DNA of 64,000 nucleotides from Mesobacillus jeotgali. GTDB lineage: Bacteria; Bacillota; Bacilli; Bacillales; Cytobacillaceae. The DNA is taken from assembly GCF_014856545.2 (NCBI RefSeq), contig NZ_CP109811.1, positions 2,970,001 through 3,034,000 on the forward strand. The letters run 5' to 3'. Positions 1-64,000 of this stretch are shown piece after piece. The position numbers and the translations under genes are program-made. Position 1 is the first letter of the stretch; every line of letters starts with the position of its first letter. The notes under the pieces are model-generated. The model made no database searches. It was not told the origin of the DNA and was given only the letters and a program-made list of their open reading frames with translations.

Positions 1-264
1 ATGAACGACTATATCAATCGCAGTGAATTCCTTCAGGGCCTGCGAAACAATCTGCTTACAGTTATCATAGTTTGTGATATCCCCCTGAACACAAATATTT
101 TTTGTGTTGAACCGATTCGATAATTCTTCAGCAAGCTGTTCAGCCTCTGTTTTACTGTTACGATAATTAATGATTATGTTTATTCCTTCAGCAGCAAGCT
201 GAAGTGCTGTTCGCCTTCCTAAACCGGTGGCACCTCCGGTAATCAAAGCAGTTTTATTTTCCAC
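1..264 (-). CDS. SDR family oxidoreductase (N-terminal part, runs off left edge)
   Basis: This is the first 88 codons of a short-chain dehydrogenase/reductase; the C-terminal part, with the YxxxK catalytic pair, lies outside the window. The translation shows the Rossmann nucleotide motif TGGATGLG close to the N-terminus, then a basic residue after strand 2 (NYRNS), which is the pattern of NADP-dependent 3-oxoacyl-ACP-reductase-like members. I place the start at a GTG because GAGGGG lies six bases upstream; an in-frame ATG at 279 has no well-spaced ribosome site. The substrate cannot be told from this fragment. Confidence 0.85.
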   Translation of the reverse strand, partial: MENKTALITGGATGLGRRTALQLAAEGINIIINYRNSKTEAEQLAEELSNRFNTKNICVQGDITNYDNCKQIVSQALKEFTAIDIVVH

Positions 265-427
265 AACGGTACCCCTCATCTTCCTAGATTACTTATCCCT
301 ATACTAAAAAGAAGCCAGCTGTTTTGCAACTTTTAACCTTTATACCGCAAATGGGCTTTAACCGCTGGGCCGGTGCCTGCATATACTATTCATATCGAAG
401 ATGGTCTGCTTGAAAGGCGGGATATAA

Positions 428-901
428 TTGTTTCCTTGGAATCTATTGCCGTTTGACCGAAATACACAGAAAAAGTTTTTGGAAATGAAACCAGATGAAA
501 TCGAAAATTATGTCCAGCAAATGATGGGCAAAATGCTTCAGCCAAATATGCAAGGAATGTTAAAGCCTGAAGAATGGCTCAAAGGAATGCAGCAGCAAAA
601 TTCAACTGAGCCAGTCAAACCGAACACCGGATTAAAAGCGGATATGTTTGAAACTCATGATTTTGTTTTTGTAAGGATTCCTCTAAAAGATGAAGCTCTA
701 CTAAAACAAATGAAACTGTTCTATACCTCGAACCAGGTAATCATCGAACACATTCCTGATCTATCAGATAAACACACACTAGTATTGCCAGCAACCGTCA
801 AGCGTAAGGGAGCAGCAGCAAACTACCGGGAAGGTGTACTGGAACTAAGACTGCAAAAAATAGTTGATATGCAATATGCTGAAATCGATATATCAAAATG
901 A
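428..901 (+). CDS. Hsp20/alpha-crystallin family protein
   Basis: A 157-residue protein with a hydrophilic N-terminal arm containing a Met/Gln-rich stretch, followed by a predicted beta-rich alpha-crystallin-like domain (about 70-157). That half has the alternating strand pattern seen in Hsp20 proteins (DFVFVRIPL, VIIEHIP, LVLPATV, GVLELRL). The start is TTG with AAAGGCGGG upstream. In Bacillaceae such divergent Hsp20 proteins act as small chaperones or, in the CotM/GerT branch, as spore-coat proteins; I cannot decide between these. The gene stands alone and ends at a hairpin shared with the convergent CAP-domain gene. Confidence 0.7.
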   Translation: MFPWNLLPFDRNTQKKFLEMKPDEIENYVQQMMGKMLQPNMQGMLKPEEWLKGMQQQNSTEPVKPNTGLKADMFETHDFVFVRIPLKDEALLKQMKLFYTSNQVIIEHIPDLSDKHTLVLPATVKRKGAAANYREGVLELRLQKIVDMQYAEIDISK

Positions 902-909
902 GCTCAAAA

Positions 910-938
910 AAAAGAACAGCCTGATGGCTGCTCTTTTC
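910..938. terminator. Bidirectional terminator
   Basis: AAAAGA-CAGCC pairs with GGCTG-TCTTTT around a TGAT loop, with A/T tracts on both sides. It serves the convergent Hsp20 and CAP genes. Confidence 0.75.
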
Positions 939-943
939 ATTTA

Positions 944-1684
944 TTATTTTCCAATGAACATTTGTGTCCAATAGTTGCCTGTTGCTACATGGCCAACGCC
1001 AATGTGTGTATAGCTAGAGTTTAGGATATTCGCACGGTGACCTGAACTGTTCATCCACGCATTTACTACTTCCTCTGGAGTACGCTGACCCATTGCGATA
1101 TTTTCACCAGCTGAACGGTATGAGATTCCAAACTTCTTCATCATATCGAAAGGTGAACCATAAGTTGGGCTAGTGTGGCTGAAGTAGCCTTTGTTTTGCA
1201 TATCTCGGGATTTTTCCCTCGCTACTTTGCTTAGCTCAGTATCAAGCGCAAGTGGCTTTAAACCATTCTTGGCTCTCTCTTGATTTGTCAACTCTACCAC
1301 TTTTTGCTCGTAAGCACTAACTGCTGAAGATACAGGTGCTGCAGCTTGTTCTTGAGCAGGGGCTTTAGCTGGCTCTTGTACTGGTGCTGGAGCTGGAGCT
1401 GGTGCCGGTGCTGGAGCTTTTACAGGCTCTTGTACGTTTGTTGGCGCAGGAGTTTTTACAGGCTCCTGGACGGTAGCTTTAGCTTGCTGAGCCTGTTTCC
1501 ATGAAAATTGATAGTTCTTAAAATACTTTTGTAAAATAGAATTGATTTGTTCATTACTTAAGTTACCACTCTGATAATAGTAAACTTTTGACTGTATAGT
1601 AGATGCATCTGCTTTATCCATAGCAGGATTTGCTGCGAATAATGCTGCAGCTGCGAAAGCTGTAAGAATCATTTTCTTTTTCAT
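944..1684 (-). CDS. Secreted CAP-domain protein (YkwD-like)
   Basis: A 246-residue exported protein. A Sec signal peptide (about 1-27) is followed by a short domain, then a low-complexity Pro/Ala linker with repeated QEPVK/APAP blocks (about 70-115), and a C-terminal CAP/SCP-PR1 domain (about 125-246). CAP marks are visible: ELTNQERAKNGLKPL, the His of GYFSHTSP, GENIA, NAWMNSSGHRANIL and IGVGH. Bacillaceae proteins of this class are secreted or wall-associated and of unclear biochemical role; several are sporulation-linked. The start has GGGAGG upstream. The gene is monocistronic. Confidence 0.9.
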   Translation of the reverse strand: MKKKMILTAFAAAALFAANPAMDKADASTIQSKVYYYQSGNLSNEQINSILQKYFKNYQFSWKQAQQAKATVQEPVKTPAPTNVQEPVKAPAPAPAPAPAPVQEPAKAPAQEQAAAPVSSAVSAYEQKVVELTNQERAKNGLKPLALDTELSKVAREKSRDMQNKGYFSHTSPTYGSPFDMMKKFGISYRSAGENIAMGQRTPEEVVNAWMNSSGHRANILNSSYTHIGVGHVATGNYWTQMFIGK

Positions 1685-2072
1685 TCCCGAATTCCTCCCG
1701 AAATATTAGTTTGTCTCTCTCTTGCAAACTAATCATATCATGGTTTTTTTGTAATAAACCTGGAATAAAACGGGAAAACTATTATTATATCAATAATATT
1801 TCCGCTGGATTTTTCACTCGAGCTCGAAAAACCAGGAATACAAAGGCTTTCAATGATATTATGCATATTTTCTTTTCATTGCAGTATTTTCCTATTTACT
1901 TTCATAAATACCATCAGGACCACAAATAGGAAAAATAAAGGGATTGACAGTTTTTGTGATCGTGATGGTTCATGACATTTTTTTCGTTAATATGACAATA
2001 ATTAAAGTATGTTACACGACATTTTGTCCTGCTAAGTTTTTATCTTTATTAGCATGCGAAGGCAATGGCATG
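1685..2072. other. AT-rich intergenic region without supported gene
   Basis: This stretch lies between the CAP gene, transcribed to the left, and the terminator of the FixH-like gene. Short open frames on the plus strand lack ribosome sites and resemble no family. It contains the CAP-gene promoter region; I see nothing else that I can support. Confidence 0.5.
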
Positions 2073-2097
2073 AAAAAAAGCGGCAATCGCCGCTTTC
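2073..2097 (-). terminator. Terminator of the sensor/FixH operon
   Basis: On the minus strand AAAGCGGC-GATT-GCCGCTTT is followed by a T-run, directly after the stop of the FixH-like gene. Confidence 0.8.
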
Positions 2098-2100
2098 CCT

Positions 2101-2574
2101 TTAATGCCCACTTTCTTCATGGGCATCTGTATCATCTTCATCCATATCTTTCATTTCAGTGGATTCCGCACTTCCCTCTGGCTCGCTTGGGCTGCCTACC
2201 ACAAATTCAACCTTTGGCATGTTATGCATGCTCCGCGCTGTTACGTGAGCAATAATATAATAGGTCCCTTCTTCACTGAAGGCTTTCTTCAAGCGATAAA
2301 TTCCGCTTTCACCGTGTTCCACTACTATCTTTTCATGTTCCTCCGCCTGTGAACGCCATATTTCAAACTTCACCTCGTCGGCATCCTCTACTTCTTCTGT
2401 ACCATAAGTAACCTTAGCCTCGAAAGTAACTTCTTCATTTAATTGAGCCTTTTCCGGACTTGCTGTAAGCTGAACATCCAGAAATTGCGGTTCATCTTCT
2501 ACTTCCTGTTGGGCACAAGCTGTCGCTGACAATCCCATCAATACTGTCATTAATATAAGCAAAAATCGTTTCAT
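2101..2574 (-). CDS. FixH/YtkA-like lipoprotein
   Basis: A 157-residue predicted lipoprotein with a signal peptide ending in the lipobox LSATAC (Cys about 20). The remaining part is a beta-sandwich of the YtkA/FixH type (PFAM 'YtkA-like'): opposite-strand motifs VQLTASPEKAQLNEEVTFEAKV and GTYYIIAHVTARSMHNMPKVEFVV. The C-terminal tail is acidic and His-containing (KDMDEDDTDAHEESGH), a possible metal-binding tail. It follows the histidine kinase by about 110 bp and closes the operon. YtkA-like proteins often occur with copper or respiratory-oxidase functions, so a link to metal or envelope status sensing is an inference. Confidence 0.8.
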   Translation of the reverse strand: MKRFLLILMTVLMGLSATACAQQEVEDEPQFLDVQLTASPEKAQLNEEVTFEAKVTYGTEEVEDADEVKFEIWRSQAEEHEKIVVEHGESGIYRLKKAFSEEGTYYIIAHVTARSMHNMPKVEFVVGSPSEPEGSAESTEMKDMDEDDTDAHEESGH

Positions 2575-2683
2575 TCAATAAACCCCTTAAAATAATAATG
2601 TTGTATAACCCATAATTTTTAAGTCGAAAGGTGGACTAACTGCATTTACAATCATTTAGAAAACAGAAATGAAGCCTAAAACT

Positions 2684-4087
2684 TTATAATTCCACGGCGG
2701 GAAAATAGAGCCTGATGGTCGTTCCTTCTCCTAGCTCACTTGCTATTTCCATTTTACCATCATGCAGCTTCACTAATTTATCAACAATTGCCAGACCAAG
2801 TCCAGTACCACCATCGGCCCTCGATCTAGCCTTATTCACTCTATAAAAGCGTTCAGTTAGCTTGTTGACATCTTCTTCAGGAATTCCAATTCCAGTGTCT
2901 TCAATTTCAACTTTACATCCATAGGAATGCTTGGAAAGTATGACAGAAATCCTTCCGCCACTCTTTGTATAGCGAATCGAATTATCGATGATATTCTGGA
3001 ATATCTGTTCAAGTCTCCCCTCATCTCCGTTAATAATGATATCTGGATCAAGTTCAAGTGTTAAGCTGATATTCTTTTCTTTTAAGGCTGGTCCATATTT
3101 GATAATAAAATCCTCAATGAGCTGTGCCAGTGAAAAAGGATTTTTAATTAAACGATATTCATCCGCATCCAGTCTCGATAAATCGAGAAGATCTTCAACA
3201 AGCTTTACCATCCTGCGAGATTCCCTGTTAATAAGCCTTAAATATTTATTTTTTTCATCATTTTCTTTTATCATCCCAGTTTCAAGTGCTTCGCTATATC
3301 CCTTTATATAGCTGATTGGAGTCCTCAGTTCATGAGATACATCGGCGAGGAATTCCCTCTTTTTCTCATCCTCTTTCTGGACAGACTCAGACATATGATT
3401 GAAGGCTTTAGCAAGCTGACCAATTTCATCTTCGGACTTGATGTTTACACGCGCAGAGTAATCGCCTCCAGATACTCTTTCGGCTGCCTCCTTCATAGCA
3501 GCAAGAGGCCTGGTAAGCCTGTGAAGCATTTTAAACCCTAGGAATGCTGCAATGATAATGAATAGTACTCCGCCTATCAGCCATAAAAAGGAGAAATCAA
3601 CGGTTAACTCGGATATTTTAGCAAGGGGAACATATAAGTATATAATTCCTTCGAGTCGGTTATTATCAAGGAGTGGTATTGCCACGGCAAGGATTTTCCT
3701 GCCAAACCTCTCCTCAAATCCTGATTTCATGACTGGTTCACCTTTTAAAAGCAGTTCACGGTCTTCCTTCCCAATCAATGTTTCATAATCAATTGAATAA
3801 GGTAGGCAGGCGCTCAACTCTTTTGGGTTACTGACAAGAAAAACCTCAGATTCTGATTTTTCATTATACCAATCAACTCGTTCTCTCATTTCATCGGTCA
3901 ATGGACCCCCTGTATAGTCGCTGGCAAGGCGGTTCCCTTCTTCTATAAGTGACTCCTCAACTATGTCGACATAGAGCTTTTCATAAAATAGATAGGATAA
4001 AAAAAAGGAATACAATACGGTCACCAGGATTGTAGCGGTGACCGTCAGCCAGAGTTTTTTAAACAGGCTGTCTGAAAATGAGATCAT
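2684..4087 (-). CDS. Membrane sensor histidine kinase (HAMP-HisKA-HATPase)
   Basis: A 467-residue kinase. TM1 is about 13-35, an extracellular sensor about 36-160, TM2 about 165-187, HAMP about 188-240, and the HisKA dimerisation helix carries the phosphoacceptor His252 in VSHELRTP. HATPase motifs follow: the N-box (QNIIDNSIRYT), DTGIGI and GGTGLGLAIV. The extracellular part has a PAS-like/dCACHE-like length, but the ligand cannot be inferred. Its ATG overlaps the response-regulator stop (ATGA), so the two are translationally coupled and are very likely cognate partners. Confidence 0.95.
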   Translation of the reverse strand: MISFSDSLFKKLWLTVTATILVTVLYSFFLSYLFYEKLYVDIVEESLIEEGNRLASDYTGGPLTDEMRERVDWYNEKSESEVFLVSNPKELSACLPYSIDYETLIGKEDRELLLKGEPVMKSGFEERFGRKILAVAIPLLDNNRLEGIIYLYVPLAKISELTVDFSFLWLIGGVLFIIIAAFLGFKMLHRLTRPLAAMKEAAERVSGGDYSARVNIKSEDEIGQLAKAFNHMSESVQKEDEKKREFLADVSHELRTPISYIKGYSEALETGMIKENDEKNKYLRLINRESRRMVKLVEDLLDLSRLDADEYRLIKNPFSLAQLIEDFIIKYGPALKEKNISLTLELDPDIIINGDEGRLEQIFQNIIDNSIRYTKSGGRISVILSKHSYGCKVEIEDTGIGIPEEDVNKLTERFYRVNKARSRADGGTGLGLAIVDKLVKLHDGKMEIASELGEGTTIRLYFPAVEL

Positions 4088-4764
4088 GTTGCCGGCACCT
4101 CGAATTTATACCCTACACCCCAAATGGTTTGAATATAGTCTCCTGTCCCCAATTTCATCCTCAGCGTCTTGATGTGCGTATCGACAGTCCTCAAGCTGCC
4201 ATGGTAATCCATACCCCACACAAATTCAAGAAGCTGCTCCCTGCTTAAGGCCTGGCCCTGGTGTTGAACCAGAAAAACGAGCAACTCAAACTCTTTGAGG
4301 GTGAGCGGGATGATTTCCCCTTCCACACTGACCCTTCTTCCCTTTTTATCGATGTTAATCTTGCCTAAAGTCACTGTGTCTTCATCATTCTTGACAAAAG
4401 ATGTTCTTCTTAACAATGCATTGATTCTGGCTACAAGTTCTCCCGGGCTGAAAGGCTTGACGATATAATCATCTCCTCCAAGCTGGAGCCCTCTAACTTT
4501 ATCCCATTCTTCACCTTTAGCTGATAAAAAGATAATCGGTACTTGTGAAAAGGTACGTATCTTTCCACAAACGGCAAAGCCATCTTCAAAAGGCATCATA
4601 ATATCAAGAATGACGAGGTCAAAATCTTCTTCATCCAGTTTTCTCAACCCTTCTGCTCCATCAGCAGCATGGACGCATCTAAATCCAGAGTTCTCTAAGT
4701 ACATTTGGACAAGATTGCGCATATCCTCTTCGTCGTCGATGATTAAAATATTTATGGGATTCAT
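4084..4764 (-). CDS. OmpR-family response regulator
   Basis: A 226-residue two-component regulator with a receiver domain (1-120; acidic pocket DDEE, phosphoacceptor Asp54 in LVILDIMMP, conserved Thr/Ser-Lys pair in FLSAKG and IVKPF) and a winged-helix DNA-binding domain (about 130-222; LTLKEFELLVFL, SREQLLEFVWG, VDTHIKTLRMKL). It lies between the beta-propeller lipoprotein (4 bp apart) and its kinase (4-bp overlap), and GAGGGAGAG precedes the start. It probably controls its own operon and envelope genes, but no repeated operator is obvious to me. Confidence 0.95.
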   Translation of the reverse strand: MNPINILIIDDEEDMRNLVQMYLENSGFRCVHAADGAEGLRKLDEEDFDLVILDIMMPFEDGFAVCGKIRTFSQVPIIFLSAKGEEWDKVRGLQLGGDDYIVKPFSPGELVARINALLRRTSFVKNDEDTVTLGKINIDKKGRRVSVEGEIIPLTLKEFELLVFLVQHQGQALSREQLLEFVWGMDYHGSLRTVDTHIKTLRMKLGTGDYIQTIWGVGYKFEVPAT

Positions 4765-4768
4765 CCTG

Positions 4769-5734
4769 TTATCTCTCCCTCGTCACTATTTGGAATGGCC
4801 CGTTGCCAACTTCAAGCGTTTTTTCAATGGACAGGCTGTCTGGGTCGATTATATATACCTCATTGCTGTCATAACCAGCAACAATAAGCTTATCCGCAAA
4901 AAAGTCAATTTCAAACGGATTGGCACCTACCTTTATCGAACCCTGCTTTGATCCATCCCCAGCTAATTTATAAAGCATATTCGAACCATGGCTCAGGACA
5001 AATATATTATCTTCATCCTTGGTGAAATCCACTGGCATGACAGGTGCAGAAATCTCTTTTATCAAAGTGCCTTTGTTAAGGTCGTAAATGTGTATCCGCT
5101 CCTCAACTTCAGTTCCTTTTCCATGTCCGCCAATCCATAGCTCACCTTTTTCCCTGGACATTAATGCACCAGCTGCGGCTGGGTGAATCTCAAACCCTGG
5201 AAGCCGCTCTTTATTTTCCAAATCAACTATGCTTAGCATTTCTTGTTTATAACTGATTGCATAAAGTTTTTTCTCGGCCTCAAGAAGTGTCAACGGCTCT
5301 TTTTCTACTTTGACTTCATCCACTTCATTACCATCTATATCAAAAAATCGCACACTGTCTCTTTCCTGGTCAGCAAAGGCTATCTCGGTTCCATCTCCGA
5401 CTAATAGTGCGTTTACGATTCCCTCTCCTGTTTTCCAGGATTCGATCTTCTTCCCTTTGCTTAATGAATATAAGTCTGCGGTATCCACAGCCTTTCCATA
5501 AAGCAATATTGTATCCTTATCAGGCAGAATCAGACCTCCAATGTACGGTCGGTCAACATTCCAATCAGGTAACTTTTCATCTTTTTCCATGTCATAGAAT
5601 GAGATTGTCATTTCCTTGATGTTTATCGTAGAAATAAAAGAAGAATCCTTTGGTATGACCTCAAAAGATTTCAAAGAGCAGGCAGATAAAAGAACAGTGA
5701 AAGTCATTGTGGCAATTATAAAAATCTGCTTCAT
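4769..5734 (-). CDS. YncE-like beta-propeller lipoprotein
   Basis: A 321-residue lipoprotein with signal peptide and lipobox LLSAC (Cys about 19). The mature part is a repeat of four-stranded blades typical of YVTN/YncE propellers, for example VGANPFEIDFFADKLIVAGYDSNEVYIIDPDSL and VGNGPFQIVT near the end. It is the first gene of the operon with the two-component pair, which suggests an extracytoplasmic accessory or sensing role alongside the kinase. The functional link is inferred from position only. Confidence 0.85.
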   Translation of the reverse strand: MKQIFIIATMTFTVLLSACSLKSFEVIPKDSSFISTINIKEMTISFYDMEKDEKLPDWNVDRPYIGGLILPDKDTILLYGKAVDTADLYSLSKGKKIESWKTGEGIVNALLVGDGTEIAFADQERDSVRFFDIDGNEVDEVKVEKEPLTLLEAEKKLYAISYKQEMLSIVDLENKERLPGFEIHPAAAGALMSREKGELWIGGHGKGTEVEERIHIYDLNKGTLIKEISAPVMPVDFTKDEDNIFVLSHGSNMLYKLAGDGSKQGSIKVGANPFEIDFFADKLIVAGYDSNEVYIIDPDSLSIEKTLEVGNGPFQIVTRER

Positions 5735-5822
5735 AATTTACTCCTTTTCTGTCACCAGTATCTCACATTATTATATCTCTAATTTGTGATAATTCTATGA
5801 AATCGAACTCCCCAGCAAAAAG

Positions 5823-5852
5823 AAAAAACTTGCCGCCCGAGGGGACAAGTCA
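5823..5852 (-). terminator. Terminator of the 94-aa gene
   Basis: Minus-strand hairpin ACTTGTCCCC...GGCAAGT with a T6 tail. Confidence 0.65.
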
Positions 5853-5868
5853 ATAAATATGTATATTA

Positions 5869-6153
5869 TCATTTTGTCATAATTGCCTTTTTTACGGCTA
5901 TATCTTTCAGTTCTTCTGCAAGCACTTCCAGTTCCCACGGGCTATCTGATTCAATAAATAGCTCATTATGTTTCAGGCTGATCTTAAAATAAGAATCATG
6001 AAAACCACCAGTGAACTCAATTTGACCCAGGGATATTATGCAGCGATGATCATCTTCCTCAACCCAGCATCCCCTAACAAGCAAGTCATGGATACCTTCG
6101 ACATGAACAGTTTCACTAACAAGTTCTAACTCCACGCGGCTTAAACCAGACAT
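5869..6153 (-). CDS. Small conserved-type protein of unknown function
   Basis: A 94-residue soluble acidic protein, without signal peptide or membrane segment. It has a beta-strand-rich body (VELELVSETVHVEGIHDLLV, CIISLGQIEF, YFKISLKHNELFIES) and an amphipathic C-terminal helix (LEVLAEELKDIAVKKAI). An excellent ribosome site (AAGGAGGAG) precedes the ATG. It is transcribed alone, with its own terminator. I do not recognise the family. Confidence 0.75.
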   Translation of the reverse strand: MSGLSRVELELVSETVHVEGIHDLLVRGCWVEEDDHRCIISLGQIEFTGGFHDSYFKISLKHNELFIESDSPWELEVLAEELKDIAVKKAIMTK

Positions 6154-6410
6154 CAGAACTCCTCCTTGTTACTAATTGTCGAAATTTTCTCTTCATTCTT
6201 AGTGTACGAATAAAACAACGCACAAGCAAGCATATTTCGACATTTACTGGAAAAATCCTTCTCACGAATTCATTCATTTGGGACCTATATTTCTTTAAAA
6301 CTTGAGCAAAGGGCTTGCACTTTTAATACCGACCTAAAGAATGGCATTTTATCACGTTAAAATCGATTTCAGGATTTTAACAACAATCTTACGAAAACAG
6401 CCTTCAAAAT

Positions 6411-6442
6411 AAAAGAGATGGCAGCCGCCATCTCCCTTTTTG
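6411..6442 (-). terminator. Terminator of the rhodanese operon
   Basis: Minus-strand GAGATGGCGGCTGCCATCTC hairpin followed by TTTTATTTT. Confidence 0.85.
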
Positions 6443-6444
6443 TT

Positions 6445-6738
6445 TTATTCTGTTGGACCCTGCCAAGCCATCATGCCGCCTTGCATATTGATCACATTAT
6501 AGCCATAGTAGTCAAGGAATTGTGTAGCTCTTGAGCTGCGGCCGCCTGAGCGGCAGACCATTACATAAGTCTTGTTCTTGTCTAACTCATTCATCCTGAA
6601 TTCAAGCAGGCCTAATGGAATATGAATTGCACCCGGAATTTTACCTTGTGCTACTTCATTTACTTCACGAACATCTACAACTTCGAATTCGTTGGAGCCC
6701 AGCCCATTTTGGACTTCTGTTGGTGTCATCTGACGCAT
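6445..6738 (-). CDS. Cytosolic single-domain rhodanese
   Basis: A 97-residue single rhodanese domain with the full active-site loop CRSGGRSS (Cys about 62) and the closing strand NMQGGMMAWQGP. Such proteins carry a persulfide on the loop Cys and pass sulfane sulfur between low-molecular-weight thiols and proteins. It lies 19 bp downstream of a membrane-anchored rhodanese, so the two are co-transcribed. A CstR-type operator at 7195-7210 lies upstream of the pair, which fits induction by persulfide or sulfide. Confidence 0.93.
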   Translation of the reverse strand: MRQMTPTEVQNGLGSNEFEVVDVREVNEVAQGKIPGAIHIPLGLLEFRMNELDKNKTYVMVCRSGGRSSRATQFLDYYGYNVINMQGGMMAWQGPTE

Positions 6739-6757
6739 TTCAATTTCCTCCTTATCA

Positions 6758-7123
6758 TTACCAGGCGCTCATGCCGCCCTTTACATTAGTCACACTTTTA
6801 AATCCAGCCTTTTTCAACAACTTGCTTGCCTGGCTGCTGCGCATACCGCTCTGGCAAATAACGACTACATCTTTATCTTGGGAAAGTTCTCCCGTGCGGT
6901 TACCAAGCTGCTGCAGCGGAATGTTCTTAAATCCTTTGATATGGTTTCCTTTATATTCTCCAGGAGTTCTTACATCCACGTACTGCACTCCAGCCTTCTT
7001 GGCTTTCATCATTTCACCTAATTGTGCTGTCGTGATTTGATTTACTCCCTTAGTTGGAGCGAAGCGGCTCCATAAGAAAGCTGCTGCAAGGACTACGATT
7101 AATACATTAATTATTACATCCAT
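6758..7123 (-). CDS. Membrane-anchored rhodanese (YqhL-like)
   Basis: A 121-residue protein with one N-terminal membrane segment (about 3-19, IINVLIVVLAAAFLWSRF) followed by a complete rhodanese domain: YVDVRTPGEYKGNHIKGFKNIPL and the active loop CQSGMRSS (Cys about 91), ending in GGMSAW. The topology places the catalytic domain in the cytoplasm next to the membrane. It is the first gene after the perfect ATACCCAT-ATGGGTAT operator and is followed by a second rhodanese. Confidence 0.92.
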   Translation of the reverse strand: MDVIINVLIVVLAAAFLWSRFAPTKGVNQITTAQLGEMMKAKKAGVQYVDVRTPGEYKGNHIKGFKNIPLQQLGNRTGELSQDKDVVVICQSGMRSSQASKLLKKAGFKSVTNVKGGMSAW

Positions 7124-7194
7124 CCGAATGCACCTCTTTTTTCACATATTTTAGTAAGTCATGATTTAGCAGGGATGCAAGTTTTTACACCCAT

Positions 7195-7210
7195 ATACCC
7201 ATATGGGTAT
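7195..7210. promoter_or_regulatory. CstR/CsoR-type operator, perfect 16-bp palindrome
   Basis: ATACCCAT|ATGGGTAT lies between cstR and the membrane rhodanese gene. G/C tracts flanked by AT ends are the known pattern of CsoR/CstR-family operators. Its place in front of sulfur-transfer genes and next to cstR supports CstR as the ligand. Confidence 0.75.
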
Positions 7211-7250
7211 TTTAAGTGACAAAAATCAACTTGTCAAGAACAGAAATTCA

Positions 7251-7514
7251 TTATTTTCTGCTCTTAACAAGCAATTCTACAGCATCATTTACAGCCTGGG
7301 ACGTTTCTCTGCCTTCTTGTAAATCGCTGATCAGGCATTGTTCAAGATTCTTGCTGACAACCAAAGCAATGGTTCGGTCAACCGCAGAGCGAATTGCTGA
7401 CAATTGTGTCACGACCGACTTGCATTCTTCCTGTTCTTCCAGCAGCCGGATGCTTCCCCTTACCTGTCCTTCAATTCTTTTCAAGCGATTGACTATCTCT
7501 TTATTGTACTCCAC
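7251..7514 (-). CDS. cstR: Persulfide-sensing repressor CstR (CsoR/FrmR family)
   Basis: An 87-residue all-helical DUF156 repressor. It keeps the two Cys of the family at residues 31 and 60, but residue 56, where copper-sensing CsoR has a metal-binding His, is Asn. This C/N/C pattern is that of CstR, which forms di- and trisulfide bridges between the two Cys and releases DNA in the presence of inorganic or organic persulfides. Start is GTG with AGGAGG. The gene sits between rhodanese genes and two matching operators (7195, 7909). The assignment rests on residues and context. Confidence 0.9.
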   Translation of the reverse strand: MEYNKEIVNRLKRIEGQVRGSIRLLEEQEECKSVVTQLSAIRSAVDRTIALVVSKNLEQCLISDLQEGRETSQAVNDAVELLVKSRK

Positions 7515-7525
7515 CTTGCCACCTC

Positions 7526-7852
7526 CTATTGTGATGGTCCAGTAATTGTATATCCTTTAACATTGTAACCATATTTTTTAAGCAATCTTGCTCCAAAATT
7601 CTTTTCCAATTCATTTGAGGCAATGATGACGATATGCCTGTCTGGAATTTCTCTTATATACCGTTTCAAATATCCACAAGGAATATTAATGGCACCATTT
7701 ACTGGATTTTTCGCAGAATCCTGATAATCTCTGAGATCGACAAAAACCGCATCCTTTTCATAATCCTTTACCGCAGGGAGATTCCTGACTGGAACGTAAC
7801 GGTTGAAAACCAAGGTAACTAAAAGGAGACTGATGATTAAAGTTGTGAGCAA
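7526..7852 (-). CDS. Membrane-anchored rhodanese-like protein without catalytic Cys
   Basis: A 108-residue protein with an N-terminal membrane segment (about 2-18) and a rhodanese-like fold (AVFVDLRDYQDSAKNPVNGAINIP). Where the CxxGxR loop should be, the sequence reads IASNELEKN, with no Cys. The only Cys (NIPCGYL) is in another position. It is thus likely a non-catalytic rhodanese that binds or scaffolds. It begins with TTG behind GAGGTGAA, is 11 bp upstream of cstR, and follows the operator at 7909-7924, so it is the first gene of the cstR transcript. Confidence 0.8.
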   Translation of the reverse strand: MLTTLIISLLLVTLVFNRYVPVRNLPAVKDYEKDAVFVDLRDYQDSAKNPVNGAINIPCGYLKRYIREIPDRHIVIIASNELEKNFGARLLKKYGYNVKGYTITGPSQ

Positions 7853-7908
7853 CTACTCTTCACCTCTTGTTTTAACTTGTTCATTACTGAACTTATAATA
7901 TAAATATT

Positions 7909-7924
7909 ATACCATATGGGGTAT
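7909..7924. promoter_or_regulatory. Second CstR-type operator
   Basis: ATACC-ATATGG-GGTAT, an imperfect copy of the palindrome at 7195, upstream of the Cys-less rhodanese/cstR operon. This suggests autoregulation. Confidence 0.65.
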
Positions 7925-8163
7925 AAAATCAATAGTTGAAGATGATATTTTTTGACATTTTTTTTACCAAGCAAAAAAAAGAAGCAAGGATCCCTTCCCT
8001 CTTTAAGCATTCTATATCATTTTGGCATCGTGCACACCATTATTTAAATGCCAATTATCAGTTGCCATGCGGCCCTAGGCTAATTTGTTTTACAGGTAAG
8101 TTTTGGTGCTTTTTAAATACTCTGAATCAATACCTTACCTGGTTGAAGTGCTGTCTTACAGAT

Positions 8164-8448
8164 TTATCTTCCCGCTTCTTCTTTAATTGCCTCAGCCAAT
8201 TCCATATGCAACTGTATTAACATCATTTTACTGTCACTTTCCAAAGATGCTTCCAGAATCCTCTTTGTGGAGAGGTAGTATTTTTCCATTAAAGTCCTCC
8301 TTGCTCTCGGATGGGAGTTTTCATCCTTCAATTCTCTATAAATAGCTTCCTTAAGTATGTCTTCTGGTAACTGTTCAGAATGAAGTTTCCTGTTGTTCCA
8401 TATGGTCCTGTATTCATCTAGTAACTTTTCATAATTCCGTGCTGCCAT
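8164..8448 (-). CDS. Small helical protein of unknown function
   Basis: A 94-residue, charged and almost wholly helical protein (NYEKLLDEYRTIWNNRKLH, LPEDILKEAIYRELKDE, LIQLHMELAEAIKEE). I chose the second of two adjacent ATGs because AGGAGG lies seven bases upstream. No membrane segment, Cys or motif is visible, and I do not recognise the family. The open frame extends upstream without a better start. Confidence 0.7.
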   Translation of the reverse strand: MAARNYEKLLDEYRTIWNNRKLHSEQLPEDILKEAIYRELKDENSHPRARRTLMEKYYLSTKRILEASLESDSKMMLIQLHMELAEAIKEEAGR

Positions 8449-8557
8449 CATGTAGCCTCCTGATATACATAACATAGTCAAACCCTCACTAGTATATTTA
8501 CATAATTCAGGCTGACAATGCAAAAAATAAGTTAAATTACTTTAAAGGAGAATAACT

Positions 8558-8797
8558 ATGAGCAAACCGTATCGATGCCCTAACTGCAAGACGAACAGGA
8601 CTAGATTCAATATGATTTCCCAAGTTCCCCAGCCTGTAAAACTGAATCCTCAATCAGGTGAAATTGTGGAGCAATATTCAAATGACCAGCTTGAGCCTTT
8701 TCATCTTCCATACAAAGGTCCAGAACTGAAAATCCAGTGTGCTGCCTGTGGACTTGTTGAGGATGAAAAGACGTTTGCCAAGTTTGGAGAAAGCTAA
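8558..8797 (+). CDS. Small zinc-ribbon protein
   Basis: A 79-residue protein with two Cys pairs, CPNC near the N-terminus and CAAC near residue 61, spaced as in a zinc ribbon. Between them lies a Pro-rich loop. AAAGGAG precedes the ATG. It likely binds one zinc ion; no partner or process is suggested by the neighbours. It is monocistronic and ends at a shared hairpin. Confidence 0.8.
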   Translation: MSKPYRCPNCKTNRTRFNMISQVPQPVKLNPQSGEIVEQYSNDQLEPFHLPYKGPELKIQCAACGLVEDEKTFAKFGES

Positions 8798-8834
8798 CGA
8801 TACCAAACCGACCACAGATCTTATTGCAGAAGAT

Positions 8835-8864
8835 AAAAAGCTTGAGATTTTTCTCAAGCTTTTT
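8835..8864. terminator. Bidirectional terminator
   Basis: AAAAAGCTTGAG pairs with CTCAAGCTTTTT. It is shared by the zinc-ribbon gene and the convergent 8864-9700 gene. Confidence 0.9.
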
Positions 8865-9700
8865 CAATTGCTTACCTTTATTCCGGCTTCCTCAAAAAAC
8901 TTTATTGAGTCCACTCTCCATTGTTCATTAGGCATGAACCTCACCAGGAGGACTTTACCCGTAAAGCTCTTGCCGCCGATCCCTTTCAGCTGCAAATTTA
9001 TCTCGACAGGAACAGTAAGGCTCATCTGATCTCCCACATCTTCAGCGGGCAGTACTTCCATCCGTGAAATCCTGATATTCTCGATTTTGTACAGAACCTT
9101 TCCCCACTCAAGGTTTTGCAGTGAGACTAAAGAGACGATATCATGGTCCTGCTGTTTTAATCCGGCGATATACGCATTTACCAAATCATAAGGATCAGTT
9201 TGTTCCAAATATTTTTCAAGCTTTCCTGCTGATTTCAGAATCATAAGTTTATGGGATAGATCCATGAAATTTGTCCGGTGTGTCGTGCTTCCAAAAAAAT
9301 GGATGCAAAAATGACCTGGAAAGTTATTCTTCAAGGCTCCTCCGCCATGTGGCATTCCATGCATTGAGGCTGCGATTTTCCCATCTTCCGAGATGACGAT
9401 AATCGCTCTCCGCTTCCAGCTCCACTTTCCATTATAAATCTTTTTCATGATTGCCGTATCTTTTGGTGTTAATGGCTGGACATCTGCATGGTTGCTTCCT
9501 GCCCTTCTTTGGACTCGGAATTGCATGCCTGTTTCAAGATCGACAACTGTGAACTTGCTATACCTTGGCAAGATTTTATTTACCTCTTCCCACTGTATCA
9601 TTTTGATCTGTTTATTTTTGGCAGTCTTTCCGGCTTGTATGCTATACCCGGATGAGGCAAGGAGAACAATTGTCAATATAATTATTTTTATTGTTTGCAT
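8864..9700 (-). CDS. Exported protein with a putative YkuD-like His/Cys motif
   Basis: A 278-residue protein with an N-terminal signal peptide. The central part contains TVVDLETGMQFRVQRRAGSNHADVQPL, then SMHGMPHGGG and GHFCIHFFGSTTH (about 114-141). The spacing of a His and a downstream His-x-Cys-x-His resembles the catalytic layout of L,D-transpeptidases (YkuD), though it is not the usual SHGC(V/I)R motif. A cell-wall role is therefore only suggested. The C-terminal half (about 150-278) looks like a DUF-type cystatin/NTF2-like domain. Start chosen at the Met with AAAGAG at good spacing. Confidence 0.75.
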   Translation of the reverse strand: MQTIKIIILTIVLLASSGYSIQAGKTAKNKQIKMIQWEEVNKILPRYSKFTVVDLETGMQFRVQRRAGSNHADVQPLTPKDTAIMKKIYNGKWSWKRRAIIVISEDGKIAASMHGMPHGGGALKNNFPGHFCIHFFGSTTHRTNFMDLSHKLMILKSAGKLEKYLEQTDPYDLVNAYIAGLKQQDHDIVSLVSLQNLEWGKVLYKIENIRISRMEVLPAEDVGDQMSLTVPVEINLQLKGIGGKSFTGKVLLVRFMPNEQWRVDSIKFFEEAGIKVSN

Positions 9701-9790
9701 TTTGATCATCTCTTTTTCACTAGGCTTTAACCTTCATGAAAGTTTTTGCTTTTTTGCTTGCTACTATTCAGCTAGCCTCCTTTCAAGCAA

Positions 9791-9816
9791 ACAAAAAAAC
9801 CCAGCAGAGCTGGGCA
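9791..9816 (-). terminator. Terminator of the YdaT-like gene
   Basis: Minus-strand CCCAGC-TCT-GCTGGG followed by T7. Confidence 0.85.
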
Positions 9817-9819
9817 ACT

Positions 9820-9999
9820 TCAATCATCTTTATGATTTTCTACATATTCCCTTGCTTTGTCGATTGCAATGGGAATTGCTTTTCCATCGTGGTAATGTTC
9901 TTCCTGGACAAGCGCATTTGCTATCTCAATTGCCTTCTCACGGACAACAGGGTCCAAGTTTTTCATTGAAGCTGGATAATCATTCTCTGTCCAAGGCAA
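9820..9999 (-). CDS. Small YdaT-like protein
   Basis: A 59-residue protein that begins PWTENDYPASMKNLDPVVREKAIEIANAL and continues with KAIPIAIDKAREY. This resembles, from memory, the N-terminal module of B. subtilis YdaT and related stress proteins (a 'MPWxxxDYPxSxKNL' family). I place the start at a TTG preceded by AAAGGATG at eight bases, which gives the family's MPW beginning; an ATG further upstream lacks spacing. Function unknown. Confidence 0.75.
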   Translation of the reverse strand: MPWTENDYPASMKNLDPVVREKAIEIANALVQEEHYHDGKAIPIAIDKAREYVENHKDD

Positions 10000-10063
10000 A
10001 TTAATCATCCTTTCGTTCAAAGATATACTTCTTTACCCCTTGTCCAATAATTGAAAACGCGAC

Positions 10064-10978
10064 TTACTTTTCCAGATCCTTCAACTGCTGTTCAAGCAGG
10101 CTCCAGTCTGTTACCTGACCGATGAATACTAGATTGAGCGGCATTTTCATATATTCCTTCATATACAATGGCATCCCGTATGAGTATTGGAACAGGTCTG
10201 GGTACTGGGAATGGTCAAATAAAACATATCCTTTTATCCGGTATATGGAATCCGGCAGCGCCCTCAAAAAATCTTCAAAACCTTTCTGGCTGATCGCTCC
10301 GTCAAATCGATGCACAAACGTGCTTAACCTTAAATCAGACTGAACGTGCGCCCCAGAACTTTTAGCTTTTTCAGTATAAGCCAGGCCTTCCAGCAGTTTC
10401 ATCGGAATTTTCGAATAGGTACTTAAAATACATTTAGCTTGTGGGTTGAGTCCTTGAATGTCCATGTTAACTTTTGCCTTCTCGGCTTCATTGAGCAAGT
10501 CTGATTTATTGACGATGATCAGGTCCGCATGCTTCACTTGTTCAAGCAAGAGCTGATGTACCTGGGGGTCTAGCGTTCTCCTATTGAGCCACTGCTGGCC
10601 ATCAACTGTCGTGATGATCCCCTTGATTGCAAGCTTGTCGGCAAATAATGGGGAAAGGACAGCATCCAACACCTCTACTGGATGTGCGGCACCTGTAGTT
10701 TCTATATAAATCGCATCGAGATCATGATCAAATAGCAATCCCTGAATTTGAGATTCGAGTTTATCCTGAATCGTACAGCAGATGCATCCTCCCAAAAGCT
10801 CTTTTAAAGGAACATCTGTATCAACAGCATCCGAATCGATCGAAACACTGCCAAGCTCATTCATCATAACGGCAATGGTGCGTCCGTTATCTTTTTCATG
10901 CTGTAAAATTTGCTTAAGTAATGTCGTTTTACCGGTACCAAGGAAACCGGACAAAATGTAAACCTCTGTTTTTTTCAT
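10064..10978 (-). CDS. CobW/COG0523-family GTPase (metal chaperone)
   Basis: A 304-residue G3E P-loop GTPase. Walker A is GFLGTGKTT (11-19), the metal-site CxCC is GGCICC (Cys65, 67, 68), the G4 motif is NKSD, and a C-terminal CobW_C domain is present (about 205-300). COG0523 proteins bind Zn or another transition metal at CxCC and deliver it to client enzymes in a GTP-dependent way; in bacilli several are Zur-regulated. I see no clear Zur box in the short upstream region, so the metal is uncertain. Monocistronic. Confidence 0.92.
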   Translation of the reverse strand: MKKTEVYILSGFLGTGKTTLLKQILQHEKDNGRTIAVMMNELGSVSIDSDAVDTDVPLKELLGGCICCTIQDKLESQIQGLLFDHDLDAIYIETTGAAHPVEVLDAVLSPLFADKLAIKGIITTVDGQQWLNRRTLDPQVHQLLLEQVKHADLIIVNKSDLLNEAEKAKVNMDIQGLNPQAKCILSTYSKIPMKLLEGLAYTEKAKSSGAHVQSDLRLSTFVHRFDGAISQKGFEDFLRALPDSIYRIKGYVLFDHSQYPDLFQYSYGMPLYMKEYMKMPLNLVFIGQVTDWSLLEQQLKDLEK

Positions 10979-11010
10979 TTCACATCCGCCTATCTTTTCT
11001 ATGTAATATG

Positions 11011-11038
11011 GAAAATCTCCAGCAAAAGCTGGAGATCC
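11011..11038 (-). terminator. Terminator of the S41 protease gene
   Basis: Minus-strand ATCTCCAGC-TTTT-GCTGGAGAT hairpin followed by TTTTCC. Confidence 0.75.
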
Positions 11039-11041
11039 TCT

Positions 11042-12544
11042 TTATTTATTCATTTCCTGCTTCAACACTTCTATCGCTTTTTGAATTTGCGGGTCATCAT
11101 TTTTAATCTGTTCGCGTAATGCATTCATTAGTTCGATCGTTGAGCTGCCTTTAAGGATTCCTGTTTCATCCAGTTCTTTTGATTTTTGGAAAGCAATCAC
11201 AGCTTCCTTTGTTTTTTCATCATAAAAACCGTCTTCGCGGCCTGGATCAAACCCAAGAGCTTTGAGCATTTTTTGTGCAGCCCTGACCTGTTCGGATGCT
11301 GTTGATTCCTTCAATTCAGTTTCCGGATCGATAAATGGTAATGATGCATATTCTGGCATGGATACTTCATGGTCCGGCTTAATGCCTTTCTTATGAATCC
11401 AATTGCCCTCAGGTGTCAACCATTTTTCTGTGGTAAACTTCATATTCGATCCGTCTGAGAAATCTTCAGCGCGCTGGACCGTGCCTTTGCCAAATGACTT
11501 TTCCCCTACAAGAGGCACTCCAGCAGATTCGCTGACTGCTCCTGCCAGGATTTCAGATGCACTCGCACTTCCTTTATCAATGATGACAACTAAAGGAAGG
11601 TTATTCTTATTTTCGTTCTCTGATGGATACTTCTCTACATTGCCTTTACGGTCTTCAACCTGGAAAAGGATTTCTCCCTCAGGTACAAAGAGGCTGGATA
11701 TTTTTATTGCCTGATCCAGCAGTCCGCCTGGATTTTGGCGAAGGTCCAGAACTAAACCTTTCATTCCTTGTTTTTGCAGGTCATTTAAAATATTGACCAG
11801 CTCATTTGCCGTGTTTTGCGAGAAGTTGGTAATCTGGACTTTTGCTACTCCGTCGTCCAGCATTTCACCATATACCGTTTCTATTGGTATTGTGTCTCGG
11901 GTAATGGTGACGTCAACCGGCTTTTCTGTACCCTGGCGAAGAATGGAAAGCTTAACGTCTGTTCCCTTTTCACCTCTAATAAGAGCGACTGCTTCGGTTG
12001 AACTCATACCCTGAAGGCTTTTTCCATCCACGGACATGATTTTATCTTCTGGTTGAAGACCTGCTTTTTCGGCGGGAGACCCTTTTAGTGGACTGACAAT
12101 GAATATGAATCCATCCCTTTCCTGGATTTCTGCGCCAATTCCCTCAAAGGAAGATGACAGACTCTGATGGAAATTCTTTGCGTCTTCCTGGCTCATATAA
12201 TCCGAATATGGATCATCCAAAGATTCAAGCATCCCATCTATCGCACCATTTATTAGCTTTTCCTGATCGACTTCCTCGAAATAGTCATTTTTCAAAGTAT
12301 CATATGCGTCATATAGCTTTGCAAATTCTTCTCTTTCCCTAATTACCTGCACTGCTGGCTTGTCTTCGCCGAAAGCAAGTGCAAAGGTAGTGATACCCGC
12401 TGTTAAAAAGACTAGAAAAAACAACAGCATTGCAAAGTGGAACTTTTTTATCCGAAGAAAACTATTCTTAGTCTCTGCTTCTGCAGCCTTTTCTTGACTC
12501 TTTAGCTCTTCATTGTTTTCTTCATTCATATTTTGCTGATCCAA
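11042..12544 (-). CDS. S41 carboxy-terminal processing protease with PDZ and peptidoglycan-binding domains (CtpA/CtpB type)
   Basis: A 500-residue protease. It has a cytoplasmic Glu-rich N-terminus, one membrane anchor (about 37-60), the S41 cap, a PDZ domain (about 115-200; GIGAEIQERDGFIFIVSPLKGSPAEKAG), the S41 core with the catalytic Ser in DKGSASASE and general-base Lys in KSFGKGTVQ, and a C-terminal peptidoglycan-binding domain (about 415-480). The catalytic part faces the outside. In B. subtilis CtpB of this architecture cleaves SpoIVFA in sporulation; CtpA is a vegetative paralogue, and I cannot tell which this is. The TTG start has AAAGGG nearby but at tight spacing. Confidence 0.93.
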   Translation of the reverse strand: MDQQNMNEENNEELKSQEKAAEAETKNSFLRIKKFHFAMLLFFLVFLTAGITTFALAFGEDKPAVQVIREREEFAKLYDAYDTLKNDYFEEVDQEKLINGAIDGMLESLDDPYSDYMSQEDAKNFHQSLSSSFEGIGAEIQERDGFIFIVSPLKGSPAEKAGLQPEDKIMSVDGKSLQGMSSTEAVALIRGEKGTDVKLSILRQGTEKPVDVTITRDTIPIETVYGEMLDDGVAKVQITNFSQNTANELVNILNDLQKQGMKGLVLDLRQNPGGLLDQAIKISSLFVPEGEILFQVEDRKGNVEKYPSENENKNNLPLVVIIDKGSASASEILAGAVSESAGVPLVGEKSFGKGTVQRAEDFSDGSNMKFTTEKWLTPEGNWIHKKGIKPDHEVSMPEYASLPFIDPETELKESTASEQVRAAQKMLKALGFDPGREDGFYDEKTKEAVIAFQKSKELDETGILKGSSTIELMNALREQIKNDDPQIQKAIEVLKQEMNK

Positions 12545-12633
12545 CCCTTTTCACCACTTTCCAATCAAGCTTAAAATCCTTAATGATTAGGATAACATTT
12601 TTACTGTGAAATTAACAGAAAAATAGGTATTGC

Positions 12634-12674
12634 AAAAAGAGGGGTCCCAAAAATCTTGGGACACCCTCTTTTTT
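12634..12674 (-). terminator. Terminator of copA-copZ
   Basis: Long stem AAAGAGGG-GTCCCAA...TTGGGAC-CCCTCTTT with A/T tracts on both sides, 55 bp after the copZ stop. Confidence 0.85.
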
Positions 12675-12728
12675 AGGTGGCAGGGAAAAGTTGATTTCCA
12701 CCCAGCCAATCAAAATATTTCTCTTGCT

Positions 12729-12935
12729 TTACTCTACATCGTATCCTTGATCTTCAACGGCTTCCTTCATTTTGCTTACTTCTGCCTTTGAAGCATCATA
12801 TTCGACCTCAGCTTTTCCTTCTGAAAGGGAAACGACGACGCTAGCGACTCCGTCTACACCCATCAAAGCGTTCTTAACTGCTTTTTCGCAGTGTCCGCAA
12901 GTCATGCCTGATACATTTAAAGTTGTTTTTTCCAT
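12729..12935 (-). CDS. copZ: Copper chaperone CopZ
   Basis: A 68-residue HMA domain with the Cu(I) site GMTCGHCE near the N-terminus and the ferredoxin-like fold pattern VASVVVSLSEGKAEVEYD. It carries Cu(I) in the cytoplasm to the metal-binding domains of CopA. It lies 26 bp downstream of copA in the same operon, so both should be induced by copper through the CsoR-type operator at 15408. Confidence 0.96.
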   Translation of the reverse strand: MEKTTLNVSGMTCGHCEKAVKNALMGVDGVASVVVSLSEGKAEVEYDASKAEVSKMKEAVEDQGYDVE

Positions 12936-12961
12936 TTAAAATCTTCCTCTCTTTTTTTAAT

Positions 12962-15358
12962 TTATAACTTAATCCGCTTCAAACGAAGGGAGTTAGTCAC
13001 TACTGAAACTGAACTGAAAGCCATTGCTGCACCTGCCACCCATGGAGCCAGGAGACCCATGGCAGCAATCGGGATTCCTGCCGAGTTGTATGCAAGAGCC
13101 CAGAACAAGTTTTGGCGGATGTTTTGCATTGTTTTTTTACTTAAAGAGATTGCCTTAGGAATCAGTGTCAATTCCCCGCCAAGAATAGTGACGTCAGCAG
13201 CCTCGATAGCAACATCAGTGCCGGTTCCGATGGCGATGCCGATATCAGCCAACGCAAGAGCTGGTGCATCATTGATGCCGTCTCCTACCATAGCCACCTT
13301 CTTACCCTTTAACTGAAGTTCTTTGACATGGTTCGCCTTTTCTTCAGGGAGTACTTCTGCAATTACATTGTCTACTCCAACCTGGGCTGCAATGGCTTTA
13401 GCAGTGCGCGTATTGTCACCAGTAAGCATATACACTTCAATACCCATGGATTTGAGCTCTTCAATCGCTGTTTTCGCAGTTTCTTTGACTGTATCGGCAA
13501 CCGCGACAATTCCTGCCACTTTATTGTTGATTGCTATCATCATCGCAGTCTTGCCTTCTGTCTCGAGTCGCTCAAGCCTTTCTTCATATCGAGCGAATTC
13601 GATTCCCTCTTTACCCATCAGCTTTCTGGTTCCAACAAATACTTTCTCTCCGCTGATGGTTGCTACAATTCCGTGGCCTGGTATTGCAGCGAACTCATCC
13701 ATTGGCAATACTTCTATATTTCTTGTGTTGCCGTATTCCACAATGGCTTCAGCAAGAGGATGCTCAGAAGCCTTTTCGGCAGATATTAAATATTTCAGGA
13801 CCTTCTCCTCGTCCCCGAAAATTTCTAGATCGGTTACGCTAGGTTTCCCTTTAGTAATTGTTCCCGTTTTATCAAGAACAATAGCATCAATTTTGTGAGT
13901 AGCTTCTAAGTGCTCTCCGCCTTTAAAAAGAATACCGTTTTCGGCACCTTTTCCCGTTCCAACCATGATGGAGGTTGGAGTTGCCAGACCAAGTGCACAA
14001 GGGCAGGCAATAACGAGCACGGCAATGGCTGTTTCAAGGGCTGACGCAAAGTCGCCAGGTGTGATGACAAAGTACCAGACAAGGAATGTAACAATTGCGA
14101 TTGCGACAACAATCGGAACGAAAATTCCGGAAATCTGATCTGCCACACGCTGGATAGAAGCTTTGCTTCCCTGCGCGTCCTCGACTACCTTAATGATTCC
14201 TGCAAGGGCCGTGTCTTTACCGACCTTTGTTGCAGTCATCGTCAAAGTACCATTTTTATTGATGGTAGCTCCGATCAGTGAATCGCCAGCTGCTTTTTCA
14301 ACCGGAATTGATTCCCCGGTGATCATCGCTTCATCAACAGCGGACTGACCTGATACAACCTTGCCATCGACAGGAATCTTCTCACCTGGTTTAACGATGA
14401 TCGTATCATTAACTCTTACTTCTTCAATCGGGATTTTAATCTCCTCGCCATCCCTGATAACAGTCGCTTCTTTAGCTTGCAGGCTTAGAAGCTTGGAGAT
14501 TGCTTCAGTCGTACGTCCTTTTGCAAGGGCTTCAAACAATTTTCCGACAAGGATCAAAGTAATCAGGACAGCACTTGTTTCAAAATATAAATGCGGCATA
14601 TATGCTGGATTTCCAATTGTTTTTATAGCTTCTGCAAGACTATAAAAATACGCAGCGGATGTACCTAGTGCAACCAGAACATCCATATTCGCACTCTTGT
14701 TCTTAAGTGATTTATAGGCGCCTACATAGAATTGCCCTCCTATCCAGAATTGTACCGGAGTTGCCAATAATAGCTGGAACCATGGATTCATCAACAGATG
14801 CGGCATTGGCAGTCCCGTATCCCATGGCGCGTGGCCAATCATTGTATAAAGAAGTGGAAGTGACAAAAGGATGGATATGAATAACTTTCGTTTCTTCGCA
14901 TTTATTTCATCTTCTTTTTGCTGGGCCTTCGCTTCCCTCTGGACTTTTTCCTTCGCGTCATAGCCCAGATCCTGGATCTTCGCGATAATTTTATCAGCTG
15001 ACAAAACAGCACCATTAAACTCAACTGAAGCTGATTCGGTTGCAAGGTTAACGGTTGCTGCTTTCATTCCGTCCATCTTGTTGAGTACCTTTTCAATCCT
15101 TGTGGAACAGGCTGCACAAGTCATGCCGAAAACATCCAAATCCATCTTTTCGTTTCGGACACCGTACCCCAGGTCGTTGATTTTATTAAATATATCGTCT
15201 GGTTTAATTTTTTCAGATTCATATGTGACTGAGGCATTTTCCATCGCCAGATTTACAGTTGCATCGACGCCGTCCATCTTATTAAGGACCTTCTCAATCC
15301 TTGTGGAACACGAGGCACATGTCATACCCGTTATGTCGACAGTCATTTGTTCTTTCAT
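12962..15358 (-). CDS. copA: Copper-exporting P1B-type ATPase CopA
   Basis: A 798-residue P-type ATPase that exports Cu(I). Two tandem N-terminal HMA domains (about 5-70 and 73-138) each carry GMTCA(S/A)CSTRIEKVL. Then come eight membrane helices with the intramembrane CPC motif ([12 protein letters not shown]), the TGES actuator loop, the phosphorylation site DKTGTITKG and the hinge GDGINDAP. The second HMA seems a duplication of the first. Length matches the family (about 800). Upstream is a CsoR-type palindrome, while csoR itself is not in the neighbourhood. Confidence 0.97.
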
Positions 15359-15407
15359 CGTCTACACCCCGTTTCATTCGAAATGTTTCTTTCATCTTCA
15401 CTAATTA

Positions 15408-15423
15408 CTATACCCCTGTATAG
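15408..15423. promoter_or_regulatory. CsoR-type operator in front of copA
   Basis: CTATACCCCTGTATAG, a palindrome with a central C-tract, 50 bp upstream of the copA start. It matches the known copA operators of bacilli in form. Confidence 0.7.
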
Positions 15424-15534
15424 TATATTAATCAATAATAAAGTTTGTTTTTTATTATTTTACCCCTAAATGTGTATATAACAGTTAAAAATGTCACATA
15501 TGCCATAGATTAATATAAGAACTGCAGCGTAAAA

Positions 15535-15566
15535 ACAAAAAACCTGGCCAACAAGCCAGGCTTTTC
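15535..15566 (-). terminator. Terminator of the yodJ-like gene
   Basis: Minus-strand GCCTGGCTTGTTGGCCAGG hairpin followed by TTTTTTGTTTTT. Confidence 0.85.
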
Positions 15567-15568
15567 CT

Positions 15569-16417
15569 TTATATCTTCCTTACATTTTCAAAATACTCTT
15601 CAAGTGTCCAATCATTTTCATACATCTCAGTTGCGGCTTTGATTCCCACATACCTGAAATGCCATGGTTCATACATATAGCCTGTTAAATCTTCTTTACC
15701 CCTTGGGTATCTGAGGATAAACCCGTATTCATGGGCGTTGTGGGCAAGCCACACTCCTTCTTTTGTTGTACCGAATTGTTCATTCAGATTAAAATTATTG
15801 GTCTTGCTGGAAATATCCATCGTCAATCCTGTCTGGTGTTCGCTGCTTCCGGGTCTCGCAACAGCCTGAAGAGCTTTTTCCTCCCCAACTTTATTGACCT
15901 CGGCGTCAAAAAGGTTTTCCTGGCGCCCATATGATCTGTACCCTGAAACTGCAGCAAGTTCAATTCCATCATCCCTTGCACCGGCAAACATTTTTTCCAA
16001 TGCTGCTGCAGCTTCTTTCCTCATAAGGCTCTTTTCAAGCTTGGCATCACCAAAAGAAAAGGGAACATTCGGTCGAACCAAGTCGGCCGGGATATAATGA
16101 TCTGGTAATCCAAACATCTTATTGACTAGCGCCAAAGTATTCTGCGGATTCTGAATGACATTCTTTCCGTCCGTATTCTGGACTACATTGAAATACGCAG
16201 CTTCGAGTGTCAATTCATCTTCTGCTGGCTTGTCCTCTATAGGAGGTGTATTTTCCGTATTCTGTTCAGGTTCGTTAACCTCAGATGGCTGGTCATCCTG
16301 ATCGTCTTGTCCAAAAAATTTATCTCCCAAGTAAGGAATTTTTTCAAGATACGGCTCAACCTGTGCGCATCCTGTCAAAAAAATCGGCAATGCGATTATC
16401 AGCAATATTTTTTTCAT
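15569..16417 (-). CDS. yodJ: D-alanyl-D-alanine carboxypeptidase lipoprotein (M15B, VanY/YodJ type)
   Basis: A 282-residue lipoprotein with lipobox FLTGC (Cys about 17), an acidic linker (QDDQDDQPSEVNEPEQN) and an M15B zinc peptidase domain (about 100-280). Zinc-site motifs are SSEHQTGLTMDIS and the C-terminal EPWHFRYVG; the substrate Arg is in SGYRSYGRQ. It removes the terminal D-Ala from peptidoglycan pentapeptides outside the membrane. Start: the ATG with GGTGG upstream, four codons inside a longer frame that opens with GTG. Position next to deoD mirrors B. subtilis yodJ. Confidence 0.9.
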   Translation of the reverse strand: MKKILLIIALPIFLTGCAQVEPYLEKIPYLGDKFFGQDDQDDQPSEVNEPEQNTENTPPIEDKPAEDELTLEAAYFNVVQNTDGKNVIQNPQNTLALVNKMFGLPDHYIPADLVRPNVPFSFGDAKLEKSLMRKEAAAALEKMFAGARDDGIELAAVSGYRSYGRQENLFDAEVNKVGEEKALQAVARPGSSEHQTGLTMDISSKTNNFNLNEQFGTTKEGVWLAHNAHEYGFILRYPRGKEDLTGYMYEPWHFRYVGIKAATEMYENDWTLEEYFENVRKI

Positions 16418-16556
16418 TATGTCCACCAATCTTCAACATTTTAAAGCAATAACACCATTCTAACATTTTTCGGCAAACTTTCGAATGGCCTTTTTTCCCA
16501 TTAATACCTTTATTCATTATGCCTGCTTCTGGGATTGTGCAAACTACTGTAAGAGG

Positions 16557-16706
16557 GACATTTTGATCTCGGCTGTCTTTAGAAATGTCCTTTAAACAGG
16601 GCTTATTAGCCATTTTTGCTTTATCTGTCATTTGAAATGTCCATTAAATAGGGTTTATTAGACATTTTAGCTTGAAAAATTCTCGGAAATGTCTAATTAA
16701 GTCTGG
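16557..16706. repeat. Intergenic tandem repeat, 52-bp period, about 2.9 units
   Basis: Units begin GACATTTT (16557), GCCATTTT (16609) and GACATTTT (16661), exactly 52 bp apart; the marker GAAATGTC recurs at 16582, 16634 and 16686. In the first unit GGACATTT pairs with AAATGTCC, so a hairpin can form. It fills most of the yodJ-deoD gap. Confidence 0.8.
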
Positions 16707-16720
16707 AAAAATAGCTCATA

Positions 16721-16752
16721 AGAAAACCCTCTCCACAGGGAAAGGGTTTTCA
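16721..16752 (-). terminator. deoD terminator
   Basis: GAAAACCCTTTCCCTGTGG/AGAGGGTTTTC hairpin on the minus strand, immediately after the stop region. Confidence 0.8.
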
Positions 16753-16759
16753 TCAATTT

Positions 16760-17464
16760 TTATTCTTTAATTGCTGCTTCGAGAGCAACTTCGATCATGT
16801 CGTTGAATGTTGTTTGGCGCTCTTCTGAAGTAGTCTCTTCACCCGTCAGGATATGGTCGCTGACTGTTAGGATAGAGAGGGCTTTGCGATCATATTTAGC
16901 AGCCAGGGTGTAAAGAGCTGTTGTTTCCATTTCAACAGCAAGAATCTGGTACTGTGCCCACTTTTCTAATTCAGCGTTATCATTGTAGAACTGGTCTGCA
17001 GTGAAAACGTTGCCGACTTTAAGGTTCAAACCTTTTTCAAGGCCTGTATTATACGCTTTGTACAATAGATCAAAGTTTGCTGTCGGAGCAAAATCCACTC
17101 CGCCGAAAGTAAGTCGATTCATTTGTGAATCGGTTGAAGAACTCATAGCCAGAATTACGTCGCGTACTTTGACATCCTTTTGGATCGCTCCGCATGTACC
17201 TACGCGAATCAGGTTTTGTACATTATAGCTATTCATCAATTCATTGATATAAATTGAAATGGACGGAACTCCCATACCTGTTCCCTGTACAGAAACTCTT
17301 TTACCTTTGTATGTACCTGTGTAGCCAAACATATTTCTGACTTCATTATATAACTTCGCATCTTCAAGGAATGTTTCCGCAATGTATTTCGCCCTTAATG
17401 GATCACCAGGCAGCAATACCGTTTCTGCGATTTCATTTTCTTTAGCACCAATATGTACACTCAT
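16760..17464 (-). CDS. deoD: Purine-nucleoside phosphorylase DeoD
   Basis: A 234-residue hexameric PNP (family length about 235). Motifs: [26 protein letters not shown] at the N-terminus (phosphate loop GDP), [21 protein letters not shown] (Met-Glu of the ribose site) and [18 protein letters not shown] (catalytic Asp204 equivalent). It cleaves purine (deoxy)ribonucleosides with phosphate in the cytoplasm for salvage. Monocistronic with its own terminator. The order yodJ-deoD matches B. subtilis. Confidence 0.97.
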
Positions 17465-17645
17465 TCAAAATCCTCCATCCTATAGGTTGCTACCTCAAAA
17501 CTATACCACAATATAGTTAAGCAGGAAAATCTTCAGTTTCATGACAATTTTATTAACGGGCAAGCTAAAAATAGCTTTACCAAAGCTGAAAGAAAAAATC
17601 CTTTTCACCAGTTATATAAAAAACGAAAGAGAAGGTGATGAAGCA

Positions 17646-17777
17646 ATGGGCAAGAAACACCGCAACCGAATCAATTCACCAAAGAAAAACAACCATATAC
17701 CTCCTGAAGCAATTGTTGCTGAACAGGAAGCTCACGGCAAAGAATTCTCAGCTACCGGAAGAAAGAAACAAGGATAA
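17646..17777 (+). CDS. Very small basic protein, possibly spore-associated
   Basis: A 43-residue basic, disordered-looking protein (starts MGKKHRNRINSPKKN, ends FSATGRKKQG), with GAGAAGGTGATG a few bases upstream of the ATG. Composition and length recall the minor small acid-soluble spore-protein type genes of bacilli (Ssp/YfhD-like), but I cannot assign a family. A hairpin follows the stop codon, which supports a real unit. Confidence 0.6.
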   Translation: MGKKHRNRINSPKKNNHIPPEAIVAEQEAHGKEFSATGRKKQG

Positions 17778-17782
17778 CTCAA

Positions 17783-17811
17783 AGACGATGAAGCAGTTTG
17801 CTTCATCGTCT
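17783..17811. terminator. Hairpin between convergent genes
   Basis: GACGATGAAGCA-GTT-TGCTTCATCGTC, a perfect 12-bp stem between the 43-aa gene and spo0M. T-runs are short. Confidence 0.7.
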
Positions 17812-17822
17812 CTACTTGCTTA

Positions 17823-18593
17823 TTAGCAATAACGCTCGATCGTGTTCTGTAATTTCTGCTTCAAAGACGGAAGGTCGGAAGCATGGATATTCATTCTGAC
17901 ATATGTTTCATCCATCCCCATGGCTTCAGACAAAAAGCCTCCAAGCCCTCTCGCCCTGCGGTCAACTTGCATCATGACCTCAACTTCGTTCTCGCTGACT
18001 GGATAGAAAATCACTTCTAATTCATCCAACCTCCCTCTAAATGGGCCTGATGATGGCACAAACTCAAACTCCTGGACAAACGGCAGATTTCTGCGAAGAT
18101 GTCTTGGCGCTTGTTCACACTCAGCCTCCCTCAAACGGAAGCCAAGGTCGCTAACAGCGTTAAATACGCCATGCATTAACTGATTGGGCACTACCGTAAG
18201 AAAATCTTTATCGCTTGGATCCACTGCATTTTTGATATCAAGCCCAGTCGACACCCACACCTTCGTCCTGCCCATTGATAATGGCATTTCTAATGGAAGC
18301 CTGAATGAGAATGGGATTTCCTTTGTTTCATTCTCTTTGATTACGAATGACTGCGTCAGCTTGAATCGGTCGATTTGGGCTGTGGCGGTATACTTTTTGT
18401 CGTCCGCTTCTTTTATATAGGTAGTATGTAAACTCAAATAGATGTCATCGATGTTCTGCTCTGTGTTGCCACCGCGAATTTCTACAATTCCACGTACTTC
18501 TTCCCCAGGCATTACCCGGTCCTTCTCCAGCTTCGTATCGACTTTAGCTGCTCCAATGCCGACGCTGGCAAAAACCTTATTAAAAAATGACAT
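17823..18593 (-). CDS. spo0M: Sporulation-control protein Spo0M
   Basis: A 256-residue protein of the SpoOM family with an arrestin-like beta-sandwich fold. The N-terminal half runs SFFNKVFASVGIGAAKVDT and DKLEKDRVMPGEEVRGIVEIRGG; the C-terminal half has FEFVPSSGPFRGRLDELEVIFYP. In B. subtilis it modulates early sporulation and binds cytoskeletal and other partners in the cytoplasm. I start at the ATG after GGGAGGCAAGGGG; a longer frame opens 24 codons earlier without ribosome site. The GC-rich inverted-repeat element lies about 135 bp upstream. Confidence 0.93.
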   Translation of the reverse strand: MSFFNKVFASVGIGAAKVDTKLEKDRVMPGEEVRGIVEIRGGNTEQNIDDIYLSLHTTYIKEADDKKYTATAQIDRFKLTQSFVIKENETKEIPFSFRLPLEMPLSMGRTKVWVSTGLDIKNAVDPSDKDFLTVVPNQLMHGVFNAVSDLGFRLREAECEQAPRHLRRNLPFVQEFEFVPSSGPFRGRLDELEVIFYPVSENEVEVMMQVDRRARGLGGFLSEAMGMDETYVRMNIHASDLPSLKQKLQNTIERYC

Positions 18594-18727
18594 ACCCCTT
18601 GCCTCCCTGGTTTCACATTTTTCTTTCATATAGATGTATACGATTATAAAGTGAGAGAGTTTCACCGAGATAAAAATTTTTAAATATTCCTTCTATATTT
18701 AATTTATATAAGGCTGAAATATGGTCC

Positions 18728-18858
18728 GTTGATATCCGTTCCAGGCGCTTCGCTTTCCGCGGGGCTGGCGCTGAGCCTCCTCGTCGCCGTCGGCGTCTGC
18801 GGGGTCTCACCTGTCCAGCTGAGCCCCAGGAGCCTTCGCGCCTTCCACTCCAATCAAC
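18728..18858. repeat. GC-rich inverted-repeat (MITE-like) element, copy 1
   Basis: 131 bp, beginning GTTGAT-TCCGTTCCAGGCGC and ending GCGCCTTCCACTCCAATCAAC, whose ends are imperfect inverted repeats. Internal CTTCGCTTTCCGCGGGG, GAGCCTCCTC and GGGGTCTCACCTGTCCAGC are shared with the copy at 51754. It is much richer in GC than its surroundings. No coding capacity is evident. Confidence 0.85.
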
Positions 18859-18934
18859 TCAGGTTTCTAAATACATCGTAAATAAAAAAAGCAAGCCTTT
18901 ATAATTTTAATTAAGTTAGCACACTCGATAAAAT

Positions 18935-18980
18935 AATAAAAGAGGCGACTCTATGGTCTAATTTATTTGACCTGAGAGTC
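18935..18980 (-). terminator. Putative yozD terminator
   Basis: GACTCT-CA-GGTC...GACC-AT-AGAGTC stem with an internal loop, followed on the minus strand by GCCTCTTTTATTATTTT. Confidence 0.55.
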
Positions 18981-19005
18981 CACCCCATAACCGTATATAA
19001 ATTAC

Positions 19006-19179
19006 CTAGTCTATATCTTCTTCCTCATCGATGATGCATTTTTCAATCAGATATTCAAATGTGATGTCTGCCATCTCTTCAAGTTCTTCCTCTGTGGGAA
19101 CGTATCCCCTTTTTACAAGTTCATGAAAGAAAAATTCAGCAATCTCCTCTGTATCGATAATAACCTCAATCTCTTTCAC
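19006..19179 (-). CDS. yozD: YozD family protein
   Basis: A 57-residue acidic protein: VKEIEVIIDTEEIAEFFF...GYVPTEEELEEMADITFEYLIEKC, matching my recall of B. subtilis YozD over its length. I start at the GTG because GGGGGG lies eight bases upstream; the frame is open 20 codons further but without a site. The function is unknown. A perfect CodY box lies about 60 bp upstream, and the neighbours (yodN, yozE) repeat the B. subtilis order. Confidence 0.88.
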   Translation of the reverse strand: MKEIEVIIDTEEIAEFFFHELVKRGYVPTEEELEEMADITFEYLIEKCIIDEEEDID

Positions 19180-19241
19180 AGATTCGCCCCCCTTTATTCC
19201 AAATGTATGTGAAGAACCCATGTTTAATGCCAAGCTCAATC

Positions 19242-19256
19242 AATTTTCTGAAAATT
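19242..19256. promoter_or_regulatory. Perfect CodY-binding consensus
   Basis: AATTTTCTGAAAATT matches the CodY consensus AATTTTCWGAAAATT at 15 of 15 positions. It sits midway between yozD and the divergent 56-codon gene at 19315, about 60 bp from each start. Confidence 0.8.
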
Positions 19257-19314
19257 GTTCTATTGCTTTTGGACAAGCATAGAATGGAATAAATCAAATT
19301 AGGAGTGATCTGGT

Positions 19315-19485
19315 ATGGAGAGACTGGGTAATCTTGCGGCAATGTTTGTGGAGGATGTGAACAAAGAAGATAGTATGATTATTGAGTTGTTTGGCACTTT
19401 CGTAAATTTCTTGTTTAAAATTCTTTTGTGGACAGGAATTCCTTTTCTTGTTTATGTGCTGCTTGAATTTGCAGGGCTATTTTAA
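19315..19485 (+). CDS. Small one-segment membrane protein
   Basis: A 56-residue protein translated from an ATG behind AGGAG. The first 20 residues are polar (ERLGNLAAMFVEDVNKEDSM), followed by a long hydrophobic stretch (FVNFLFKILLWTGIPFLVYVLL) that should span the membrane. It is divergent from yozD and shares the CodY-box region; its stop overlaps the end of yodN by 4 bp. Family not recognised. It lies below the size limit of many annotations. Confidence 0.65.
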   Translation: MERLGNLAAMFVEDVNKEDSMIIELFGTFVNFLFKILLWTGIPFLVYVLLEFAGLF

Positions 19486-20189
19486 ACATGGCTTTTTCCA
19501 TCATTGTTAACGAGCATTGACAGTTTACGAAGAATGACTCTCATGACATGGGCGTATTCATCATCCTGGAACCACTTATATAAAATCCGGTAATCATTAT
19601 AAATATCAAGGAGATTATCGATCGTCATCCTCTTTTGATTGGTTTTCCTCAGCTCTTCTTTTTCACCTGCTCGCGGCTGATGAGACTTTTTATCGAGGTT
19701 GACTGATGGCTTTACTTCTTTATTGGCAGAAAACAGAAGCCCCAGCTTCTGGATAAACGTATCGGCACTGTCCGAATCCGCAACCAGTGTCAATTCTTCT
19801 TCCCCGGCTTCAAGCCATTCACCATCTTTTATCCTGGAAAGTTCATATATGACATCCTCCCAGGCATCTTCTTTATATCTCCAGATTTCAGTTCGAAATC
19901 CGACAACCTTAAATAGGTCTGAACCATAACCTTTTACCTGTACCAGGTCCCCAAAAAAATATTTGTACTCGATGTCGATTTGCTCCTTTTCAAGCAGTTT
20001 CCCATCGTACTCAGAGAGCATCTGCAAACTTGTTTCCAAATACAAGCCCTCGCTCTTATTTATCTCATATACATGAAGGCCGTCAAGCCATTTTATATTT
20101 GTCACTTTCCCCACAGTCCCATAAATAGTGATCACGACTGTATCACCGATGTTAAACTTAGGTTTCTTCCGTTTTTCCATTTCCTCCAT
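19482..20189 (-). CDS. yodN: YodN-like protein
   Basis: A 235-residue cytosolic protein of unknown function. The first half looks like repeated small beta-barrels (FNIGDTVVITIYGTVGKVTNIKWLDGLHVYEI; FFGDLVQVKGYGSDLFKVVGFRTEIW), which resembles KOW/SH3-type modules. A hydrophilic linker follows, and then a helical C-terminal part (TIDNLLDIYNDYRILYKWF). Position between yozD and yozE matches B. subtilis yodN as I recall. A 13/15 CodY-like site (20234-20248) lies 45 bp upstream of the start. Confidence 0.75.
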   Translation of the reverse strand: MEEMEKRKKPKFNIGDTVVITIYGTVGKVTNIKWLDGLHVYEINKSEGLYLETSLQMLSEYDGKLLEKEQIDIEYKYFFGDLVQVKGYGSDLFKVVGFRTEIWRYKEDAWEDVIYELSRIKDGEWLEAGEEELTLVADSDSADTFIQKLGLLFSANKEVKPSVNLDKKSHQPRAGEKEELRKTNQKRMTIDNLLDIYNDYRILYKWFQDDEYAHVMRVILRKLSMLVNNDGKSHV

Positions 20190-20233
20190 CCTCTCAACGA
20201 TGAGTCGTGAATTGTGATTACAACAGTATATGC

Positions 20234-20248
20234 ATTTTTCTGAAAATC
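20234..20248. promoter_or_regulatory. Probable CodY-binding site upstream of yodN
   Basis: ATTTTTCTGAAAATC differs from the consensus AATTTTCWGAAAATT at two positions. Confidence 0.5.
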
Positions 20249-20307
20249 GCTACGCCTAGATGGTGGATGGATGAAGCTTTTATCTTTTGCCGGAATGAAG
20301 TAAGAAA

Positions 20308-20344
20308 ACAAAAATAAAGACTCTCGCGGTTTCACCGCAAGAGC
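20308..20344 (-). terminator. yozE terminator
   Basis: CTCTTGCGG-TGAAA-CCGCGAGAG hairpin followed by TCTTTATTTTTG on the minus strand. Confidence 0.85.
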
Positions 20345-20347
20345 CTA

Positions 20348-20569
20348 TTAACTTTCTGCAATTAAATATTCATCCCAGGCTTCATCAAACACGGTCATAC
20401 TTTCCGGATAATGACCGTTCATTTCCAAATAGGAGCTGATTTCATCATAATCCTCCGAGTTTTTTGGGAACGAGAGATCATCGTACGCGGAATTTGCGAA
20501 CCTGCTGATCGCATCCTTCGGTTTGGTGGAACGATATTTCATGAGAAAGTGGTAAAAGCTTTTATACAT
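20348..20569 (-). CDS. yozE: YozE (SAM-like fold) protein
   Basis: A 73-residue protein of the YozE_SAM_like family: SFYHFLMKYRSTKPKDAISRFANSAYDDLSFPKNSEDYDEISSYLEMNGHYPESMTVFDEAWDEY. The family is a small helical bundle of unknown function, common in bacilli. I begin at the ATG that opens YKSFYHFL, where the family starts; the frame extends 13 codons upstream. Order yodN-yozE-yokU-kamA is the B. subtilis order. Confidence 0.9.
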   Translation of the reverse strand: MYKSFYHFLMKYRSTKPKDAISRFANSAYDDLSFPKNSEDYDEISSYLEMNGHYPESMTVFDEAWDEYLIAES

Positions 20570-20646
20570 ATATGAACGCCTGCCTATTGATAAAATTAGT
20601 TTGTCCATACTATAACGGATTTGTTAAGGGCACGTCCACTTTAATG

Positions 20647-20690
20647 CAAAAAAACAGAGCACCTTCCGATTAGGTAAGGTGCCCTTTTTT
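20647..20690 (-). terminator. Terminator after the 63-aa membrane gene
   Basis: GGGCACCTTACC...GGAAGGTGCTC hairpin followed by T6 on the minus strand. Confidence 0.85.
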
Positions 20691-20881
20691 CACTGCCATC
20701 TTGCTGATTTGGCCATCTCAAGCAATGCCCATATGATATTGAACATTAAAATCGCGACGGTGATTGGCACGGCATGGAGCCAGTTCATCCCAAATTTCTC
20801 AATGATCAGCCTTACATAATATCCGCAAAAGAATAAGACAACCATTGCCGCTACCAGCATGATGGATAAAGCGATAGACAT
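20690..20881 (-). CDS. Small membrane protein, two predicted segments
   Basis: A 63-residue hydrophobic protein. Segment 1 is about 3-20 (ALSIMLVAAMVVLFFCGYYV) and segment 2 about 36-55 (HAVPITVAILMFNIIWALL), joined by a short basic/acidic loop. GGGGAG precedes the ATG and a strong terminator follows the stop. Family not recognised. It is inserted between yozE and yokU. Confidence 0.75.
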   Translation of the reverse strand: MSIALSIMLVAAMVVLFFCGYYVRLIIEKFGMNWLHAVPITVAILMFNIIWALLEMAKSARWQ

Positions 20882-21012
20882 TTTCTCTCCCCATTTCCAA
20901 ATTAAATACTCCCCACTCTATTATAAAGAGGAGGGAGTAACTGGATAAAAAGGAAGTGTGAAACTTTTGTGAACAGCTTCCTAATTTAGGTTATTTTTAT
21001 CACACTGTGACT

Positions 21013-21294
21013 TCAAGATGAAAAATCAAAGTAATTTCGCTTCAACAACCTTGGCTGCGCCATCAATTCTTCAAAGGTGACCACCTTGCCGAGTTTTTTC
21101 GTATCGATTAAAAATAATTGGTCTTCGATTTCCTTTGTGATCAATTCGGTCTGGTATGTCATTTGGCAGTCAAGACAATGGATGGCGGGCGTTTCATCGA
21201 TTTGGATCGCTTTTGTACCATCCGGAAGTTCCCAATAGACTTTGTCTGTTACAGCTTTGGTTTTTTCACTGCTGCACCACTCGCATTTTGCCAT
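21013..21294 (-). CDS. yokU: YokU family zinc-finger protein
   Basis: A 93-residue protein with CEWC near the N-terminus and CLDC near residue 40, the YgiT-type (MqsA N-terminal) zinc-finger arrangement, followed by a helical tail that lacks the MqsA Xre-type helix-turn-helix. Its start codon overlaps the kamA stop (TGATG), so it is translated with kamA. In bacilli it accompanies kamA consistently; its role there is not known to me. Confidence 0.9.
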   Translation of the reverse strand: MAKCEWCSSEKTKAVTDKVYWELPDGTKAIQIDETPAIHCLDCQMTYQTELITKEIEDQLFLIDTKKLGKVVTFEELMAQPRLLKRNYFDFSS

Positions 21295-22733
21295 CAGTCA
21301 ACCCCCTTAGTCGTAGGAATAGCTCCCTGGCCATCAACCGCTTCAGCTGTCGTTTTTTTCTGCTGTGCCATGAACTTCTTTTCCTTCAGCTCATCACGTT
21401 TGTCACGCTTATCCTTCAGGGATGAATGTGCAGGGTCTTCCTCGTACTTTTCCCTGCGGTCAATCCGGCCAAGACCTTCAGGAATCAGGTTGAATTCACT
21501 GTCGTTCATAATCGCTGCTATTCCAGTATTCGATTTCTTCTTCTCATAGTCCGGATACACTTGTTTGAAGTAACCCTCCGCTCTGCCTGGAACATAATTT
21601 TCAGGCTCAGGATAGGAGGTGATCACACCTTCAAAATTCCGCAGGACAACTTTTTCAGGGCTTTGGGAAATCAGGTAATTTGGCTGCAAGGAGATTTTCC
21701 CTCCTCCGCCAGGCGCATCCACCACGAATGTAGGGACGGCGTAGCCGGATGTATGCCCCCTTAAGCCTTCAATAATTTCGAGACCCTTTGTGACCGGGGC
21801 ACGGAAATGGCCGATGCCTTCAGACAGGTCACATTGGTAAATATAATAAGGGCGTACACGGATTTTAACGAGGTCATGCATAAGCTTTTTCATAATCGGG
21901 ACACTGTCATTGATTCCTGCAAGTATCACGGATTGGTTTCCAACTGGGACCCCAGCGTTGGCAAGCATTTCACAGGCTCGCTTTGAGTCTTCAGTAATTT
22001 CAATTGATGTGTTGAAGTGTGTATTCAGCCAGATTGGATGGTATTTTTTGAGGATTGAACAAAGATTCTCTGTGATTCGCTGCGGGAAAACAACTGGTGC
22101 ACGAGTTCCAATCCTGATGATTTCAACATGGTCGATTTCTCTCAGGTTCTTTAAAATATATTCAAGAATATTATCATTGATCAGGAGACCATCTCCGCCA
22201 GATATCAATACATCCCGGACTTCTGGGGTATTCCTGATGTAGTTTATTGCGGCATCAAGCTGTTTTTTCGCAACCCCCATGCCGATTTGTCCCGAAAATC
22301 TTCGCCTTGTGCAATAGCGGCAATACATTGAGCATTGATTGGTCACGAGGAAAAGCACCCTGTCAGGATATCTGTGCGTCAAACCAGGTACAGGTGAATC
22401 TTCATCTTCATGAAGTGGATCTTCAAGATCATATTTTGTTTTGTGAATTTCCTTGGAGATTGGCACTGACTGCATCCTGATCGGACAGCGCGGGTCGTCT
22501 GGATTCATTAATGAAGCGTAGTAAGGTGTTATATTCAGTGGGATTGTTTTCGTCGAGATCCTGACACCCTCTTCTTCATCGGGTGTGAGATTAATAACCT
22601 TCTTTAAATCATCCAGTGTCCTGATTGTATTTGTAAGCTGCCACAGCCAGTCATTCCATTGTTCATCCGTAACATCCTTCCAAAGCTCTATATCCTTCCA
22701 GTGTCTTGAAGGCTTATATAAAGTCTGTTTCAT
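21294..22733 (-). CDS. kamA: L-lysine 2,3-aminomutase KamA
   Basis: A 479-residue radical-SAM, PLP-dependent enzyme that converts L-lysine to L-beta-lysine. The [4Fe-4S] motif is CSMYCRYC (Cys134, 138, 141); the nearby DVLISGGDGLL binds SAM and GIRAPVVFPQR-type motifs (IGTRAPVVFPQRI) follow. The C-terminal extension (about 420-479) is long and charged, as in Bacillus relatives. It is preceded by a sigma-54 promoter (22771-22786) 38 bp upstream and by kamR, which fits activation by KamR. Translationally coupled to yokU. Confidence 0.97.
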   Translation of the reverse strand: MKQTLYKPSRHWKDIELWKDVTDEQWNDWLWQLTNTIRTLDDLKKVINLTPDEEEGVRISTKTIPLNITPYYASLMNPDDPRCPIRMQSVPISKEIHKTKYDLEDPLHEDEDSPVPGLTHRYPDRVLFLVTNQCSMYCRYCTRRRFSGQIGMGVAKKQLDAAINYIRNTPEVRDVLISGGDGLLINDNILEYILKNLREIDHVEIIRIGTRAPVVFPQRITENLCSILKKYHPIWLNTHFNTSIEITEDSKRACEMLANAGVPVGNQSVILAGINDSVPIMKKLMHDLVKIRVRPYYIYQCDLSEGIGHFRAPVTKGLEIIEGLRGHTSGYAVPTFVVDAPGGGGKISLQPNYLISQSPEKVVLRNFEGVITSYPEPENYVPGRAEGYFKQVYPDYEKKKSNTGIAAIMNDSEFNLIPEGLGRIDRREKYEEDPAHSSLKDKRDKRDELKEKKFMAQQKKTTAEAVDGQGAIPTTKGVD

Positions 22734-22770
22734 CCCAATTCCCCCTAGCTATTTTTATAGCTATTTATAA

Positions 22771-22786
22771 TGCAAGTTCCGTGCCA
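22771..22786 (-). promoter_or_regulatory. Sigma-54 (RpoN/SigL) promoter of kamA
   Basis: TGGCAC-N5-TTGCA on the minus strand, a full match to the -24/-12 consensus, 38 bp before the kamA ATG and directly downstream of kamR, whose product is a sigma-54 activator. Confidence 0.92.
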
Positions 22787-22863
22787 AAAGTGACGGATTA
22801 TTCAGAATTCACTAAACCCGCTTTCTGTAGCACTTTGTGACACTTGCCAAGGGGATTTGATCT

Positions 22864-22898
22864 AAAAAAGAAAATAACCTGCTGAAAATTCGGCAGAT
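22864..22898 (-). terminator. Weak terminator after kamR
   Basis: CTGCCGAAT/TTTTCAGCAG hairpin followed by TTATTTTCTTTTTT on the minus strand. It separates kamR from the kamA promoter. Confidence 0.5.
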
Positions 22899-22905
22899 TA
22901 GAATC

Positions 22906-24294
22906 TCACAGATTTAATTTTTTCATTTTATATTGCAGTGTCTGTCTTGGAATGTCGAGGAGGACGGCTGCTTTCTGGACATTGCCGTGAGAAGCATCCA
23001 GCGCATCATTGATTAATTGAATTTCAAGCTCTTTAAGGTGGTCTCTCAGAACAAATGAAGTACGTGTTTCTTCAGACTGTTCTGGCTGGATGTTTTTCAT
23101 CATCATTGGCAGATCATGCCCCATCAGCATACTGCCTTCACATACATTCATCATGTATTCAATAGTATGCTTCAGTTCCCTGACATTACCAGGCCATGGA
23201 TGTTTATAGAAAATGGCTTTTACATGGTCCTCAAGCCCAGAGACATTCTTCCTCAGCTGCTTGTTATATTGACTGATAAAGATATCAGACAAATAAAGAA
23301 TATCTTCTTTCCTTTGCCTTAAGGGGATCAGTTCAAATGTCAATACATTCAAACGGTAAAACAGATCCGTGCGCAGCTGGTTTTCTTCCATTGCCTGTGC
23401 AGGGTAAACGTTCATCGCAGAAATCACCCTGACGTTGACAGAGATGACATGAGTACTTCCGATTCTTCTGACAGCACCATCCTCTAGAACACGAAGAAGC
23501 TTGGCCTGCAGGTCGAAGGGCATCGAATTAAGCTCATCAAGAAAAAGTGTTCCACCATTAGCCAACTCGAACAAACCTGGCCTGTCCACTGCTCCAGTAT
23601 AGCTCCCCTTTGATGTGCCAAACAGGATGCTTTCAAGCAGGTTTTCCGGAATTGCCGCACAGTTTTGCGCTATGAAAGGTCCAGCTGACCGACTGGAGGC
23701 GTTATGGATGGATTGGACGAAAAGCTCCTTTCCGGTCCCGCTTTCCCCATACACTAGAATCGGAGAATCAGATTTTGCCAGTTTCTCCGCCTTCTTTTTA
23801 ATCGTCATAAAATGCTTATTGCTTGTAATCAGGTCGCTGAACGTATAGCCGGCTTGTTGTTTAACGGCTTTCCCGCCACGATGCTTATTATTCTTTTGAA
23901 TTTCGACCAGGCGCTCAGAAAGCTGCTTGATTTGAGAATAATCCTTTGCAATTTCAACTGCACCGATCAATTCTCCCTGCACAAAGATTGGCAGTGTCGA
24001 GTTGACAGTATCAATTTTCCGCCCATGCAAATTGACGAAGGACTGGGTTTCATTATAGATCGGTTTCTTCGTTTCAATTACTTTCAATAGAGTGCTGGAT
24101 TGATTGTTCAGTGAAGGAAACACACTAAGCAGCGGCTTTCCAATCACCTCACTGATATCCAGTCCATCATGCCTGGCAGCTACTTCATTATAGAAAATGG
24201 TAATCCCCTCTGTGTTCACGACATGGATTGCCTCGTCGATGCACTTCAATATTGCGCTCAAGATTTCTTCGGTCACATTGGATACTGAATTCAT
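22906..24294 (-). CDS. kamR: Sigma-54-dependent PAS-domain activator (KamR)
   Basis: A 462-residue activator of the bEBP type. An N-terminal PAS domain (about 10-120; [34 protein letters not shown]) senses an unknown signal, presumably lysine or a pathway intermediate. The AAA+ domain (about 150-390) has Walker A GESGTGKE, the sigma-54-contact loop GSYTGA (variant of GAFTGA) and Walker B LFLDEL. A Fis-type HTH ends the protein ([23 protein letters not shown]). Start: ATG after GGGAGTGTG; the frame opens 21 codons earlier. Its place in the kam cluster matches KamR of the B. cereus group. Confidence 0.93.
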
Positions 24295-24346
24295 CTCATC
24301 ACACTCCCATATTGAGTATATGACAGAGTGCCGAAAAACTGTCTTT

Positions 24347-25213
24347 TCACTGCCCAAAATTTGGCGGTTTTGCCAAATCTTTTACCCAAACGTTCATGTT
24401 TTCAATTTTATCATAGATAAACACATTGTTCACAAGTCTGCCACGGTATGCATAACCCAATTGATGCAAGGCTGCGTTCATTCCGAACGATAATGCCCTG
24501 GCGATGGAGTAAGAACAATATATGCCATTTTCAATCAGTTCCTCTTCAAGGCGGGCCAACAGTACCTTCATCAACCCGTGTTTCCTGTGCTCTTTTAATG
24601 TGGCACAATCAGTCATCTCTGCATTTTTATAAAAAGAGTCCACTTCTGCTGATGCCGCGCTTACGATCTGACCATCATGGACAAAACCGTAATAAATGGT
24701 TCCTTCTCTCATTGTTTTGACGATATACTCTGGATTATTTAAGGGTGTGGGATAAATTTGGAAAACCGCTTTATATAATTCAGACAAGCCTTCTGCATCT
24801 CTTTCGTCCATCTTTTTCATAACGTAATCCTTCGGGGGTGTAATGTTCTGTGCTGGCTCTGCCAGATGGTAAACACTTTTAATGATTCCATCCTCTTGAA
24901 GCCAATGCGGTGAAGTCCTTCTTTCGTCGCTGAAAAACTTCGAAAAGAACACACAGTCAGAGCCCAGGAAGAACCCGTCAATACTTGCTTCAAAACTGAA
25001 ACCTCGTTCGATCAGCTGTGTAAAATGCTCCTTCCTTGCCTTGATGATTAATTTGTCTACTTTTTCGCTCTCCACAAGCTTTTCAGCTTGCTCCAAAATA
25101 TCTGGCAAGCTGCCCAAATAATCTTCCACCCTGACCCGCTTATTCTGTGGATCAAGATAAACGGTTAGATTATAGTTTTTTTCTGATAAGGTCATTGTTT
25201 TGCCTAAATGCAT
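24347..25213 (-). CDS. yodP: Beta-lysine N-acetyltransferase (YodP/AblB)
   Basis: A 288-residue GNAT-fold protein. The acetyl-CoA site is in the C-terminal half (about 140-270; MKVLLARLEEELIENGI, HKLGYAYRGRLVN). The N-terminal half is specific to the AblB/YodP family. It transfers an acetyl group to the epsilon-amino group of beta-lysine, forming N6-acetyl-beta-lysine, known as a compatible solute in archaea and as an intermediate here. Start: second ATG, seven bases after GGGGG. The gene follows a hairpin at 25255 and is 52 bp upstream of kamR. Confidence 0.93.
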   Translation of the reverse strand: MHLGKTMTLSEKNYNLTVYLDPQNKRVRVEDYLGSLPDILEQAEKLVESEKVDKLIIKARKEHFTQLIERGFSFEASIDGFFLGSDCVFFSKFFSDERRTSPHWLQEDGIIKSVYHLAEPAQNITPPKDYVMKKMDERDAEGLSELYKAVFQIYPTPLNNPEYIVKTMREGTIYYGFVHDGQIVSAASAEVDSFYKNAEMTDCATLKEHRKHGLMKVLLARLEEELIENGIYCSYSIARALSFGMNAALHQLGYAYRGRLVNNVFIYDKIENMNVWVKDLAKPPNFGQ

Positions 25214-25254
25214 GTTCATTCCCCCAATACCTGCTATAAGAATTTAAATCGTAT

Positions 25255-25280
25255 GAAAAGCCTGGCTTTGGGCCAGGCTG
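25255..25280 (-). terminator. Terminator between the ALDH gene and yodP
   Basis: AGCCTGGC-CCAAA-GCCAGGCT followed by TTTC on the minus strand. It should limit read-through from the upstream catabolic genes into yodP-kamR. Confidence 0.7.
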
Positions 25281-25284
25281 ACGG

Positions 25285-26706
25285 TCAATCCAGTTTGATT
25301 GAAACAAGCTTCAGTTCGGTCATTTCTTCTAAAGCGTATTTAATCCCTTCTCTGCCGGTTCCACTCATTTTGACGCCGCCATACGGCATATGGTCTACCC
25401 GGAATGTTGGTATTTCATTGATCATCACACCGCCGACATGGAGTTTTTTTGCCGCTTGCATCGCTTTTTGGAGATCATTCGTATAGACTCCTGCCTGCAA
25501 CCCGTACTTTGAATCATTAGCCTTAGCTATCGCATCAGCGAAATGATTAAAAGTATTGATATGGACAACCGGTGCGAATACTTCCTCACAGGAAATTTTA
25601 TCAGTGAGCTTTGCATTGAGCAGCACAGTTGGCTTCAATATTTGCCTTTCACCATCTCCGCCATATACCAGCTCCGCTCCGTTTTCCACCGCGGCCTGGA
25701 TCCAGGCTTTTGCCCTGGTCACATCATTTCCGCTAATCATGGCAGCTAAATCTGTTTGCTCATCCAGTGGATCTCCCACCTTCAGTTTACCAGCTTCTTC
25801 AATAAACAAAGAAACAAATTCAGCAGCGATCGCTTCGTGTACGAAAATCCTCTGGATAGAGATGCAAACCTGCCCCTGATTAGAAAAGGCTCCAGTAACG
25901 ATTCTCGGCATTACCTTTTTAAGATCAGTTCCTTCATCGACAATCAAGGCCGAATTAGAACCTAGTTCCAGAGTTACTCGTTTCAACCCGGCATTTTCGC
26001 GTATATGCTTCCCAACTTCAGGACTTCCCGTAAAAGTGACCATCTTCACCCGGTCATCAGCAATCAGCACATCACCAACACTTTTCCCGCTGCCAGTCAC
26101 TACATTCAGCGCACCCGCAGGGAGTCCTGCTTCATGGAAGTAGGAAGCAATTTTATAGGCTGATAATGGGGTCTGGCTGGCTGGCTTAAGGACTACCGTA
26201 TTCCCGGCAGCGATTGCCGGCCCTACTTTATGGGCAACAAGGTTCATCGGGAAGTTGAAAGGAGTGATCGCAGCTATTACTCCCAGCGGCTCTCTTACCG
26301 TATAGGCGACTCTTCCCTCGCCTCCAGGAGCTGCGTCCATCGGGATTGTTTCGCCGTGAAGCCTCCTTGCTTCTTCTGATGCAAACCTATAGGTCATGAT
26401 GGTACGGTCGACTTCACCACGAGCAGCCTTCAATGGTTTGGAGGATTCCTCCGCGATCAGGCGGGCACACTCGTCCCTGTCCTCCTGGATTAATTCAGCC
26501 ACTCTCCGAAGGATGTCTGATCGCTTATGTGCATCCATCTCTGCTATCGTCACTGCTGCCCCGGCAGCTGAATCAATCGCCTTTATCACATCTTCTTTGC
26601 TTGCCTCTGCTACATCAGCAATTTTTTCTCCATTAAAAGGATTAAAAAGCGGACGATAATTATCACATTCAACACTTTCACCATTAATCCATAAATTCTG
26701 TCCCAT
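25285..26706 (-). CDS. Aldehyde dehydrogenase of the kam cluster (candidate succinate-semialdehyde dehydrogenase)
   Basis: A 473-residue NAD(P)-dependent aldehyde dehydrogenase. Visible motifs: FNFPMNLVAHKVGPAIAAGNTVVLKP, TFTGSPEVGKHI, the general base in LELGSNSALIV and the catalytic Cys in NQGQVCIS. Start: ATG behind AGGAGGGG, nine codons inside the longer frame. It is 11 bp downstream of a GABA-type aminotransferase, so succinate semialdehyde is a natural substrate; other omega-oxo acids from lysine are possible. I do not recall this gene in the B. subtilis yod cluster. Confidence 0.93.
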   Translation of the reverse strand: MGQNLWINGESVECDNYRPLFNPFNGEKIADVAEASKEDVIKAIDSAAGAAVTIAEMDAHKRSDILRRVAELIQEDRDECARLIAEESSKPLKAARGEVDRTIMTYRFASEEARRLHGETIPMDAAPGGEGRVAYTVREPLGVIAAITPFNFPMNLVAHKVGPAIAAGNTVVLKPASQTPLSAYKIASYFHEAGLPAGALNVVTGSGKSVGDVLIADDRVKMVTFTGSPEVGKHIRENAGLKRVTLELGSNSALIVDEGTDLKKVMPRIVTGAFSNQGQVCISIQRIFVHEAIAAEFVSLFIEEAGKLKVGDPLDEQTDLAAMISGNDVTRAKAWIQAAVENGAELVYGGDGERQILKPTVLLNAKLTDKISCEEVFAPVVHINTFNHFADAIAKANDSKYGLQAGVYTNDLQKAMQAAKKLHVGGVMINEIPTFRVDHMPYGGVKMSGTGREGIKYALEEMTELKLVSIKLD

Positions 26707-26717
26707 TGTTTCCCCTC

Positions 26718-28046
26718 CTACCGCTGGCAGCATTCAGTGATTGCTGATTCTAGTACATCGAATCCTTCCTCCATTTGATCCTCTGTTATGACCAGAGGAG
26801 CTAAAAGCCTGATTACATTTCCATAAAGGCCAGCGCTCATTAAAATTAATCCTCGCTGATGAGCTTTTGCAAGTATTTCTCGAACGATTTGTCCGTTTGG
26901 CCGCTCATTCTCATCGAAAAATTCGATTGCACACATAGCACCTAAGGAACGGATATCTCCTACTTCTGGAAAGCTGTCGGTCAGCTTTCCGAACCTTTGT
27001 AAGAACTTCTCCCCGAACAGGTTCGCTCTATCAAGAAGATTTTCCTTTTCTATCATTTTAACGACTTCTATTGCCGCTACACAACCGAGAGGACTTCCTC
27101 CAAAGGTGCCGCCAATTTCCCCAATACCCGCAGAGTCCATAATTTCAGCTCTTCCCGTGACGGCACTGATTGGCAGCCCCGCGGCAATCGATTTTGACAT
27201 CGTCATCAAATCGGGGACGACACCGTAGTGCTCCATCGCGAACATCTTTCCTGTCCTGCCGAAACCGGTTTGGATTTCATCTGCAATAAAGAGAATCCCA
27301 TACTGTTCACAAATTCTCTTCACTCCTTGAACAAAGGTTTTGGAAGGAATATTAAATCCGCCTTCACCCTGAATCGGTTCCATTATGACAGCAGCAATTT
27401 CGGTGCCAGGAACCTCGCTTAGGAAAAATGTCTCAAATTTTTTCAGCATATAGGCATCGAGTTCTTCAGGTGCCATGCCTTTTTCTTGAGAATACACCGG
27501 GTATGGCCATTTATAGGTTTCCGGAGCGAACGGTCCGAACTGATACTTGTATGGTTTGACCTTGCTCGTCAGCGACATTGCCATATAGGTCCTTCCGTGA
27601 AAGCCTCGTTCAAAAGAAATGATTCCTTTTCGGCCTGAATATTTCCTTGCTATCTTTATCGCATTTTCTACGGCCTCTGCACCGCTGCTCAGGAAGAATG
27701 TTTTTTTATCATGTGTCCCTGGAGTAATATTGTTTAGAATTTCCGCAAGTTCTATATATGGTTCATACATCATCACATGGAAGCAAGGGTGCAGATAACG
27801 GTCGATTTGCTCATGAAGTGCTTTTACTACATTACTTGGACAGTGGCCTACATTCAGTGTGCCGATTGCGCCCGCAAAATCGATGAATGTATTCCCATCA
27901 ACATCCGTCAATAAGGCACCTTCTCCTCTTTCTGCAAACGACTTGATTGTGTTGAACGGTCCCACAGGGATATTTTTCTCTTTCCGCTCTAACAATGCCT
28001 GTGCCTTTGGGCCTGGTATAGCTGTGTTAATCTTTATATCTCCCAT
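26718..28046 (-). CDS. gabT: 4-aminobutyrate-type aminotransferase (class III)
   Basis: A 442-residue class-III PLP aminotransferase. Motifs: FLSSGAEAVENAIKIAR, FHGRTYMAMSLT, EPIQGEGGF, FIADEIQTGFGRTG (the Asp that binds the PLP nitrogen) and SKSIAAGLPISAVTG, with the PLP Lys in TMSKSIAAG. Overall closest in pattern to GabT (4-aminobutyrate-2-oxoglutarate transaminase). Located 23 bp after yodQ and 11 bp before an aldehyde dehydrogenase, it is part of the same transcript. The precise amine donor is inferred. Confidence 0.92.
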   Translation of the reverse strand: MGDIKINTAIPGPKAQALLERKEKNIPVGPFNTIKSFAERGEGALLTDVDGNTFIDFAGAIGTLNVGHCPSNVVKALHEQIDRYLHPCFHVMMYEPYIELAEILNNITPGTHDKKTFFLSSGAEAVENAIKIARKYSGRKGIISFERGFHGRTYMAMSLTSKVKPYKYQFGPFAPETYKWPYPVYSQEKGMAPEELDAYMLKKFETFFLSEVPGTEIAAVIMEPIQGEGGFNIPSKTFVQGVKRICEQYGILFIADEIQTGFGRTGKMFAMEHYGVVPDLMTMSKSIAAGLPISAVTGRAEIMDSAGIGEIGGTFGGSPLGCVAAIEVVKMIEKENLLDRANLFGEKFLQRFGKLTDSFPEVGDIRSLGAMCAIEFFDENERPNGQIVREILAKAHQRGLILMSAGLYGNVIRLLAPLVITEDQMEEGFDVLESAITECCQR

Positions 28047-28069
28047 TTGTTTGATTCCCCCTTTTTTCT

Positions 28070-29338
28070 CTAATCGCTGACCTCACACCACTTAAGCAAA
28101 GCAAGTGCAATGATTTCAGCCGCTTCAAAAACATCTTCAAGCTTTATATATTCATTCGCCTGATGTGCCGTTTCCGTTACCCCGGGTCCAAAAACAACTA
28201 CAGGCACCCCACCGACCTTGGAGAGGATCCCGCCGTCAGTTGCCCATGGGGATGCCTCAATTAATGGAGACTTTTCCTTAATGTCCATAAAGCTTTCTGA
28301 AAGGACATGAATCAACTCATGTTCAGGATCCAGGTCGCCTGGCAGCCAGCTTGCACCGAACCATTCAAGTTCAGGAGCATTTTCTCTCAGCCATGTATCT
28401 ACGTTACAGACTTCGGCAATGGCTTCAAACATTTCACGCTTTGCCTCATCTTGTGTTTCATTAGGGGCCACCCCCATCCTGCCCTCAATTACAGCTAAAT
28501 CCGGTACAGATGATGGCCAGTCTCCAGCATGGATCTTTCCAATATTAATAGGAATCGGGATTGGTATGCTTTCAAAAAACGGATCAGTGATTCTTTCATT
28601 TCTCTGAGACTCCAAGATTCTCAGTCTATCAATGACCAGCATCGCTTTCTCAATCGCATTGACACCTTCATACCTCGTTCCGCCATGCGCCCCTTTTCCT
28701 TTCACTGAAATCCGGAACCACATGGATCCCTGCTGTTTTGGAAACAGCTTCATATTTGTCGGCTCAGGGATGATGGCTGCATCCGCTTTATAACCTCTCA
28801 GGACAGTGGCAAGTGTTCCTGCACCACCGCTTTCTTCTTCGATTACACTTTGAAAAATGACATCGCCCTTTAGCTTGATTCCTGAATTTTTTATTGCCTC
28901 CATCGCCATTAGCAGTGAAGTTGTGCCGCCCTTCATATCTGTCGAGCCTCTGCCAAATAATTTGCCGCATTCGATATGGCCGCTGAACGGGTCCCTTTCC
29001 CAATCTTTTGCATCGCCTGCCGGAACAACATCAATATGTCCATTGAGGATCATCGACTTGCCTCCACCTGTTCCCCTCATGATTCCTACAGCGTTTGGGT
29101 TTCCATTGAAGTCTTTTCGATCTGAACAAAAAGCGGGGTGAACAGTCAGTCCGTTATCCCCGATTTCCCAAATATCCATTTCAAGACCCAGCTCGCGGCA
29201 TTTTTCAATAATGACTGCCTGCGCTCCGCTTTCATCCCCTCTAGTACTCGGTTCCTGAACTAATTTTTGCAAAAGCCGGGTCCCTCTTATTCTGCTTTCT
29301 TTAATGTAATTCCTCACCTTTTGCTCAGGCGTTTGCAC
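28070..29338 (-). CDS. yodQ: M20-family amidohydrolase YodQ
   Basis: A 422-residue zinc amidohydrolase of the ArgE/DapE type. The metal-binding His-Asp is in GHIDVVPAGDAKDW, the bridging Asp in GRGSTDMKGG and the catalytic Glu-Glu pair in VIEEESGG; the dimerisation domain starts at GKGAHGGTRYEG. These enzymes cleave N-acyl groups from small amines or acids; in the lysine cluster a deacetylation of N-acetyl intermediates is likely. Start GTG with AAAGGGG upstream; the frame opens 20 codons earlier. Fourteen bases separate it from yodR. Confidence 0.93.
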   Translation of the reverse strand: MQTPEQKVRNYIKESRIRGTRLLQKLVQEPSTRGDESGAQAVIIEKCRELGLEMDIWEIGDNGLTVHPAFCSDRKDFNGNPNAVGIMRGTGGGKSMILNGHIDVVPAGDAKDWERDPFSGHIECGKLFGRGSTDMKGGTTSLLMAMEAIKNSGIKLKGDVIFQSVIEEESGGAGTLATVLRGYKADAAIIPEPTNMKLFPKQQGSMWFRISVKGKGAHGGTRYEGVNAIEKAMLVIDRLRILESQRNERITDPFFESIPIPIPINIGKIHAGDWPSSVPDLAVIEGRMGVAPNETQDEAKREMFEAIAEVCNVDTWLRENAPELEWFGASWLPGDLDPEHELIHVLSESFMDIKEKSPLIEASPWATDGGILSKVGGVPVVVFGPGVTETAHQANEYIKLEDVFEAAEIIALALLKWCEVSD

Positions 29339-29352
29339 GTTATCAGCCCCTT

Positions 29353-30018
29353 TTAATATTCGATAATCCGGATATTTTCGTCGATTGTAAAATCGCATGC
29401 GGTCTTTTCGGTAACTTCAGCGATTGTATGTGGCGCAAAAAGTTCAGACAATATCAATGAACCGTCAATTATTTTAAAAACTGCGAGATCGGTGATGACC
29501 ATGTCAACACATTCAGAAGCGGTTAATGGCAGGGTACACGATTGAACTATTTTAGAAGCTCCGTTTTTATCACTGTGGTTCATCAATACGGCAACTTTCC
29601 GGGCTTTTTGTGCCAGCTCCATTGCCCCTCCCATGCCCGGAACCTTTTTGCCAGGTACAATCCAGTTCGCAATGTCCCCTTTTTGGCTAACCTGTAAAGA
29701 TCCAAGAATAGTAAGATCAACTCTGCCTCTGCGAATCATACCGAAGGCTATAGCACTATCACAATAAGAGGAACCTGCCATGACAGTGACTGGGAATCCA
29801 CCGGCATTGCACAGGTTTTCATCCTCATAACCTTTTTCCGGCGACTTCCCCATCCCGACAATTCCGTTTTCAGCATGGAACATGACTCTCGTTTTTTCGG
29901 GAAGGTGGTTCGGTACAAGAGAGGGAATTCCTATGCCCAGGTTAACAACCATGCCCGGAGAGATTTCTTCGGCGGCTCGTCTGGCCATTCTGTTTCTGAC
30001 ATCTATTCCCATGCCCAT
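29353..30018 (-). CDS. yodR: CoA-transferase subunit B (YodR)
   Basis: A 221-residue beta subunit of a class I (3-oxoacid) CoA transferase. The catalytic Glu is in HAENGIVGMG; GSSYCDSAIAFGMIRRGRVDLTILG and KKVPGMGGAMELA follow, and both are typical of the SCOT/AtoA family. It pairs with YodS, whose gene overlaps it by 16 bp. Possible starts are ATG (30018), a TTG two codons earlier and an ATG two codons later; GGAGGGG lies ten bases before the first ATG. Confidence 0.94.
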   Translation of the reverse strand: MGMGIDVRNRMARRAAEEISPGMVVNLGIGIPSLVPNHLPEKTRVMFHAENGIVGMGKSPEKGYEDENLCNAGGFPVTVMAGSSYCDSAIAFGMIRRGRVDLTILGSLQVSQKGDIANWIVPGKKVPGMGGAMELAQKARKVAVLMNHSDKNGASKIVQSCTLPLTASECVDMVITDLAVFKIIDGSLILSELFAPHTIAEVTEKTACDFTIDENIRIIEY

Positions 30019-30695
30019 TTCCAATTCACCCCTCCAGAAGGAATAACCATATCCACGAATACACCAGGCGTGACGATTTCTTCAGGATCCAGGCTGCCAA
30101 GGGGCACAATTTCCTCCGCCTCCGCGATGGTGAATTTTCCGGCCATTGCCACGAGCGGGTTCGTATTCCTGGCACTTTTATCAAAGACAAGATTTCCATA
30201 TGGATCTGCTTTTTTTGCATAAACGATTGAAACTTCGGCTGTTAACGCCGTTTCAATCAAATAATCTTTGCCGTTCAATGTCATTCTTTGTTTGCCTTTT
30301 GCAACAAACTCATGATCCACTCCTACATCTGTCAAAATGGCTCCAAGTCCCATTCCACCAGCGCGAATCCGTTCTGTCAGGGTTCCCTGCGGCGAGAATT
30401 CAACCTCTAGCTCTCCCTTGGTCATCAAGGTGCCTGCTACTGGATTGGATCCAATATGGGAGGCGATGACTTTCTTTGCTTTTCCGCGGCTGACAATTTT
30501 GCCAATGCCGATCTCGGGAAAACCTGTATCATTCCCAATCAGCACAAGATTTTTTATATCCTTTTCAAGAATACCGTCAATCAGGTCAGGGGGAGAGCCT
30601 ACTCCGCCAAATCCGCCAAACATCAAAGTCATTCCGTCATAAAAATGCTCCATTGCCTGCTCAAGCGTCGCTATTTTTCCATACGGATTATCCAT
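30003..30695 (-). CDS. yodS: CoA-transferase subunit A (YodS)
   Basis: A 230-residue alpha subunit of the class I CoA transferase. It has the glycine loop GGFGGVGSPPDLIDGI, FSPQGTLTERIRAGGMGLGAI and the closing PYGNLVFDKSARNTNPLVA. With YodR it should exchange CoA between an acyl-CoA and a 3-oxo acid. It follows yodT without a gap and overlaps yodR, so the three are co-translated. Confidence 0.94.
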   Translation of the reverse strand: MDNPYGKIATLEQAMEHFYDGMTLMFGGFGGVGSPPDLIDGILEKDIKNLVLIGNDTGFPEIGIGKIVSRGKAKKVIASHIGSNPVAGTLMTKGELEVEFSPQGTLTERIRAGGMGLGAILTDVGVDHEFVAKGKQRMTLNGKDYLIETALTAEVSIVYAKKADPYGNLVFDKSARNTNPLVAMAGKFTIAEAEEIVPLGSLDPEEIVTPGVFVDMVIPSGGVNWKWAWE

Positions 30696-32057
30696 CTACT
30701 TCTCAACTCCATCTTCACAAGGAAATCCCAGTATTCTATACACTTCCATGAATGTTGTCTTCAGCAATGCTATTAATTCATCAATCTCCCGCCTCGTGAT
30801 CGTCAGCGGAGGCGAGATAATTATTGCATCCCCTGAAAGGCCATCCAGACCGGCGCCTGCAGGATACAGCAATATCCCATGGTCCCTGCCCGCCTTTACC
30901 ACAATTTCAGTTAGTTTCATGCTTCGTTCAAACGGGAGTTTCGCACCTGGCAATCTGACAAATTCCAGACCGAGAAGCAAGCCCTTTCCCCGGACATCCC
31001 CGATAAAATCAAACTGATTTTTCAACTTATCAAGTTTATTTTTCAGGTACACAGACTTTGATTCGACTTCACTTAAAACTTGATTGTTCTCAAGGTATTC
31101 CATAACCGCCAGTGCGGCAGCGCAGGATTGTGGATTCGCGCTAAGAGTATGGCCGCTCATGATTGACTTGGAGCCATTCAGAATAGGCTCCATCACATTG
31201 TCACTGACAACCGTTGCCGCAATCGGGGCATATCCTGCTCCCATACCTTTACCAAGCGCGACAATATCGGGAATGATGTTCCAGTGTTCTGATGCCAGCA
31301 TCGTCCCTGTACGGCCAAAACCCGTCATGACCTCATCCGCAATGAATAATATATTGTTTTCATCACAAATCTTTTTAATTGTTTCGTAATAGCCTTCCGG
31401 GGGTGAAATCGCCCCTCCAGCCGCACCAATAACCGGTTCCGCAATAAATCCGGCGATATGGTCAGAACCAATCCGCTTTATTGCTCCCTCAAGCTCCATC
31501 GCACATAAAAAACCACACTCAGGCGCTGTGCTTTGATATGGACAGCGATAGCAATATGGAGGTGAAATCGATGGGAATTCTTCAAGCAATGGAACAAACC
31601 TTGCTCTTCTTCCCGGATGTCCTGACATAGATAGTGCACCCAGAGTGATTCCATGGTAGCTGATCCATCTTGATAAAATTTTTGTTTTTGTCTTAATCCC
31701 TTTCTCTTGCCAATACTGAATCGCAATTTTCAGCGCGGTTTCTGTAGCCTCTGAACCACTATTTACAAAGAAACTCCAATTCAAATCTCCCGGCAAAGCA
31801 TCAGCGAGTTTTTCCGCAAGCTTTTCTGCTGCCTCACTAGTGAATTGGGAGCGATAGACAAAAGACACACGTTTGGACTGTTCATGCATTGCCAGGATAA
31901 TCTCAGGAACTCCGTGTCCAATATTTGCTGTGACAGCCCCGGATGCAGCATCAAGATATTTCTTGCCATCTTTGTCAAAAAGAAAGACACCTTTACCATA
32001 GTCAATCTCTGGATAGCTTTCATCCAAGGCAGGTTTAATCAAGTAGGACGGCTTCAT
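30696..32057 (-). CDS. yodT: Class III aminotransferase YodT
   Basis: A 453-residue PLP aminotransferase. SGSEATETALKIAI, YHGITLGALSMSGH, EPVIGAAGG, FIADEVMTGFGRTG and LGKGMGAGYAPIAATV (PLP Lys) are conserved class-III motifs. It is the first gene of the yodT-S-R-Q-gabT-ALDH transcript. In the proposed pathway it would remove the beta-amino group of N6-acetyl-beta-lysine; this is inferred from context. A weak sigma-K-like CATA sequence precedes it, but I saw no sigma-54 site. Confidence 0.93.
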   Translation of the reverse strand: MKPSYLIKPALDESYPEIDYGKGVFLFDKDGKKYLDAASGAVTANIGHGVPEIILAMHEQSKRVSFVYRSQFTSEAAEKLAEKLADALPGDLNWSFFVNSGSEATETALKIAIQYWQEKGIKTKTKILSRWISYHGITLGALSMSGHPGRRARFVPLLEEFPSISPPYCYRCPYQSTAPECGFLCAMELEGAIKRIGSDHIAGFIAEPVIGAAGGAISPPEGYYETIKKICDENNILFIADEVMTGFGRTGTMLASEHWNIIPDIVALGKGMGAGYAPIAATVVSDNVMEPILNGSKSIMSGHTLSANPQSCAAALAVMEYLENNQVLSEVESKSVYLKNKLDKLKNQFDFIGDVRGKGLLLGLEFVRLPGAKLPFERSMKLTEIVVKAGRDHGILLYPAGAGLDGLSGDAIIISPPLTITRREIDELIALLKTTFMEVYRILGFPCEDGVEK

Positions 32058-32225
32058 AAATTCACTCCATTCACCGCAATTAAAATTAAATGGACATTCA
32101 GTAAATTGTATGAAATGAAAAGGGGAATCTTTCTTGAAGATATAAAAAATAAGTGGTACTAGCCTGGGATTTTCGAAATGGAGGGGATCTGATACATTTT
32201 CGTTGTTGATGACTGCCTACACTTT

Positions 32226-32361
32226 GGACAAAATCTGCTCATCCATCGGCTGTTTTGTCCGAACCAGGGGTGACTTCGGACAATTTCTGCTCTTCCACCA
32301 GTTGTTTTGTCCGAACCGGGGGTGACTTCGGACAATCCCGGCTCTTCCACCAGCTGTTTTT
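32226..32361. repeat. Intergenic tandem repeat, 52-bp period, about 2.6 units
   Basis: Units start GGACAA at 32226, 32278 and 32330, exactly 52 bp apart, and share TGTTTTGTCCGAACC and GGGGTGACTTC. In each complete unit GGACA...TGTCC can pair. The layout equals that of the 16557 array. It fills the gap between yodT and the S66 peptidase gene. Confidence 0.9.
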
Positions 32362-32377
32362 TCAACAAATTCCCAAC

Positions 32378-32404
32378 AAAAAAAAGACACCTATAAAAGG
32401 TGCC
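32378..32404 (-). terminator. Terminator of the S66 peptidase gene
   Basis: GGCACCTTTTATAGGTGTC hairpin followed by T8 on the minus strand. Confidence 0.8.
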
Positions 32405-32421
32405 ATTAAAGGTGTAGAACC

Positions 32422-33402
32422 CTATTCTTTTTGTTCAATAAAGATCTCGGTTTGTCCCCCTGCGGCCTTTACCGTTGCAACTGCCCCAATAGGCAGCGTG
32501 GCAAGAGGCTGGACATGCCCGAAGTTGACGTTTGCAATGATTGGGATATTCCGGAGCTCTTCCTTACTTGAAATAATCTTCCTTAGAGCTTCTTCCGTAA
32601 TATTGGAATTCTTTTGGAAACGGCCAATCAACAGAGCTTTTATCGAATCTGCACCTGGAAGATGAAGCAGCGATTGCAGGTCCCTGTCGAAGCTTCTGGA
32701 GTGGCTTTCTTCGTCATCCTCAATGAACAGGATGCTATCCATGAGTGAAGGCATAAATTCTGTACCTTGAAGAAGGTTCATCGTACAAAGATTGCCGCCG
32801 ATCAGCCTTCCTTCCGCTTCGCCATCCTGAAGAATCAAGTAGCCGCTTTGTTCATGAAATGTCCGATTTTCCTGGTCAAGATACCAGGCATCATCAGACC
32901 ATGTATCTGATGGAACGATCTCGTAAGGCGCATCATTGGTGACTGCCTGCAAAAACGATTCCATCGTATATTCAAGTCCATGCTTTACACCGAAGCTCGA
33001 AAAAAGGGGCCCAGAATAAGTAACGATACCTGTTTTTTGATAAATAGCCAGCTGCAGCGCTGTAATGTCACTGTACCCGCAAAAAACCTTCGGATTAGCA
33101 GCAATCAGGTCAAAATCTATATATTTTAGCAGCTGATTGGAATTATAGCCTCCAAGTGCAGTAAGGATCCCTTTTACATTTGGATCTGCAAATGCATCAT
33201 GCAGGTCCTCGATTCTTTCTGCAATAGAAGAGCTGAAAAATTCATCATGCGCATCTGCGTTTTTTCCGAATGTCACATTGAAGCCCAGTTTAGTCAACCT
33301 TTCAACAGCCAAATCAACCTGGGCTTCTTTTAAAATGACCATGCTGGTCGCAGGTGCGATTACTCTTATTTCATCCCCTGGCACTAATTTAGGTGCAAAC
33401 AT
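32422..33402 (-). CDS. S66-family peptidase (LD-carboxypeptidase/MccF-like)
   Basis: A 326-residue Ser peptidase without signal peptide. N-terminal GDEIRVIAPA, nucleophile Ser in CGYSDITAL (about 114), the Glu in FIEDDEES and the His in NVNFGHVQPLATLPIG form the family triad. S66 members cleave muropeptide L,D bonds (LdcA) in recycling or inactivate aminoacyl-nucleotide antibiotics such as microcin C (MccF). The length and cytoplasmic location fit both; the choice is open. Monocistronic. Confidence 0.9.
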   Translation of the reverse strand: MFAPKLVPGDEIRVIAPATSMVILKEAQVDLAVERLTKLGFNVTFGKNADAHDEFFSSSIAERIEDLHDAFADPNVKGILTALGGYNSNQLLKYIDFDLIAANPKVFCGYSDITALQLAIYQKTGIVTYSGPLFSSFGVKHGLEYTMESFLQAVTNDAPYEIVPSDTWSDDAWYLDQENRTFHEQSGYLILQDGEAEGRLIGGNLCTMNLLQGTEFMPSLMDSILFIEDDEESHSRSFDRDLQSLLHLPGADSIKALLIGRFQKNSNITEEALRKIISSKEELRNIPIIANVNFGHVQPLATLPIGAVATVKAAGGQTEIFIEQKE

Positions 33403-33466
33403 ACTCTCCCCGCCTCTTCTGTATTTAGGTTTATTTTATCAAAGAAGTGGAAGTGTGTATGCATCT

Positions 33467-34933
33467 TTAAACAAGTGCAGGCTCGGTTTTCCGGCCAACC
33501 CTGGACTTTTCGATAATGTCATTGGCAATCCAAACACCGCATGCGCTTGCCTGAGCCAGTCCTCTTGTGATTCCGGCTCCGTCCCCGCCAACATACAGGC
33601 CGCTTATTTCTGTTTCAAACCTGTCATTCAACTTCGGTCTTGCGGAATAGAATTTCGCCTCCACTCCGTAAAACAAAGTATGGTCTGAAGCAAGACCAGG
33701 CGTTACCTGGTTGAGCGCTTCCGTCATTTCAATCAAACTTTTCAGCGTATTATATGGAAGGACTAGCCCAAGATCCCCGGGAACTGCTTCCTTCAAAGTC
33801 GGTTCCAGGAATCCTTCTTTGATCCTTTTTTCAGTGGACCTTCTCCCTTTTAAAATATCACCATACTTTTGTACAATCAGGCCGCCATTTGAAAGACTGT
33901 TTGCCAGCCTGGAGATTTCATGGGCAAATTCATTCGGTTTATCGAATGGTTCTGAAAAAGTATGCGATACAAGCAAGGCGAAATTGGTATTGCTGCTTCC
34001 AAGATTAGGATCTTTGTAGGCATGGCCATTAGCAAGCATGATTCCAGAATGGTTCTCGACAACAACATGTCCAGAAGGATTGCTGCAGAATGTCCTGACA
34101 CTGGTCCCTACGGATGTATTGAAGATAAATTTCCCTTCATATAAATGCTCATTAATTTCCTCCATGACAACGTTGGAAGTTTCAACACGGACGCCAATGT
34201 CGACCTGGTTATTGATCATCTTAAGCCTTCTTTTTTTCATTAGCTGCGTCAGCCATTTGGAACCGTCGCGGCCAGGGGCAACTACAATTTTATCGGCAAA
34301 AATCTGCTGGCCATTCCTAAGTTCAACACCTGTGACTTTATGGCCTTCAGGCGTTTTTTCAGTAATCAAATCCTCGATTTCAGTCTTGAACGCCATATCG
34401 ACTTTTTCTTTTAAGTACTCAAATATATTTTTCAAGATTTCAAGATTCTGTTCCGTCCCAAGATGGCGTACCTGTGCCCTTAACAGTTTCAATCCTGCGG
34501 CATAGCCTCTTCTCTCAATTTCCCTGACCTTATCTGTCATTGGATCTGTAATGCTTTCTGTAGCTCCATGCTTGAGGTTAATTCCATCCACGTATTTAAT
34601 AAGCTCGACAACTTTTGAATCAGGAAGATAATCCGTCATCCATCCGCCGAATTCGCTTGTAATATTGAATTTTCCATCAGAATAGGCTCCAGCACCGCCA
34701 AATCCGTTCGTTATCGAACATGCAGGAAGGCAGCCGGCAAAATCCTTCTTCCCTGCTGCTGGCGGGCATTTCTCAATCTTCTTCTGTAAGATCGGGCAGT
34801 TCCTGCGATAAATATCATGGCCTTTATCAACAAGCAGTACTTTAGCTTCAGGCATTTTCAACGATAATTCATAACAAGTAAATATACCTGCCGGACCTGC
34901 TCCAACGACAATCACATCATAGTTTGTATTCAT
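33467..34933 (-). CDS. FAD-dependent dehydrogenase (COG2509 type)
   Basis: A 488-residue NAD(P)/FAD-dependent oxidoreductase. The dinucleotide motif VGAGPAG is at 11-17, ending in the acidic LLVDKG. Cys-rich CPILQKKIEKCPPAAGKKDFAGCLPAC (about 46-72) and GFGGAGAYSDGKFN follow. The C-terminal FAD contact is GLYVGGDGAGITRGLAQASACG. COG2509 proteins are widespread uncharacterised FAD-dependent dehydrogenases. The substrate is unknown. No operon partner. Confidence 0.9.
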   Translation of the reverse strand: MNTNYDVIVVGAGPAGIFTCYELSLKMPEAKVLLVDKGHDIYRRNCPILQKKIEKCPPAAGKKDFAGCLPACSITNGFGGAGAYSDGKFNITSEFGGWMTDYLPDSKVVELIKYVDGINLKHGATESITDPMTDKVREIERRGYAAGLKLLRAQVRHLGTEQNLEILKNIFEYLKEKVDMAFKTEIEDLITEKTPEGHKVTGVELRNGQQIFADKIVVAPGRDGSKWLTQLMKKRRLKMINNQVDIGVRVETSNVVMEEINEHLYEGKFIFNTSVGTSVRTFCSNPSGHVVVENHSGIMLANGHAYKDPNLGSSNTNFALLVSHTFSEPFDKPNEFAHEISRLANSLSNGGLIVQKYGDILKGRRSTEKRIKEGFLEPTLKEAVPGDLGLVLPYNTLKSLIEMTEALNQVTPGLASDHTLFYGVEAKFYSARPKLNDRFETEISGLYVGGDGAGITRGLAQASACGVWIANDIIEKSRVGRKTEPALV

Positions 34934-35065
34934 ACAGCATCCCCCGCCAATCAGTTTTTTGCTTAACCATTGGTAAATATAACAAACTTAAGCAATGTAG
35001 TCAATATTAATCACGAACTATATATCAATTTATATATTATAATGTTCGTATTTATTTGAAACAAA

Positions 35066-35096
35066 ATAAGAGGCTGCCTGCTGTCAGACAACCTCT
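35066..35096 (-). terminator. yjcZ-type gene terminator
   Basis: AGAGGTTGTC...GGCAGCCTCT imperfect stem followed by TATTTTGTTT on the minus strand. Confidence 0.7.
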
Positions 35097-35122
35097 CTAA
35101 TTACTTTATCTTAGCTCATTTT

Positions 35123-35320
35123 TTACCAGTTATAGCTGCAGCATGCGCCAATGATGATTAACAAGATAAACAGAACAACGATCAATGCAAAACCGCCGTA
35201 TCCGTAACCAGCACCGCCCACTCCTGCATAAGGATAACCTCCGCCACAGAAAGTGCCATGCATTGGTGCTGTTCCAACCGGTGATGTTACAGGCATTGGG
35301 GCATTATCATATCCGTACAT
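35123..35320 (-). CDS. YjcZ-family sporulation peptide
   Basis: A 65-residue protein. The Gly/Tyr/Pro-rich first 42 residues (GGGYPYAGVGGAGYGYGG) precede a strongly hydrophobic C-terminal segment (FALIVVLFILLIIIGACC) and a SYNW end, the hallmark of the YjcZ family of small sporulation proteins. GAGGAG lies upstream of the ATG. A sigma-K-like promoter is present 46 bp before the start, which fits late mother-cell expression. Confidence 0.92.
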   Translation of the reverse strand: MYGYDNAPMPVTSPVGTAPMHGTFCGGGYPYAGVGGAGYGYGGFALIVVLFILLIIIGACCSYNW

Positions 35321-35365
35321 TAAAAACCACTCCTCGTTTGTTTTTGAATTGCTTTCCCTTTACGG

Positions 35366-35392
35366 TATGATATGGGTACTTGACCCGTTTGT
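35366..35392 (-). promoter_or_regulatory. Putative sigma-K promoter
   Basis: On the minus strand AC-N16-CATATCATA, matching the sigma-K consensus (AC, then CATANNNTA). It lies just upstream of the YjcZ-type gene. Confidence 0.55.
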
Positions 35393-35535
35393 GCATTAGC
35401 CCATTTTTAAAAAAATATCGATTCAATAAAAGAAATGAATTACAGTCTGCGCGCTGAAAAATTTCTTTTCACAGGGACTGTACTAGCAGTTACAATTAGC
35501 TTAAAGGCTTACTTTCCGGAGGGATACCAACACGA

Positions 35536-36630
35536 ATGAAATCCAGCGCTAGAAAAGTATTCAGTATAGTTTTTCTTACCGCCGCAGTTATTTCCTTTTT
35601 AGCGATACAGTCAGAACATTACCTTTCCGAGGATTTATCAGTATATGAGAAGATCGAAGCAGGTTCATCATTTAATTATTTGGTCATCGGCGACAGCATT
35701 GGCCGAGGTGCTGGAGCAGAAAATAAAAATTTGCGCTGGTACAGCCAGCTTGAAGTGCTTTTAAAGGATTTCAGCGGGACCCGGGCACGCAGGAATATGC
35801 TCGTCCAAAGCGGAGCAACAGCCTTCGAAGGAATTTACAAACTCCAAAAAGCTCCAAAATTCCGGGATATTGATCTCATCTTTATCGTTTTTGGTGAAAA
35901 TGATCGAAAATACATGGACTCCGAACAATTCACTTTTTTTTATGAAAAATTAATCCGAGATGCCAAGGAGCGTTACCCAGGATCTGAAATCATTACCATC
36001 ATTGAAAGTCCTTTGAAACAGGAACAATTTGCTGATGCGATTAAAAGAGTATCCGTCCATTACGGAGCAAAGCCGCTGGACATGCGCATTCCCTTTAAGC
36101 AATCAGGAATGCTTACTGAGCAGCTTACGACGGATACTGTACATCCTAACGGCAAGGGATACCAGTTGTATGCAGCTTCAATACTTGAACTGATTAAGAA
36201 TAATATCGAACTAGATGCCGAGATTGCCAGTCTGCCAAAGCCATTGACCAGGGAGCAGACCTTATCCTTCTATGAAAAAAAGAACTTATCTGGAAGCAAA
36301 GGGTTCGTCATCGAAAACGGAATAAATATAAGCAAAAGAACTGGTGATTATCTAGAGTATGAGTTCAAAGGCTCCATCCTTGGGGTAAAAGCTATTCGCA
36401 GTCAGGACGGGGGGATGCTGAGGGTATATATTGACGGGGAATATATCAGGACAATTTCCACCTGGTGGCCTTTCACACGTGAAAGGTATCTGTATATCGC
36501 AAGCGGCCTGGATGAAGGCCGACACACGGTCCGGTTTGAAACAGTCGAAACAACGTCTTCAAACATTACCAGTGAAAAGCAAATCACCCAGATTTCTTCG
36601 ATTATCGTTACGAAGGATAAGAAAAAATAA
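35536..36630 (+). CDS. Membrane-anchored SGNH hydrolase
   Basis: A 364-residue protein with an uncleaved N-terminal anchor (about 8-24). SGNH blocks: GDSIGRG (nucleophile Ser), the Gly block within VQSGAT, GEND (Asn block) and DTVHPNGKGY (Asp-His). A C-terminal beta-rich domain of about 130 residues (about 230-360; GSILGVKAIRSQDGGMLRVYIDGEYI) resembles the carbohydrate-binding modules found in such esterases. It is likely an extracellular deacylase of a glycan or lipid. The ribosome site GGAGGG is somewhat far (12 bases) from the ATG. Confidence 0.9.
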   Translation: MKSSARKVFSIVFLTAAVISFLAIQSEHYLSEDLSVYEKIEAGSSFNYLVIGDSIGRGAGAENKNLRWYSQLEVLLKDFSGTRARRNMLVQSGATAFEGIYKLQKAPKFRDIDLIFIVFGENDRKYMDSEQFTFFYEKLIRDAKERYPGSEIITIIESPLKQEQFADAIKRVSVHYGAKPLDMRIPFKQSGMLTEQLTTDTVHPNGKGYQLYAASILELIKNNIELDAEIASLPKPLTREQTLSFYEKKNLSGSKGFVIENGINISKRTGDYLEYEFKGSILGVKAIRSQDGGMLRVYIDGEYIRTISTWWPFTRERYLYIASGLDEGRHTVRFETVETTSSNITSEKQITQISSIIVTKDKKK

Positions 36631-36693
36631 TCATAGAAAAACTCTGTAAAAAAGTGTATGATACTTCCATATGTTTGGAATAAGGAGTTTACC

Positions 36694-37299
36694 ATGAAAA
36701 GTGTATTGAAGAACTTCATTAACGGGATCCTGACAATAGTCCCAATTATTCTCGTTATCTATGTCATTTATAAAGTATTCATGTTTTTAGACAGCCTTCT
36801 TGGAAATGTACTGAAACCATACTTACAAGAAAGGTACATTCCTGGCATTGGCCTTCTGACAACCCTGATCCTGATTACCATTCTGGGATGGCTGTCAACC
36901 CGGTTCATCACTGGAAGTATCATTAAGCTAATTGATAAGCTTCTGGAAAAAACTCCTTTTGTAAAAACGGTTTATTCAGTTATAAAGGATACTGTCCATT
37001 CCTTCCTTGGTGAGAAAAAGTCATTTTCCAAGGTTGCTCTGGTTACAATACCAGGTACCCATATGAAGAGTCTCGGTTTCATCACAACAGATGACCTGAA
37101 GGCATTCCATGAGCCATTGGCAGAGTATGTTGCTGTCTACGTGCCTCAAACGTTTCAGGTAGCAGGTTTCACCTTCCTGATTCCTAAAACTGATGTAGAA
37201 ATCATTGATGTAAAACCAGAAGATGCAATGAAATTCATCCTATCAGGCGGGATGACCTCTCCTAATGGACAAAAATCCGTCAATGAAAACGGCCGCTGA
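36694..37299 (+). CDS. DUF502 membrane protein
   Basis: A 201-residue protein with two N-terminal membrane helices (about 8-32 and 46-69) and a soluble C-terminal domain. The DUF502 signature is visible: PGIGLL, TPFVKTVYSVIKDTVHSF, VALVTIPG and FLIPKTDVEIIDVKPEDAMKFILSGGM. Start: ATG preceded by AAGGAG. Function is not known. It follows the SGNH gene by 63 bp and probably is co-transcribed. Confidence 0.92.
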   Translation: MKSVLKNFINGILTIVPIILVIYVIYKVFMFLDSLLGNVLKPYLQERYIPGIGLLTTLILITILGWLSTRFITGSIIKLIDKLLEKTPFVKTVYSVIKDTVHSFLGEKKSFSKVALVTIPGTHMKSLGFITTDDLKAFHEPLAEYVAVYVPQTFQVAGFTFLIPKTDVEIIDVKPEDAMKFILSGGMTSPNGQKSVNENGR

Positions 37300-37322
37300 A
37301 TCAGCGGCTGTTTTTCATTGAC
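37279..37322. terminator. Terminator with a long extended stem
   Basis: GTCAATGAAAA-CGGCCGCTGA pairs with TCAGCGGCTG-TTTTTCATTGAC. The hairpin includes the last codons of the DUF502 gene and can stop transcripts from both sides. Confidence 0.85.
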
Positions 37323-37361
37323 GAACAACTCTTTCGGCTCTTTTCGAGTATACGCACTTAC

Positions 37362-37880
37362 CTATTCAAAAGTCACTTCCAGGATAGGTGTCGTGCCCTT
37401 TTCAACATTTCCTTCTGTTAAGACCTTCAATGATGCAGCCTGATCCGTGTTAGTGATAATAATCGGTGTTACTGTACTCTTTGCTTTTTCGCTGATAACG
37501 GAAAGGTCAAAGGTTACCAGTTTATCGCCTTCCTTGACTTTGTCGCCTTGTGCTACATGTGTTTCGAACCCTTCTCCCTTGAGAGAAACAGTCTCTAATC
37601 CAATATGGATCAATAGCTCTGCTCCGTTTTTCGCTCTTATTCCGACCGCGTGCTTAGTCGGGAAAACCTGAATGATTTCACCTTCGACCGGTGACACGAC
37701 AACCCCCTCTGAAGGTTCAATCGCTACTCCGTCCCCCATCATTTTTTCTGAAAAGACAGGATCAGGAACTGCACTTAAATTTACTGCATTCCCTGTAATT
37801 GGTGCTAGCAGCTGGATTGTTTTTACCTGCTCTTCTTTTTTTCCAAATAATTTTTTAAACAAACGAATCATTCCTTCCAT
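37362..37880 (-). CDS. crr: Stand-alone PTS glucose-type IIA protein (Crr/YpqE)
   Basis: A 172-residue EIIA-Glc domain: LLAPITGNAVNLSAVPDPVFSEKMMGDGVAIEPSEG and the phospho-His in LLIHIGLETVSLKGEGF. It accepts phosphate from HPr and passes it to IIB domains of permeases that lack their own IIA. In B. subtilis YpqE serves several such sugars. Two starts are possible (ATG at 37880 or three codons later); no ideal ribosome site decides between them. Monocistronic. Confidence 0.93.
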   Translation of the reverse strand: MEGMIRLFKKLFGKKEEQVKTIQLLAPITGNAVNLSAVPDPVFSEKMMGDGVAIEPSEGVVVSPVEGEIIQVFPTKHAVGIRAKNGAELLIHIGLETVSLKGEGFETHVAQGDKVKEGDKLVTFDLSVISEKAKSTVTPIIITNTDQAASLKVLTEGNVEKGTTPILEVTFE

Positions 37881-37920
37881 TCATAGAGCTATGATTAATC
37901 CTTGTTTAATTATCCTAAGA

Positions 37921-38358
37921 TTAATCCTGGAACAGCTTAAGGTACTCTCCATACCCTTCCTCTTCCATTTTTTCCTTCGGAACAAACCTCAATGCAGCGG
38001 AATTAATGCAATATCGCAGGCCATTCTCTCCGGGACCATCATCAAACACATGGCCCAGATGAGAATCTGCTGTTTTACTGCGCACTTCAGTCCTGACCAT
38101 AAAATGGCTAAGGTCTTGTTTTTCAGTTATTTCTTCCTCCATGATCGGCTTGGTAAAACTTGGCCAGCCGCATCCCGCATCATATTTATCCCGGGAACTA
38201 AATAAAGGCTTGCCAGAGACAATATCAACATATATCCCTTCTCGCAGATCATTCCAATACTCATTCCTGAATGGCGGTTCTGTTCCATTATTCTGCGTAA
38301 CTTCATATTGCATGGGTGTCAATCTTTTCTTTAACTCCTCTGGATCTTTCTTCATCAT
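37921..38358 (-). CDS. msrB: Peptide-methionine (R)-S-oxide reductase MsrB
   Basis: A 145-residue MsrB. The fold is marked by [29 protein letters not shown] and the catalytic Cys in [13 protein letters not shown]. The zinc-binding CxxC pairs of many MsrBs are absent, so this is the zinc-free type, with the resolving Cys in GCGWPSF. It repairs the R isomer of Met sulfoxide. Start chosen at the ATG that overlaps the msrA stop, after GGGGGGAAAAGG; the frame opens five codons earlier. Confidence 0.95.
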
Positions 38359-38894
38359 TCCTTTTCCCCCCAATGATTCCTGATAAAAGCTTTGCGCCCT
38401 GAACCGATTTGATAAGCATTGTATCTTTCAGGGTTTTTCTTATAATAATCCTGATGGTATGTCTCTGCAGGATAAAACGTTTTGGCCGGCAAGATCTGGG
38501 TAACGATATGTTTCGTGAAAACCCCACTATCTGCAAGCTTTTGTTTTGATTCTTCAGCAAGCTGTCTTTGTTCTTCATTATGATAAAAAATCGCGGTTTG
38601 GTATGATTGTCCCCTGTCGTAAAACTGGCCTCCTGGGTCGGTCGGATCTATTTGCTGCCAGTATAACTCGAGCAGCTTCTCATAAGGAAAGATTTCCGGA
38701 TTGTATGTGATTTGCACGGCTTCATAATGTCCGGTGGTCTCGCTGCAAACCTGCTCATATGTAGGATTTTCAGTCGTGCCTCCAGTATAGCCGGAAACAA
38801 CGCTGACAATGCCAGGCTGCTCATCAAACGGCTTGACCATGCACCAGAAACACCCTCCGGCAAATGTCGCAAGCTCTTGATTACCTTTTTCCAT
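38355..38894 (-). CDS. msrA: Peptide-methionine (S)-S-oxide reductase MsrA
   Basis: A 179-residue MsrA with the catalytic motif [33 protein letters not shown] and the C-terminal [22 protein letters not shown]. It reduces the S isomer of Met sulfoxide in proteins, with thioredoxin as reductant. AAGAGGTG precedes the ATG. Overlap with msrB by four bases shows translational coupling. Confidence 0.96.
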
Positions 38895-39007
38895 AGTGAC
38901 ACCTCTTCTTTCAAGCTTTGGATAAATGGATGAAACACTCTACTCAAATACTTATTCCCTATTCTATTACTTTTAAAGCAAAAAACACATTCAGAAGCCT
39001 TCAAATG

Positions 39008-39038
39008 ATAAAAGCCCCTCCAGAGAAGGGACTTTTCA
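39008..39038 (-). terminator. rsgA terminator
   Basis: AAAAGTCCCTTCTCTGGAGGGGCTTTT hairpin with A/T tracts on both sides. Confidence 0.8.
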
Positions 39039-40112
39039 TTATTTTCGTTTATGCTTTGAATTGTGGCGGACTTCCTTGCTGATGTTTTTCCAGTGCTTCT
39101 TTTCCTCAGCTTGCGCCTTTTTATCCAGCTTCCTGTCAATATAGGCCAATTCTTTTTGCAGCTTTTTATAGCTGGCAAGCCTGTTTTCATCCAGAATTCC
39201 TTCATAGATGGCTGACCAAACTGCACAGCCTGGTTCATTATTATGACTGCAATCGCGGAATTTACAGGATTCAGCATATTTTTCAATATCAGCGAAACTT
39301 TCTGCAATTCCATCCTCACTCGTCCAGAGCTGGATTTCCCTCATACCTGGGGTGTCAATCAGTATCGCTCCTCCAGGAAGGAGAACCATTTCCCGATGGG
39401 TCGTAGTATGCTTGCCCTTATCATCGCTTTCCCTGATGTCCTGGACCAGCTGCTTTTCAAAGCCTGTAAAGTAATTGACTAGACTAGACTTGCCTACTCC
39501 CGAAGAACCTATCAAGGCTACTGTTTGGCCAGGAGCAAGATATGGTTGCAGTTCCTGTATGCCCGTACCCTCGAGAACACTTACTGCGATTACAGGTACC
39601 CCGATCGCCACTGTTGAAACTAGATCCATTTTGGCTTTTAGGTCAGTCACTAAATCTGCTTTGCTTAAAATAATGACAGGATTTGATCCACTTTCCCAGG
39701 CGAGCAGCAGGTATCGTTCAATCCTTCTCAGATTCAGATCATCATTCAGTGAATTTACGATGAACACAGTATCAACATTCGCTGCGACTATTTGCTCCTC
39801 GGTGATTTGCCCGGCAGCCTTTCTCGAAAACTTGCTTTTACGGGGCAGAATTCCCTTGATTAATCCTCGCATTTCGCCTGGAGAAGTTTGTACGGAAACC
39901 CAGTCACCGACTGCCGGGAGGTCTTCCCGGCCGTTTGCATCAAATGTCAATTTACCAGCTAGTGTGCAGAGGTATTCTCCATCTTCCAGCCACACCCGAT
40001 AACTGTGCTTATGCTCTAACGCTACCCTGCCGAGCTTGATTCCATCAGGATAATTTTCTTTAAAATGGCTGTTCAATTCAGCCGTAATACCGATATTTTC
40101 AAAATTCTTCAA
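39039..40112 (-). CDS. rsgA: Ribosome small-subunit-dependent GTPase RsgA
   Basis: A 357-residue circularly permuted GTPase. An N-terminal OB fold (about 1-105) is followed by G4 (SKADL) before G1 (GSSGVGKSSLVN), G2/G3 (HTTTHREM; DTPGMRE) and a zinc-binding C-terminal domain (CKFRDCSHNNEPGC). It matures and checks the 30S subunit. It is longer than the usual 290-300-residue Bacillus RsgA (YloQ), which suggests a second, longer paralogue. The TTG start has GGAGGAT upstream. A small promoter-peptide-terminator unit precedes it. Confidence 0.93.
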   Translation of the reverse strand: MKNFENIGITAELNSHFKENYPDGIKLGRVALEHKHSYRVWLEDGEYLCTLAGKLTFDANGREDLPAVGDWVSVQTSPGEMRGLIKGILPRKSKFSRKAAGQITEEQIVAANVDTVFIVNSLNDDLNLRRIERYLLLAWESGSNPVIILSKADLVTDLKAKMDLVSTVAIGVPVIAVSVLEGTGIQELQPYLAPGQTVALIGSSGVGKSSLVNYFTGFEKQLVQDIRESDDKGKHTTTHREMVLLPGGAILIDTPGMREIQLWTSEDGIAESFADIEKYAESCKFRDCSHNNEPGCAVWSAIYEGILDENRLASYKKLQKELAYIDRKLDKKAQAEEKKHWKNISKEVRHNSKHKRK

Positions 40113-40142
40113 TTCTCTTATCCTCCAATATGCTTTCCGAAA

Positions 40143-40176
40143 TATAAAAAACCACAGGCACGCACAGCCCGTGGTT
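40143..40176 (-). terminator. Terminator between the 25-codon ORF and rsgA
   Basis: AACCACGGGC-TGTGCGT-GCCTGTGGTT followed by T4-5 on the minus strand, 25 bases after the small ORF stop and 30 before the rsgA start. Confidence 0.75.
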
Positions 40177-40200
40177 CATAAGCATGGAGAAAAAAGACTA

Positions 40201-40278
40201 TCAGTCAGTTGATCCGCTTAGGTTAGGGGCCGTGCAATAAGTAACATCCAACATCAATACATTTAACATCCTGCTCAT
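40201..40278 (-). CDS. 25-codon small ORF, leader-peptide candidate
   Basis: An ATG preceded by GGTGGAG (four bases) opens 25 codons: MSRMLNVLMLD then VTYCTAPNLSGSTD and a stop. It lies 27 bp after a near-consensus sigma-A -10 element (40312) and before a terminator, so it forms a complete small unit upstream of rsgA. The amino acids are not those of a classical amino-acid leader. Either it is a regulatory leader for rsgA, or a free small peptide. Confidence 0.55.
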   Translation of the reverse strand: MSRMLNVLMLDVTYCTAPNLSGSTD

Positions 40279-40311
40279 TACACTCCACCTGCCTCTCGTT
40301 TAATTATTTAT

Positions 40312-40340
40312 AGTATATGGAAAAACATTCCTCATGTAAA
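40312..40340 (-). promoter_or_regulatory. Sigma-A promoter of the small unit upstream of rsgA
   Basis: TTTACA (40335-40340), a 17-bp spacer and TATACT (40312-40317) on the minus strand, each 5 of 6 to consensus. Confidence 0.75.
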
Positions 40341-40445
40341 GACTTATTTCAAATTTTTCATAAACTGCAGACACTGATTCGCACCTATTGCGCCCAATTT
40401 GCATATTTTACATTTGAGCATTCAATAAATTTAGGAGTGAGGGGT

Positions 40446-41207
40446 ATGTCCATCAGGAACCAGAATGATTACCTTCATAAAGCGGCCATGTATGATCTTT
40501 TGGCTAATTACTATAAATACCTTGATCCAAATCAGCACGTCATGTATTACCACAAGCACCTGCGAAATTTAAATAAAGCTGTCCAGCTAATGCGCTCCCA
40601 AACTATTCAGGCAAGTCCATCCAACTCATTGCCATCCATGGTGCGTTTTTTGCATGCTTCCCCCGCGGTAAAGAATGTCGATATTTATGTAAATGGCAGC
40701 CGAGTTGTCCGCGACTTCAGCTATAAAAACAGTAGCAGCCATATGCAGCTTCCGCCAGGCAAATATCAAGTCGACATATATCCTGCAGGCGAAAGCGTTT
40801 CTACTGTAATCAGCAAAAAGATTATGGTTGAACCAGGGAGCATTTACACAGCTACCATTGCCGGGCCAGCTAATAACCTAAGGCTGCTTACTTTCGAAGA
40901 CAACCCGCAAACACCTGTGGGAGAAACAAAAGCAAGATTTATCCACCTATCCCCAGACGCGCCGGCTGTTGATATCACAGGGTTAAATGGAGACGTGATA
41001 TTCCCGAACGTATCCTATAAACAGGCAACAACATATCTGGCCCTGAGTCCAATGACCGTAACATTGGAAGCTAAAGTTGCAGGCACCAAGAACACAGTCG
41101 TTACCATCCCTGATGTCAAATTGGAGCCAAACAATGCCTATACGATTGTCGCAGTAGGCACTGCCAAAGGAGAACCCCCAATTGAAGTAATTATATTGCA
41201 AGGGTGA
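40446..41207 (+). CDS. DUF4397 domain protein
   Basis: A 253-residue protein without signal peptide. The N-terminal part (1-45; YLHKAAMYDLLANYYKYLDPNQHVMYYHKHLRN) is helical. Two DUF4397 beta-sandwich repeats follow: VRFLHASPAVKNVDIYVNGSRVVRDFSYKNSSSHMQLPPG and ARFIHLSPDAPAVDITGLNGDVIFPNVSYKQATTYLALSP. DUF4397 proteins are often cell-surface; here export is not evident, and the helical N-terminus is reminiscent of spore-surface proteins. Start: ATG behind GGAGTGAGGGG; the frame extends 43 codons upstream. Monocistronic. Confidence 0.9.
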   Translation: MSIRNQNDYLHKAAMYDLLANYYKYLDPNQHVMYYHKHLRNLNKAVQLMRSQTIQASPSNSLPSMVRFLHASPAVKNVDIYVNGSRVVRDFSYKNSSSHMQLPPGKYQVDIYPAGESVSTVISKKIMVEPGSIYTATIAGPANNLRLLTFEDNPQTPVGETKARFIHLSPDAPAVDITGLNGDVIFPNVSYKQATTYLALSPMTVTLEAKVAGTKNTVVTIPDVKLEPNNAYTIVAVGTAKGEPPIEVIILQG

Positions 41208-41209
41208 AA

Positions 41210-41237
41210 AGGCCGGGCGACCGGCCTGACTTTTTTC
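41210..41237 (+). terminator. Terminator of the DUF4397 gene
   Basis: AGGCCGG-GCGA-CCGGCCT followed by GACTTTTTTC. Confidence 0.9.
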
Positions 41238-41276
41238 TGCTAACTGGCCATTTTCCGCATCTTTGCCATATAAAGT

Positions 41277-41311
41277 AAAAAAAGAAGGCACCTAAAAGAG
41301 TACCTTCTTAA
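41277..41311 (-). terminator. Terminator of the ypmRS genes
   Basis: AAGAAGGTACTCTTTTAGGTGCCTTCTT followed by a T-run on the minus strand; it starts at the ypmS stop. Confidence 0.85.
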
Positions 41312-41892
41312 TCTGCTGGAACAAGCAGGGTGAATTTAATGTTGTCCTTTTTCAAATCGAATTCATTTACCCGGACTTTGATATCACTTTTCAGCTTCAG
41401 CCTCTGCATAGAGACGTATACTCTCTCTTCCTTTGGCTGGATATTCACGGCATCCGGCATATCGTAGCTGTCCCGGACGAATTTAAGTACAGTTGATACA
41501 GGAAGATTGAGTTTCCCTACTGAAATGGATCTCTGTTTTAAAATTAAATCACCATTCTTCAACGCCTGCGGTTCAAAGGTAAGACGCAATTCAAGCTCTT
41601 GGCTGAAGAGCGGAAGCGTCCCATATAACTCAACCTCATCTGTCAGCAATACTTGATAATCAATCTGACTATTTTTTGCTTCTTCTTCTAAGTAATGATT
41701 GATCACTCTGTTTAAATCACGTTTATTGGTCGATACATTAAGTGCAACATCATCCGATCCAGCTCCACTAGCTCCTGGCTCTGGTTTAGACTCCTCAACT
41801 GGTGAAGCAACGAGGACCCAAACCAACAGGATGGCTGCAGCCACGATACCCAATAGAATAAAAAATCCGATTTTCCATTTATTTTTCGTCAT
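41308..41892 (-). CDS. ypmS: YpmS family protein
   Basis: A 194-residue protein with an N-terminal membrane anchor (about 7-30) and an extracytoplasmic domain (about 45-194; YQVLLTDEVELYGTLPLFSQELELRLTFEPQALKNGDLILKQRSISVGKLNLP), which is the DUF2140/YpmS signature. It is co-transcribed with ypmR, an SGNH lipoprotein, 35 bp apart. Function is unknown; the pair suggests an envelope task. Confidence 0.93.
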   Translation of the reverse strand: MTKNKWKIGFFILLGIVAAAILLVWVLVASPVEESKPEPGASGAGSDDVALNVSTNKRDLNRVINHYLEEEAKNSQIDYQVLLTDEVELYGTLPLFSQELELRLTFEPQALKNGDLILKQRSISVGKLNLPVSTVLKFVRDSYDMPDAVNIQPKEERVYVSMQRLKLKSDIKVRVNEFDLKKDNIKFTLLVPAD

Positions 41893-41927
41893 AAATCTTT
41901 GTAACTCCTCTTCCCAATCTCATTACC

Positions 41928-42734
41928 TTAGTTAGACATCGAGTCAATGACCTGTTCATCCAGGATTTCATAAATTCTGTCAGCAATTAATTGGTATCCC
42001 AGGTCATTTGGGTGAAAATAATCAGTGTATAACAGATTTTCTTCATTGTTAAGAAAAATATCATGAATGTCGACAAAGTAAGCATTCCCATCCTGCGCTA
42101 CAATTGAAAGACTTTGCCCATTCCATTCATCCACTATCTGATTCATTTCCTTAACATCCGCGAACCAGTTGTAAAAAGGATTATAGAGTCCGACCAAAAC
42201 GATGGGTGCTTCCTGATTTTGGTTTCTGATGGCCAGGAAGATTTCCTGCAGCTGTTTGGCGAACAACTTTTGTTCTGTCTTGAAATGGTTCAGTTTGAGA
42301 CTTGAAAAATTCTCTTTGACAACCTTCATCAGATCATTCCCGCCGATTGTTAAGATAACCAGGTCAGCTTCCTTCACAGAAGATTGTATATCTTTGTTTT
42401 TTAGCCTTTTCAGAAGCTGATCCGTCCTGTTCCCTCTCACACCGAAATTATCGAAATTCGCATTCTTTATTGTCTTTTCTTTCTCAAGCTGCTCAGCAAG
42501 GTATGGGATATATCCACCGGTATTCGTACTGTCTCCTACGCCCTGGGTAAGCGAATCCCCCGCAGCTACAATATGCAAATCCTTCGGGAAGAAGGAAGTC
42601 GGCAATGCTTCCTTTATTTCCATTCCCGTTTCCTTGACCTTATTGAAGTTCCCTTTTTGAAAATTTTCAAACTGGCTGCAGGATCCTAATATCATCGCCA
42701 GCATTACATAAAGTAAGGTGAATTTCTTCAACAA
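41928..42734 (-). CDS. ypmR: SGNH/GDSL lipoprotein YpmR
   Basis: A 268-residue lipoprotein with lipobox ILGSC (Cys about 19). SGNH blocks are complete: VAAGDSLTQGVGD (Ser), FGVRGNRTDQLL (Gly), ILTIGGNDLM (Asn) and TDYFHPNDLGYQ (Asp, His). It should be an extracytoplasmic esterase or lipase. Start TTG with AGGTGATT upstream. It pairs with ypmS downstream; ypmQ lies upstream behind its own terminator. Confidence 0.93.
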   Translation of the reverse strand: MLKKFTLLYVMLAMILGSCSQFENFQKGNFNKVKETGMEIKEALPTSFFPKDLHIVAAGDSLTQGVGDSTNTGGYIPYLAEQLEKEKTIKNANFDNFGVRGNRTDQLLKRLKNKDIQSSVKEADLVILTIGGNDLMKVVKENFSSLKLNHFKTEQKLFAKQLQEIFLAIRNQNQEAPIVLVGLYNPFYNWFADVKEMNQIVDEWNGQSLSIVAQDGNAYFVDIHDIFLNNEENLLYTDYFHPNDLGYQLIADRIYEILDEQVIDSMSN

Positions 42735-42901
42735 TATTAATCACCTGCCTTTAAAAGTATAATCATTATATCATTTAATACCTTTCCAGTGGGTTAGATG
42801 CGCACTCATTTCCACCCATCTTTGTGCTCGTAATGAAACGTTCCAACAGCGCCGAATGTTTCTTTTAATTTGTTCAACCTGGATAGGCTTATTCCCTGAC
42901 C

Positions 42902-42934
42902 AAAATAAAACAGGCCACAAACTGCGGCCTATTG
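42902..42934 (-). terminator. ypmQ terminator
   Basis: AGGCCGCAGTTTGTGGCCT hairpin followed by GTTTTATTTTG on the minus strand. Confidence 0.8.
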
Positions 42935-43507
42935 GAGTGTTTTAATATCTTCAATTATTTGTTCAAAAGGTACTTCCTTCAGTCCAGTATAATATTTCCT
43001 CATGTCCCCGTTTTGATCGACAAGATAAAAATCAGTTCCATGGATTACCTGATCCCCCGTCTCCGGTTTCTTGACAAGAGTCTTGAAGTTTTCAAGCGCA
43101 AATTTCTCTATTTCCTCTTGTGAATAACCTGTAAGGAAAGACCAGTTCATGAAATCAACATTGAACTTATCGCCATACTCTTTTAGTACCTCAGGACTGT
43201 CGACAGTAGGATCTACACTGAAAGAAACAATTTCGACATCCTCGAGCCCTTCTTCTTTCATCATATCCTGAAGTTTCGCCATATTGGCCGTCATTGGCGG
43301 GCACACATCCGCACAGTTTGTGAAAATAAAGCTGGCAACCCAGACTTTGCCTTTCAAATCCGCCTTACTTAATGATTCACCATTTTGATCCGTGAAAGTA
43401 AAATCCTCTATAGGATAATTCTTCGCATCTTTTAGACCGCTGTCACCACATCCCGCAGCAAACATGATTACTGCTGCAAACATAAGAAGTGCATAAACCT
43501 TTTTCAA
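42929..43507 (-). CDS. ypmQ: SCO1/SenC family lipoprotein (YpmQ)
   Basis: A 192-residue thioredoxin-fold lipoprotein. Lipobox FAAGC; core F-T-D-Q-N-G; the copper/redox site CADVCPP and the conserved His in VIHGTDFYLVDQNG. SCO proteins help assemble the CuA site of cytochrome c oxidase outside the membrane. I prefer the TTG start that follows AGGTGATG at normal spacing; the frame opens five codons earlier. B. subtilis YpmQ (BsSCO) is the orthologue by context (near ilvA, ypmR and ypmS). Confidence 0.93.
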   Translation of the reverse strand: MKKVYALLMFAAVIMFAAGCGDSGLKDAKNYPIEDFTFTDQNGESLSKADLKGKVWVASFIFTNCADVCPPMTANMAKLQDMMKEEGLEDVEIVSFSVDPTVDSPEVLKEYGDKFNVDFMNWSFLTGYSQEEIEKFALENFKTLVKKPETGDQVIHGTDFYLVDQNGDMRKYYTGLKEVPFEQIIEDIKTLQ

Positions 43508-43611
43508 AATCATCACCTGCAATCTTTCGAATAATGTCCATAGACAATTCTAGCAGACGCATATGAGAGAAGAAAGAAAAAGGTATGAAAGAAGTGTGAA
43601 ATCATCATCAT

Positions 43612-44586
43612 TTACCCTGTGCCATTGTGGAAATTCGAGTTTTTCATTGTTGTAAAAAAATCTTTAATGAACTCTGTATAGCTAAAGTTAACAGCTACTT
43701 TATGCACTGGATATTCTGCTTTATCAATAGAATTTCTAAAATCCCCAATGCTCTGTCCAAATGCCTCTCCTATGTTCACGACAATTTTAACAGGAATGTC
43801 GCGGTACACTACATGATCCTCCTTTACTAAAGCCCATAGTGTAAAAACATCATGAAGGGGAGCTCCCGTCAATTCAGGATTCCTCTGCTTATAAAACTTA
43901 TAGTAATAATCAAACATTGGCTTCACTAGCTTTCCTACTTCGCTCCCAATAGATTGATAGTACTCATCGAGCTCGTTGATCAAGGCAGGCGTCACAATCG
44001 CTCCGCTTGTAACATCAAGCGGTATAATTTTCACAGGTGGGGTGGCCTGGGTTAATACAATATTTGCAGCATATGGATCTCCATAGAAATTAGCTTCAGC
44101 CACTGGAGTCACATTTCCTGGTTCGTTGAACGCCCCACCCATAATGTAAAAATCTTTAACTTTTTTCATGGTTTCAGGATAAAGAATGAAAGCTGCTGCT
44201 AGTGAAGATAGCCTGCCTACATTCACAATAGTGATCTCATCCGGGTTCTGTTCGATTATTTCCTGAATACCATGGAAGTTTTCCAGAGTGTAGTCCACCT
44301 CGATATCAGGGATGATTGGTCCCAGGCCTTCAATGCCATGGACGTCTGGGACAAATTCAGGCGGATCTCCTGTCAACGGCAATTCTGCACCTGCAAATGC
44401 CGGAACATCACTTCTCCCAGTCAGCTTCTGTAAATAAGCGGCATTTCGCAGCGCATCTTGTTTTGATACATTACCGTAATCGGCAACGACACCAACCAAA
44501 TCTATGTCTTTGTTAAAAAACGCATATAATACAGCAATATTGTCATCTATCCCAAAATCACTAAAGAAAAGCATTTTTTCCACCAT
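43612..44586 (-). CDS. Nucleoside hydrolase
   Basis: A 324-residue protein of the inosine/uridine-preferring nucleoside hydrolase family. The Ca-site Asp cluster appears as SDFGIDDNIAVLYA, a variant of DTDPGIDD that keeps three of its four Asp (DxxxDD). GNVSKQDALRNAAYL, GAELPL, FYIMGGAFNEPGNVTPVAEANFYGDPYAA and the late His-Asp GAPLHDVFTLWALV complete the fold. It hydrolyses nucleosides to base and ribose in the cytoplasm; which nucleoside is open. Isolated gene. Confidence 0.88.
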   Translation of the reverse strand: MVEKMLFFSDFGIDDNIAVLYAFFNKDIDLVGVVADYGNVSKQDALRNAAYLQKLTGRSDVPAFAGAELPLTGDPPEFVPDVHGIEGLGPIIPDIEVDYTLENFHGIQEIIEQNPDEITIVNVGRLSSLAAAFILYPETMKKVKDFYIMGGAFNEPGNVTPVAEANFYGDPYAANIVLTQATPPVKIIPLDVTSGAIVTPALINELDEYYQSIGSEVGKLVKPMFDYYYKFYKQRNPELTGAPLHDVFTLWALVKEDHVVYRDIPVKIVVNIGEAFGQSIGDFRNSIDKAEYPVHKVAVNFSYTEFIKDFFTTMKNSNFHNGTG

Positions 44587-44640
44587 ATTCCGGAAACCTC
44601 CTTTATAAATTATATTGAGGGCTTTGAAAATAATGGCAAA

Positions 44641-44672
44641 ATTTTAAAAGCCCTGAATTTTACTCAGGGCTT
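44641..44672 (-). terminator. Terminator of the orphan kinase gene
   Basis: AAAGCCCTGAGTAAAATTCAGGGCTTT followed by TAAAATTTT on the minus strand, overlapping the stop region. Confidence 0.75.
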
Positions 44673-46285
44673 TCCATTAATAATGGGACCATAATCTCAA
44701 AAATGGTACCTTCTCCTTTTTTACTTGAAACCTTGATTTGACCTTTCATCCTTTCAACAATCTGGTAACAAACCATCAACCCCATGCCTGTACCGCGTTC
44801 TTTCAACGAGTAAAAAGCCGTACCAAGTCTTGAAAGCTCCTCAGCAGTCATGCCAATGCCTGTATCTTTAATGATAAATACACCGAAATCCCCTTGCTTT
44901 TCCAGTGTCATGCTGAGCTTTCCGCCATCCCCCATCGCCTCAATGCCATTTTTCAAGACATTGATGAGCACTTGTTTTAATTCACTTTTATTGCCCCTGA
45001 TTTTTACGTGATCCTTAATTTCAGTATGCAAGGAAATGTTTTTGGACATCATTGCGTAAGAACTCATCAAATCCATTACCTGCTCCGTCATTTCACTGCC
45101 CTCAATGATTTCAAGCTTCCCAACATCGGGTTTTGCCAGACTCAAATAGTCATTTATGATTGTTTCCGCCCTGTTCAATTCGTCAATCATAAGTTTTAAA
45201 TACATATGGTCTTCCTCAGACATATCTTTTGAAAGGAAGATTTGCAAAAATCCTTTCACGACAGTCATAGGATTCCTGATTTCATGAGCTACAGAAGCAG
45301 CCAGTTGGCCGATCGCGTTCATTTTCTCAGCCCGCTGGAGCTCCTGCTGAAGCTTTGTGCGTTCAAATATATCTTCCATTGTGTTAATCGCTTCCTCCAA
45401 CAAAAGCGATTCCTTATCCTCTAGGGATGTTTGGCCCAATTGCTTTGATGCTGCTGAAACCCTCTCGAATAATTGGGAGAGCTGGGAAGCCATATCATTG
45501 AACTTCTCACTTAATAAACTTAACTCTGATTGATCATGAACAGGCAGCTTGACGGTGAAATTGCCGGAACTGATTTCCTTAATGCCAAAGAACAAGTCAT
45601 CAACTGGTTTCATGACCTTCTTCAGGCCCCAATTCAGGATTACATATACTATTGCCAAAATGACAGCCATCTCCACTAATAACAGCAGAAGGATTTCCAG
45701 TTGATTTTCTTTTATAACGGAAGCCTTTGCATCAATTCCAAGAATGGCCACCACATTTCCACGGCTATCAGTGATCGGAGCGAAGGATGAAATCCAGGAG
45801 CCGTATTGATCGGTGAAAATATCCGTACTCGATATCTTCTTCTCTTCCCGGGTATTTCGATATGCACTTATAAACTCTTCACCTGCATTATAGAACATAA
45901 GAGAATCAAAAGAGTAGGCTTTATAAATATCGGATGCGGACAGGATGTAAACTTTCTGATTTGGATATTCCTCAGGCAGAATAATATAAGCCCCAAGGAA
46001 TGAAGCACTTTTGTCGCCTACCATCGTCAAGAGTTTTTCCAGCCGCTTGACGGAAGGGTTGGACTCATCACGAAACTCATTTGCCTTTCTAATATCTTCA
46101 GGATCCAGCGTAGATGACCAAATTCCTGCGACACCTTCAACCTTGTCAGCCATTTGACTTTTCAATTGTTTTGACTGCAGGTAGAAACTTGTTCCCATTA
46201 TCGACACTACAACGATTGTGGTGATCATAAATGAAAACATCAATATTTTTTTAAATAATGGCAGGTTCTTAACATTAAGTTTCAT
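44660..46285 (-). CDS. Orphan sensor histidine kinase, sporulation-kinase-like
   Basis: A 541-residue kinase. TM1 about 14-34, an extracellular domain about 35-195 with a dCACHE/CHASE-like pattern, TM2 about 196-216, HAMP about 217-275, HisKA with His334 in SVAHEIRNPMTVVKGFLQIF and HATPase motifs (NVLKNGIEAM, DTGIGM, GTGMGLMV). The HisKA sequence is of the type seen in KinA-KinE phosphorelay kinases. No response regulator is adjacent, as for those kinases. A link to Spo0F is inferred. Confidence 0.92.
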   Translation of the reverse strand: MKLNVKNLPLFKKILMFSFMITTIVVVSIMGTSFYLQSKQLKSQMADKVEGVAGIWSSTLDPEDIRKANEFRDESNPSVKRLEKLLTMVGDKSASFLGAYIILPEEYPNQKVYILSASDIYKAYSFDSLMFYNAGEEFISAYRNTREEKKISSTDIFTDQYGSWISSFAPITDSRGNVVAILGIDAKASVIKENQLEILLLLLVEMAVILAIVYVILNWGLKKVMKPVDDLFFGIKEISSGNFTVKLPVHDQSELSLLSEKFNDMASQLSQLFERVSAASKQLGQTSLEDKESLLLEEAINTMEDIFERTKLQQELQRAEKMNAIGQLAASVAHEIRNPMTVVKGFLQIFLSKDMSEEDHMYLKLMIDELNRAETIINDYLSLAKPDVGKLEIIEGSEMTEQVMDLMSSYAMMSKNISLHTEIKDHVKIRGNKSELKQVLINVLKNGIEAMGDGGKLSMTLEKQGDFGVFIIKDTGIGMTAEELSRLGTAFYSLKERGTGMGLMVCYQIVERMKGQIKVSSKKGEGTIFEIMVPLLMESPE

Positions 46286-46423
46286 AATTTCATTGTCACA
46301 TTCCGTTCTATCCTAAAGTGAATTGTTGAAGATATTCGACACAACTTAATCATTATCCTGTATATTTGAATAACTTTGGGCAGCTATCATGGTGGATCCA
46401 ATGAAGTTCAGAGAAAACGGCAT

Positions 46424-46456
46424 AAAAAAGTCCTGAAGTTTTAAACTTCAGGACCT
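46424..46456 (-). terminator. degV terminator
   Basis: TCCTGAAGTTTAAAACTTCAGGA hairpin followed by CTTTTTT on the minus strand. Confidence 0.9.
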
Positions 46457-46470
46457 ATCACTTCATTCTT

Positions 46471-47313
46471 TTATTCAAAATAATACATGAACCCAATAGC
46501 ACCAGGACCCGTATGAGTACTTACAATTGGTGTCGTTTCTTCGATCGAAAAGTCATCATATCCAGAAGTTTCAATAACGGCAGCCTTTATCCTCTCGGCC
46601 AGTCCTTCTCCTTCTGCATGAACTAGTCCGACCCCTTTAATGGTTTTCCCCTCTGTATCTGCGGCAAACTGGTTACTAAGGTATTTTACAACTTGCGAAT
46701 GACTTCTAGCCTTGGAGACCGGGGTATATTCTCCTCCTTCGAGTGAGGCGATGGGCTTAATATTCAATAAAGAGCCGATCATTGCTCTTCCTTTGCCAAT
46801 TCGCCCTCCCTTGACCAAATTCTCAAGGGTATCAACGACGACAAAAAGCCGGGTCTGTTCTCTAATCTTATTTAGTCTTGCTACTATTTCATCAGCTGTT
46901 TTACCTGCAGCCGCCAACTGCGCAGCCTCAAGAACTTGAAAGGCTAACGCTTTCGAAATAAAGCGGGAATCAACCACATTCACCTTTGCTCTGGTCATCT
47001 GGGCGGCACTTTCTGCCGAACGTACCGTACCGCTCATACCGCCTGTCATATGTATCGAAATGATTTCAAAACCATCCGCAGCCAGCTCGTCATACACCTT
47101 CAAAAACTCACCGGCAGGCGGCTGCGAGCTCTTAGGCAAATCAGGAGTGGCCTTCATCTTTTCCATAAATTCTTTTGGGCTGATATCCACTCTATCTAAA
47201 TAATTTTCACCATTAATAGAAATTGATAAAGGGACTACAATTATCCCCCACTTTTCGATGAGTTCATTATTTAAGTCACAAGTAGAATCAGTTACAATTT
47301 TAATTTTAGACAT
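46471..47313 (-). CDS. DegV family fatty-acid-binding protein
   Basis: A 280-residue DegV/FakB-fold protein: VTDSTCDLNNELIEKWGIIVVPLSI, SSQPPAGEFLKVYDELAADG, HMTGGMSGTVRSAESAA, VVDTLENLVKGGRIGKGRAMIGSLLNIKPI and THTGPGAIGFMY. These proteins bind one fatty acid and present it to the kinase FakA. Start has AATAGGGATG upstream. It lies alone between the kinase and the DUF2535 gene. Confidence 0.95.
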   Translation of the reverse strand: MSKIKIVTDSTCDLNNELIEKWGIIVVPLSISINGENYLDRVDISPKEFMEKMKATPDLPKSSQPPAGEFLKVYDELAADGFEIISIHMTGGMSGTVRSAESAAQMTRAKVNVVDSRFISKALAFQVLEAAQLAAAGKTADEIVARLNKIREQTRLFVVVDTLENLVKGGRIGKGRAMIGSLLNIKPIASLEGGEYTPVSKARSHSQVVKYLSNQFAADTEGKTIKGVGLVHAEGEGLAERIKAAVIETSGYDDFSIEETTPIVSTHTGPGAIGFMYYFE

Positions 47314-47410
47314 ATATTCACATCCCTATTAAAAGCACTGCACTACGACCATTATACCTATTCTCAGATGTAAAGAAAAATTATTTACATTGAAAAAGCC
47401 CTGTAAAAAG

Positions 47411-47440
47411 AACAAAAGCGCCTTTGTCAAGGCGCTTCAA
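47411..47440 (-). terminator. Terminator after the DUF2535 gene
   Basis: AAGCGCCTTGACAAAGGCGCTT hairpin followed by TTGTTCTTTTT on the minus strand. Confidence 0.85.
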
Positions 47441-47450
47441 AAATAAATCT

Positions 47451-47702
47451 TCAGGCGTTATTTTTCAATTCAGCACTTTGGAATAACTGCTCATAATCCG
47501 GCCACTTCATAACTCTTTTTAAATACTCTTTAAAAGAATAAAACTTTCTTGCGTTTCTTTCCTGGTAGATTGCTGTTATAAAAGTTTGCAAACGGACTTG
47601 GATCATAAAATAATAGGTGCTCTCTTCTTCCAACACAGGAATATCCACGACTTTAACCTTCTGTCCAACAACATTTTTGAACTCCAGGCTTTTGAATAGC
47701 AA
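47451..47702 (-). CDS. DUF2535 family protein (YpmP-like)
   Basis: An 83-residue protein: LFKSLEFKNVVGQKVKVVDIPVL, then FMIQVRLQTFITAIYQ and the signature FYSFKEYLKRVMKWPDYEQLF. I recall the family as DUF2535 of the ilvA-ypm neighbourhood of bacilli, with YpmP as the B. subtilis member. Function unknown. The TTG start has AGAGGATT upstream. Confidence 0.8.
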   Translation of the reverse strand: MLFKSLEFKNVVGQKVKVVDIPVLEEESTYYFMIQVRLQTFITAIYQERNARKFYSFKEYLKRVMKWPDYEQLFQSAELKNNA

Positions 47703-47820
47703 AATATCAATCCTCTTTTATACCCGTTTGATAATATTATACCCTAAATGCTGGTCGAAATGTGTCTGTTTACGCGGATAATTAATATTTTTTTTAGGCT
47801 TTTTTGTGAACCTGTGAAAA

Positions 47821-47850
47821 TAAAAAACGTGTGGAAAATCCACACGTTTG
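47821..47850 (-). terminator. tatC terminator
   Basis: AAACGTGTGGATTTTCCACACGTTTTTTATTTTC on the minus strand, a perfect stem with T-run. Confidence 0.9.
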
Positions 47851-47867
47851 AATGTTTGTTGATTCTT

Positions 47868-48641
47868 TTACAAAGATGATTCCTCGTCGCTTTCCTCTTC
47901 CAGATCACCATATTGCTCTTGCCACTCTTTTTCCTTTTTAAGCTTCCGTTTGTAAACAAATTTGGACAAGTTTACGCTGATTTCATACAATACTAGGAGC
48001 GGAATCGTTACCAGGATATCCGACATGAAATCAGGCGGTGAAATAATGACAGAAATCACAATCAATATGAAATAAGCATATTTTCTGACCTTTACTAAAA
48101 CGTAAGGATTAATGACTCCCAGGGAAGTCAAGAACATGACGACAACCGGCAATTCGAACAGCACTCCAAATGGGAGGGTCATATTCATAATGAACTTGAA
48201 ATATTTTTCCGCCGTGAAGTTGGTTACAAGCATATCCCCGCTAAGTTCTACAAGGAAGTTCAATACTGTAGGAAAAATAACAAAGTAGCCAAAAGCAAGG
48301 CCAACGATGAATAGCAAGAATAAAGCCGGGATATAAGAAAGTGATATTTTCCGTTCAATCGGCCTGAGCGCTGGTTTGACAAAAAGCCAAATCTGTGTGG
48401 CCAATACAGGAATCGTACCAGCTATCGCGATGATGGTGGCAAGCATGAAGTAAATCCATACGATGTCACTTGGACCTAAGACGATTAACTTTACGTCCAA
48501 ATCGCGGACAAAAAAGTTATATATATCTTTAACATAGAAAAATCCTAAGCCAAAGAAAATAATAAATGCTACTGCAGAAATGATCAGTCTGTTCCGCAGC
48601 TCATCGAGATGATCCACCAGATTTAATTCTTTATCTTCCAT
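47868..48641 (-). CDS. tatC: Twin-arginine translocase subunit TatC
   Basis: A 257-residue membrane protein with six helices: N-terminal LVDHLDELRNRL (signal-peptide binding face), GPSDIVWIYFMLA, ATQIWLFVKPALRPIERK, FGYFVIFPTVLNF, FELPVVVMFLTSLGVINP and the C-terminal STP helix ISPPDFMSDILVTIPLLVLYE. It recognises RR signal peptides. Start: ATG with GGGG upstream; the frame opens 18 codons earlier. tatA lies upstream, separated by a terminator. Confidence 0.95.
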   Translation of the reverse strand: MEDKELNLVDHLDELRNRLIISAVAFIIFFGLGFFYVKDIYNFFVRDLDVKLIVLGPSDIVWIYFMLATIIAIAGTIPVLATQIWLFVKPALRPIERKISLSYIPALFLLFIVGLAFGYFVIFPTVLNFLVELSGDMLVTNFTAEKYFKFIMNMTLPFGVLFELPVVVMFLTSLGVINPYVLVKVRKYAYFILIVISVIISPPDFMSDILVTIPLLVLYEISVNLSKFVYKRKLKKEKEWQEQYGDLEEESDEESSL

Positions 48642-48710
48642 ATAACAATCCCCTGCCAATTCCGTTTGGTGCACTTCTTGAATAAAGCCTGTCATTTACA
48701 AACCTTTTTA

Positions 48711-48747
48711 AGAAAAAAGGCGTAAGACAAAAGCATCTTACACCTTA
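48711..48747 (-). terminator. Terminator between tatA and tatC
   Basis: GGTGTAAGA-TGCTTTTG-TCTTACGCC followed by TTTTTTCTT on the minus strand. It begins within the last codon region of tatA and lies 70 bp before tatC. Confidence 0.85.
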
Positions 48748-48948
48748 TTTAGTAGCTTTCGTAATTTCTTTCTTTTCTTCTTCAAATTCTTCCATAACGT
48801 CACTTGTCAATTCACGAGTTGACTTCTTGAATTCGCGAAGCGTCTGGCCAAATGCACGGCCGATCTCTGGAAGCTTTTTAGGTCCAAAAATAATGAGGGC
48901 TAAGACAAGGATTAAGATTAATCCAGGAACTCCGATGTTAGATAACAT
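48745..48948 (-). CDS. tatA: Twin-arginine translocase subunit TatA
   Basis: A 67-residue TatA: short N-terminal membrane helix ([39 protein letters not shown]) with the FGPKKLPE hinge, followed by an amphipathic helix and an acidic/basic tail. It forms the Tat pore or membrane-thinning patch with TatC. Start: ATG with AAAGGAG; the frame opens 20 codons earlier. Confidence 0.95.
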
Positions 48949-49120
48949 ATCAACATCTCCTTTTTCATATTGTAAATCTACTATGATTATAGTACTTTTA
49001 CTCCCCAAAGTGGAGGAATGCCGTGAAAGTTCATAAGAAATTCACAAAGGACTCCGTAATCTGACGAAGTGTGACATTTCTTATTTTATAACATCTAACC
49101 TTAATTATCTATTATAAATA

Positions 49121-50389
49121 TTATACCAGTAAATTAAACAGCTGATTATCCTTGTTCAATTCCATAAAGGCAAAGCCTTTGTTCTCCATGCTGGCGATCA
49201 GTCTTTGATATTCATTCTTATTCTTCAATTCGATTCCGACAAGTGCTGGCCCGCTTTCCTTATTGTTTTTCTTTGTATACTCAAACCTTGTGATGTCATC
49301 CCCAGGTCCCAGTACATCATCGAGGAATTCGCGCAGCGCTCCTGCACGCTGTGGAAAATTGACAATAAAGTAATGCAGCAGACCCTCATGGAGAAGAGAC
49401 CTTTCTTTAATCTCCTGCATCCTGCTGATATCATTGTTTCCTCCGCTTATGACACATACCACTGACTTCCCTTTTATCTCATCCCTTAGAAGATCCAGTG
49501 CTGCAATAGGCAAAGCTCCTGCCGGCTCAGTCACAATTGCATGCTCATTATATAGCTCCAGGATAGATGTACATACCTTCCCTTCAGGAACTGCAACAAG
49601 TCTATCGACATTTTCTCTGCAGATTTCATATGTCTTGCTGCCTACACATTTTACAGCAGCACCATCTACGAATGTATCGATTTCTTTTAGGGGAATAACA
49701 CTATTTTCTTCAAAAGCAGCACTCATTGATGCTGCACCGCTTGGCTCGACTCCCACTAGGGTTGTCGTCGGTGATACGCTCTTTATATATGTACTCAACC
49801 CTGCCATCAAACCTCCGCCACCAATACTGGCAAAAATAAAATCAACAGACTCCTGACAATCATTCAGAATCTCTACAGCAACAGTTCCCTGTCCAGCGAT
49901 CACTTTGTCATCATCGAAAGGGTGGATGAATTCCCTTCCTTCTTGTTCTGCACATTCCCGCGCCTCCCGGTAAGAATCATCGAAGGTATCACCGACCAGG
50001 ATGATGTCGACGTACTCTCGCCCGAACATTTCGACCTGGCTGACTTTTTGGCCAGGCGTTGTCGCCGGCATGAAAATTTTTCCGTTCACCCCAAGCTGCC
50101 GGCAAGCATATGCTACACCTTGAGCATGATTGCCGGCACTCGCGCAAACCACACCATTATCAAGCCCTTCTTCCCATAATAACTTCATTGAATAATAAGC
50201 GCCCCTCAACTTGAAAGAGCGGACATGCTGCAAATCCTCACGCTTCAAATAAATATCAGCTTCATATTTTTCAGATAATCGCTGGTTCAATTGCAATGGA
50301 GTGTGGGCAACAACCTCTTTAAGATGCCGATAAGCAATAAGGATATCCTCTACACTGACCCATTTTTTCTTCACTGTTTCTTGTTCCAT
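49121..50389 (-). CDS. ilvA: Threonine ammonia-lyase IlvA
   Basis: A 422-residue PLP enzyme that deaminates threonine to 2-oxobutanoate, first step of isoleucine synthesis. The PLP Lys is in SFKLRGAYYSM, SAGNHAQGVAYA, IGGGGLMAGLSTYI and ISGGNNDISRMQEI bind the cofactor. A single C-terminal ACT-like regulatory domain (about 335-420) matches the short (IlvA of bacilli) form. Start: ATG after GAGGGTGAC. ilvD is in the same window but 11 kb away. Confidence 0.95.
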   Translation of the reverse strand: MEQETVKKKWVSVEDILIAYRHLKEVVAHTPLQLNQRLSEKYEADIYLKREDLQHVRSFKLRGAYYSMKLLWEEGLDNGVVCASAGNHAQGVAYACRQLGVNGKIFMPATTPGQKVSQVEMFGREYVDIILVGDTFDDSYREARECAEQEGREFIHPFDDDKVIAGQGTVAVEILNDCQESVDFIFASIGGGGLMAGLSTYIKSVSPTTTLVGVEPSGAASMSAAFEENSVIPLKEIDTFVDGAAVKCVGSKTYEICRENVDRLVAVPEGKVCTSILELYNEHAIVTEPAGALPIAALDLLRDEIKGKSVVCVISGGNNDISRMQEIKERSLLHEGLLHYFIVNFPQRAGALREFLDDVLGPGDDITRFEYTKKNNKESGPALVGIELKNKNEYQRLIASMENKGFAFMELNKDNQLFNLLV

Positions 50390-50547
50390 TTTGTCACCCT
50401 CACTTTGCAAAATATTAATTTTTCCATTATAACATGAAATTTCACTATGTATTGAATTTTTTAAATATTTAAAATTTTAGGCTTTCATGTTGAATAAAAT
50501 GGTAGTAAAATAACATATAATAACGAAAATACGCTGGAGGGAATGAA

Positions 50548-50769
50548 ATGGAATTTTCATTAAACAGTTATGACGGAGCTTTACCGGTAGAGGTAACACT
50601 TGATGAGGACAACGGCCGCTACATGATTCGCAAAAGTGATACAAGCGGAGAGTACTTCAACAGTCCGCCTGAAATGGTAAAGTGGATTCGCGACAACTTT
50701 AAACCAGATGATTTCTGCATACCAGCAGAATTCACCCAAATGATGAAAAGCCTGGCACAATTCGAATAA
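50548..50769 (+). CDS. Small conserved-type protein of unknown function
   Basis: A 73-residue acidic soluble protein (FSLNSYDGALPVEVTLDEDNGRYMIRKSD, then PPEMVKWIRDNFKPDDFCIPAEFTQMMKSL). CTGGAGGGAATG precedes the ATG. The gene is divergent from ilvA. I do not recognise the family. A strong hairpin follows. Confidence 0.8.
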   Translation: MEFSLNSYDGALPVEVTLDEDNGRYMIRKSDTSGEYFNSPPEMVKWIRDNFKPDDFCIPAEFTQMMKSLAQFE

Positions 50770-50798
50770 GAACTCCATAACATCATCCAGCCATTTTC

Positions 50799-50840
50799 AA
50801 AAAAAAGAACAGCCCCTGCGAAAAAAGCAGGGGCTGTTGA
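50799..50840. terminator. Bidirectional terminator
   Basis: ACAGCCCCTGC-GAAAAAA-GCAGGGGCTGT with A and T tracts, between the 73-aa gene and plsC. Confidence 0.9.
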
Positions 50841-50854
50841 CATGTAAAAACTGA

Positions 50855-51586
50855 TTATGAGGCAATCCGTTTTGCATCACGGGATTGGATGATTATATCC
50901 CTTATTTCTTCAGCAAGAGAAACCAGCTCTTTATCCTTATATTGCCGGCTATATACCGGAGGACTTATAATTACTTTTATTTTTGCAGGTTTGACAAGGC
51001 GGCCGTTTTTTTCAAATACATCAGCAGTACCCTGGATTGAGATCGGCACGATTGGAACCCCGGAATCTTTGGCGAGACGGAAGCCTCCTGCTCTAAAAAG
51101 ACCTACAGGGCCACCCTTGCTTCTCGTTCCTTCCGGAAAAATCACCAATGAATTCCCTTTCTTCAACAGCTCCACCCCTGACATTATGGAGCCAGCCGCT
51201 TTTTCGCGATTTTTTCTGTCAATAAAGACACATTCAATCGCTTCCATCCAGGAAGATAAAACCGGAACCTTCTTCACTTCAATTTTCGAAATGAAGCCAA
51301 AAGGTTTTTCAATGGACCCAATTAGAACGGGTATGTCGAAGTTGCCTTCATGGTTACTGGCAAATAACACTGGACCTTCAGGTATATGATGAAGTCCAAT
51401 TACCTCCACCTGTGACCCTGTAAGTGCCATGAATGTTTTAGACCACTTTTTTGGCGTCTGATGAATCAGGTGCTTTTTAATTTCTGGTTTCAAATCTTCC
51501 GGCAGTCTCTTTAATCGTGAAAGCCTGGGTATGGTGTAAACAAGATAACCACCCATATACAAAAAACACGCAATTAAACGAAGCAT
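50855..51586 (-). CDS. plsC: 1-acyl-sn-glycerol-3-phosphate acyltransferase (PlsC)
   Basis: A 243-residue membrane-associated acyltransferase. Catalytic HX4D is NHEGNFD; the substrate block is FPEGTRSKGG; an N-terminal hydrophobic anchor (about 1-22) is visible. It acylates lysophosphatidic acid to phosphatidic acid. AGGAGG precedes the ATG. A 13/15 CodY-like sequence (51645-51659) lies upstream, with low confidence. Confidence 0.92.
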   Translation of the reverse strand: MLRLIACFLYMGGYLVYTIPRLSRLKRLPEDLKPEIKKHLIHQTPKKWSKTFMALTGSQVEVIGLHHIPEGPVLFASNHEGNFDIPVLIGSIEKPFGFISKIEVKKVPVLSSWMEAIECVFIDRKNREKAAGSIMSGVELLKKGNSLVIFPEGTRSKGGPVGLFRAGGFRLAKDSGVPIVPISIQGTADVFEKNGRLVKPAKIKVIISPPVYSRQYKDKELVSLAEEIRDIIIQSRDAKRIAS

Positions 51587-51664
51587 TGTTTCCTCCTAAG
51601 GTTATTCTGTTGTCATTATACTGGATTTGATATGAAGAGACTATATTTATCGGAAAATTGTATA

Positions 51665-51690
51665 GAAAAAGCAGTCCTAAAAAGGACTGC
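51665..51690 (-). terminator. Terminator downstream of thyA-dfrA
   Basis: GCAGTCC-TTTTT-AGGACTGC followed by TTTTTC on the minus strand. It is separated from dfrA by the inverted-repeat element. Confidence 0.8.
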
Positions 51691-51753
51691 ACAGACAGTA
51701 GCTCAATATCATTTTTTAAATTATTTTTTTAGTTAGTTTTATAAATAAGTCTG

Positions 51754-51948
51754 TTGATTTCCGTTCCAGGCGCTTCGCTTTCCGCGGGGCTGGCGGTGAG
51801 CCTCCTCGCCGCCTGTGTCGTCTGTGGGGTCTCACCTGTCCAGCCTGATCCCGCAGGACATTGATTGAGCTTCCACGAACCTGCCCACGCACGATGGAAA
51901 TGCGTTAGCATTTTCGGAGGAGTCTTCACGCCTTCCACTCCAATCAAC
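51754..51948. repeat. GC-rich inverted-repeat (MITE-like) element, copy 2
   Basis: 195 bp, starting GTTGATTTCCGTTCCAGGCGC and ending CGCCTTCCACTCCAATCAAC. It shares most of its 5' half with the 18728 copy and has extra internal sequence, including GCCCACGCACGATGGAAATGCG. It lies between dfrA and the 51665 terminator. Confidence 0.85.
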
Positions 51949-52054
51949 AGGGTTCTGGAGTAAATGTGTAATCTAACAATGAGGGGGGTGAAAGAGTTCA
52001 TATTAAACTATGCCTCTTCCAACTAATTGAACACCCATTAAAGTGATTCTACTA

Positions 52055-52540
52055 TTACTTCCGCTTATAAATCAAAAACTCATAATCGTAGGGGTTTTTT
52101 TCATCTTTCGGTCCGTTTTCCCTTGATTCTAGTTCCCACTTTTCAATGTCAAAAACCGGAAAAAAGGTGTCTCCTTCAAACTGATGATGGATCATGGTTA
52201 AGTACAGCTTGTCCGCATCTGGCAAAACTTCCTTAAAAATCTCTGCGCCGCCAATGATGAAAATCTCTTCTTCTTTTCCCTTTGCATAAGCCATGAAATC
52301 TTCGATGGAGTTCATGACTGTGCAGCCATCCTTCTGGTAGCTTTCATCACGGGTTATGATGATATTTTCTCTCCCAGGAAGTGGCTTGCCGATCGACTCG
52401 AACGTTTTTCTTCCCATCATGATTGGGTGCCCCATCGTTACACGCTTGAAGAACTTCAAGTCTTCCGGGAGCCTCCACGGCAGCTGGTTATGGTAACCGA
52501 TGACCCGATTTTCATCCATTGCCCAAATTAGCGATATCAT
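52055..52540 (-). CDS. dfrA: Dihydrofolate reductase
   Basis: A 161-residue [38 protein letters not shown] (folate Asp region and Trp22 loop), [17 protein letters not shown], and [21 protein letters not shown]. It regenerates tetrahydrofolate from dihydrofolate. Its ATG overlaps the thyA stop, so the dihydrofolate made by ThyA is recycled by a coupled gene. Confidence 0.97.
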
Positions 52541-53331
52541 ACACTGACAACCCCTTTGATATGTGGATGTGCCTCATAATTGACCAGCTCGAAGTCTTCA
52601 TATTTAAAATCAAATATTGACTTGACTTCAGGGTTGATTTTTATCTGCGGCAACGGCTTGGGATCCCGTGTTAGCTGCAGTTTAACCTGCTCTAAGTGGT
52701 TCATGTAAATATGAGTATCCCCAAAAGTATGGACGAACTCGCCAGGCTCAAGGTCACAGACATGAGCGACCATCAATGTCAGCAAGGCATAGGATGCGAT
52801 GTTGAATGGCACGCCAAGGAATACATCTGCCGACCTCTGGTACAGCTGGCAGGAAAGCTTGCCATCAGCGACGTAAAACTGAAACATGCAATGACAAGGC
52901 GGAAGGGCCATATTATCAATTTCCGCCACATTCCAGGCATTGACAATCATCCTTCTCGAATCAGGGTTGGTTTTAATGGTATGGATCAATTCTGAAATTT
53001 GATCGACCGTTTTTCCGTCTGCACCTGTCCATGATCGCCACTGGCTGCCATAGACCGGGCCAAGCTCCCCTTTTTCATCCGCCCATTCATTCCATATCCG
53101 CACCCCATTTTCCTGAAGGTATTTCACGTTTGTATCTCCATTCAGGAACCATAAAAGTTCGTGGATGATTGATCTCAAGTGGAGTTTTTTTGTGGTCAGC
53201 AGCGGAAATCCCTCCTGGAGGTTAAAGCGCATTTGATAACCGAACGTACTGATGGTGCCAGTCCCTGTACGGTCTTCTTTTTCTACCCCAGTCTTCAATA
53301 CATGTTCGCAAAGTTCTAGATATTGTTTCAT
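52537..53331 (-). CDS. thyA: Thymidylate synthase ThyA
   Basis: A 264-residue ThyA-type synthase (E. coli-like length). Motifs: [73 protein letters not shown] (catalytic Cys in PPCHC) and [10 protein letters not shown]. It methylates dUMP with methylene-THF. First gene of the thyA-dfrA operon. Confidence 0.97.
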
Positions 53332-53469
53332 GAATCTCCCTGCCCTTCAAAGCGTTCAATTTCTTTTTCTTATTTTAGCAAATTAATCAACAATGGTGGA
53401 AGGATATATCCTTATTTTGAATTCTCTTATTACTTTGCTGTGTGATCCCATATTTCCTGCCGAAATGCA

Positions 53470-53501
53470 ATAAAATAGGAAAAGGCCTACTTGAGGCCTT
53501 C
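53470..53501 (-). terminator. Terminator of the metalloprotease gene
   Basis: AAGGCCTCAAGTAGGCCTTTTCC on the minus strand, beginning within the stop region. Confidence 0.7.
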
Positions 53502-54188
53502 AATATATTGATAGGTTTGCGGTGCGGCCTCTTTTAGGAGTTTTGCCGGCAATCCGCCAATATAGAACATTGCAAAGCTTTCAGCAAAGTATTCCTCAGG
53601 GTAATCAAGGAAATAGGCACGGCCCGGGAAAAGCAGCCGGCTTTCACGCTTCCAGATTTCCTGGAACCTTTGCTCGTGCCTGATTCCGTCATAAACATGC
53701 CGGTCAAGTGAATGCGCGAATTCATGCAGTTCAAGATTGACAGAACCGTGGCCCTTTCCCTTTTCACTGCTGCCAATTTTCACAAGCACGGTCCTTGACC
53801 CGCCAATCCCCGGTACCTGATCCCATGTCTTTTCAGTTGTATATCCTCGCGGGACAATCCCCTTCAAATGGCTGGCAGTTGGATTATCTGTCAAACTGCC
53901 TTCAAATAATTTCACTTTAATATTGGTGTCTACAGCTTTTTGAATCATGCTTTCCGGGAGGGTCGTAAGTCTTTTTATGATCATAGCCGCTTCTACCTGA
54001 TCAAAGTCCTTTTCCGGTAAAACGATCAATCTGCCAGCAATCCTTGCATCATCAGGATGGAGTGATTCATAGAGCACGGATTGTTTAGGGTATTCATATA
54101 GAAAAATGCCGTCCATATTAGCATTGGAGCTGCCGAGCATTGTGAAGGAAAGTATGATAACAACGAATATTTGATAGACCTTTCGCAT
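53487..54188 (-). CDS. Secreted lethal-factor-like (ATLF/Pro-Pro endopeptidase) zinc protease
   Basis: A 233-residue secreted protein with a signal peptide (about 1-23). The zinc motif HEFAH is His155-Glu156-xx-His159; the downstream EEYFAESF (third ligand Glu, around 203) and GIRHEQRF complete the anthrax-toxin lethal-factor C-terminal fold (M34/ATLF). Members without toxin domains include Pro-Pro endopeptidases such as PPEP-1 of Clostridioides difficile, which cut surface adhesins. The cleavage specificity is unknown. AAAGGGG precedes the ATG; monocistronic. Confidence 0.88.
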   Translation of the reverse strand: MRKVYQIFVVIILSFTMLGSSNANMDGIFLYEYPKQSVLYESLHPDDARIAGRLIVLPEKDFDQVEAAMIIKRLTTLPESMIQKAVDTNIKVKLFEGSLTDNPTASHLKGIVPRGYTTEKTWDQVPGIGGSRTVLVKIGSSEKGKGHGSVNLELHEFAHSLDRHVYDGIRHEQRFQEIWKRESRLLFPGRAYFLDYPEEYFAESFAMFYIGGLPAKLLKEAAPQTYQYIEGLK

Positions 54189-54357
54189 TTATTATCCCCT
54201 TTCCTAAAGTGTTTTTCTGAAGGTGTAAATTGGGTTGAGTAGTTGATTTTTTCGAGGAATTTTACCTATAGTAATCTACTAAAATTATAACATATGATCG
54301 CTTGCCTGCTGGCTGAGAATTTCAGGAAGGTACTGTCGATTTTCGTGATGATTAGCA

Positions 54358-54396
54358 AACAAAAAAAACTCACCCAAAACAATTCGGATGAGTCAT
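54358..54396 (-). terminator. yceGH terminator
   Basis: GACTCATCCGAATTGTTTTGGGTGAGTTTTTTT on the minus strand. Confidence 0.8.
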
Positions 54397-54412
54397 TCAG
54401 ATTATGAAGCAA

Positions 54413-55516
54413 TTACTTCTGCTTACTATTATGAAAGTTTTTCTGCAGCTCTTTTAAACGCTGTTCCCCTTCTTCACGAAGGCGCTTATTTTCTTCTTCG
54501 ATTATCTTTGCTTCCTGCATTCCCTTTAGGATAATGTTGAAGCATTCCTGTATCGTCTCAATCTTGATCTCAGGGCAACCCGATAAACAGGCAGCCTCAA
54601 TACTTTGACCCGCCATGTTCCGGACTTTCTGGACCATCAGTTCATTCGTGCGCCGATCGAGCTCTTTCATTGATTCAGCCGCTAGTTTTTGCTTTTTTGC
54701 TGCTACCGCCCGAATCAACCCGTTTTTAAAAATTGGAATAGTAGTTATAAATGTCGAATTGATTTTGCCAATGAGCTTTGCATTCCCTCTTTGAAGCAGC
54801 CTTATTTGTGGTGCAGTCTGCAAAGCGACGATTTTTGCCATTCCAAGGTCTAATATTCTATGTTCCAGGAGCTCTATCGCATTGCGCAAGTAATCAAGTT
54901 CCATCGAATCTATTTGATTACCATTCAAAGCATTTTGTTCAAGCTTTGGAAGCTTGTTTGTTTTCAATTCATTCAGCTTCATCTCTCCAGCCACCACAAA
55001 TTTTTCAAGCAGCAGGTAATATTGGATGTTCTGTTCATACAACTGTTCTAGCATAGTCGCTGTTTCAGCCATCTCATTTTGATATTCAGAAATTTTCACA
55101 TATACCTGTTCCATTTCTATCCCTATCGACTGGTATTTGCTATATAGCCTATCAAGCATCTTTTCCCGTTTCTTGAATAGCTTGCTGATCAGTCCTCCAG
55201 AGTTTTTTTCAAAATCTTTTTTGTCAAAACGATCCATAACCCTGCCCAGCTGCGTATGTAATTGCCCAAATCCCTTTACATTATACGTCCGCATCACAGC
55301 AATGATTTGATCCGAAAGACGGGAAATCTCAACTGCTGGCTCCTTCCCGTATTCAAGAATTCGGATGATATCATGTTCATCAATGCTCCGTGCCAGCTGC
55401 TGCACCTCAGGTTCATTTCTCATTGCCAACTGTATATCGTTAACCGCTTCTTCACTCAACATTTCCCTCGAATTGTCCATTAACGGGCTCACATTCCGGT
55501 TGTGAATAGGATTCAT
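54413..55516 (-). CDS. yceH: TelA/KlaA family toxic-anion resistance protein (YceH)
   Basis: A 367-residue, almost wholly helical protein of the TelA family: VMRTYNVKGFGQLHTQLGRVMDRFDKKDFEKNSGGLISKLFKKREKMLDRLYSKYQSIGIEMEQV, and the C-terminal FKNGLIRAVAAKKQK...VRNMAGQSIEAACL. TelA proteins accompany TerD-type genes and have been linked to resistance to tellurite, colicins and cell-wall antibiotics; biochemistry is unclear. It is 4 bp downstream of yceG, and the stop is followed by a terminator. Confidence 0.93.
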   Translation of the reverse strand: MNPIHNRNVSPLMDNSREMLSEEAVNDIQLAMRNEPEVQQLARSIDEHDIIRILEYGKEPAVEISRLSDQIIAVMRTYNVKGFGQLHTQLGRVMDRFDKKDFEKNSGGLISKLFKKREKMLDRLYSKYQSIGIEMEQVYVKISEYQNEMAETATMLEQLYEQNIQYYLLLEKFVVAGEMKLNELKTNKLPKLEQNALNGNQIDSMELDYLRNAIELLEHRILDLGMAKIVALQTAPQIRLLQRGNAKLIGKINSTFITTIPIFKNGLIRAVAAKKQKLAAESMKELDRRTNELMVQKVRNMAGQSIEAACLSGCPEIKIETIQECFNIILKGMQEAKIIEEENKRLREEGEQRLKELQKNFHNSKQK

Positions 55517-55520
55517 CAGC

Positions 55521-57158
55521 TTAATCTCTCCTTAGGATTTTTAAAATGCCTTGAAAGATTACTTTTTTTATAGCGGAAGGTTCCTTTAACTCTAGTTCGA
55601 AAACAACATCCTCAAGCCAGTGGGATACAAATACGCTATTGTCGATGTATTTTTCTATATCACTGTGACCAGCCGGGTTATAAACCACTAAATCAATACC
55701 AAATTGATTTAATAGCAGCAGGAGCGCAGCATCTGGCCTGGTCAGCGATCCGTTGAGTTGGTTATTGAAAATAATCAGCTTAGGCACATTTTGGGAGTAG
55801 TCGTATTTCTGCAGCATTTTCAAAATGAATGGCGGTATCTGCATTGACTGATTAAACAAATAGATCTTGACATCATCCTCTTTCTCACTATTCCGCGGCT
55901 TCAGATTAGGCTTTGCACATATATTCCTGATTGCAGAAGCAAGACTTTCTTGAAGACCAGAAGGCAGGTGACTGTACTTCCAGTAACGGGACCCTGTCAT
56001 CTTTTCCGGATTAAGCAGTCCGTCATTGTCCAGGGATTTATGATAATGGAATCGGAAGTCACTGTTTGCACCCTTTGAAAATGGAAGGCTTTTAACGAGA
56101 TAGGTATTTTCCTGCAAAATCAACCCATGAAGGTGATTCCAATATTCACGGCGATTACTTGAGACACCATTAATTTTTGCAAACAAGGCAGGAATCTTAA
56201 CATTTCTGTTCTCCACTTCAAAATATGGCCTAATCATCGCCTTTTCCCTGGCAACTAAAAACAATTCGTCATACGTTGTCTTCAGGGTAACAGCATTTGG
56301 TACGTACTCTCTTAACTGCCATGGTTTATAAAAAATCGTTCCATCATAGTTTAGGAGTTTCTCAATATCCTTTGATGCCCGGTATGCTACCGTCGAGGTT
56401 TGCTTACCCTTTTTCATTGGCAACGGCTTTGGAATACTTGTCTCCGGGAAAATATGGACAAAGGCTTTCAGCTTATCCGGCCCGGAGATCGCTAATACAT
56501 CATTTCCAGCCGGTGTGAAAGTAACCAGATCGCACCCAAGTTGTATTAAAAAGTATAACAGGTACTGATGGCTTTTCCTGTAGTTTCCATACCAGAGGAA
56601 TGCAGGCATATCACCATCAGGATTTGCTTTCTTTAGATGTTGATTCAAATTGTAAAAGAGCCATGCTATGACATCGTTTAGAATTGAAATGAACTCCTGG
56701 CTCTCGAGTCCGCCTTTTTCAGTTCTTAAATACAGTTCGGTCATTTTAACAGCAGCATCCCTTATTTGTCTATTGATCAGGAAGTTATCAAAGGATGGCA
56801 GTAAATTTTCTTGGTCCATGAGCGCCACAAAGCGTTTTATAGATAGAGTTTGTTCTCCATTAAATTTGCTTATTTTTTCGATTGATTTTAATCGGAAGTG
56901 ATCCAGTGAATGATTTAGTGATGAGTCGTTTAACAAAATCAGCTTGTTCGAGTGAACATAGTCATACAATTGGTTATAATACTCATCTTCATCATGAGGA
57001 ATGCCGATGAAATTGGCAGTGACCTGGCCGATATGTGTGAAGGCACCGTCTTTTTTGTAAAATGGCCGCTCACTTGCAGGAGTATTGATCAGGTCCAGCC
57101 AGTTGTCATATGTAACAGGCAATGGATGAATTATAATTTGGTTCACATGTGAATACAT
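55521..57158 (-). CDS. yceG: YceG family protein
   Basis: A 545-residue protein with two related YceG domains: in each a loop of the type (I/L)QLGCDLVTFTPAGND...VFPE or LNQFGIDLVVYNPAGHSDIEKYI occurs (about 215-250 and 480-515), and each half carries FLWYGNYRKSHQYLLYFL or LIIFNNQLNGSLTRPDAALLLLL. In B. subtilis it belongs to the yceCDEFGH operon near TerD-like proteins. The biochemical activity is unknown. It is co-transcribed with yceH. Confidence 0.9.
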   Translation of the reverse strand: MYSHVNQIIIHPLPVTYDNWLDLINTPASERPFYKKDGAFTHIGQVTANFIGIPHDEDEYYNQLYDYVHSNKLILLNDSSLNHSLDHFRLKSIEKISKFNGEQTLSIKRFVALMDQENLLPSFDNFLINRQIRDAAVKMTELYLRTEKGGLESQEFISILNDVIAWLFYNLNQHLKKANPDGDMPAFLWYGNYRKSHQYLLYFLIQLGCDLVTFTPAGNDVLAISGPDKLKAFVHIFPETSIPKPLPMKKGKQTSTVAYRASKDIEKLLNYDGTIFYKPWQLREYVPNAVTLKTTYDELFLVAREKAMIRPYFEVENRNVKIPALFAKINGVSSNRREYWNHLHGLILQENTYLVKSLPFSKGANSDFRFHYHKSLDNDGLLNPEKMTGSRYWKYSHLPSGLQESLASAIRNICAKPNLKPRNSEKEDDVKIYLFNQSMQIPPFILKMLQKYDYSQNVPKLIIFNNQLNGSLTRPDAALLLLLNQFGIDLVVYNPAGHSDIEKYIDNSVFVSHWLEDVVFELELKEPSAIKKVIFQGILKILRRD

Positions 57159-57367
57159 AGAATCACTTCCCGCTGAAGACGATAGACTAAAATGAACAAT
57201 TCATATTGGAATATTATAACAGAAATAACAAAACGTCTTTTAAGCTTTTAATAGCAGAATACGGACGAGCTTATCAAAAGTTTCAAGAAAGTTTCTAATT
57301 CCTGTATTTCACCTTTATTCCTGTCCACGCATATAGATGAATACTTAGATCTGGAAGGTGAACTCAT

Positions 57368-57628
57368 ATGCGCTTTATTTATAAAAGAGAGCCTGTTGAA
57401 GATTTACAGCTCGAATTAAGGAAGGTCAGCCAGGCTATGAGCTCAGGTGGTCTCGTTTTGTTCGACTTATTATTTTATTCACTTATTTTCACCCTTTTAA
57501 TCATGCCAGCAGCCTCCCCCTTACTCCACTTCTCAGGTATCTATTTACTCATATATGTATCATTTTCCTGTATATTCTTATTTGTCAGGAGGACAGCAAA
57601 AGAGATTTCTGAGAATCACGAAAAGTAG
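57368..57628 (+). CDS. Small membrane protein, two predicted segments
   Basis: An 86-residue protein with a polar N-terminus (about 1-26), then two hydrophobic segments (LFDLLFYSLIFTLLIMPAA, about 31-49, and GIYLLIYVSFSCIFLFV, about 57-73) and a charged tail. AAGGTGAA precedes the ATG. It is transcribed divergently from yceG. Family not recognised. Confidence 0.75.
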   Translation: MRFIYKREPVEDLQLELRKVSQAMSSGGLVLFDLLFYSLIFTLLIMPAASPLLHFSGIYLLIYVSFSCIFLFVRRTAKEISENHEK

Positions 57629-57662
57629 GCTTCATAGTTCGATTGTTTTCTAATATAAAACG

Positions 57663-57692
57663 AAAAAAGGAACAGATTTGCATCCGTTCCTT
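57663..57692. terminator. Terminator between converging genes
   Basis: AAGGAACGGATGCAAATCTGTTCCTT with T-rich tail on the minus strand (and A/T tracts for the plus strand). Confidence 0.75.
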
Positions 57693-57698
57693 GTTCCA

Positions 57699-58487
57699 TT
57701 ATTGGACATTCTTTTGCTGTTCATTTACTTCGGCCTTTTTCTTATTCAGGAAGTGGACGACAAATGTTCCTGTAAAAGTGATCAGCAGCAGGATGAAGAA
57801 ATAGGCATGTTCTATATGGATTCCAAAAACTCCAGCCAGCATTTTTGCTGAAATGATAAAAATCAGGATATAGGCAGTCGTCTCCAGTTCTGGAATCCGC
57901 TCAATCAACCTAAGGAATACTCCCGCAACTCCTCTCATCATCAAAACACCCAGCATACCGCCAAGAAGCAATACCCACACTTCCTCACTGATACCCAATG
58001 CTGCAAGAACGCTATCCACAGAGAATGCAATATCCATTAATTCCACTGCGGCAACCGTACCCCAAAATGTACCAAACAACCGTATCAGCAAGCCGCTCTG
58101 ATTGATTCCAGCTACTTCCCCGCTATCCTGATCCACACTTTTTTTCTTCTCAATAAAGTATTTGATTGCCAGCCAGGCCAGATAACCAGCGCCCATAACT
58201 TTAACCCACCAGAACTCGATTAGATATACACCTATCCCAATCGCGATGAACCTGAACGCATATGCGCCAAGCAGTCCATAGAATAAAGCTCTTTTTCTCT
58301 GTTTCTCTGGCAAGTGTTTCACCATCACAGCCAGCACTAAGGCGTTATCAGCAGATAAAAGCCCTTCAAGGATGACGAGTGTCCCGATCAGCCCCCAGCT
58401 GACAGGGTCCGTTAAAACCTCGACCCACATATCCCAATTGAAAAACTGGACATAAGTATCTACAAACCCTTGCAGTATGTCTGCCAT
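57699..58487 (-). CDS. meeF: TerC family manganese exporter/metalation protein (MeeF/YceF type)
   Basis: A 262-residue polytopic membrane protein (about seven helices). The conserved intramembrane acids are in LLSADNALVLAV and ELMDIAFSVDSVLA; LLGGMLGVLMMRGVAG is also typical. In B. subtilis the TerC proteins MeeF (YceF) and MeeY export Mn and support metalation of secreted enzymes. Start: ATG with GGGAGG upstream; the frame opens 18 codons earlier. The gene neighbours yceG-yceH, which is consistent with the yce operon. Confidence 0.92.
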   Translation of the reverse strand: MADILQGFVDTYVQFFNWDMWVEVLTDPVSWGLIGTLVILEGLLSADNALVLAVMVKHLPEKQRKRALFYGLLGAYAFRFIAIGIGVYLIEFWWVKVMGAGYLAWLAIKYFIEKKKSVDQDSGEVAGINQSGLLIRLFGTFWGTVAAVELMDIAFSVDSVLAALGISEEVWVLLLGGMLGVLMMRGVAGVFLRLIERIPELETTAYILIFIISAKMLAGVFGIHIEHAYFFILLLITFTGTFVVHFLNKKKAEVNEQQKNVQ

Positions 58488-58674
58488 TCTAGATGTTCCT
58501 CCCATTTTTTGGTTCTTAGGCTGTATAGAAAAACCCAGCATTAGCCGGGCCTCTATAAAAACTTATTTCGTTTTTCTTAATTTCAGTCCTAAATTAGCCA
58601 AAATAAATGAGATTTACATTTTTTATTGATCCACACAGATTCTTTCCGGAGATGGAGTCCTTCAATTGTTATCT

Positions 58675-59256
58675 TCAGCTTTTCCATTTAGGCGGAGTAT
58701 TTTTTGCCCAAAAGATTTTTCCAAGCTCATAATGGGTCTGGAAGTTATCATGATAAGTATGGTAATGAAAATTAAACCAGAAACCATCCTTCGGCGGCTG
58801 GTCTCGCCTTACGTGGAAACGGATAATGTCTTTGCCATTGTCTCCGAGTATATGGAATATTTTTTCCGACTCACCGCCGCCAGGCATCTCCGTGATCCGA
58901 AGAGAATTCAGTTTTTCACCAGGATACTGCAAAGCTACCATTTCAATCGCCGTTTCAATGTTTGGCAAAATACTTTGCCTGAATTCATCTTCAATCACTG
59001 GACCAATTTTCTTACCGAACTTCTGGAAAGATTGTTGTTCGGCTTCTCTCATTGCTCTGTCAATGAACAAGTCCCTCTCCGCTTCCTCATCTACGGGTAC
59101 ATCGAGCGAGTCAATGAAACTGGTTTCGGCAGAGGTTGATTTTTCTGATCTTTCAGCTGTAGTTGTCAGGAACCCATTCACCTGGGCAGGAGACACCATC
59201 CCAAAAGTGACGATGGAGATCATGACAACGAGCGATTTGCGCAGCCATGCGGGCAT
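58675..59256 (-). CDS. ypjP: YpjP family protein
   Basis: A 193-residue exported protein: signal peptide (about 1-28; WLRKSLVVMISIVTFGMVSPAQ), then MREAEQQSFQKFGKKIGPVIEDEFRQSILPNIE, MPGGGESEKIFHILGDNGKDIIRFHVRRDQPPKDGFWFNFHYHTYHDNFQTHYELGKIFW. This agrees closely with my memory of B. subtilis YpjP. Function unknown. Start: ATG with AAGGATG upstream; the frame opens 11 codons earlier. Confidence 0.93.
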   Translation of the reverse strand: MPAWLRKSLVVMISIVTFGMVSPAQVNGFLTTTAERSEKSTSAETSFIDSLDVPVDEEAERDLFIDRAMREAEQQSFQKFGKKIGPVIEDEFRQSILPNIETAIEMVALQYPGEKLNSLRITEMPGGGESEKIFHILGDNGKDIIRFHVRRDQPPKDGFWFNFHYHTYHDNFQTHYELGKIFWAKNTPPKWKS

Positions 59257-59485
59257 GTGGATCACATCCTTATGTAAGTAAATAATCATTAACTTTTAAA
59301 ATAGCAATCTGTTTAAAATAGTTATGAGTAGAAATCACCTGAATTGGTGATAATATAAAAAATTCGCTTAAGAATATTATAACTTGTTTATACGTAAAAT
59401 TGGGCAAAGGGTTTCAGATTTTTCAAAAATGGTAATAAGGAAATAGTAGAGGCTTCATCATTGAAGTGAAAAGGGAGGTTATAAT

Positions 59486-59557
59486 ATGGAGTGGGTCGCT
59501 GTTGCAGTCAGTCTAATTACGCTTGCTTATTTTGTCTATTTGGCAATTGCAGATTAA
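59486..59557 (+). CDS. 23-residue membrane peptide
   Basis: A 24-codon frame from an ATG behind AAGGGAGGTT encodes a peptide that begins MEW, continues with about 17 hydrophobic residues (VAVAVSLITLAYFVYLA) and ends IAD. It could be a one-span membrane peptide. A terminator follows 100 bases downstream, and no larger gene occupies the interval. The size makes statistical proof impossible from the sequence alone. Confidence 0.5.
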   Translation: MEWVAVAVSLITLAYFVYLAIAD

Positions 59558-59655
59558 GTCTTAATTGAAATGCGGTGGATGGCATTGCTTTATTTTCCGT
59601 CATGAAGAGATATTGGCTTCTGACCATTCAATAATGGGTGGAAGTTCGTTACATA

Positions 59656-59691
59656 CAAAAAGAATGAGGTGTATCCTCATTCTTTTTCTAT
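59656..59691. terminator. Bidirectional terminator
   Basis: AAAAAGAATGAGG-TGTAT-CCTCATTCTTTTT. It ends both the ypiP gene and the plus-strand small unit. Confidence 0.9.
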
Positions 59692-60453
59692 TACTCCGAA
59701 ATGGAATTTTGCTGTTTTTCTTCTGTAAACATCAAAGCCAAACTCATCAAATCGCCCGCTTCGGAAATGGTCTTTCAGAACTACTCGCTTCCTGGCAACA
59801 CGTATCGCATGATCAATGACTTCTTGTGTAAGCCCATCGTAAACAGCGAAATGAGTCAGGCCCCTGATTCCATCTGACTCTAATATCGACTCATCGAACA
59901 TTGGGTCAAAATATACACAATCTACGCTTTTGTCTTCCTGCAACTTGAGGAACTCCAGTGAATAACCTTGAATGACTGTTATTTTGGCCATCGACTTATT
60001 GATGGCTTCATATCCTGATTCCCATGCTTTGAGTCCGGTTTTAACCAAATATGCGAGCTCTTGTCTTGCTTCAATTCCTGTGACAGATCCTGACTCACCT
60101 ACCACAAAGCTCGCAACGATACTATCGGACCCAAGACCAAGCGAACAGTCAAGAACACTCATCCCTTCCCGCAACTTAGCTGCGTCTATGAGGGGATCAC
60201 TTTCCCCTTTCATTAATCGTTTGATTCGGAACATAGCGGAATTCGGGTGGAAAAAGAAAGGCTCCGCAGCTCCAAGCGGGAAAAGCTCAAGACGCTCTTT
60301 GCCAACTACCAGGCAATCATCCTTCACGATTTCCTGGATACCTGACACTGACCTTTTTCTCCTCGGGATGAAATCCACATTAAGCTCCAGGGCTATAGCT
60401 CTTGCTTTCGCGGTCATACTCTCATTTGTCCTGCCTGCTGTTGTCACAAACAC
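59677..60453 (-). CDS. ypiP: Class I SAM-dependent methyltransferase (YpiP, RsmJ-like)
   Basis: A 258-residue protein. SAM-binding motif I is LDCSLGLGSDSIVAS; motif II (VTGIEARQEL) and the catalytic loop YFDPMFD follow. The RsmJ/DUF548-like fold suggests RNA guanine-N2 methylation, as for 16S rRNA RsmJ, but this is inferred. A run of nine G and GAGAGC sits in front of two possible GTG starts (60453, 60447); the second has the better spacing. Gene order ypjP-ypiP-brxA-ilvD follows B. subtilis. Confidence 0.9.
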   Translation of the reverse strand: MFVTTAGRTNESMTAKARAIALELNVDFIPRRKRSVSGIQEIVKDDCLVVGKERLELFPLGAAEPFFFHPNSAMFRIKRLMKGESDPLIDAAKLREGMSVLDCSLGLGSDSIVASFVVGESGSVTGIEARQELAYLVKTGLKAWESGYEAINKSMAKITVIQGYSLEFLKLQEDKSVDCVYFDPMFDESILESDGIRGLTHFAVYDGLTQEVIDHAIRVARKRVVLKDHFRSGRFDEFGFDVYRRKTAKFHFGVIEKE

Positions 60454-60600
60454 GCTCTCCCCCCCCCTTACACCTATTTGCATACAAACAAAAAGGACGT
60501 CAATCGACATCCTTTTCGAACTTTTTGAGCAATGAAGTTTTGGTATACTCTCACAGTATTGTCCCTTAAAGATTACTCTTGTTTTTTAAAATAATACAGC

Positions 60601-61035
60601 CTAGCAATGGGCATCAAAAGCAGAAGTTAAGTTATCCATGATCGCTTCCATCGGCTGACCTTCGATATCATGGCGAGGAATGAAGTGAACAACTTCTTTT
60701 CCTTTCAACAATGCCATTGATGGTGAAGATGGCTCTAGGCCTGTGAAATACTCACGCATTTTGGCAGTTGCTTCTTTGTCCTGGCCAGCAAAAACAGTCA
60801 CAAGATGGTCAGGTTTCTTCTCACTTCGCAAGAGTGCTTGAGTTGCAGACGGACGGGCAAGACCCGCAGCACAACCACAAACGGAATTCACTACGACCAG
60901 TGTTGTTCCTTCTGCATTTTCCATGAATTCCTCAACTTCCGCAGCGGTAAGCAGTTCTTTGAAATCCGCACGAGTTAATTCCTCACGCATTGGCTTTACC
61001 ATTTGTCTCATATATTCTTCATATGCCATTGACAT
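60601..61035 (-). CDS. brxA: Bacilliredoxin BrxA (YphP)
   Basis: A 144-residue thioredoxin-fold protein with the CGC active site in VVNSVCGCAAGLARP, and FAGQDKEAT and SSPSMALLKGKEVVHFIPRHDIEG. It removes bacillithiol from S-bacillithiolated proteins under oxidative stress; this also marks a bacillithiol-producing organism. GGGAGGG lies nine bases before the ATG. Located next to ilvD as in B. subtilis. Confidence 0.96.
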   Translation of the reverse strand: MSMAYEEYMRQMVKPMREELTRADFKELLTAAEVEEFMENAEGTTLVVVNSVCGCAAGLARPSATQALLRSEKKPDHLVTVFAGQDKEATAKMREYFTGLEPSSPSMALLKGKEVVHFIPRHDIEGQPMEAIMDNLTSAFDAHC

Positions 61036-61120
61036 AAATAAATCCCTCCCAAACGATAGTTTGCAGTGTTAGCATACTATATTATTTATACCAAACGCAA
61101 TAAAAGAACGTCGTCTCACA

Positions 61121-62833
61121 CTAGGAATGTACGGGCTCTTGAGCTGTCTTTCCTTCAAAATGATCCGTTACAGCTCCTTTGGAGGAACAAGATACAAGTC
61201 TGGCGTATTTAGCAAGTGCCCCTCTGGAAGGTAGTGATGGCGGTGTCCAGTTTTGCTTGCGGGCAACCAGCTCTTCCTCACTCAAGGCAACTGAAATCAG
61301 CCTTTGTTCACTATCAACAGTGATCAAGTCCCCATCTTTTATCAATGCAATCGGACCGCCAACCTGTGCTTCAGGGGCAATGTGGCCAATTACCAGGCCA
61401 TGACTGCCTCCAGAAAATCTTCCATCTGTCAGCAATGCAACACTTTCTCCAAGGCCTTTGCCTACAAGTATCGCTGATAAACTCAGCATCTCAGGCATGC
61501 CCGGGCCTCCTTTTGGTCCCTCATAACGGATGACCAATACGTCACCAGCGACAATTTCATCGGAAATAACGGCTTTGGAAGCAGATTCCTCGTCATCAAA
61601 AACCTTGGCAGGACCCGTCATGGCTTTCACCTTCAAACCGGATACTTTCGCTACTGCGCCATCTGGTGCAAGGTTTCCTTTCAAAACAACGAGTGGGCCG
61701 TCCTTTCTAAAAGGCTGGGCTGCAGGCCGGATTACTTTTTGGCCAGGTTTTAGGTCAGGAAAGTCCTTTAGATTCTCTTCAAGTGTTTTTCCTGTAACCG
61801 TGAGACAATCACCGTGCAGCATTCCTTCTTTTAGAAGGAGTTTCATGACTGCCGGAACCCCGCCAGCTTCAAAAAGGTCCTGCATGACATATTTGCCGCT
61901 TGGCTTCAAATCAGCAAGATGGGGGACTCTTGCCTGAATTCTGTTGAAATCATCCAGCGTCAGGTCGACTTCTGCAGCATGTGCTATTGCCATTAAATGA
62001 AGAACGGCATTTGTAGATCCCCCTAGCGCCATTACGACAGTAATAGCATTCTCAAATGCTTCCTTCGTTAGTATCTGTCTTGGCCGAATATCCTGCTCAA
62101 GCATCTGATAGACTATTTCTCCTGCTTTATAGCAATCTTCACGCTTTTCATCGGTTTCCGCCGGATGTGATGAACTTCCCGGCAGGCTCATCCCTAGGGC
62201 CTCGATTGCGCTGGCCATTGTATTCGCTGTGTACATCCCTCCACATGAACCCGAACCCGGGCAAGCATGACATTCAATCTTATGAAGCTGTTCATCACCT
62301 ATCGCACCCTTGTTATATTGGCCAACACCTTCGAAAGCAGAAACTATGTCAATGTCCCGATCATCAAGCTTGCCTGGCTTGATCGTGCCGCCATAAACAA
62401 AAACAGCAGGAAGGTCCATTCTAGCAATAGCCATCATACAGCCAGGCATATTTTTATCACAGCCGCCTATTGCGACAAAACCGTCCAGGCTCTCTCCCTG
62501 GACCACTGTTTCGATCGAGTCAGCAATTAAGTCACGACTAGGGAGCGAATAGCGCATGCCGTCTGTACCCATTGAAATTCCATCTGATACAGTGATTGTG
62601 TTGAAAATCAACGGCGCTCCACCTGCTGCCCTTGCACCCTCTTTCGCTTTCACAGCAAGCTTATCAATATGTATATTACAAGGAGTAACCTCGCTCCACG
62701 TACTCGCTATTCCGATCATCGGCTTCTTGAAATCATCGTCACCGAACCCTACCGCCCGAAGCATGGCCCTGTTCGGCGCCTTTCTGGCATCATCACTAAA
62801 CACATGGCTCTTAATTCTTAAATCCTTTTCCAA
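61121..62833 (-). CDS. ilvD: Dihydroxy-acid dehydratase IlvD
   Basis: A 570-residue [Fe-S] enzyme of isoleucine/valine synthesis that dehydrates 2,3-dihydroxy acids to 2-oxo acids. Cluster ligands are in [13 protein letters not shown] and [19 protein letters not shown]; the C-terminal part has [27 protein letters not shown] start behind GGGAGGG. No T-box or CodY consensus was clear in the 190 bp upstream, which end with the ypgR terminator. Confidence 0.97.
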
Positions 62834-62972
62834 AGAATGTCCCTCCCGATTTTTTATTCACTACGATAACGCTTTTTCGAGTCAATTGCAATAATAATCT
62901 AAATATTTTAATTATTAAAAATAAGTAAGCGGATACATTATCTCATTGAAGAGTAATATCATTTTTTTCCTA

Positions 62973-63015
62973 GAAAAAAGACACCCCGGACGTTAAAACA
63001 ATCCAGGGTGCCTTG
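62973..63015 (-). terminator. ypgR terminator
   Basis: GGCACCCTGGATTG...CGTCCGGGGTGTC imperfect stem followed by TTTTTTC on the minus strand. Confidence 0.7.
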
Positions 63016-63023
63016 ATAATCAT

Positions 63024-64000
63024 TTATTGTTTCCTGGCTTCCGTCATCTGTTTCCAGACTGAGCCTTTTGCTTCCTCGCCAAGCTCGATACGGGCAATTG
63101 CCAGTTTCACCTGCATGCTTACTTCGAATTCGGGGTCATCTTCTGCATCTTTTAAAGTTGGCAATGCGCTTTCATCTCCAACTTCATAAAGGAACATCGC
63201 TGCACGCCAGCGAACAAGCTTACTTGGGTCCTTAAGTGCTTCCATCATTTCGTCCATCGCTTCCGAGAAACCTAGATCGGATAAGCAGTCACCCGCTGTC
63301 CTGCGAACGGTAACGGTTTTGTCGTTTAAGGCTTTGTAAAGCAAAGGCAGCACCTTTTTGTCCTCAATCATTCCTAAATAAACGGTGGCCAACCGGCGTA
63401 TGGATGCTTTCTCATCCTGTAAAGCTTTTTCAAGCACAGGCAGATCGTTAACAGACGGATCTTCCATTTGCTCAAGAAGCTGGTATCTTACCCGCCAATC
63501 CTGATTTTCCAAATCCGCTTCTGTTATCCTGATTTTTTTCTTTGCTGCTTTTAACTGAGCTTCCTGACCAGGATTTTTAGCCAGCTTTACGAGCTCCTCC
63601 AGCCTCTCAGGAGGGTATGCCGCTAAAAGTTCTTCCACAACATCATTTCCTACTTGATCGAATTCTCCGTAACGGACTCCGAGTTCTTTCCACCTGCGGA
63701 CCATAACAACGTTATCTTCTGGAGTCTGTACCTCTCCTACTTTTTTCACGAATGTTTCTGGCAGCCCATACCGCTTCTCTTCAGTGCCGTCAGTAAGCTT
63801 CACCTGCATGGGAATCCCCTTATATACTTGTACAAGGACTTTTACTTCCCCAAAATGCTCATTGATTTCAGGTTCAGCGTCCCCTGATTCCTCTGCATCT
63901 TCTCCGAACGCTTTTCTGACCTCAGGAAGAATCACCTTCCAGTCAAACTTTGCATTTCTTTCGACTGCGAGGAAATCTGCAACATGATAAACCCCTTTTA
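63024..64000 (-). CDS. ypgR: YpgR/CvfC-like HEAT-repeat protein with NifU-N domain (partial, runs off right edge)
   Basis: The C-terminal 325 codons of a longer protein. The open frame continues to the window edge (KGVYHVADFLAVERNAKFDWKV before ILPEVRKAFG), so the internal GTG at 63935 is not the start. The N-terminal part fits the scaffold NfU/NifU-N-like domain; the C-terminal half contains HEAT/PBS-lyase repeats (DWRVRYQLLEQMEDPSVNDLPVLEKAL, RRLATVYLGMIEDKKVLPLLYKAL, VRRTAGDCLSDLG). The family includes conserved virulence factor C of staphylococci. Function unclear. Confidence 0.9.
   Translation of the reverse strand, partial: KGVYHVADFLAVERNAKFDWKVILPEVRKAFGEDAEESGDAEPEINEHFGEVKVLVQVYKGIPMQVKLTDGTEEKRYGLPETFVKKVGEVQTPEDNVVMVRRWKELGVRYGEFDQVGNDVVEELLAAYPPERLEELVKLAKNPGQEAQLKAAKKKIRITEADLENQDWRVRYQLLEQMEDPSVNDLPVLEKALQDEKASIRRLATVYLGMIEDKKVLPLLYKALNDKTVTVRRTAGDCLSDLGFSEAMDEMMEALKDPSKLVRWRAAMFLYEVGDESALPTLKDAEDDPEFEVSMQVKLAIARIELGEEAKGSVWKQMTEARKQ

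Follow-up and report, generated by a model that had tools for sequence, protein, structure and literature searches.

The window, a stretch of 64,000 nucleotides from the Mesobacillus jeotgali genome, contains ten open reading frames between positions 21013 and 32057, all on the minus strand. The genes, their family scores and the predicted control elements are listed in Table 1. The kamA product was also compared with the glutamate and arginine aminomutase families; it scored under both cut-offs.

Table 1. Genes and predicted control elements of the cluster (window positions; scores in bits, with family cut-offs in brackets).
Feature	Position	Strand	Assignment and basis
yokU	21013..21294	-	small zinc-finger protein, YokU family; TIGR03829 138 (90.85), PF14122
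kamA (ablA)	21294..22733	-	L-lysine 2,3-aminomutase; TIGR03820 641 (525)
sigma-54 promoter of kamA-yokU	22771..22786	-	TGGCACGGAACTTGCA, exact -24/-12 match
kamR	22906..24294	-	sigma-54 activator, PAS + AAA+ + Fis-type HTH; PF00158, PF08448, PF02954; start ATG 24294 assumed
yodP (ablB)	24347..25219	-	beta-lysine N6-acetyltransferase; TIGR03827 309 (205)
hairpin between ALDH and yodP	25259..25279	-	8-bp stem, fold prediction
ALDH	25285..26733	-	aldehyde dehydrogenase, PF00171; assigned succinate-semialdehyde dehydrogenase, ALDH21-like
gabT	26718..28046	-	4-aminobutyrate aminotransferase; TIGR00700 564 (507)
yodQ	28070..29338	-	M20-family deacylase; NF005373 679 (428)
yodR	29353..30024	-	3-oxoacid CoA-transferase subunit B; TIGR02428 298 (244); TTG start as listed, tentative
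yodS	30003..30695	-	3-oxoacid CoA-transferase subunit A; TIGR02429 210 (129)
yodT	30696..32057	-	class III aminotransferase; NF005375 720 (535)
sigma-E-like promoter of yodT operon	32105..32133	-	GAAAGATT ... CATACAAT, by sequence

An earlier note on this DNA had described ten genes on one strand, mostly separated by 0-25 bp. Strand and positions were confirmed, but three of the nine junctions exceed this spacing. Six junctions measure no more than 23 bp, and four of these are overlaps or zero. The wider ones are the 52-bp kamR-yodP junction (with ATG 24294 taken as the kamR start), the 65-bp yodP-ALDH junction, which contains the hairpin, and the 172-bp kamA-kamR junction, which contains the sigma-54 promoter. 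The ten genes are probably transcribed as more than one unit. The start of yodQ is most likely the GTG at 29338 and not the ATG at 29398, which lies inside yodR. Identical genes in identical order were found in another member of the genus (L139) and in Mesobacillus subterraneus (L148); at a further locus of the genus (L136) nine genes were picked up, with kamA partial and yokU missed. Protein identities to the window at these three loci were 82-97% (75-87% for YodP). Such conservation far exceeds chance.

Both elements of KamR-type sigma-54 control, the -24/-12 promoter at kamA and an adjoining bEBP gene, are present. Of the 66 loci with kamR directly upstream of kamA, 58 have a sigma-54 consensus in the 350 bp before kamA, and KamR is expected to activate kamA. 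Such activation of the kamA sigma-54 promoter by KamR is described for B. thuringiensis HD73 (PMC4428206). Of 79 loci without pucR, 33 have a sigma-E-like -10 pattern ahead of yodT, where shuffling predicts 4.6; of 60 loci with pucR, 2 have it. The strict pattern, in which a -35 box was also required, was found in 2 of the 79. We propose that KamR and sigma-54 would turn on kamA-yokU, and that the sigma-E-like sporulation promoter would serve the yodT operon. The ALDH-yodP hairpin is a possible attenuator or weak terminator. Its stretch folds no better than shuffled sequences (z -0.47), and the terminator scan does not list it; that scan returned 8 sites in total versus 11.8 in shuffles.

The ten-gene block probably encodes a route that breaks L-lysine down to succinate by way of N6-acetyl-beta-lysine and GABA; we put the probability at roughly 0.7. 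KamA would convert L-lysine to L-beta-lysine, and YodP would acetylate its terminal amine, so that the beta-amine alone is left open to transamination. YodT is assigned the transamination of N6-acetyl-beta-lysine to 3-oxo-6-acetamidohexanoate, onto which YodS/YodR would load CoA. A thiolase would split off acetyl-CoA and leave 4-acetamidobutyryl-CoA, from which YodS/YodR may reclaim the CoA for the next 3-oxo acid in a self-priming transfer cycle. CoA release would come ahead of the deacetylation assigned to YodQ, which would yield GABA from 4-acetamidobutyrate (or from its CoA ester), and GabT with the ALDH21-like dehydrogenase would take GABA to succinate. The direct basis of this reading is gene families, neighbourhoods and co-occurrence; from these we infer every substrate, the identity of the thiolase, the CoA cycle and the control.

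The co-occurrence was determined as raw genome counts in 398 genomes, with phylogeny ignored. Of the 72 genomes with YodQ, 69 have a KamA over its cut-off, versus 73 of the 326 without YodQ; YodP was found in 68 of the 72. At the level of loci, 136 of 145 have yodQ together with all three of yodT, yodS and yodR, and yodP is present in 126 of those 136; counting against the reading, yodT adjoins yodQ without yodS/yodR at L137 and L138. KamA-positive genomes had YodQ only (52), BKACE (DUF849) only (64), both (14) or neither (5). The sampled Bacilli with KamA thus fall into two largely exclusive downstream routes.

YodQ residues H101, D134, E168, E169, E192 and H392, which fall in the metal-ligand motifs of M20 deacylases of the ArgE/DapE type, were invariant in 15 aligned sequences. 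At L141 the order is GntR-GabT-YodQ relative-SSADH (over the TIGR01780 cut-off)-TRAP transporter. Flanked by a GABA aminotransferase on one side and a succinate-semialdehyde dehydrogenase on the other, at a locus with no lysine genes, this relative suggests an N-acyl-GABA substrate. YodQ-family members occur in other gene contexts too (L140, L143), a point against the reading.

The in-cluster GabT is the sole match over the TIGR00700 cut-off in the M. jeotgali genome; it scored under the narrower NF005376 cut-off (641 vs 676 bits). The ALDH passed no NCBIfam cut-off among the best 25 of 45 families. Its similarity to ALDH21 (5mz5; E 2.4e-109) ranked just after that to uncharacterised bacterial aldehyde dehydrogenases, and it scored well under the cut-off for the succinate-semialdehyde dehydrogenase GabD (TIGR01780, 388 vs 646 bits), where two other dehydrogenases of the same genome outscore it (439 and 431 bits). 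Arg110 and Arg445 align with ALDH21 arginines and are kept in all 52 cluster ALDHs; in role and numbering, they are presumably the two substrate-binding arginines of ALDH21-type enzymes. The pair is no proof of activity, since it also occurs in one of five other aldehyde dehydrogenases examined from this genome (L259) and is absent, in the alignment, from the canonical succinate-semialdehyde dehydrogenase of L141. The cluster ALDH owes its assignment to its resemblance to ALDH21 and to its gene context; it is not classed as a GabD.

Within 9 kb of 136 distinct yodT-S-R-Q clusters, gabT was found in 37, ALDH in 52, and one or both in 64. The 72 clusters with neither gene count against the proposed route. 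In 61 places among the 145 loci, the first recognised gene to follow yodQ is gabT or ALDH (same strand, at most 300 bp). Both had been thought to be an insertion supplying the final steps; they do recur in clusters, but as a common option and not as a special insertion.

A thiolase lies between yodR and yodQ at seven distinct loci (L077, L078=L185, L080, L100, L171, L184 and L225), and these thiolases form one clade with support of 100/100. At L142 a thiolase of a different clade directly follows yodQ, which implies at least two recruitments into the cluster. Cys-His-Cys columns, presumably the catalytic residues, were kept in all ten aligned thiolases. Of the 398 genomes, 21 carry the dedicated thiolase (at least 71% identity; next match 55%); every one of these belongs to the 72 that have YodQ, and in 17 of the 21 it lies away from yodQ. 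Twelve of these distant regions were examined: seven thiolases share their operon with a second CoA transferase and an ABC transporter; the remaining five have no neighbour recognised by the reference set, although at one of them (L294) a further CoA-transferase gene lies at a distance of 2.4 kb. The dedicated thiolase may serve other 3-oxo acids.

The M. jeotgali genome has no member of the dedicated clade. The earlier note had placed the thiolase outside the window and asked for a co-regulated gene; general thiolases are present there, but none of the dedicated clade. The step would be drawn from these general enzymes, the most plausible candidate being the one at chromosome position 3208402, whose neighbours are a CoA transferase of two subunits and a gene resembling HMG-CoA lyase. 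An exact -24/-12 search found no sigma-54 site adjoining it. The proposed route from lysine through beta-lysine and GABA to succinate is supported by the comparative evidence, but it can be called 'complete' only if one of the general thiolases supplies the missing step. All steps at one locus, where the M. jeotgali cluster falls short by the thiolase, are encoded in Paenibacillus tyrfis (L171: amino-acid ABC transporter, glutamate dehydrogenase, yodT-S-R-thiolase-yodQ-gabT-ALDH, yodP, yokU, kamA) and Lihuaxuella thermophila (L185: yodT-S-R-thiolase-yodQ-gabT-ALDH, kamR, kamA, yokU, yodP).

Several other readings of individual steps were considered. YodQ might strip acetyl and CoA together from 4-acetamidobutyryl-CoA, which would make the CoA-transfer cycle unneeded. 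We regard this as possible but doubtful: no thioesterase gene was found in core-gene gaps over 330 bp at the 145 loci (frames of at least 85 aa), and the Pseudomonas deacetylase-thioesterase of Barker is said to remove both groups jointly, but the L141 relative of YodQ adjoins a transporter of the TRAP type, whose usual cargo is free carboxylic acids, and M20 deacylases, with their single invariant active-site set, are not known as thioesterases. It is rather unlikely that YodS/YodR load CoA onto N6-acetyl-beta-lysine first, with YodT as an acyl-CoA beta-transaminase. YodR and YodS score as 3-oxoacid CoA-transferase subunits, and Barker's transaminase reportedly works on the free acid; in favour of this order, Kat, a class III aminotransferase of lysine-fermenting bacteria, is described as using 3-aminobutyryl-CoA (PMC3149608). 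Gene order does not discriminate between the two sequences of steps. It is very improbable that a BKACE enzyme replaces both CoA transferase and thiolase by using acetyl-CoA to cleave the free 3-oxo acid. BKACE accompanies KamA in 64 Bacilli genomes lacking YodQ, and the genome (G051) of the L138 cluster, which lacks yodS/yodR, has one; however, G094, also without yodS/yodR in its cluster, shows none, in the 14 genomes with both genes the two are either on separate contigs or over 500 kb from each other, and yodQ has yodT, yodS and yodR with it at 136 of the 145 loci. The M. jeotgali genome gave 0 matches to PF05853, so the suggested DUF849 substitute for the thiolase is rejected here unless the enzyme is unrecognisable. 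A role of YodT in biotin metabolism with unrelated neighbours, speculated in one survey on the ground that YhxA, YodT and BioA show similarities of 33-35% (PMC6522883), is hardly credible, given the same yodS/R/Q and yodP association and a score under the BioA cut-off (322 vs 405 bits).

N6-acetyl-beta-lysine is a compatible solute in methanogens and some bacteria, and KamA and YodP might make it for that purpose, with yodTSRQ merely recycling it after stress. The cereus strain CECT 148 has been cited in support (PMC4685198), and the upper and lower modules are separable across genomes. Against it stand the sporulation-type promoter pattern and sigma-54 control, the SigE dependence of B. subtilis KamA and YodT given in the survey (PMC6522883), and the amino-acid ABC importer and glutamate dehydrogenase of some clusters; we consider it unlikely. 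Tentatively, the cluster could form the lower part of a modular system that consumes N6-acetyl-beta-lysine, with KamA and YodP as an optional lysine-fed upper module replaceable by an ABC importer, and with the full set in spore formers recycling mother-cell lysine to succinate. YodP is absent from four of the 72 YodQ genomes, three of which have yodTSRQ clusters (G289, G311 and G339); G311 and G339 also have no KamA over the cut-off, and G289 and G311 carry an amino-acid ABC transporter in or beside the cluster. The yodT of G311 is matched as two separate fragments and might be disrupted.

The chemistry of the lysine-to-succinate route is old; the new part would be the assignment of genes, in spore formers where they previously had no assigned job. 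The comparison makes the whole operon a testable pathway. N6-acetyl-beta-lysine transaminase and 4-acetamidobutyrate or 4-acetamidobutyryl-CoA deacetylase are known as orphan enzymes, and the comparison names candidate genes for both. The dedicated thiolase of relatives offers a part for pathway reconstitution. According to the 2019 survey, B. subtilis KamA is active in vitro, its physiological role was still undetermined and the function of YodT was open (PMC6522883).

The intermediates proposed for M. jeotgali are the same as those of Pseudomonas B4. Barker and co-workers reportedly described L-beta-lysine degradation there in about 1979-1981 (EC 2.6.1.65, EC 3.5.1.51), through N6-acetyl-beta-lysine, 3-oxo-6-acetamidohexanoate, 4-acetamidobutyryl-CoA, GABA and succinic semialdehyde; the enzymes are known there as activities, and no assignment of their genes is known. 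In contrast, the route in M. jeotgali, a relative of spore formers, would start at alpha-lysine with KamA, rely on a CoA transferase of two subunits and on an M20 deacylase, and be under KamR/sigma-54 and sigma-E-like control. The ablAB osmolyte genes of methanogens share KamA and YodP making N6-acetyl-beta-lysine; no catabolic genes are known alongside them. In B. subtilis the gene order is yodT-yodS-yodR-yodQ-yodP-kamA. KamA and YodT are shared with that species, where the survey gives both as SigE-dependent (PMC6522883). Clostridial lysine fermentation (KamA-KamDE-Kdd-Kce) has the start with KamA in common but then uses a 5,6-aminomutase and a cleavage enzyme of the BKACE type (PMC3149608); the M. 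jeotgali genome has no BKACE. The HD73 report describes kamA behind a KamR-activated sigma-54 promoter, as here, and two operons covering kamA and six upstream genes; wild-type HD73, with its kam locus present, did not use lysine as a nitrogen source, which speaks against the pathway (PMC4428206). In HD73, gabT belongs to a separate operon (HD73_0366-0369) with its own activator GabR (PMC4428206), and gabT-gabD of B. subtilis form their own operon under GabR (PMC6522883), whereas in M. jeotgali gabT and the ALDH gene lie inside the kam cluster.

The window positions 2970001-3034000 are part of a single 4.84-Mb contig. The earlier note had read ten genes, which lie on the minus strand (yodT, yodS, yodR, yodQ, gabT, an aldehyde dehydrogenase (ALDH) gene, yodP, kamR, kamA and yokU), as a route from lysine through beta-lysine and GABA to succinate, and the families it named were borne out by reading frames and profile scans. 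A curated cut-off was passed by seven of the eight enzyme proteins (KamA, YodP, YodT, YodQ, GabT and both CoA-transferase subunits), each in agreement with the earlier reading; the model passed by YodQ carries the name 'peptidase' only, and that passed by YodT only 'aspartate aminotransferase family protein'. YokU was over its own family cut-off too. The cluster ALDH was over none of the curated cut-offs among the families listed. The gaps had been described as small, which holds for most junctions but not for kamA-kamR (172 bp), yodP-ALDH (65 bp) and kamR-yodP (52 bp). We infer at least two transcription units, one from yodT onward and one of kamA-yokU. Among the loci listed, the best YodQ identity to a named organism was 86%, with Mesobacillus subterraneus. 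The positions of individual features are collected in the table.

Positions of features in the cluster, elsewhere in this genome and in the loci of relatives
Feature	Position	Location	Basis
sigma-54 promoter, exact motif	22771-22786	172-bp kamA-kamR gap	
Second exact sigma-54 motif	27393-27408	inside gabT	
GAAAGATT...CATACAAT element		upstream of yodT	sequence
Two 52-bp tandem repeat copies, 85% alike	32221-32324 (window)	immediately 5' of the yodT promoter region	
Thiolase gene with internal stop	G000:C1:4653158-4654314	this genome (L006, L008)	
Candidate thiolase for the cleavage step (best guess)	3208402	this genome	
CoA-transferase gene of a third kind	L294:12423-13451	2.4 kb downstream of the dedicated thiolase	
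PLP synthase gene (SOR/SNZ, pdxS type)	L077:7001-7885	beside a yod cluster	
rpoN	L211:4955-6280	Paenibacillus montanisoli	
rpoN	L223:4924-6267	P. lignilyticus	
YodQ-relative operon	L141:7293-15113	genome G311	

The comparison was made on 156 loci. A sample of 398 genomes of the class gave 73 YodQ places beyond the window that passed the family cut-off; to these were added three places below it and 80 named loci. The three sub-threshold loci (L145-L147) had no yodQ at ≥47% identity and were dropped before counting. The gene was present at this level in 153 loci; after subtraction of 8 duplicates, 145 remained, and the full core of yodT, yodS, yodR and yodQ was found in 136. With kinship ignored, KamA was over its cut-off in 69 of the 72 genomes with YodQ versus 73 of the 326 without it, and YodP was present in 68 of the 72 YodQ genomes.

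The cleavage step is where the proposed route had an alternative, a DUF849 enzyme (BKACE) in place of a thiolase. The genome search ruled it out in this genome, and linkage is also against it. Among 378 genomes, assumed to be G000-G377 (largest matching handle, G375), 135 have KamA, and with kinship ignored these divide into 52 with YodQ only, 64 with BKACE only, 14 with both and five with neither; because of this split, KamA appears to act in two largely exclusive routes among the Bacilli sampled. In the 14 genomes with BKACE and yodQ, the two genes either are separated by more than 500 kb or do not share a contig. Two loci, L137 (genome G094) and L138 (G051), were counted against the thiolase route, as yodT directly adjoins yodQ there without yodS and yodR; BKACE is encoded elsewhere in G051, and none was seen in G094. 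In G255, which is of the same genus as our genome, only part of the cluster kamA (L136/L307) is matched; at a distance of about 10 kb there is a further kamA-yokU pair, with identities of 87% and 62%.

The thiolase itself had been expected outside the window, and the genome does contain five complete thiolases plus another whose frame is broken by a stop, but the tree places none of them in the clade of the cluster thiolase, so they were rejected as its orthologues. A thiolase between yodR and yodQ was found at seven distinct loci, six of them with the full core; in the seventh (L225), the contig ends before yodT. At the locus L142, a thiolase directly follows yodQ, and an amino-acid ABC transporter, gabT and ALDH come next. 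The intercalated thiolases form one clade (100/100) and that of L142 belongs to another (100/100), which means at least two separate entries of a thiolase into the cluster. In ten aligned thiolases, the presumed catalytic columns (Cys, His and Cys) were invariant. Genes for every step occur at one locus in Paenibacillus tyrfis (L171) and Lihuaxuella thermophila (L185). The dedicated thiolase, that is the intercalated clade, was detected in 21 of the 398 genomes, all 21 being among the 72 with YodQ (kinship ignored; 13 of the 21 belong to one family). It lies away from yodQ in 17 of the 21, which was counted against the route. Twelve of these 17 regions were fetched; five had no neighbour recognised by the reference set, and seven, all from one family (L295, L297, L298 and L301-L304), had an operon of a second CoA transferase of the yodS/yodR type (49-57% identical), an amino-acid-type ABC transporter and the thiolase, with a divergent sigma-54 activator. 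One of the five (L294) carries a CoA-transferase gene of a third kind. Since the dedicated thiolase is mostly unlinked to yodQ and has other neighbours, it may also serve other 3-oxo acids as additional substrates. The yodQ genes of genomes G154 and G347 are shared with the Brevibacillus formosus and B. fortis loci. Among the thiolases of this genome, L001, which adjoins the genes of a two-subunit CoA transferase and an HMGL-like gene, is by identity closest or equal closest to the cluster thiolase (49-52%). Our best guess for the cleavage step in this genome is the thiolase at 3208402 with these neighbours. Another candidate was dropped, the sigma-54-flanked thiolase operon L035 (1.00-1.01 Mb), in which activator-like and acyl-CoA-type genes of its own were seen by eye.

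The six M20 active-site residues of YodQ were invariant in 15 aligned sequences. Judged from gene content, the best clue to its substrate is L141, a locus without lysine genes in which a GntR regulator, GabT, a YodQ relative, SSADH (TIGR01780) and a TRAP transporter follow each other. GabT, the YodQ relative and SSADH are each over their cut-offs, and no KamA is over its cut-off in that genome (G311). The operon probably serves the uptake and use of imported N-acyl-GABA. The yodT of G311 (L100) appears in two pieces, and a frameshift is possible. Other YodQ relatives (L140 and L143) adjoin other genes, further M20 enzymes among them, so a single substrate does not cover the whole family. A fold would not distinguish the free acid from its CoA ester as substrate. 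No extra thioesterase was recognised in the cluster interior of the 145 loci among same-strand frames of ≥85 aa in gaps >330 bp; the seven frames found were two sigma-54 factor genes, one YokU, one GntR-type regulator and three without a Pfam family.

For the GABA end, the region within 9 kb of yodQ was inspected in the 136 full clusters: gabT was present in 37 and ALDH in 52 (both in 25, only one in 39, neither in 72). One or the other is the next recognised same-strand gene after yodQ, within 300 bp, at 61 places among the 145 loci. PLP is the cofactor of KamA, YodT and GabT; a PLP synthase gene lies beside one yod cluster (L077). In this genome, no protein except the cluster GabT is over the GABA-aminotransferase cut-off. 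The SSADH cut-off was passed by no ALDH of this genome, and two ALDHs elsewhere in it scored 439 and 431 bits with the SSADH model versus 388 bits for the cluster ALDH. In sequence comparison, the latter is close to moss ALDH21, characterised as an NADP-dependent SSADH (PMC7823795). All 52 cluster ALDHs retain both ALDH21 arginines, as does one of five other tested ALDHs of this genome. These arginines are presumably succinic-semialdehyde ligands. Both are absent from the canonical SSADH of L141, and the pair therefore marks the ALDH21 type and is no proof of SSADH activity.

An exact sigma-54 motif precedes kamA. In relatives, the consensus was found within 350 bp upstream of 58 of the 66 kamA genes with kamR directly upstream, and at 65 of all 84 kamA genes scanned. 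The whole genome has 25 exact motifs versus 4 for the pattern read backwards, and these 25 can be taken directly as candidate sigma-54 promoters. The second motif in the cluster was taken as chance. In two Paenibacillus kam clusters, the interval between ALDH and yodT contains rpoN, whose sigma-54 product shows all three Pfam domains. Of the 79 loci without pucR, 33 have a sigma-E-like -10 pattern upstream of yodT, where shuffling would give 4.6; among loci with pucR the count is 2 of 60. When a -35 was required as well (strict pattern), just 2 of the 79 matched, so the -35 part is not established. Of the 136 full clusters, 58 have a PucR-type regulator encoded on the opposite strand (four of these proteins were checked against Pfam). 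The regulator is present at the five named Brevibacillus loci, with no kamR within the stretch compared. A hairpin before yodP was no better than shuffled sequence and not significant, and sigma-70 and terminator scans gave results near or below chance. In B. thuringiensis HD73, the kamA sigma-54 promoter is activated by KamR before late sporulation, and later control is by sigma-K and GerE (PMC4428206); SigE is required for KamA and YodT in B. subtilis (PMC6522883).

Data from PMC4685198, cereus CECT 148 included, were counted among the points against the route. PMC4428206 also states that HD73 did not use lysine as a nitrogen source, therefore the route in that species may be confined to sporulation. 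In a 2019 survey, the role of KamA was left open and YodT was guessed to act in biotin metabolism (PMC6522883). An assignment of a Barker-type pathway to the yodTSRQ genes was not found in the open-licence literature searched, which is a weak negative. The chemistry of the proposed route is that of Barker's Pseudomonas pathway; it would be known chemistry newly assigned to these genes.
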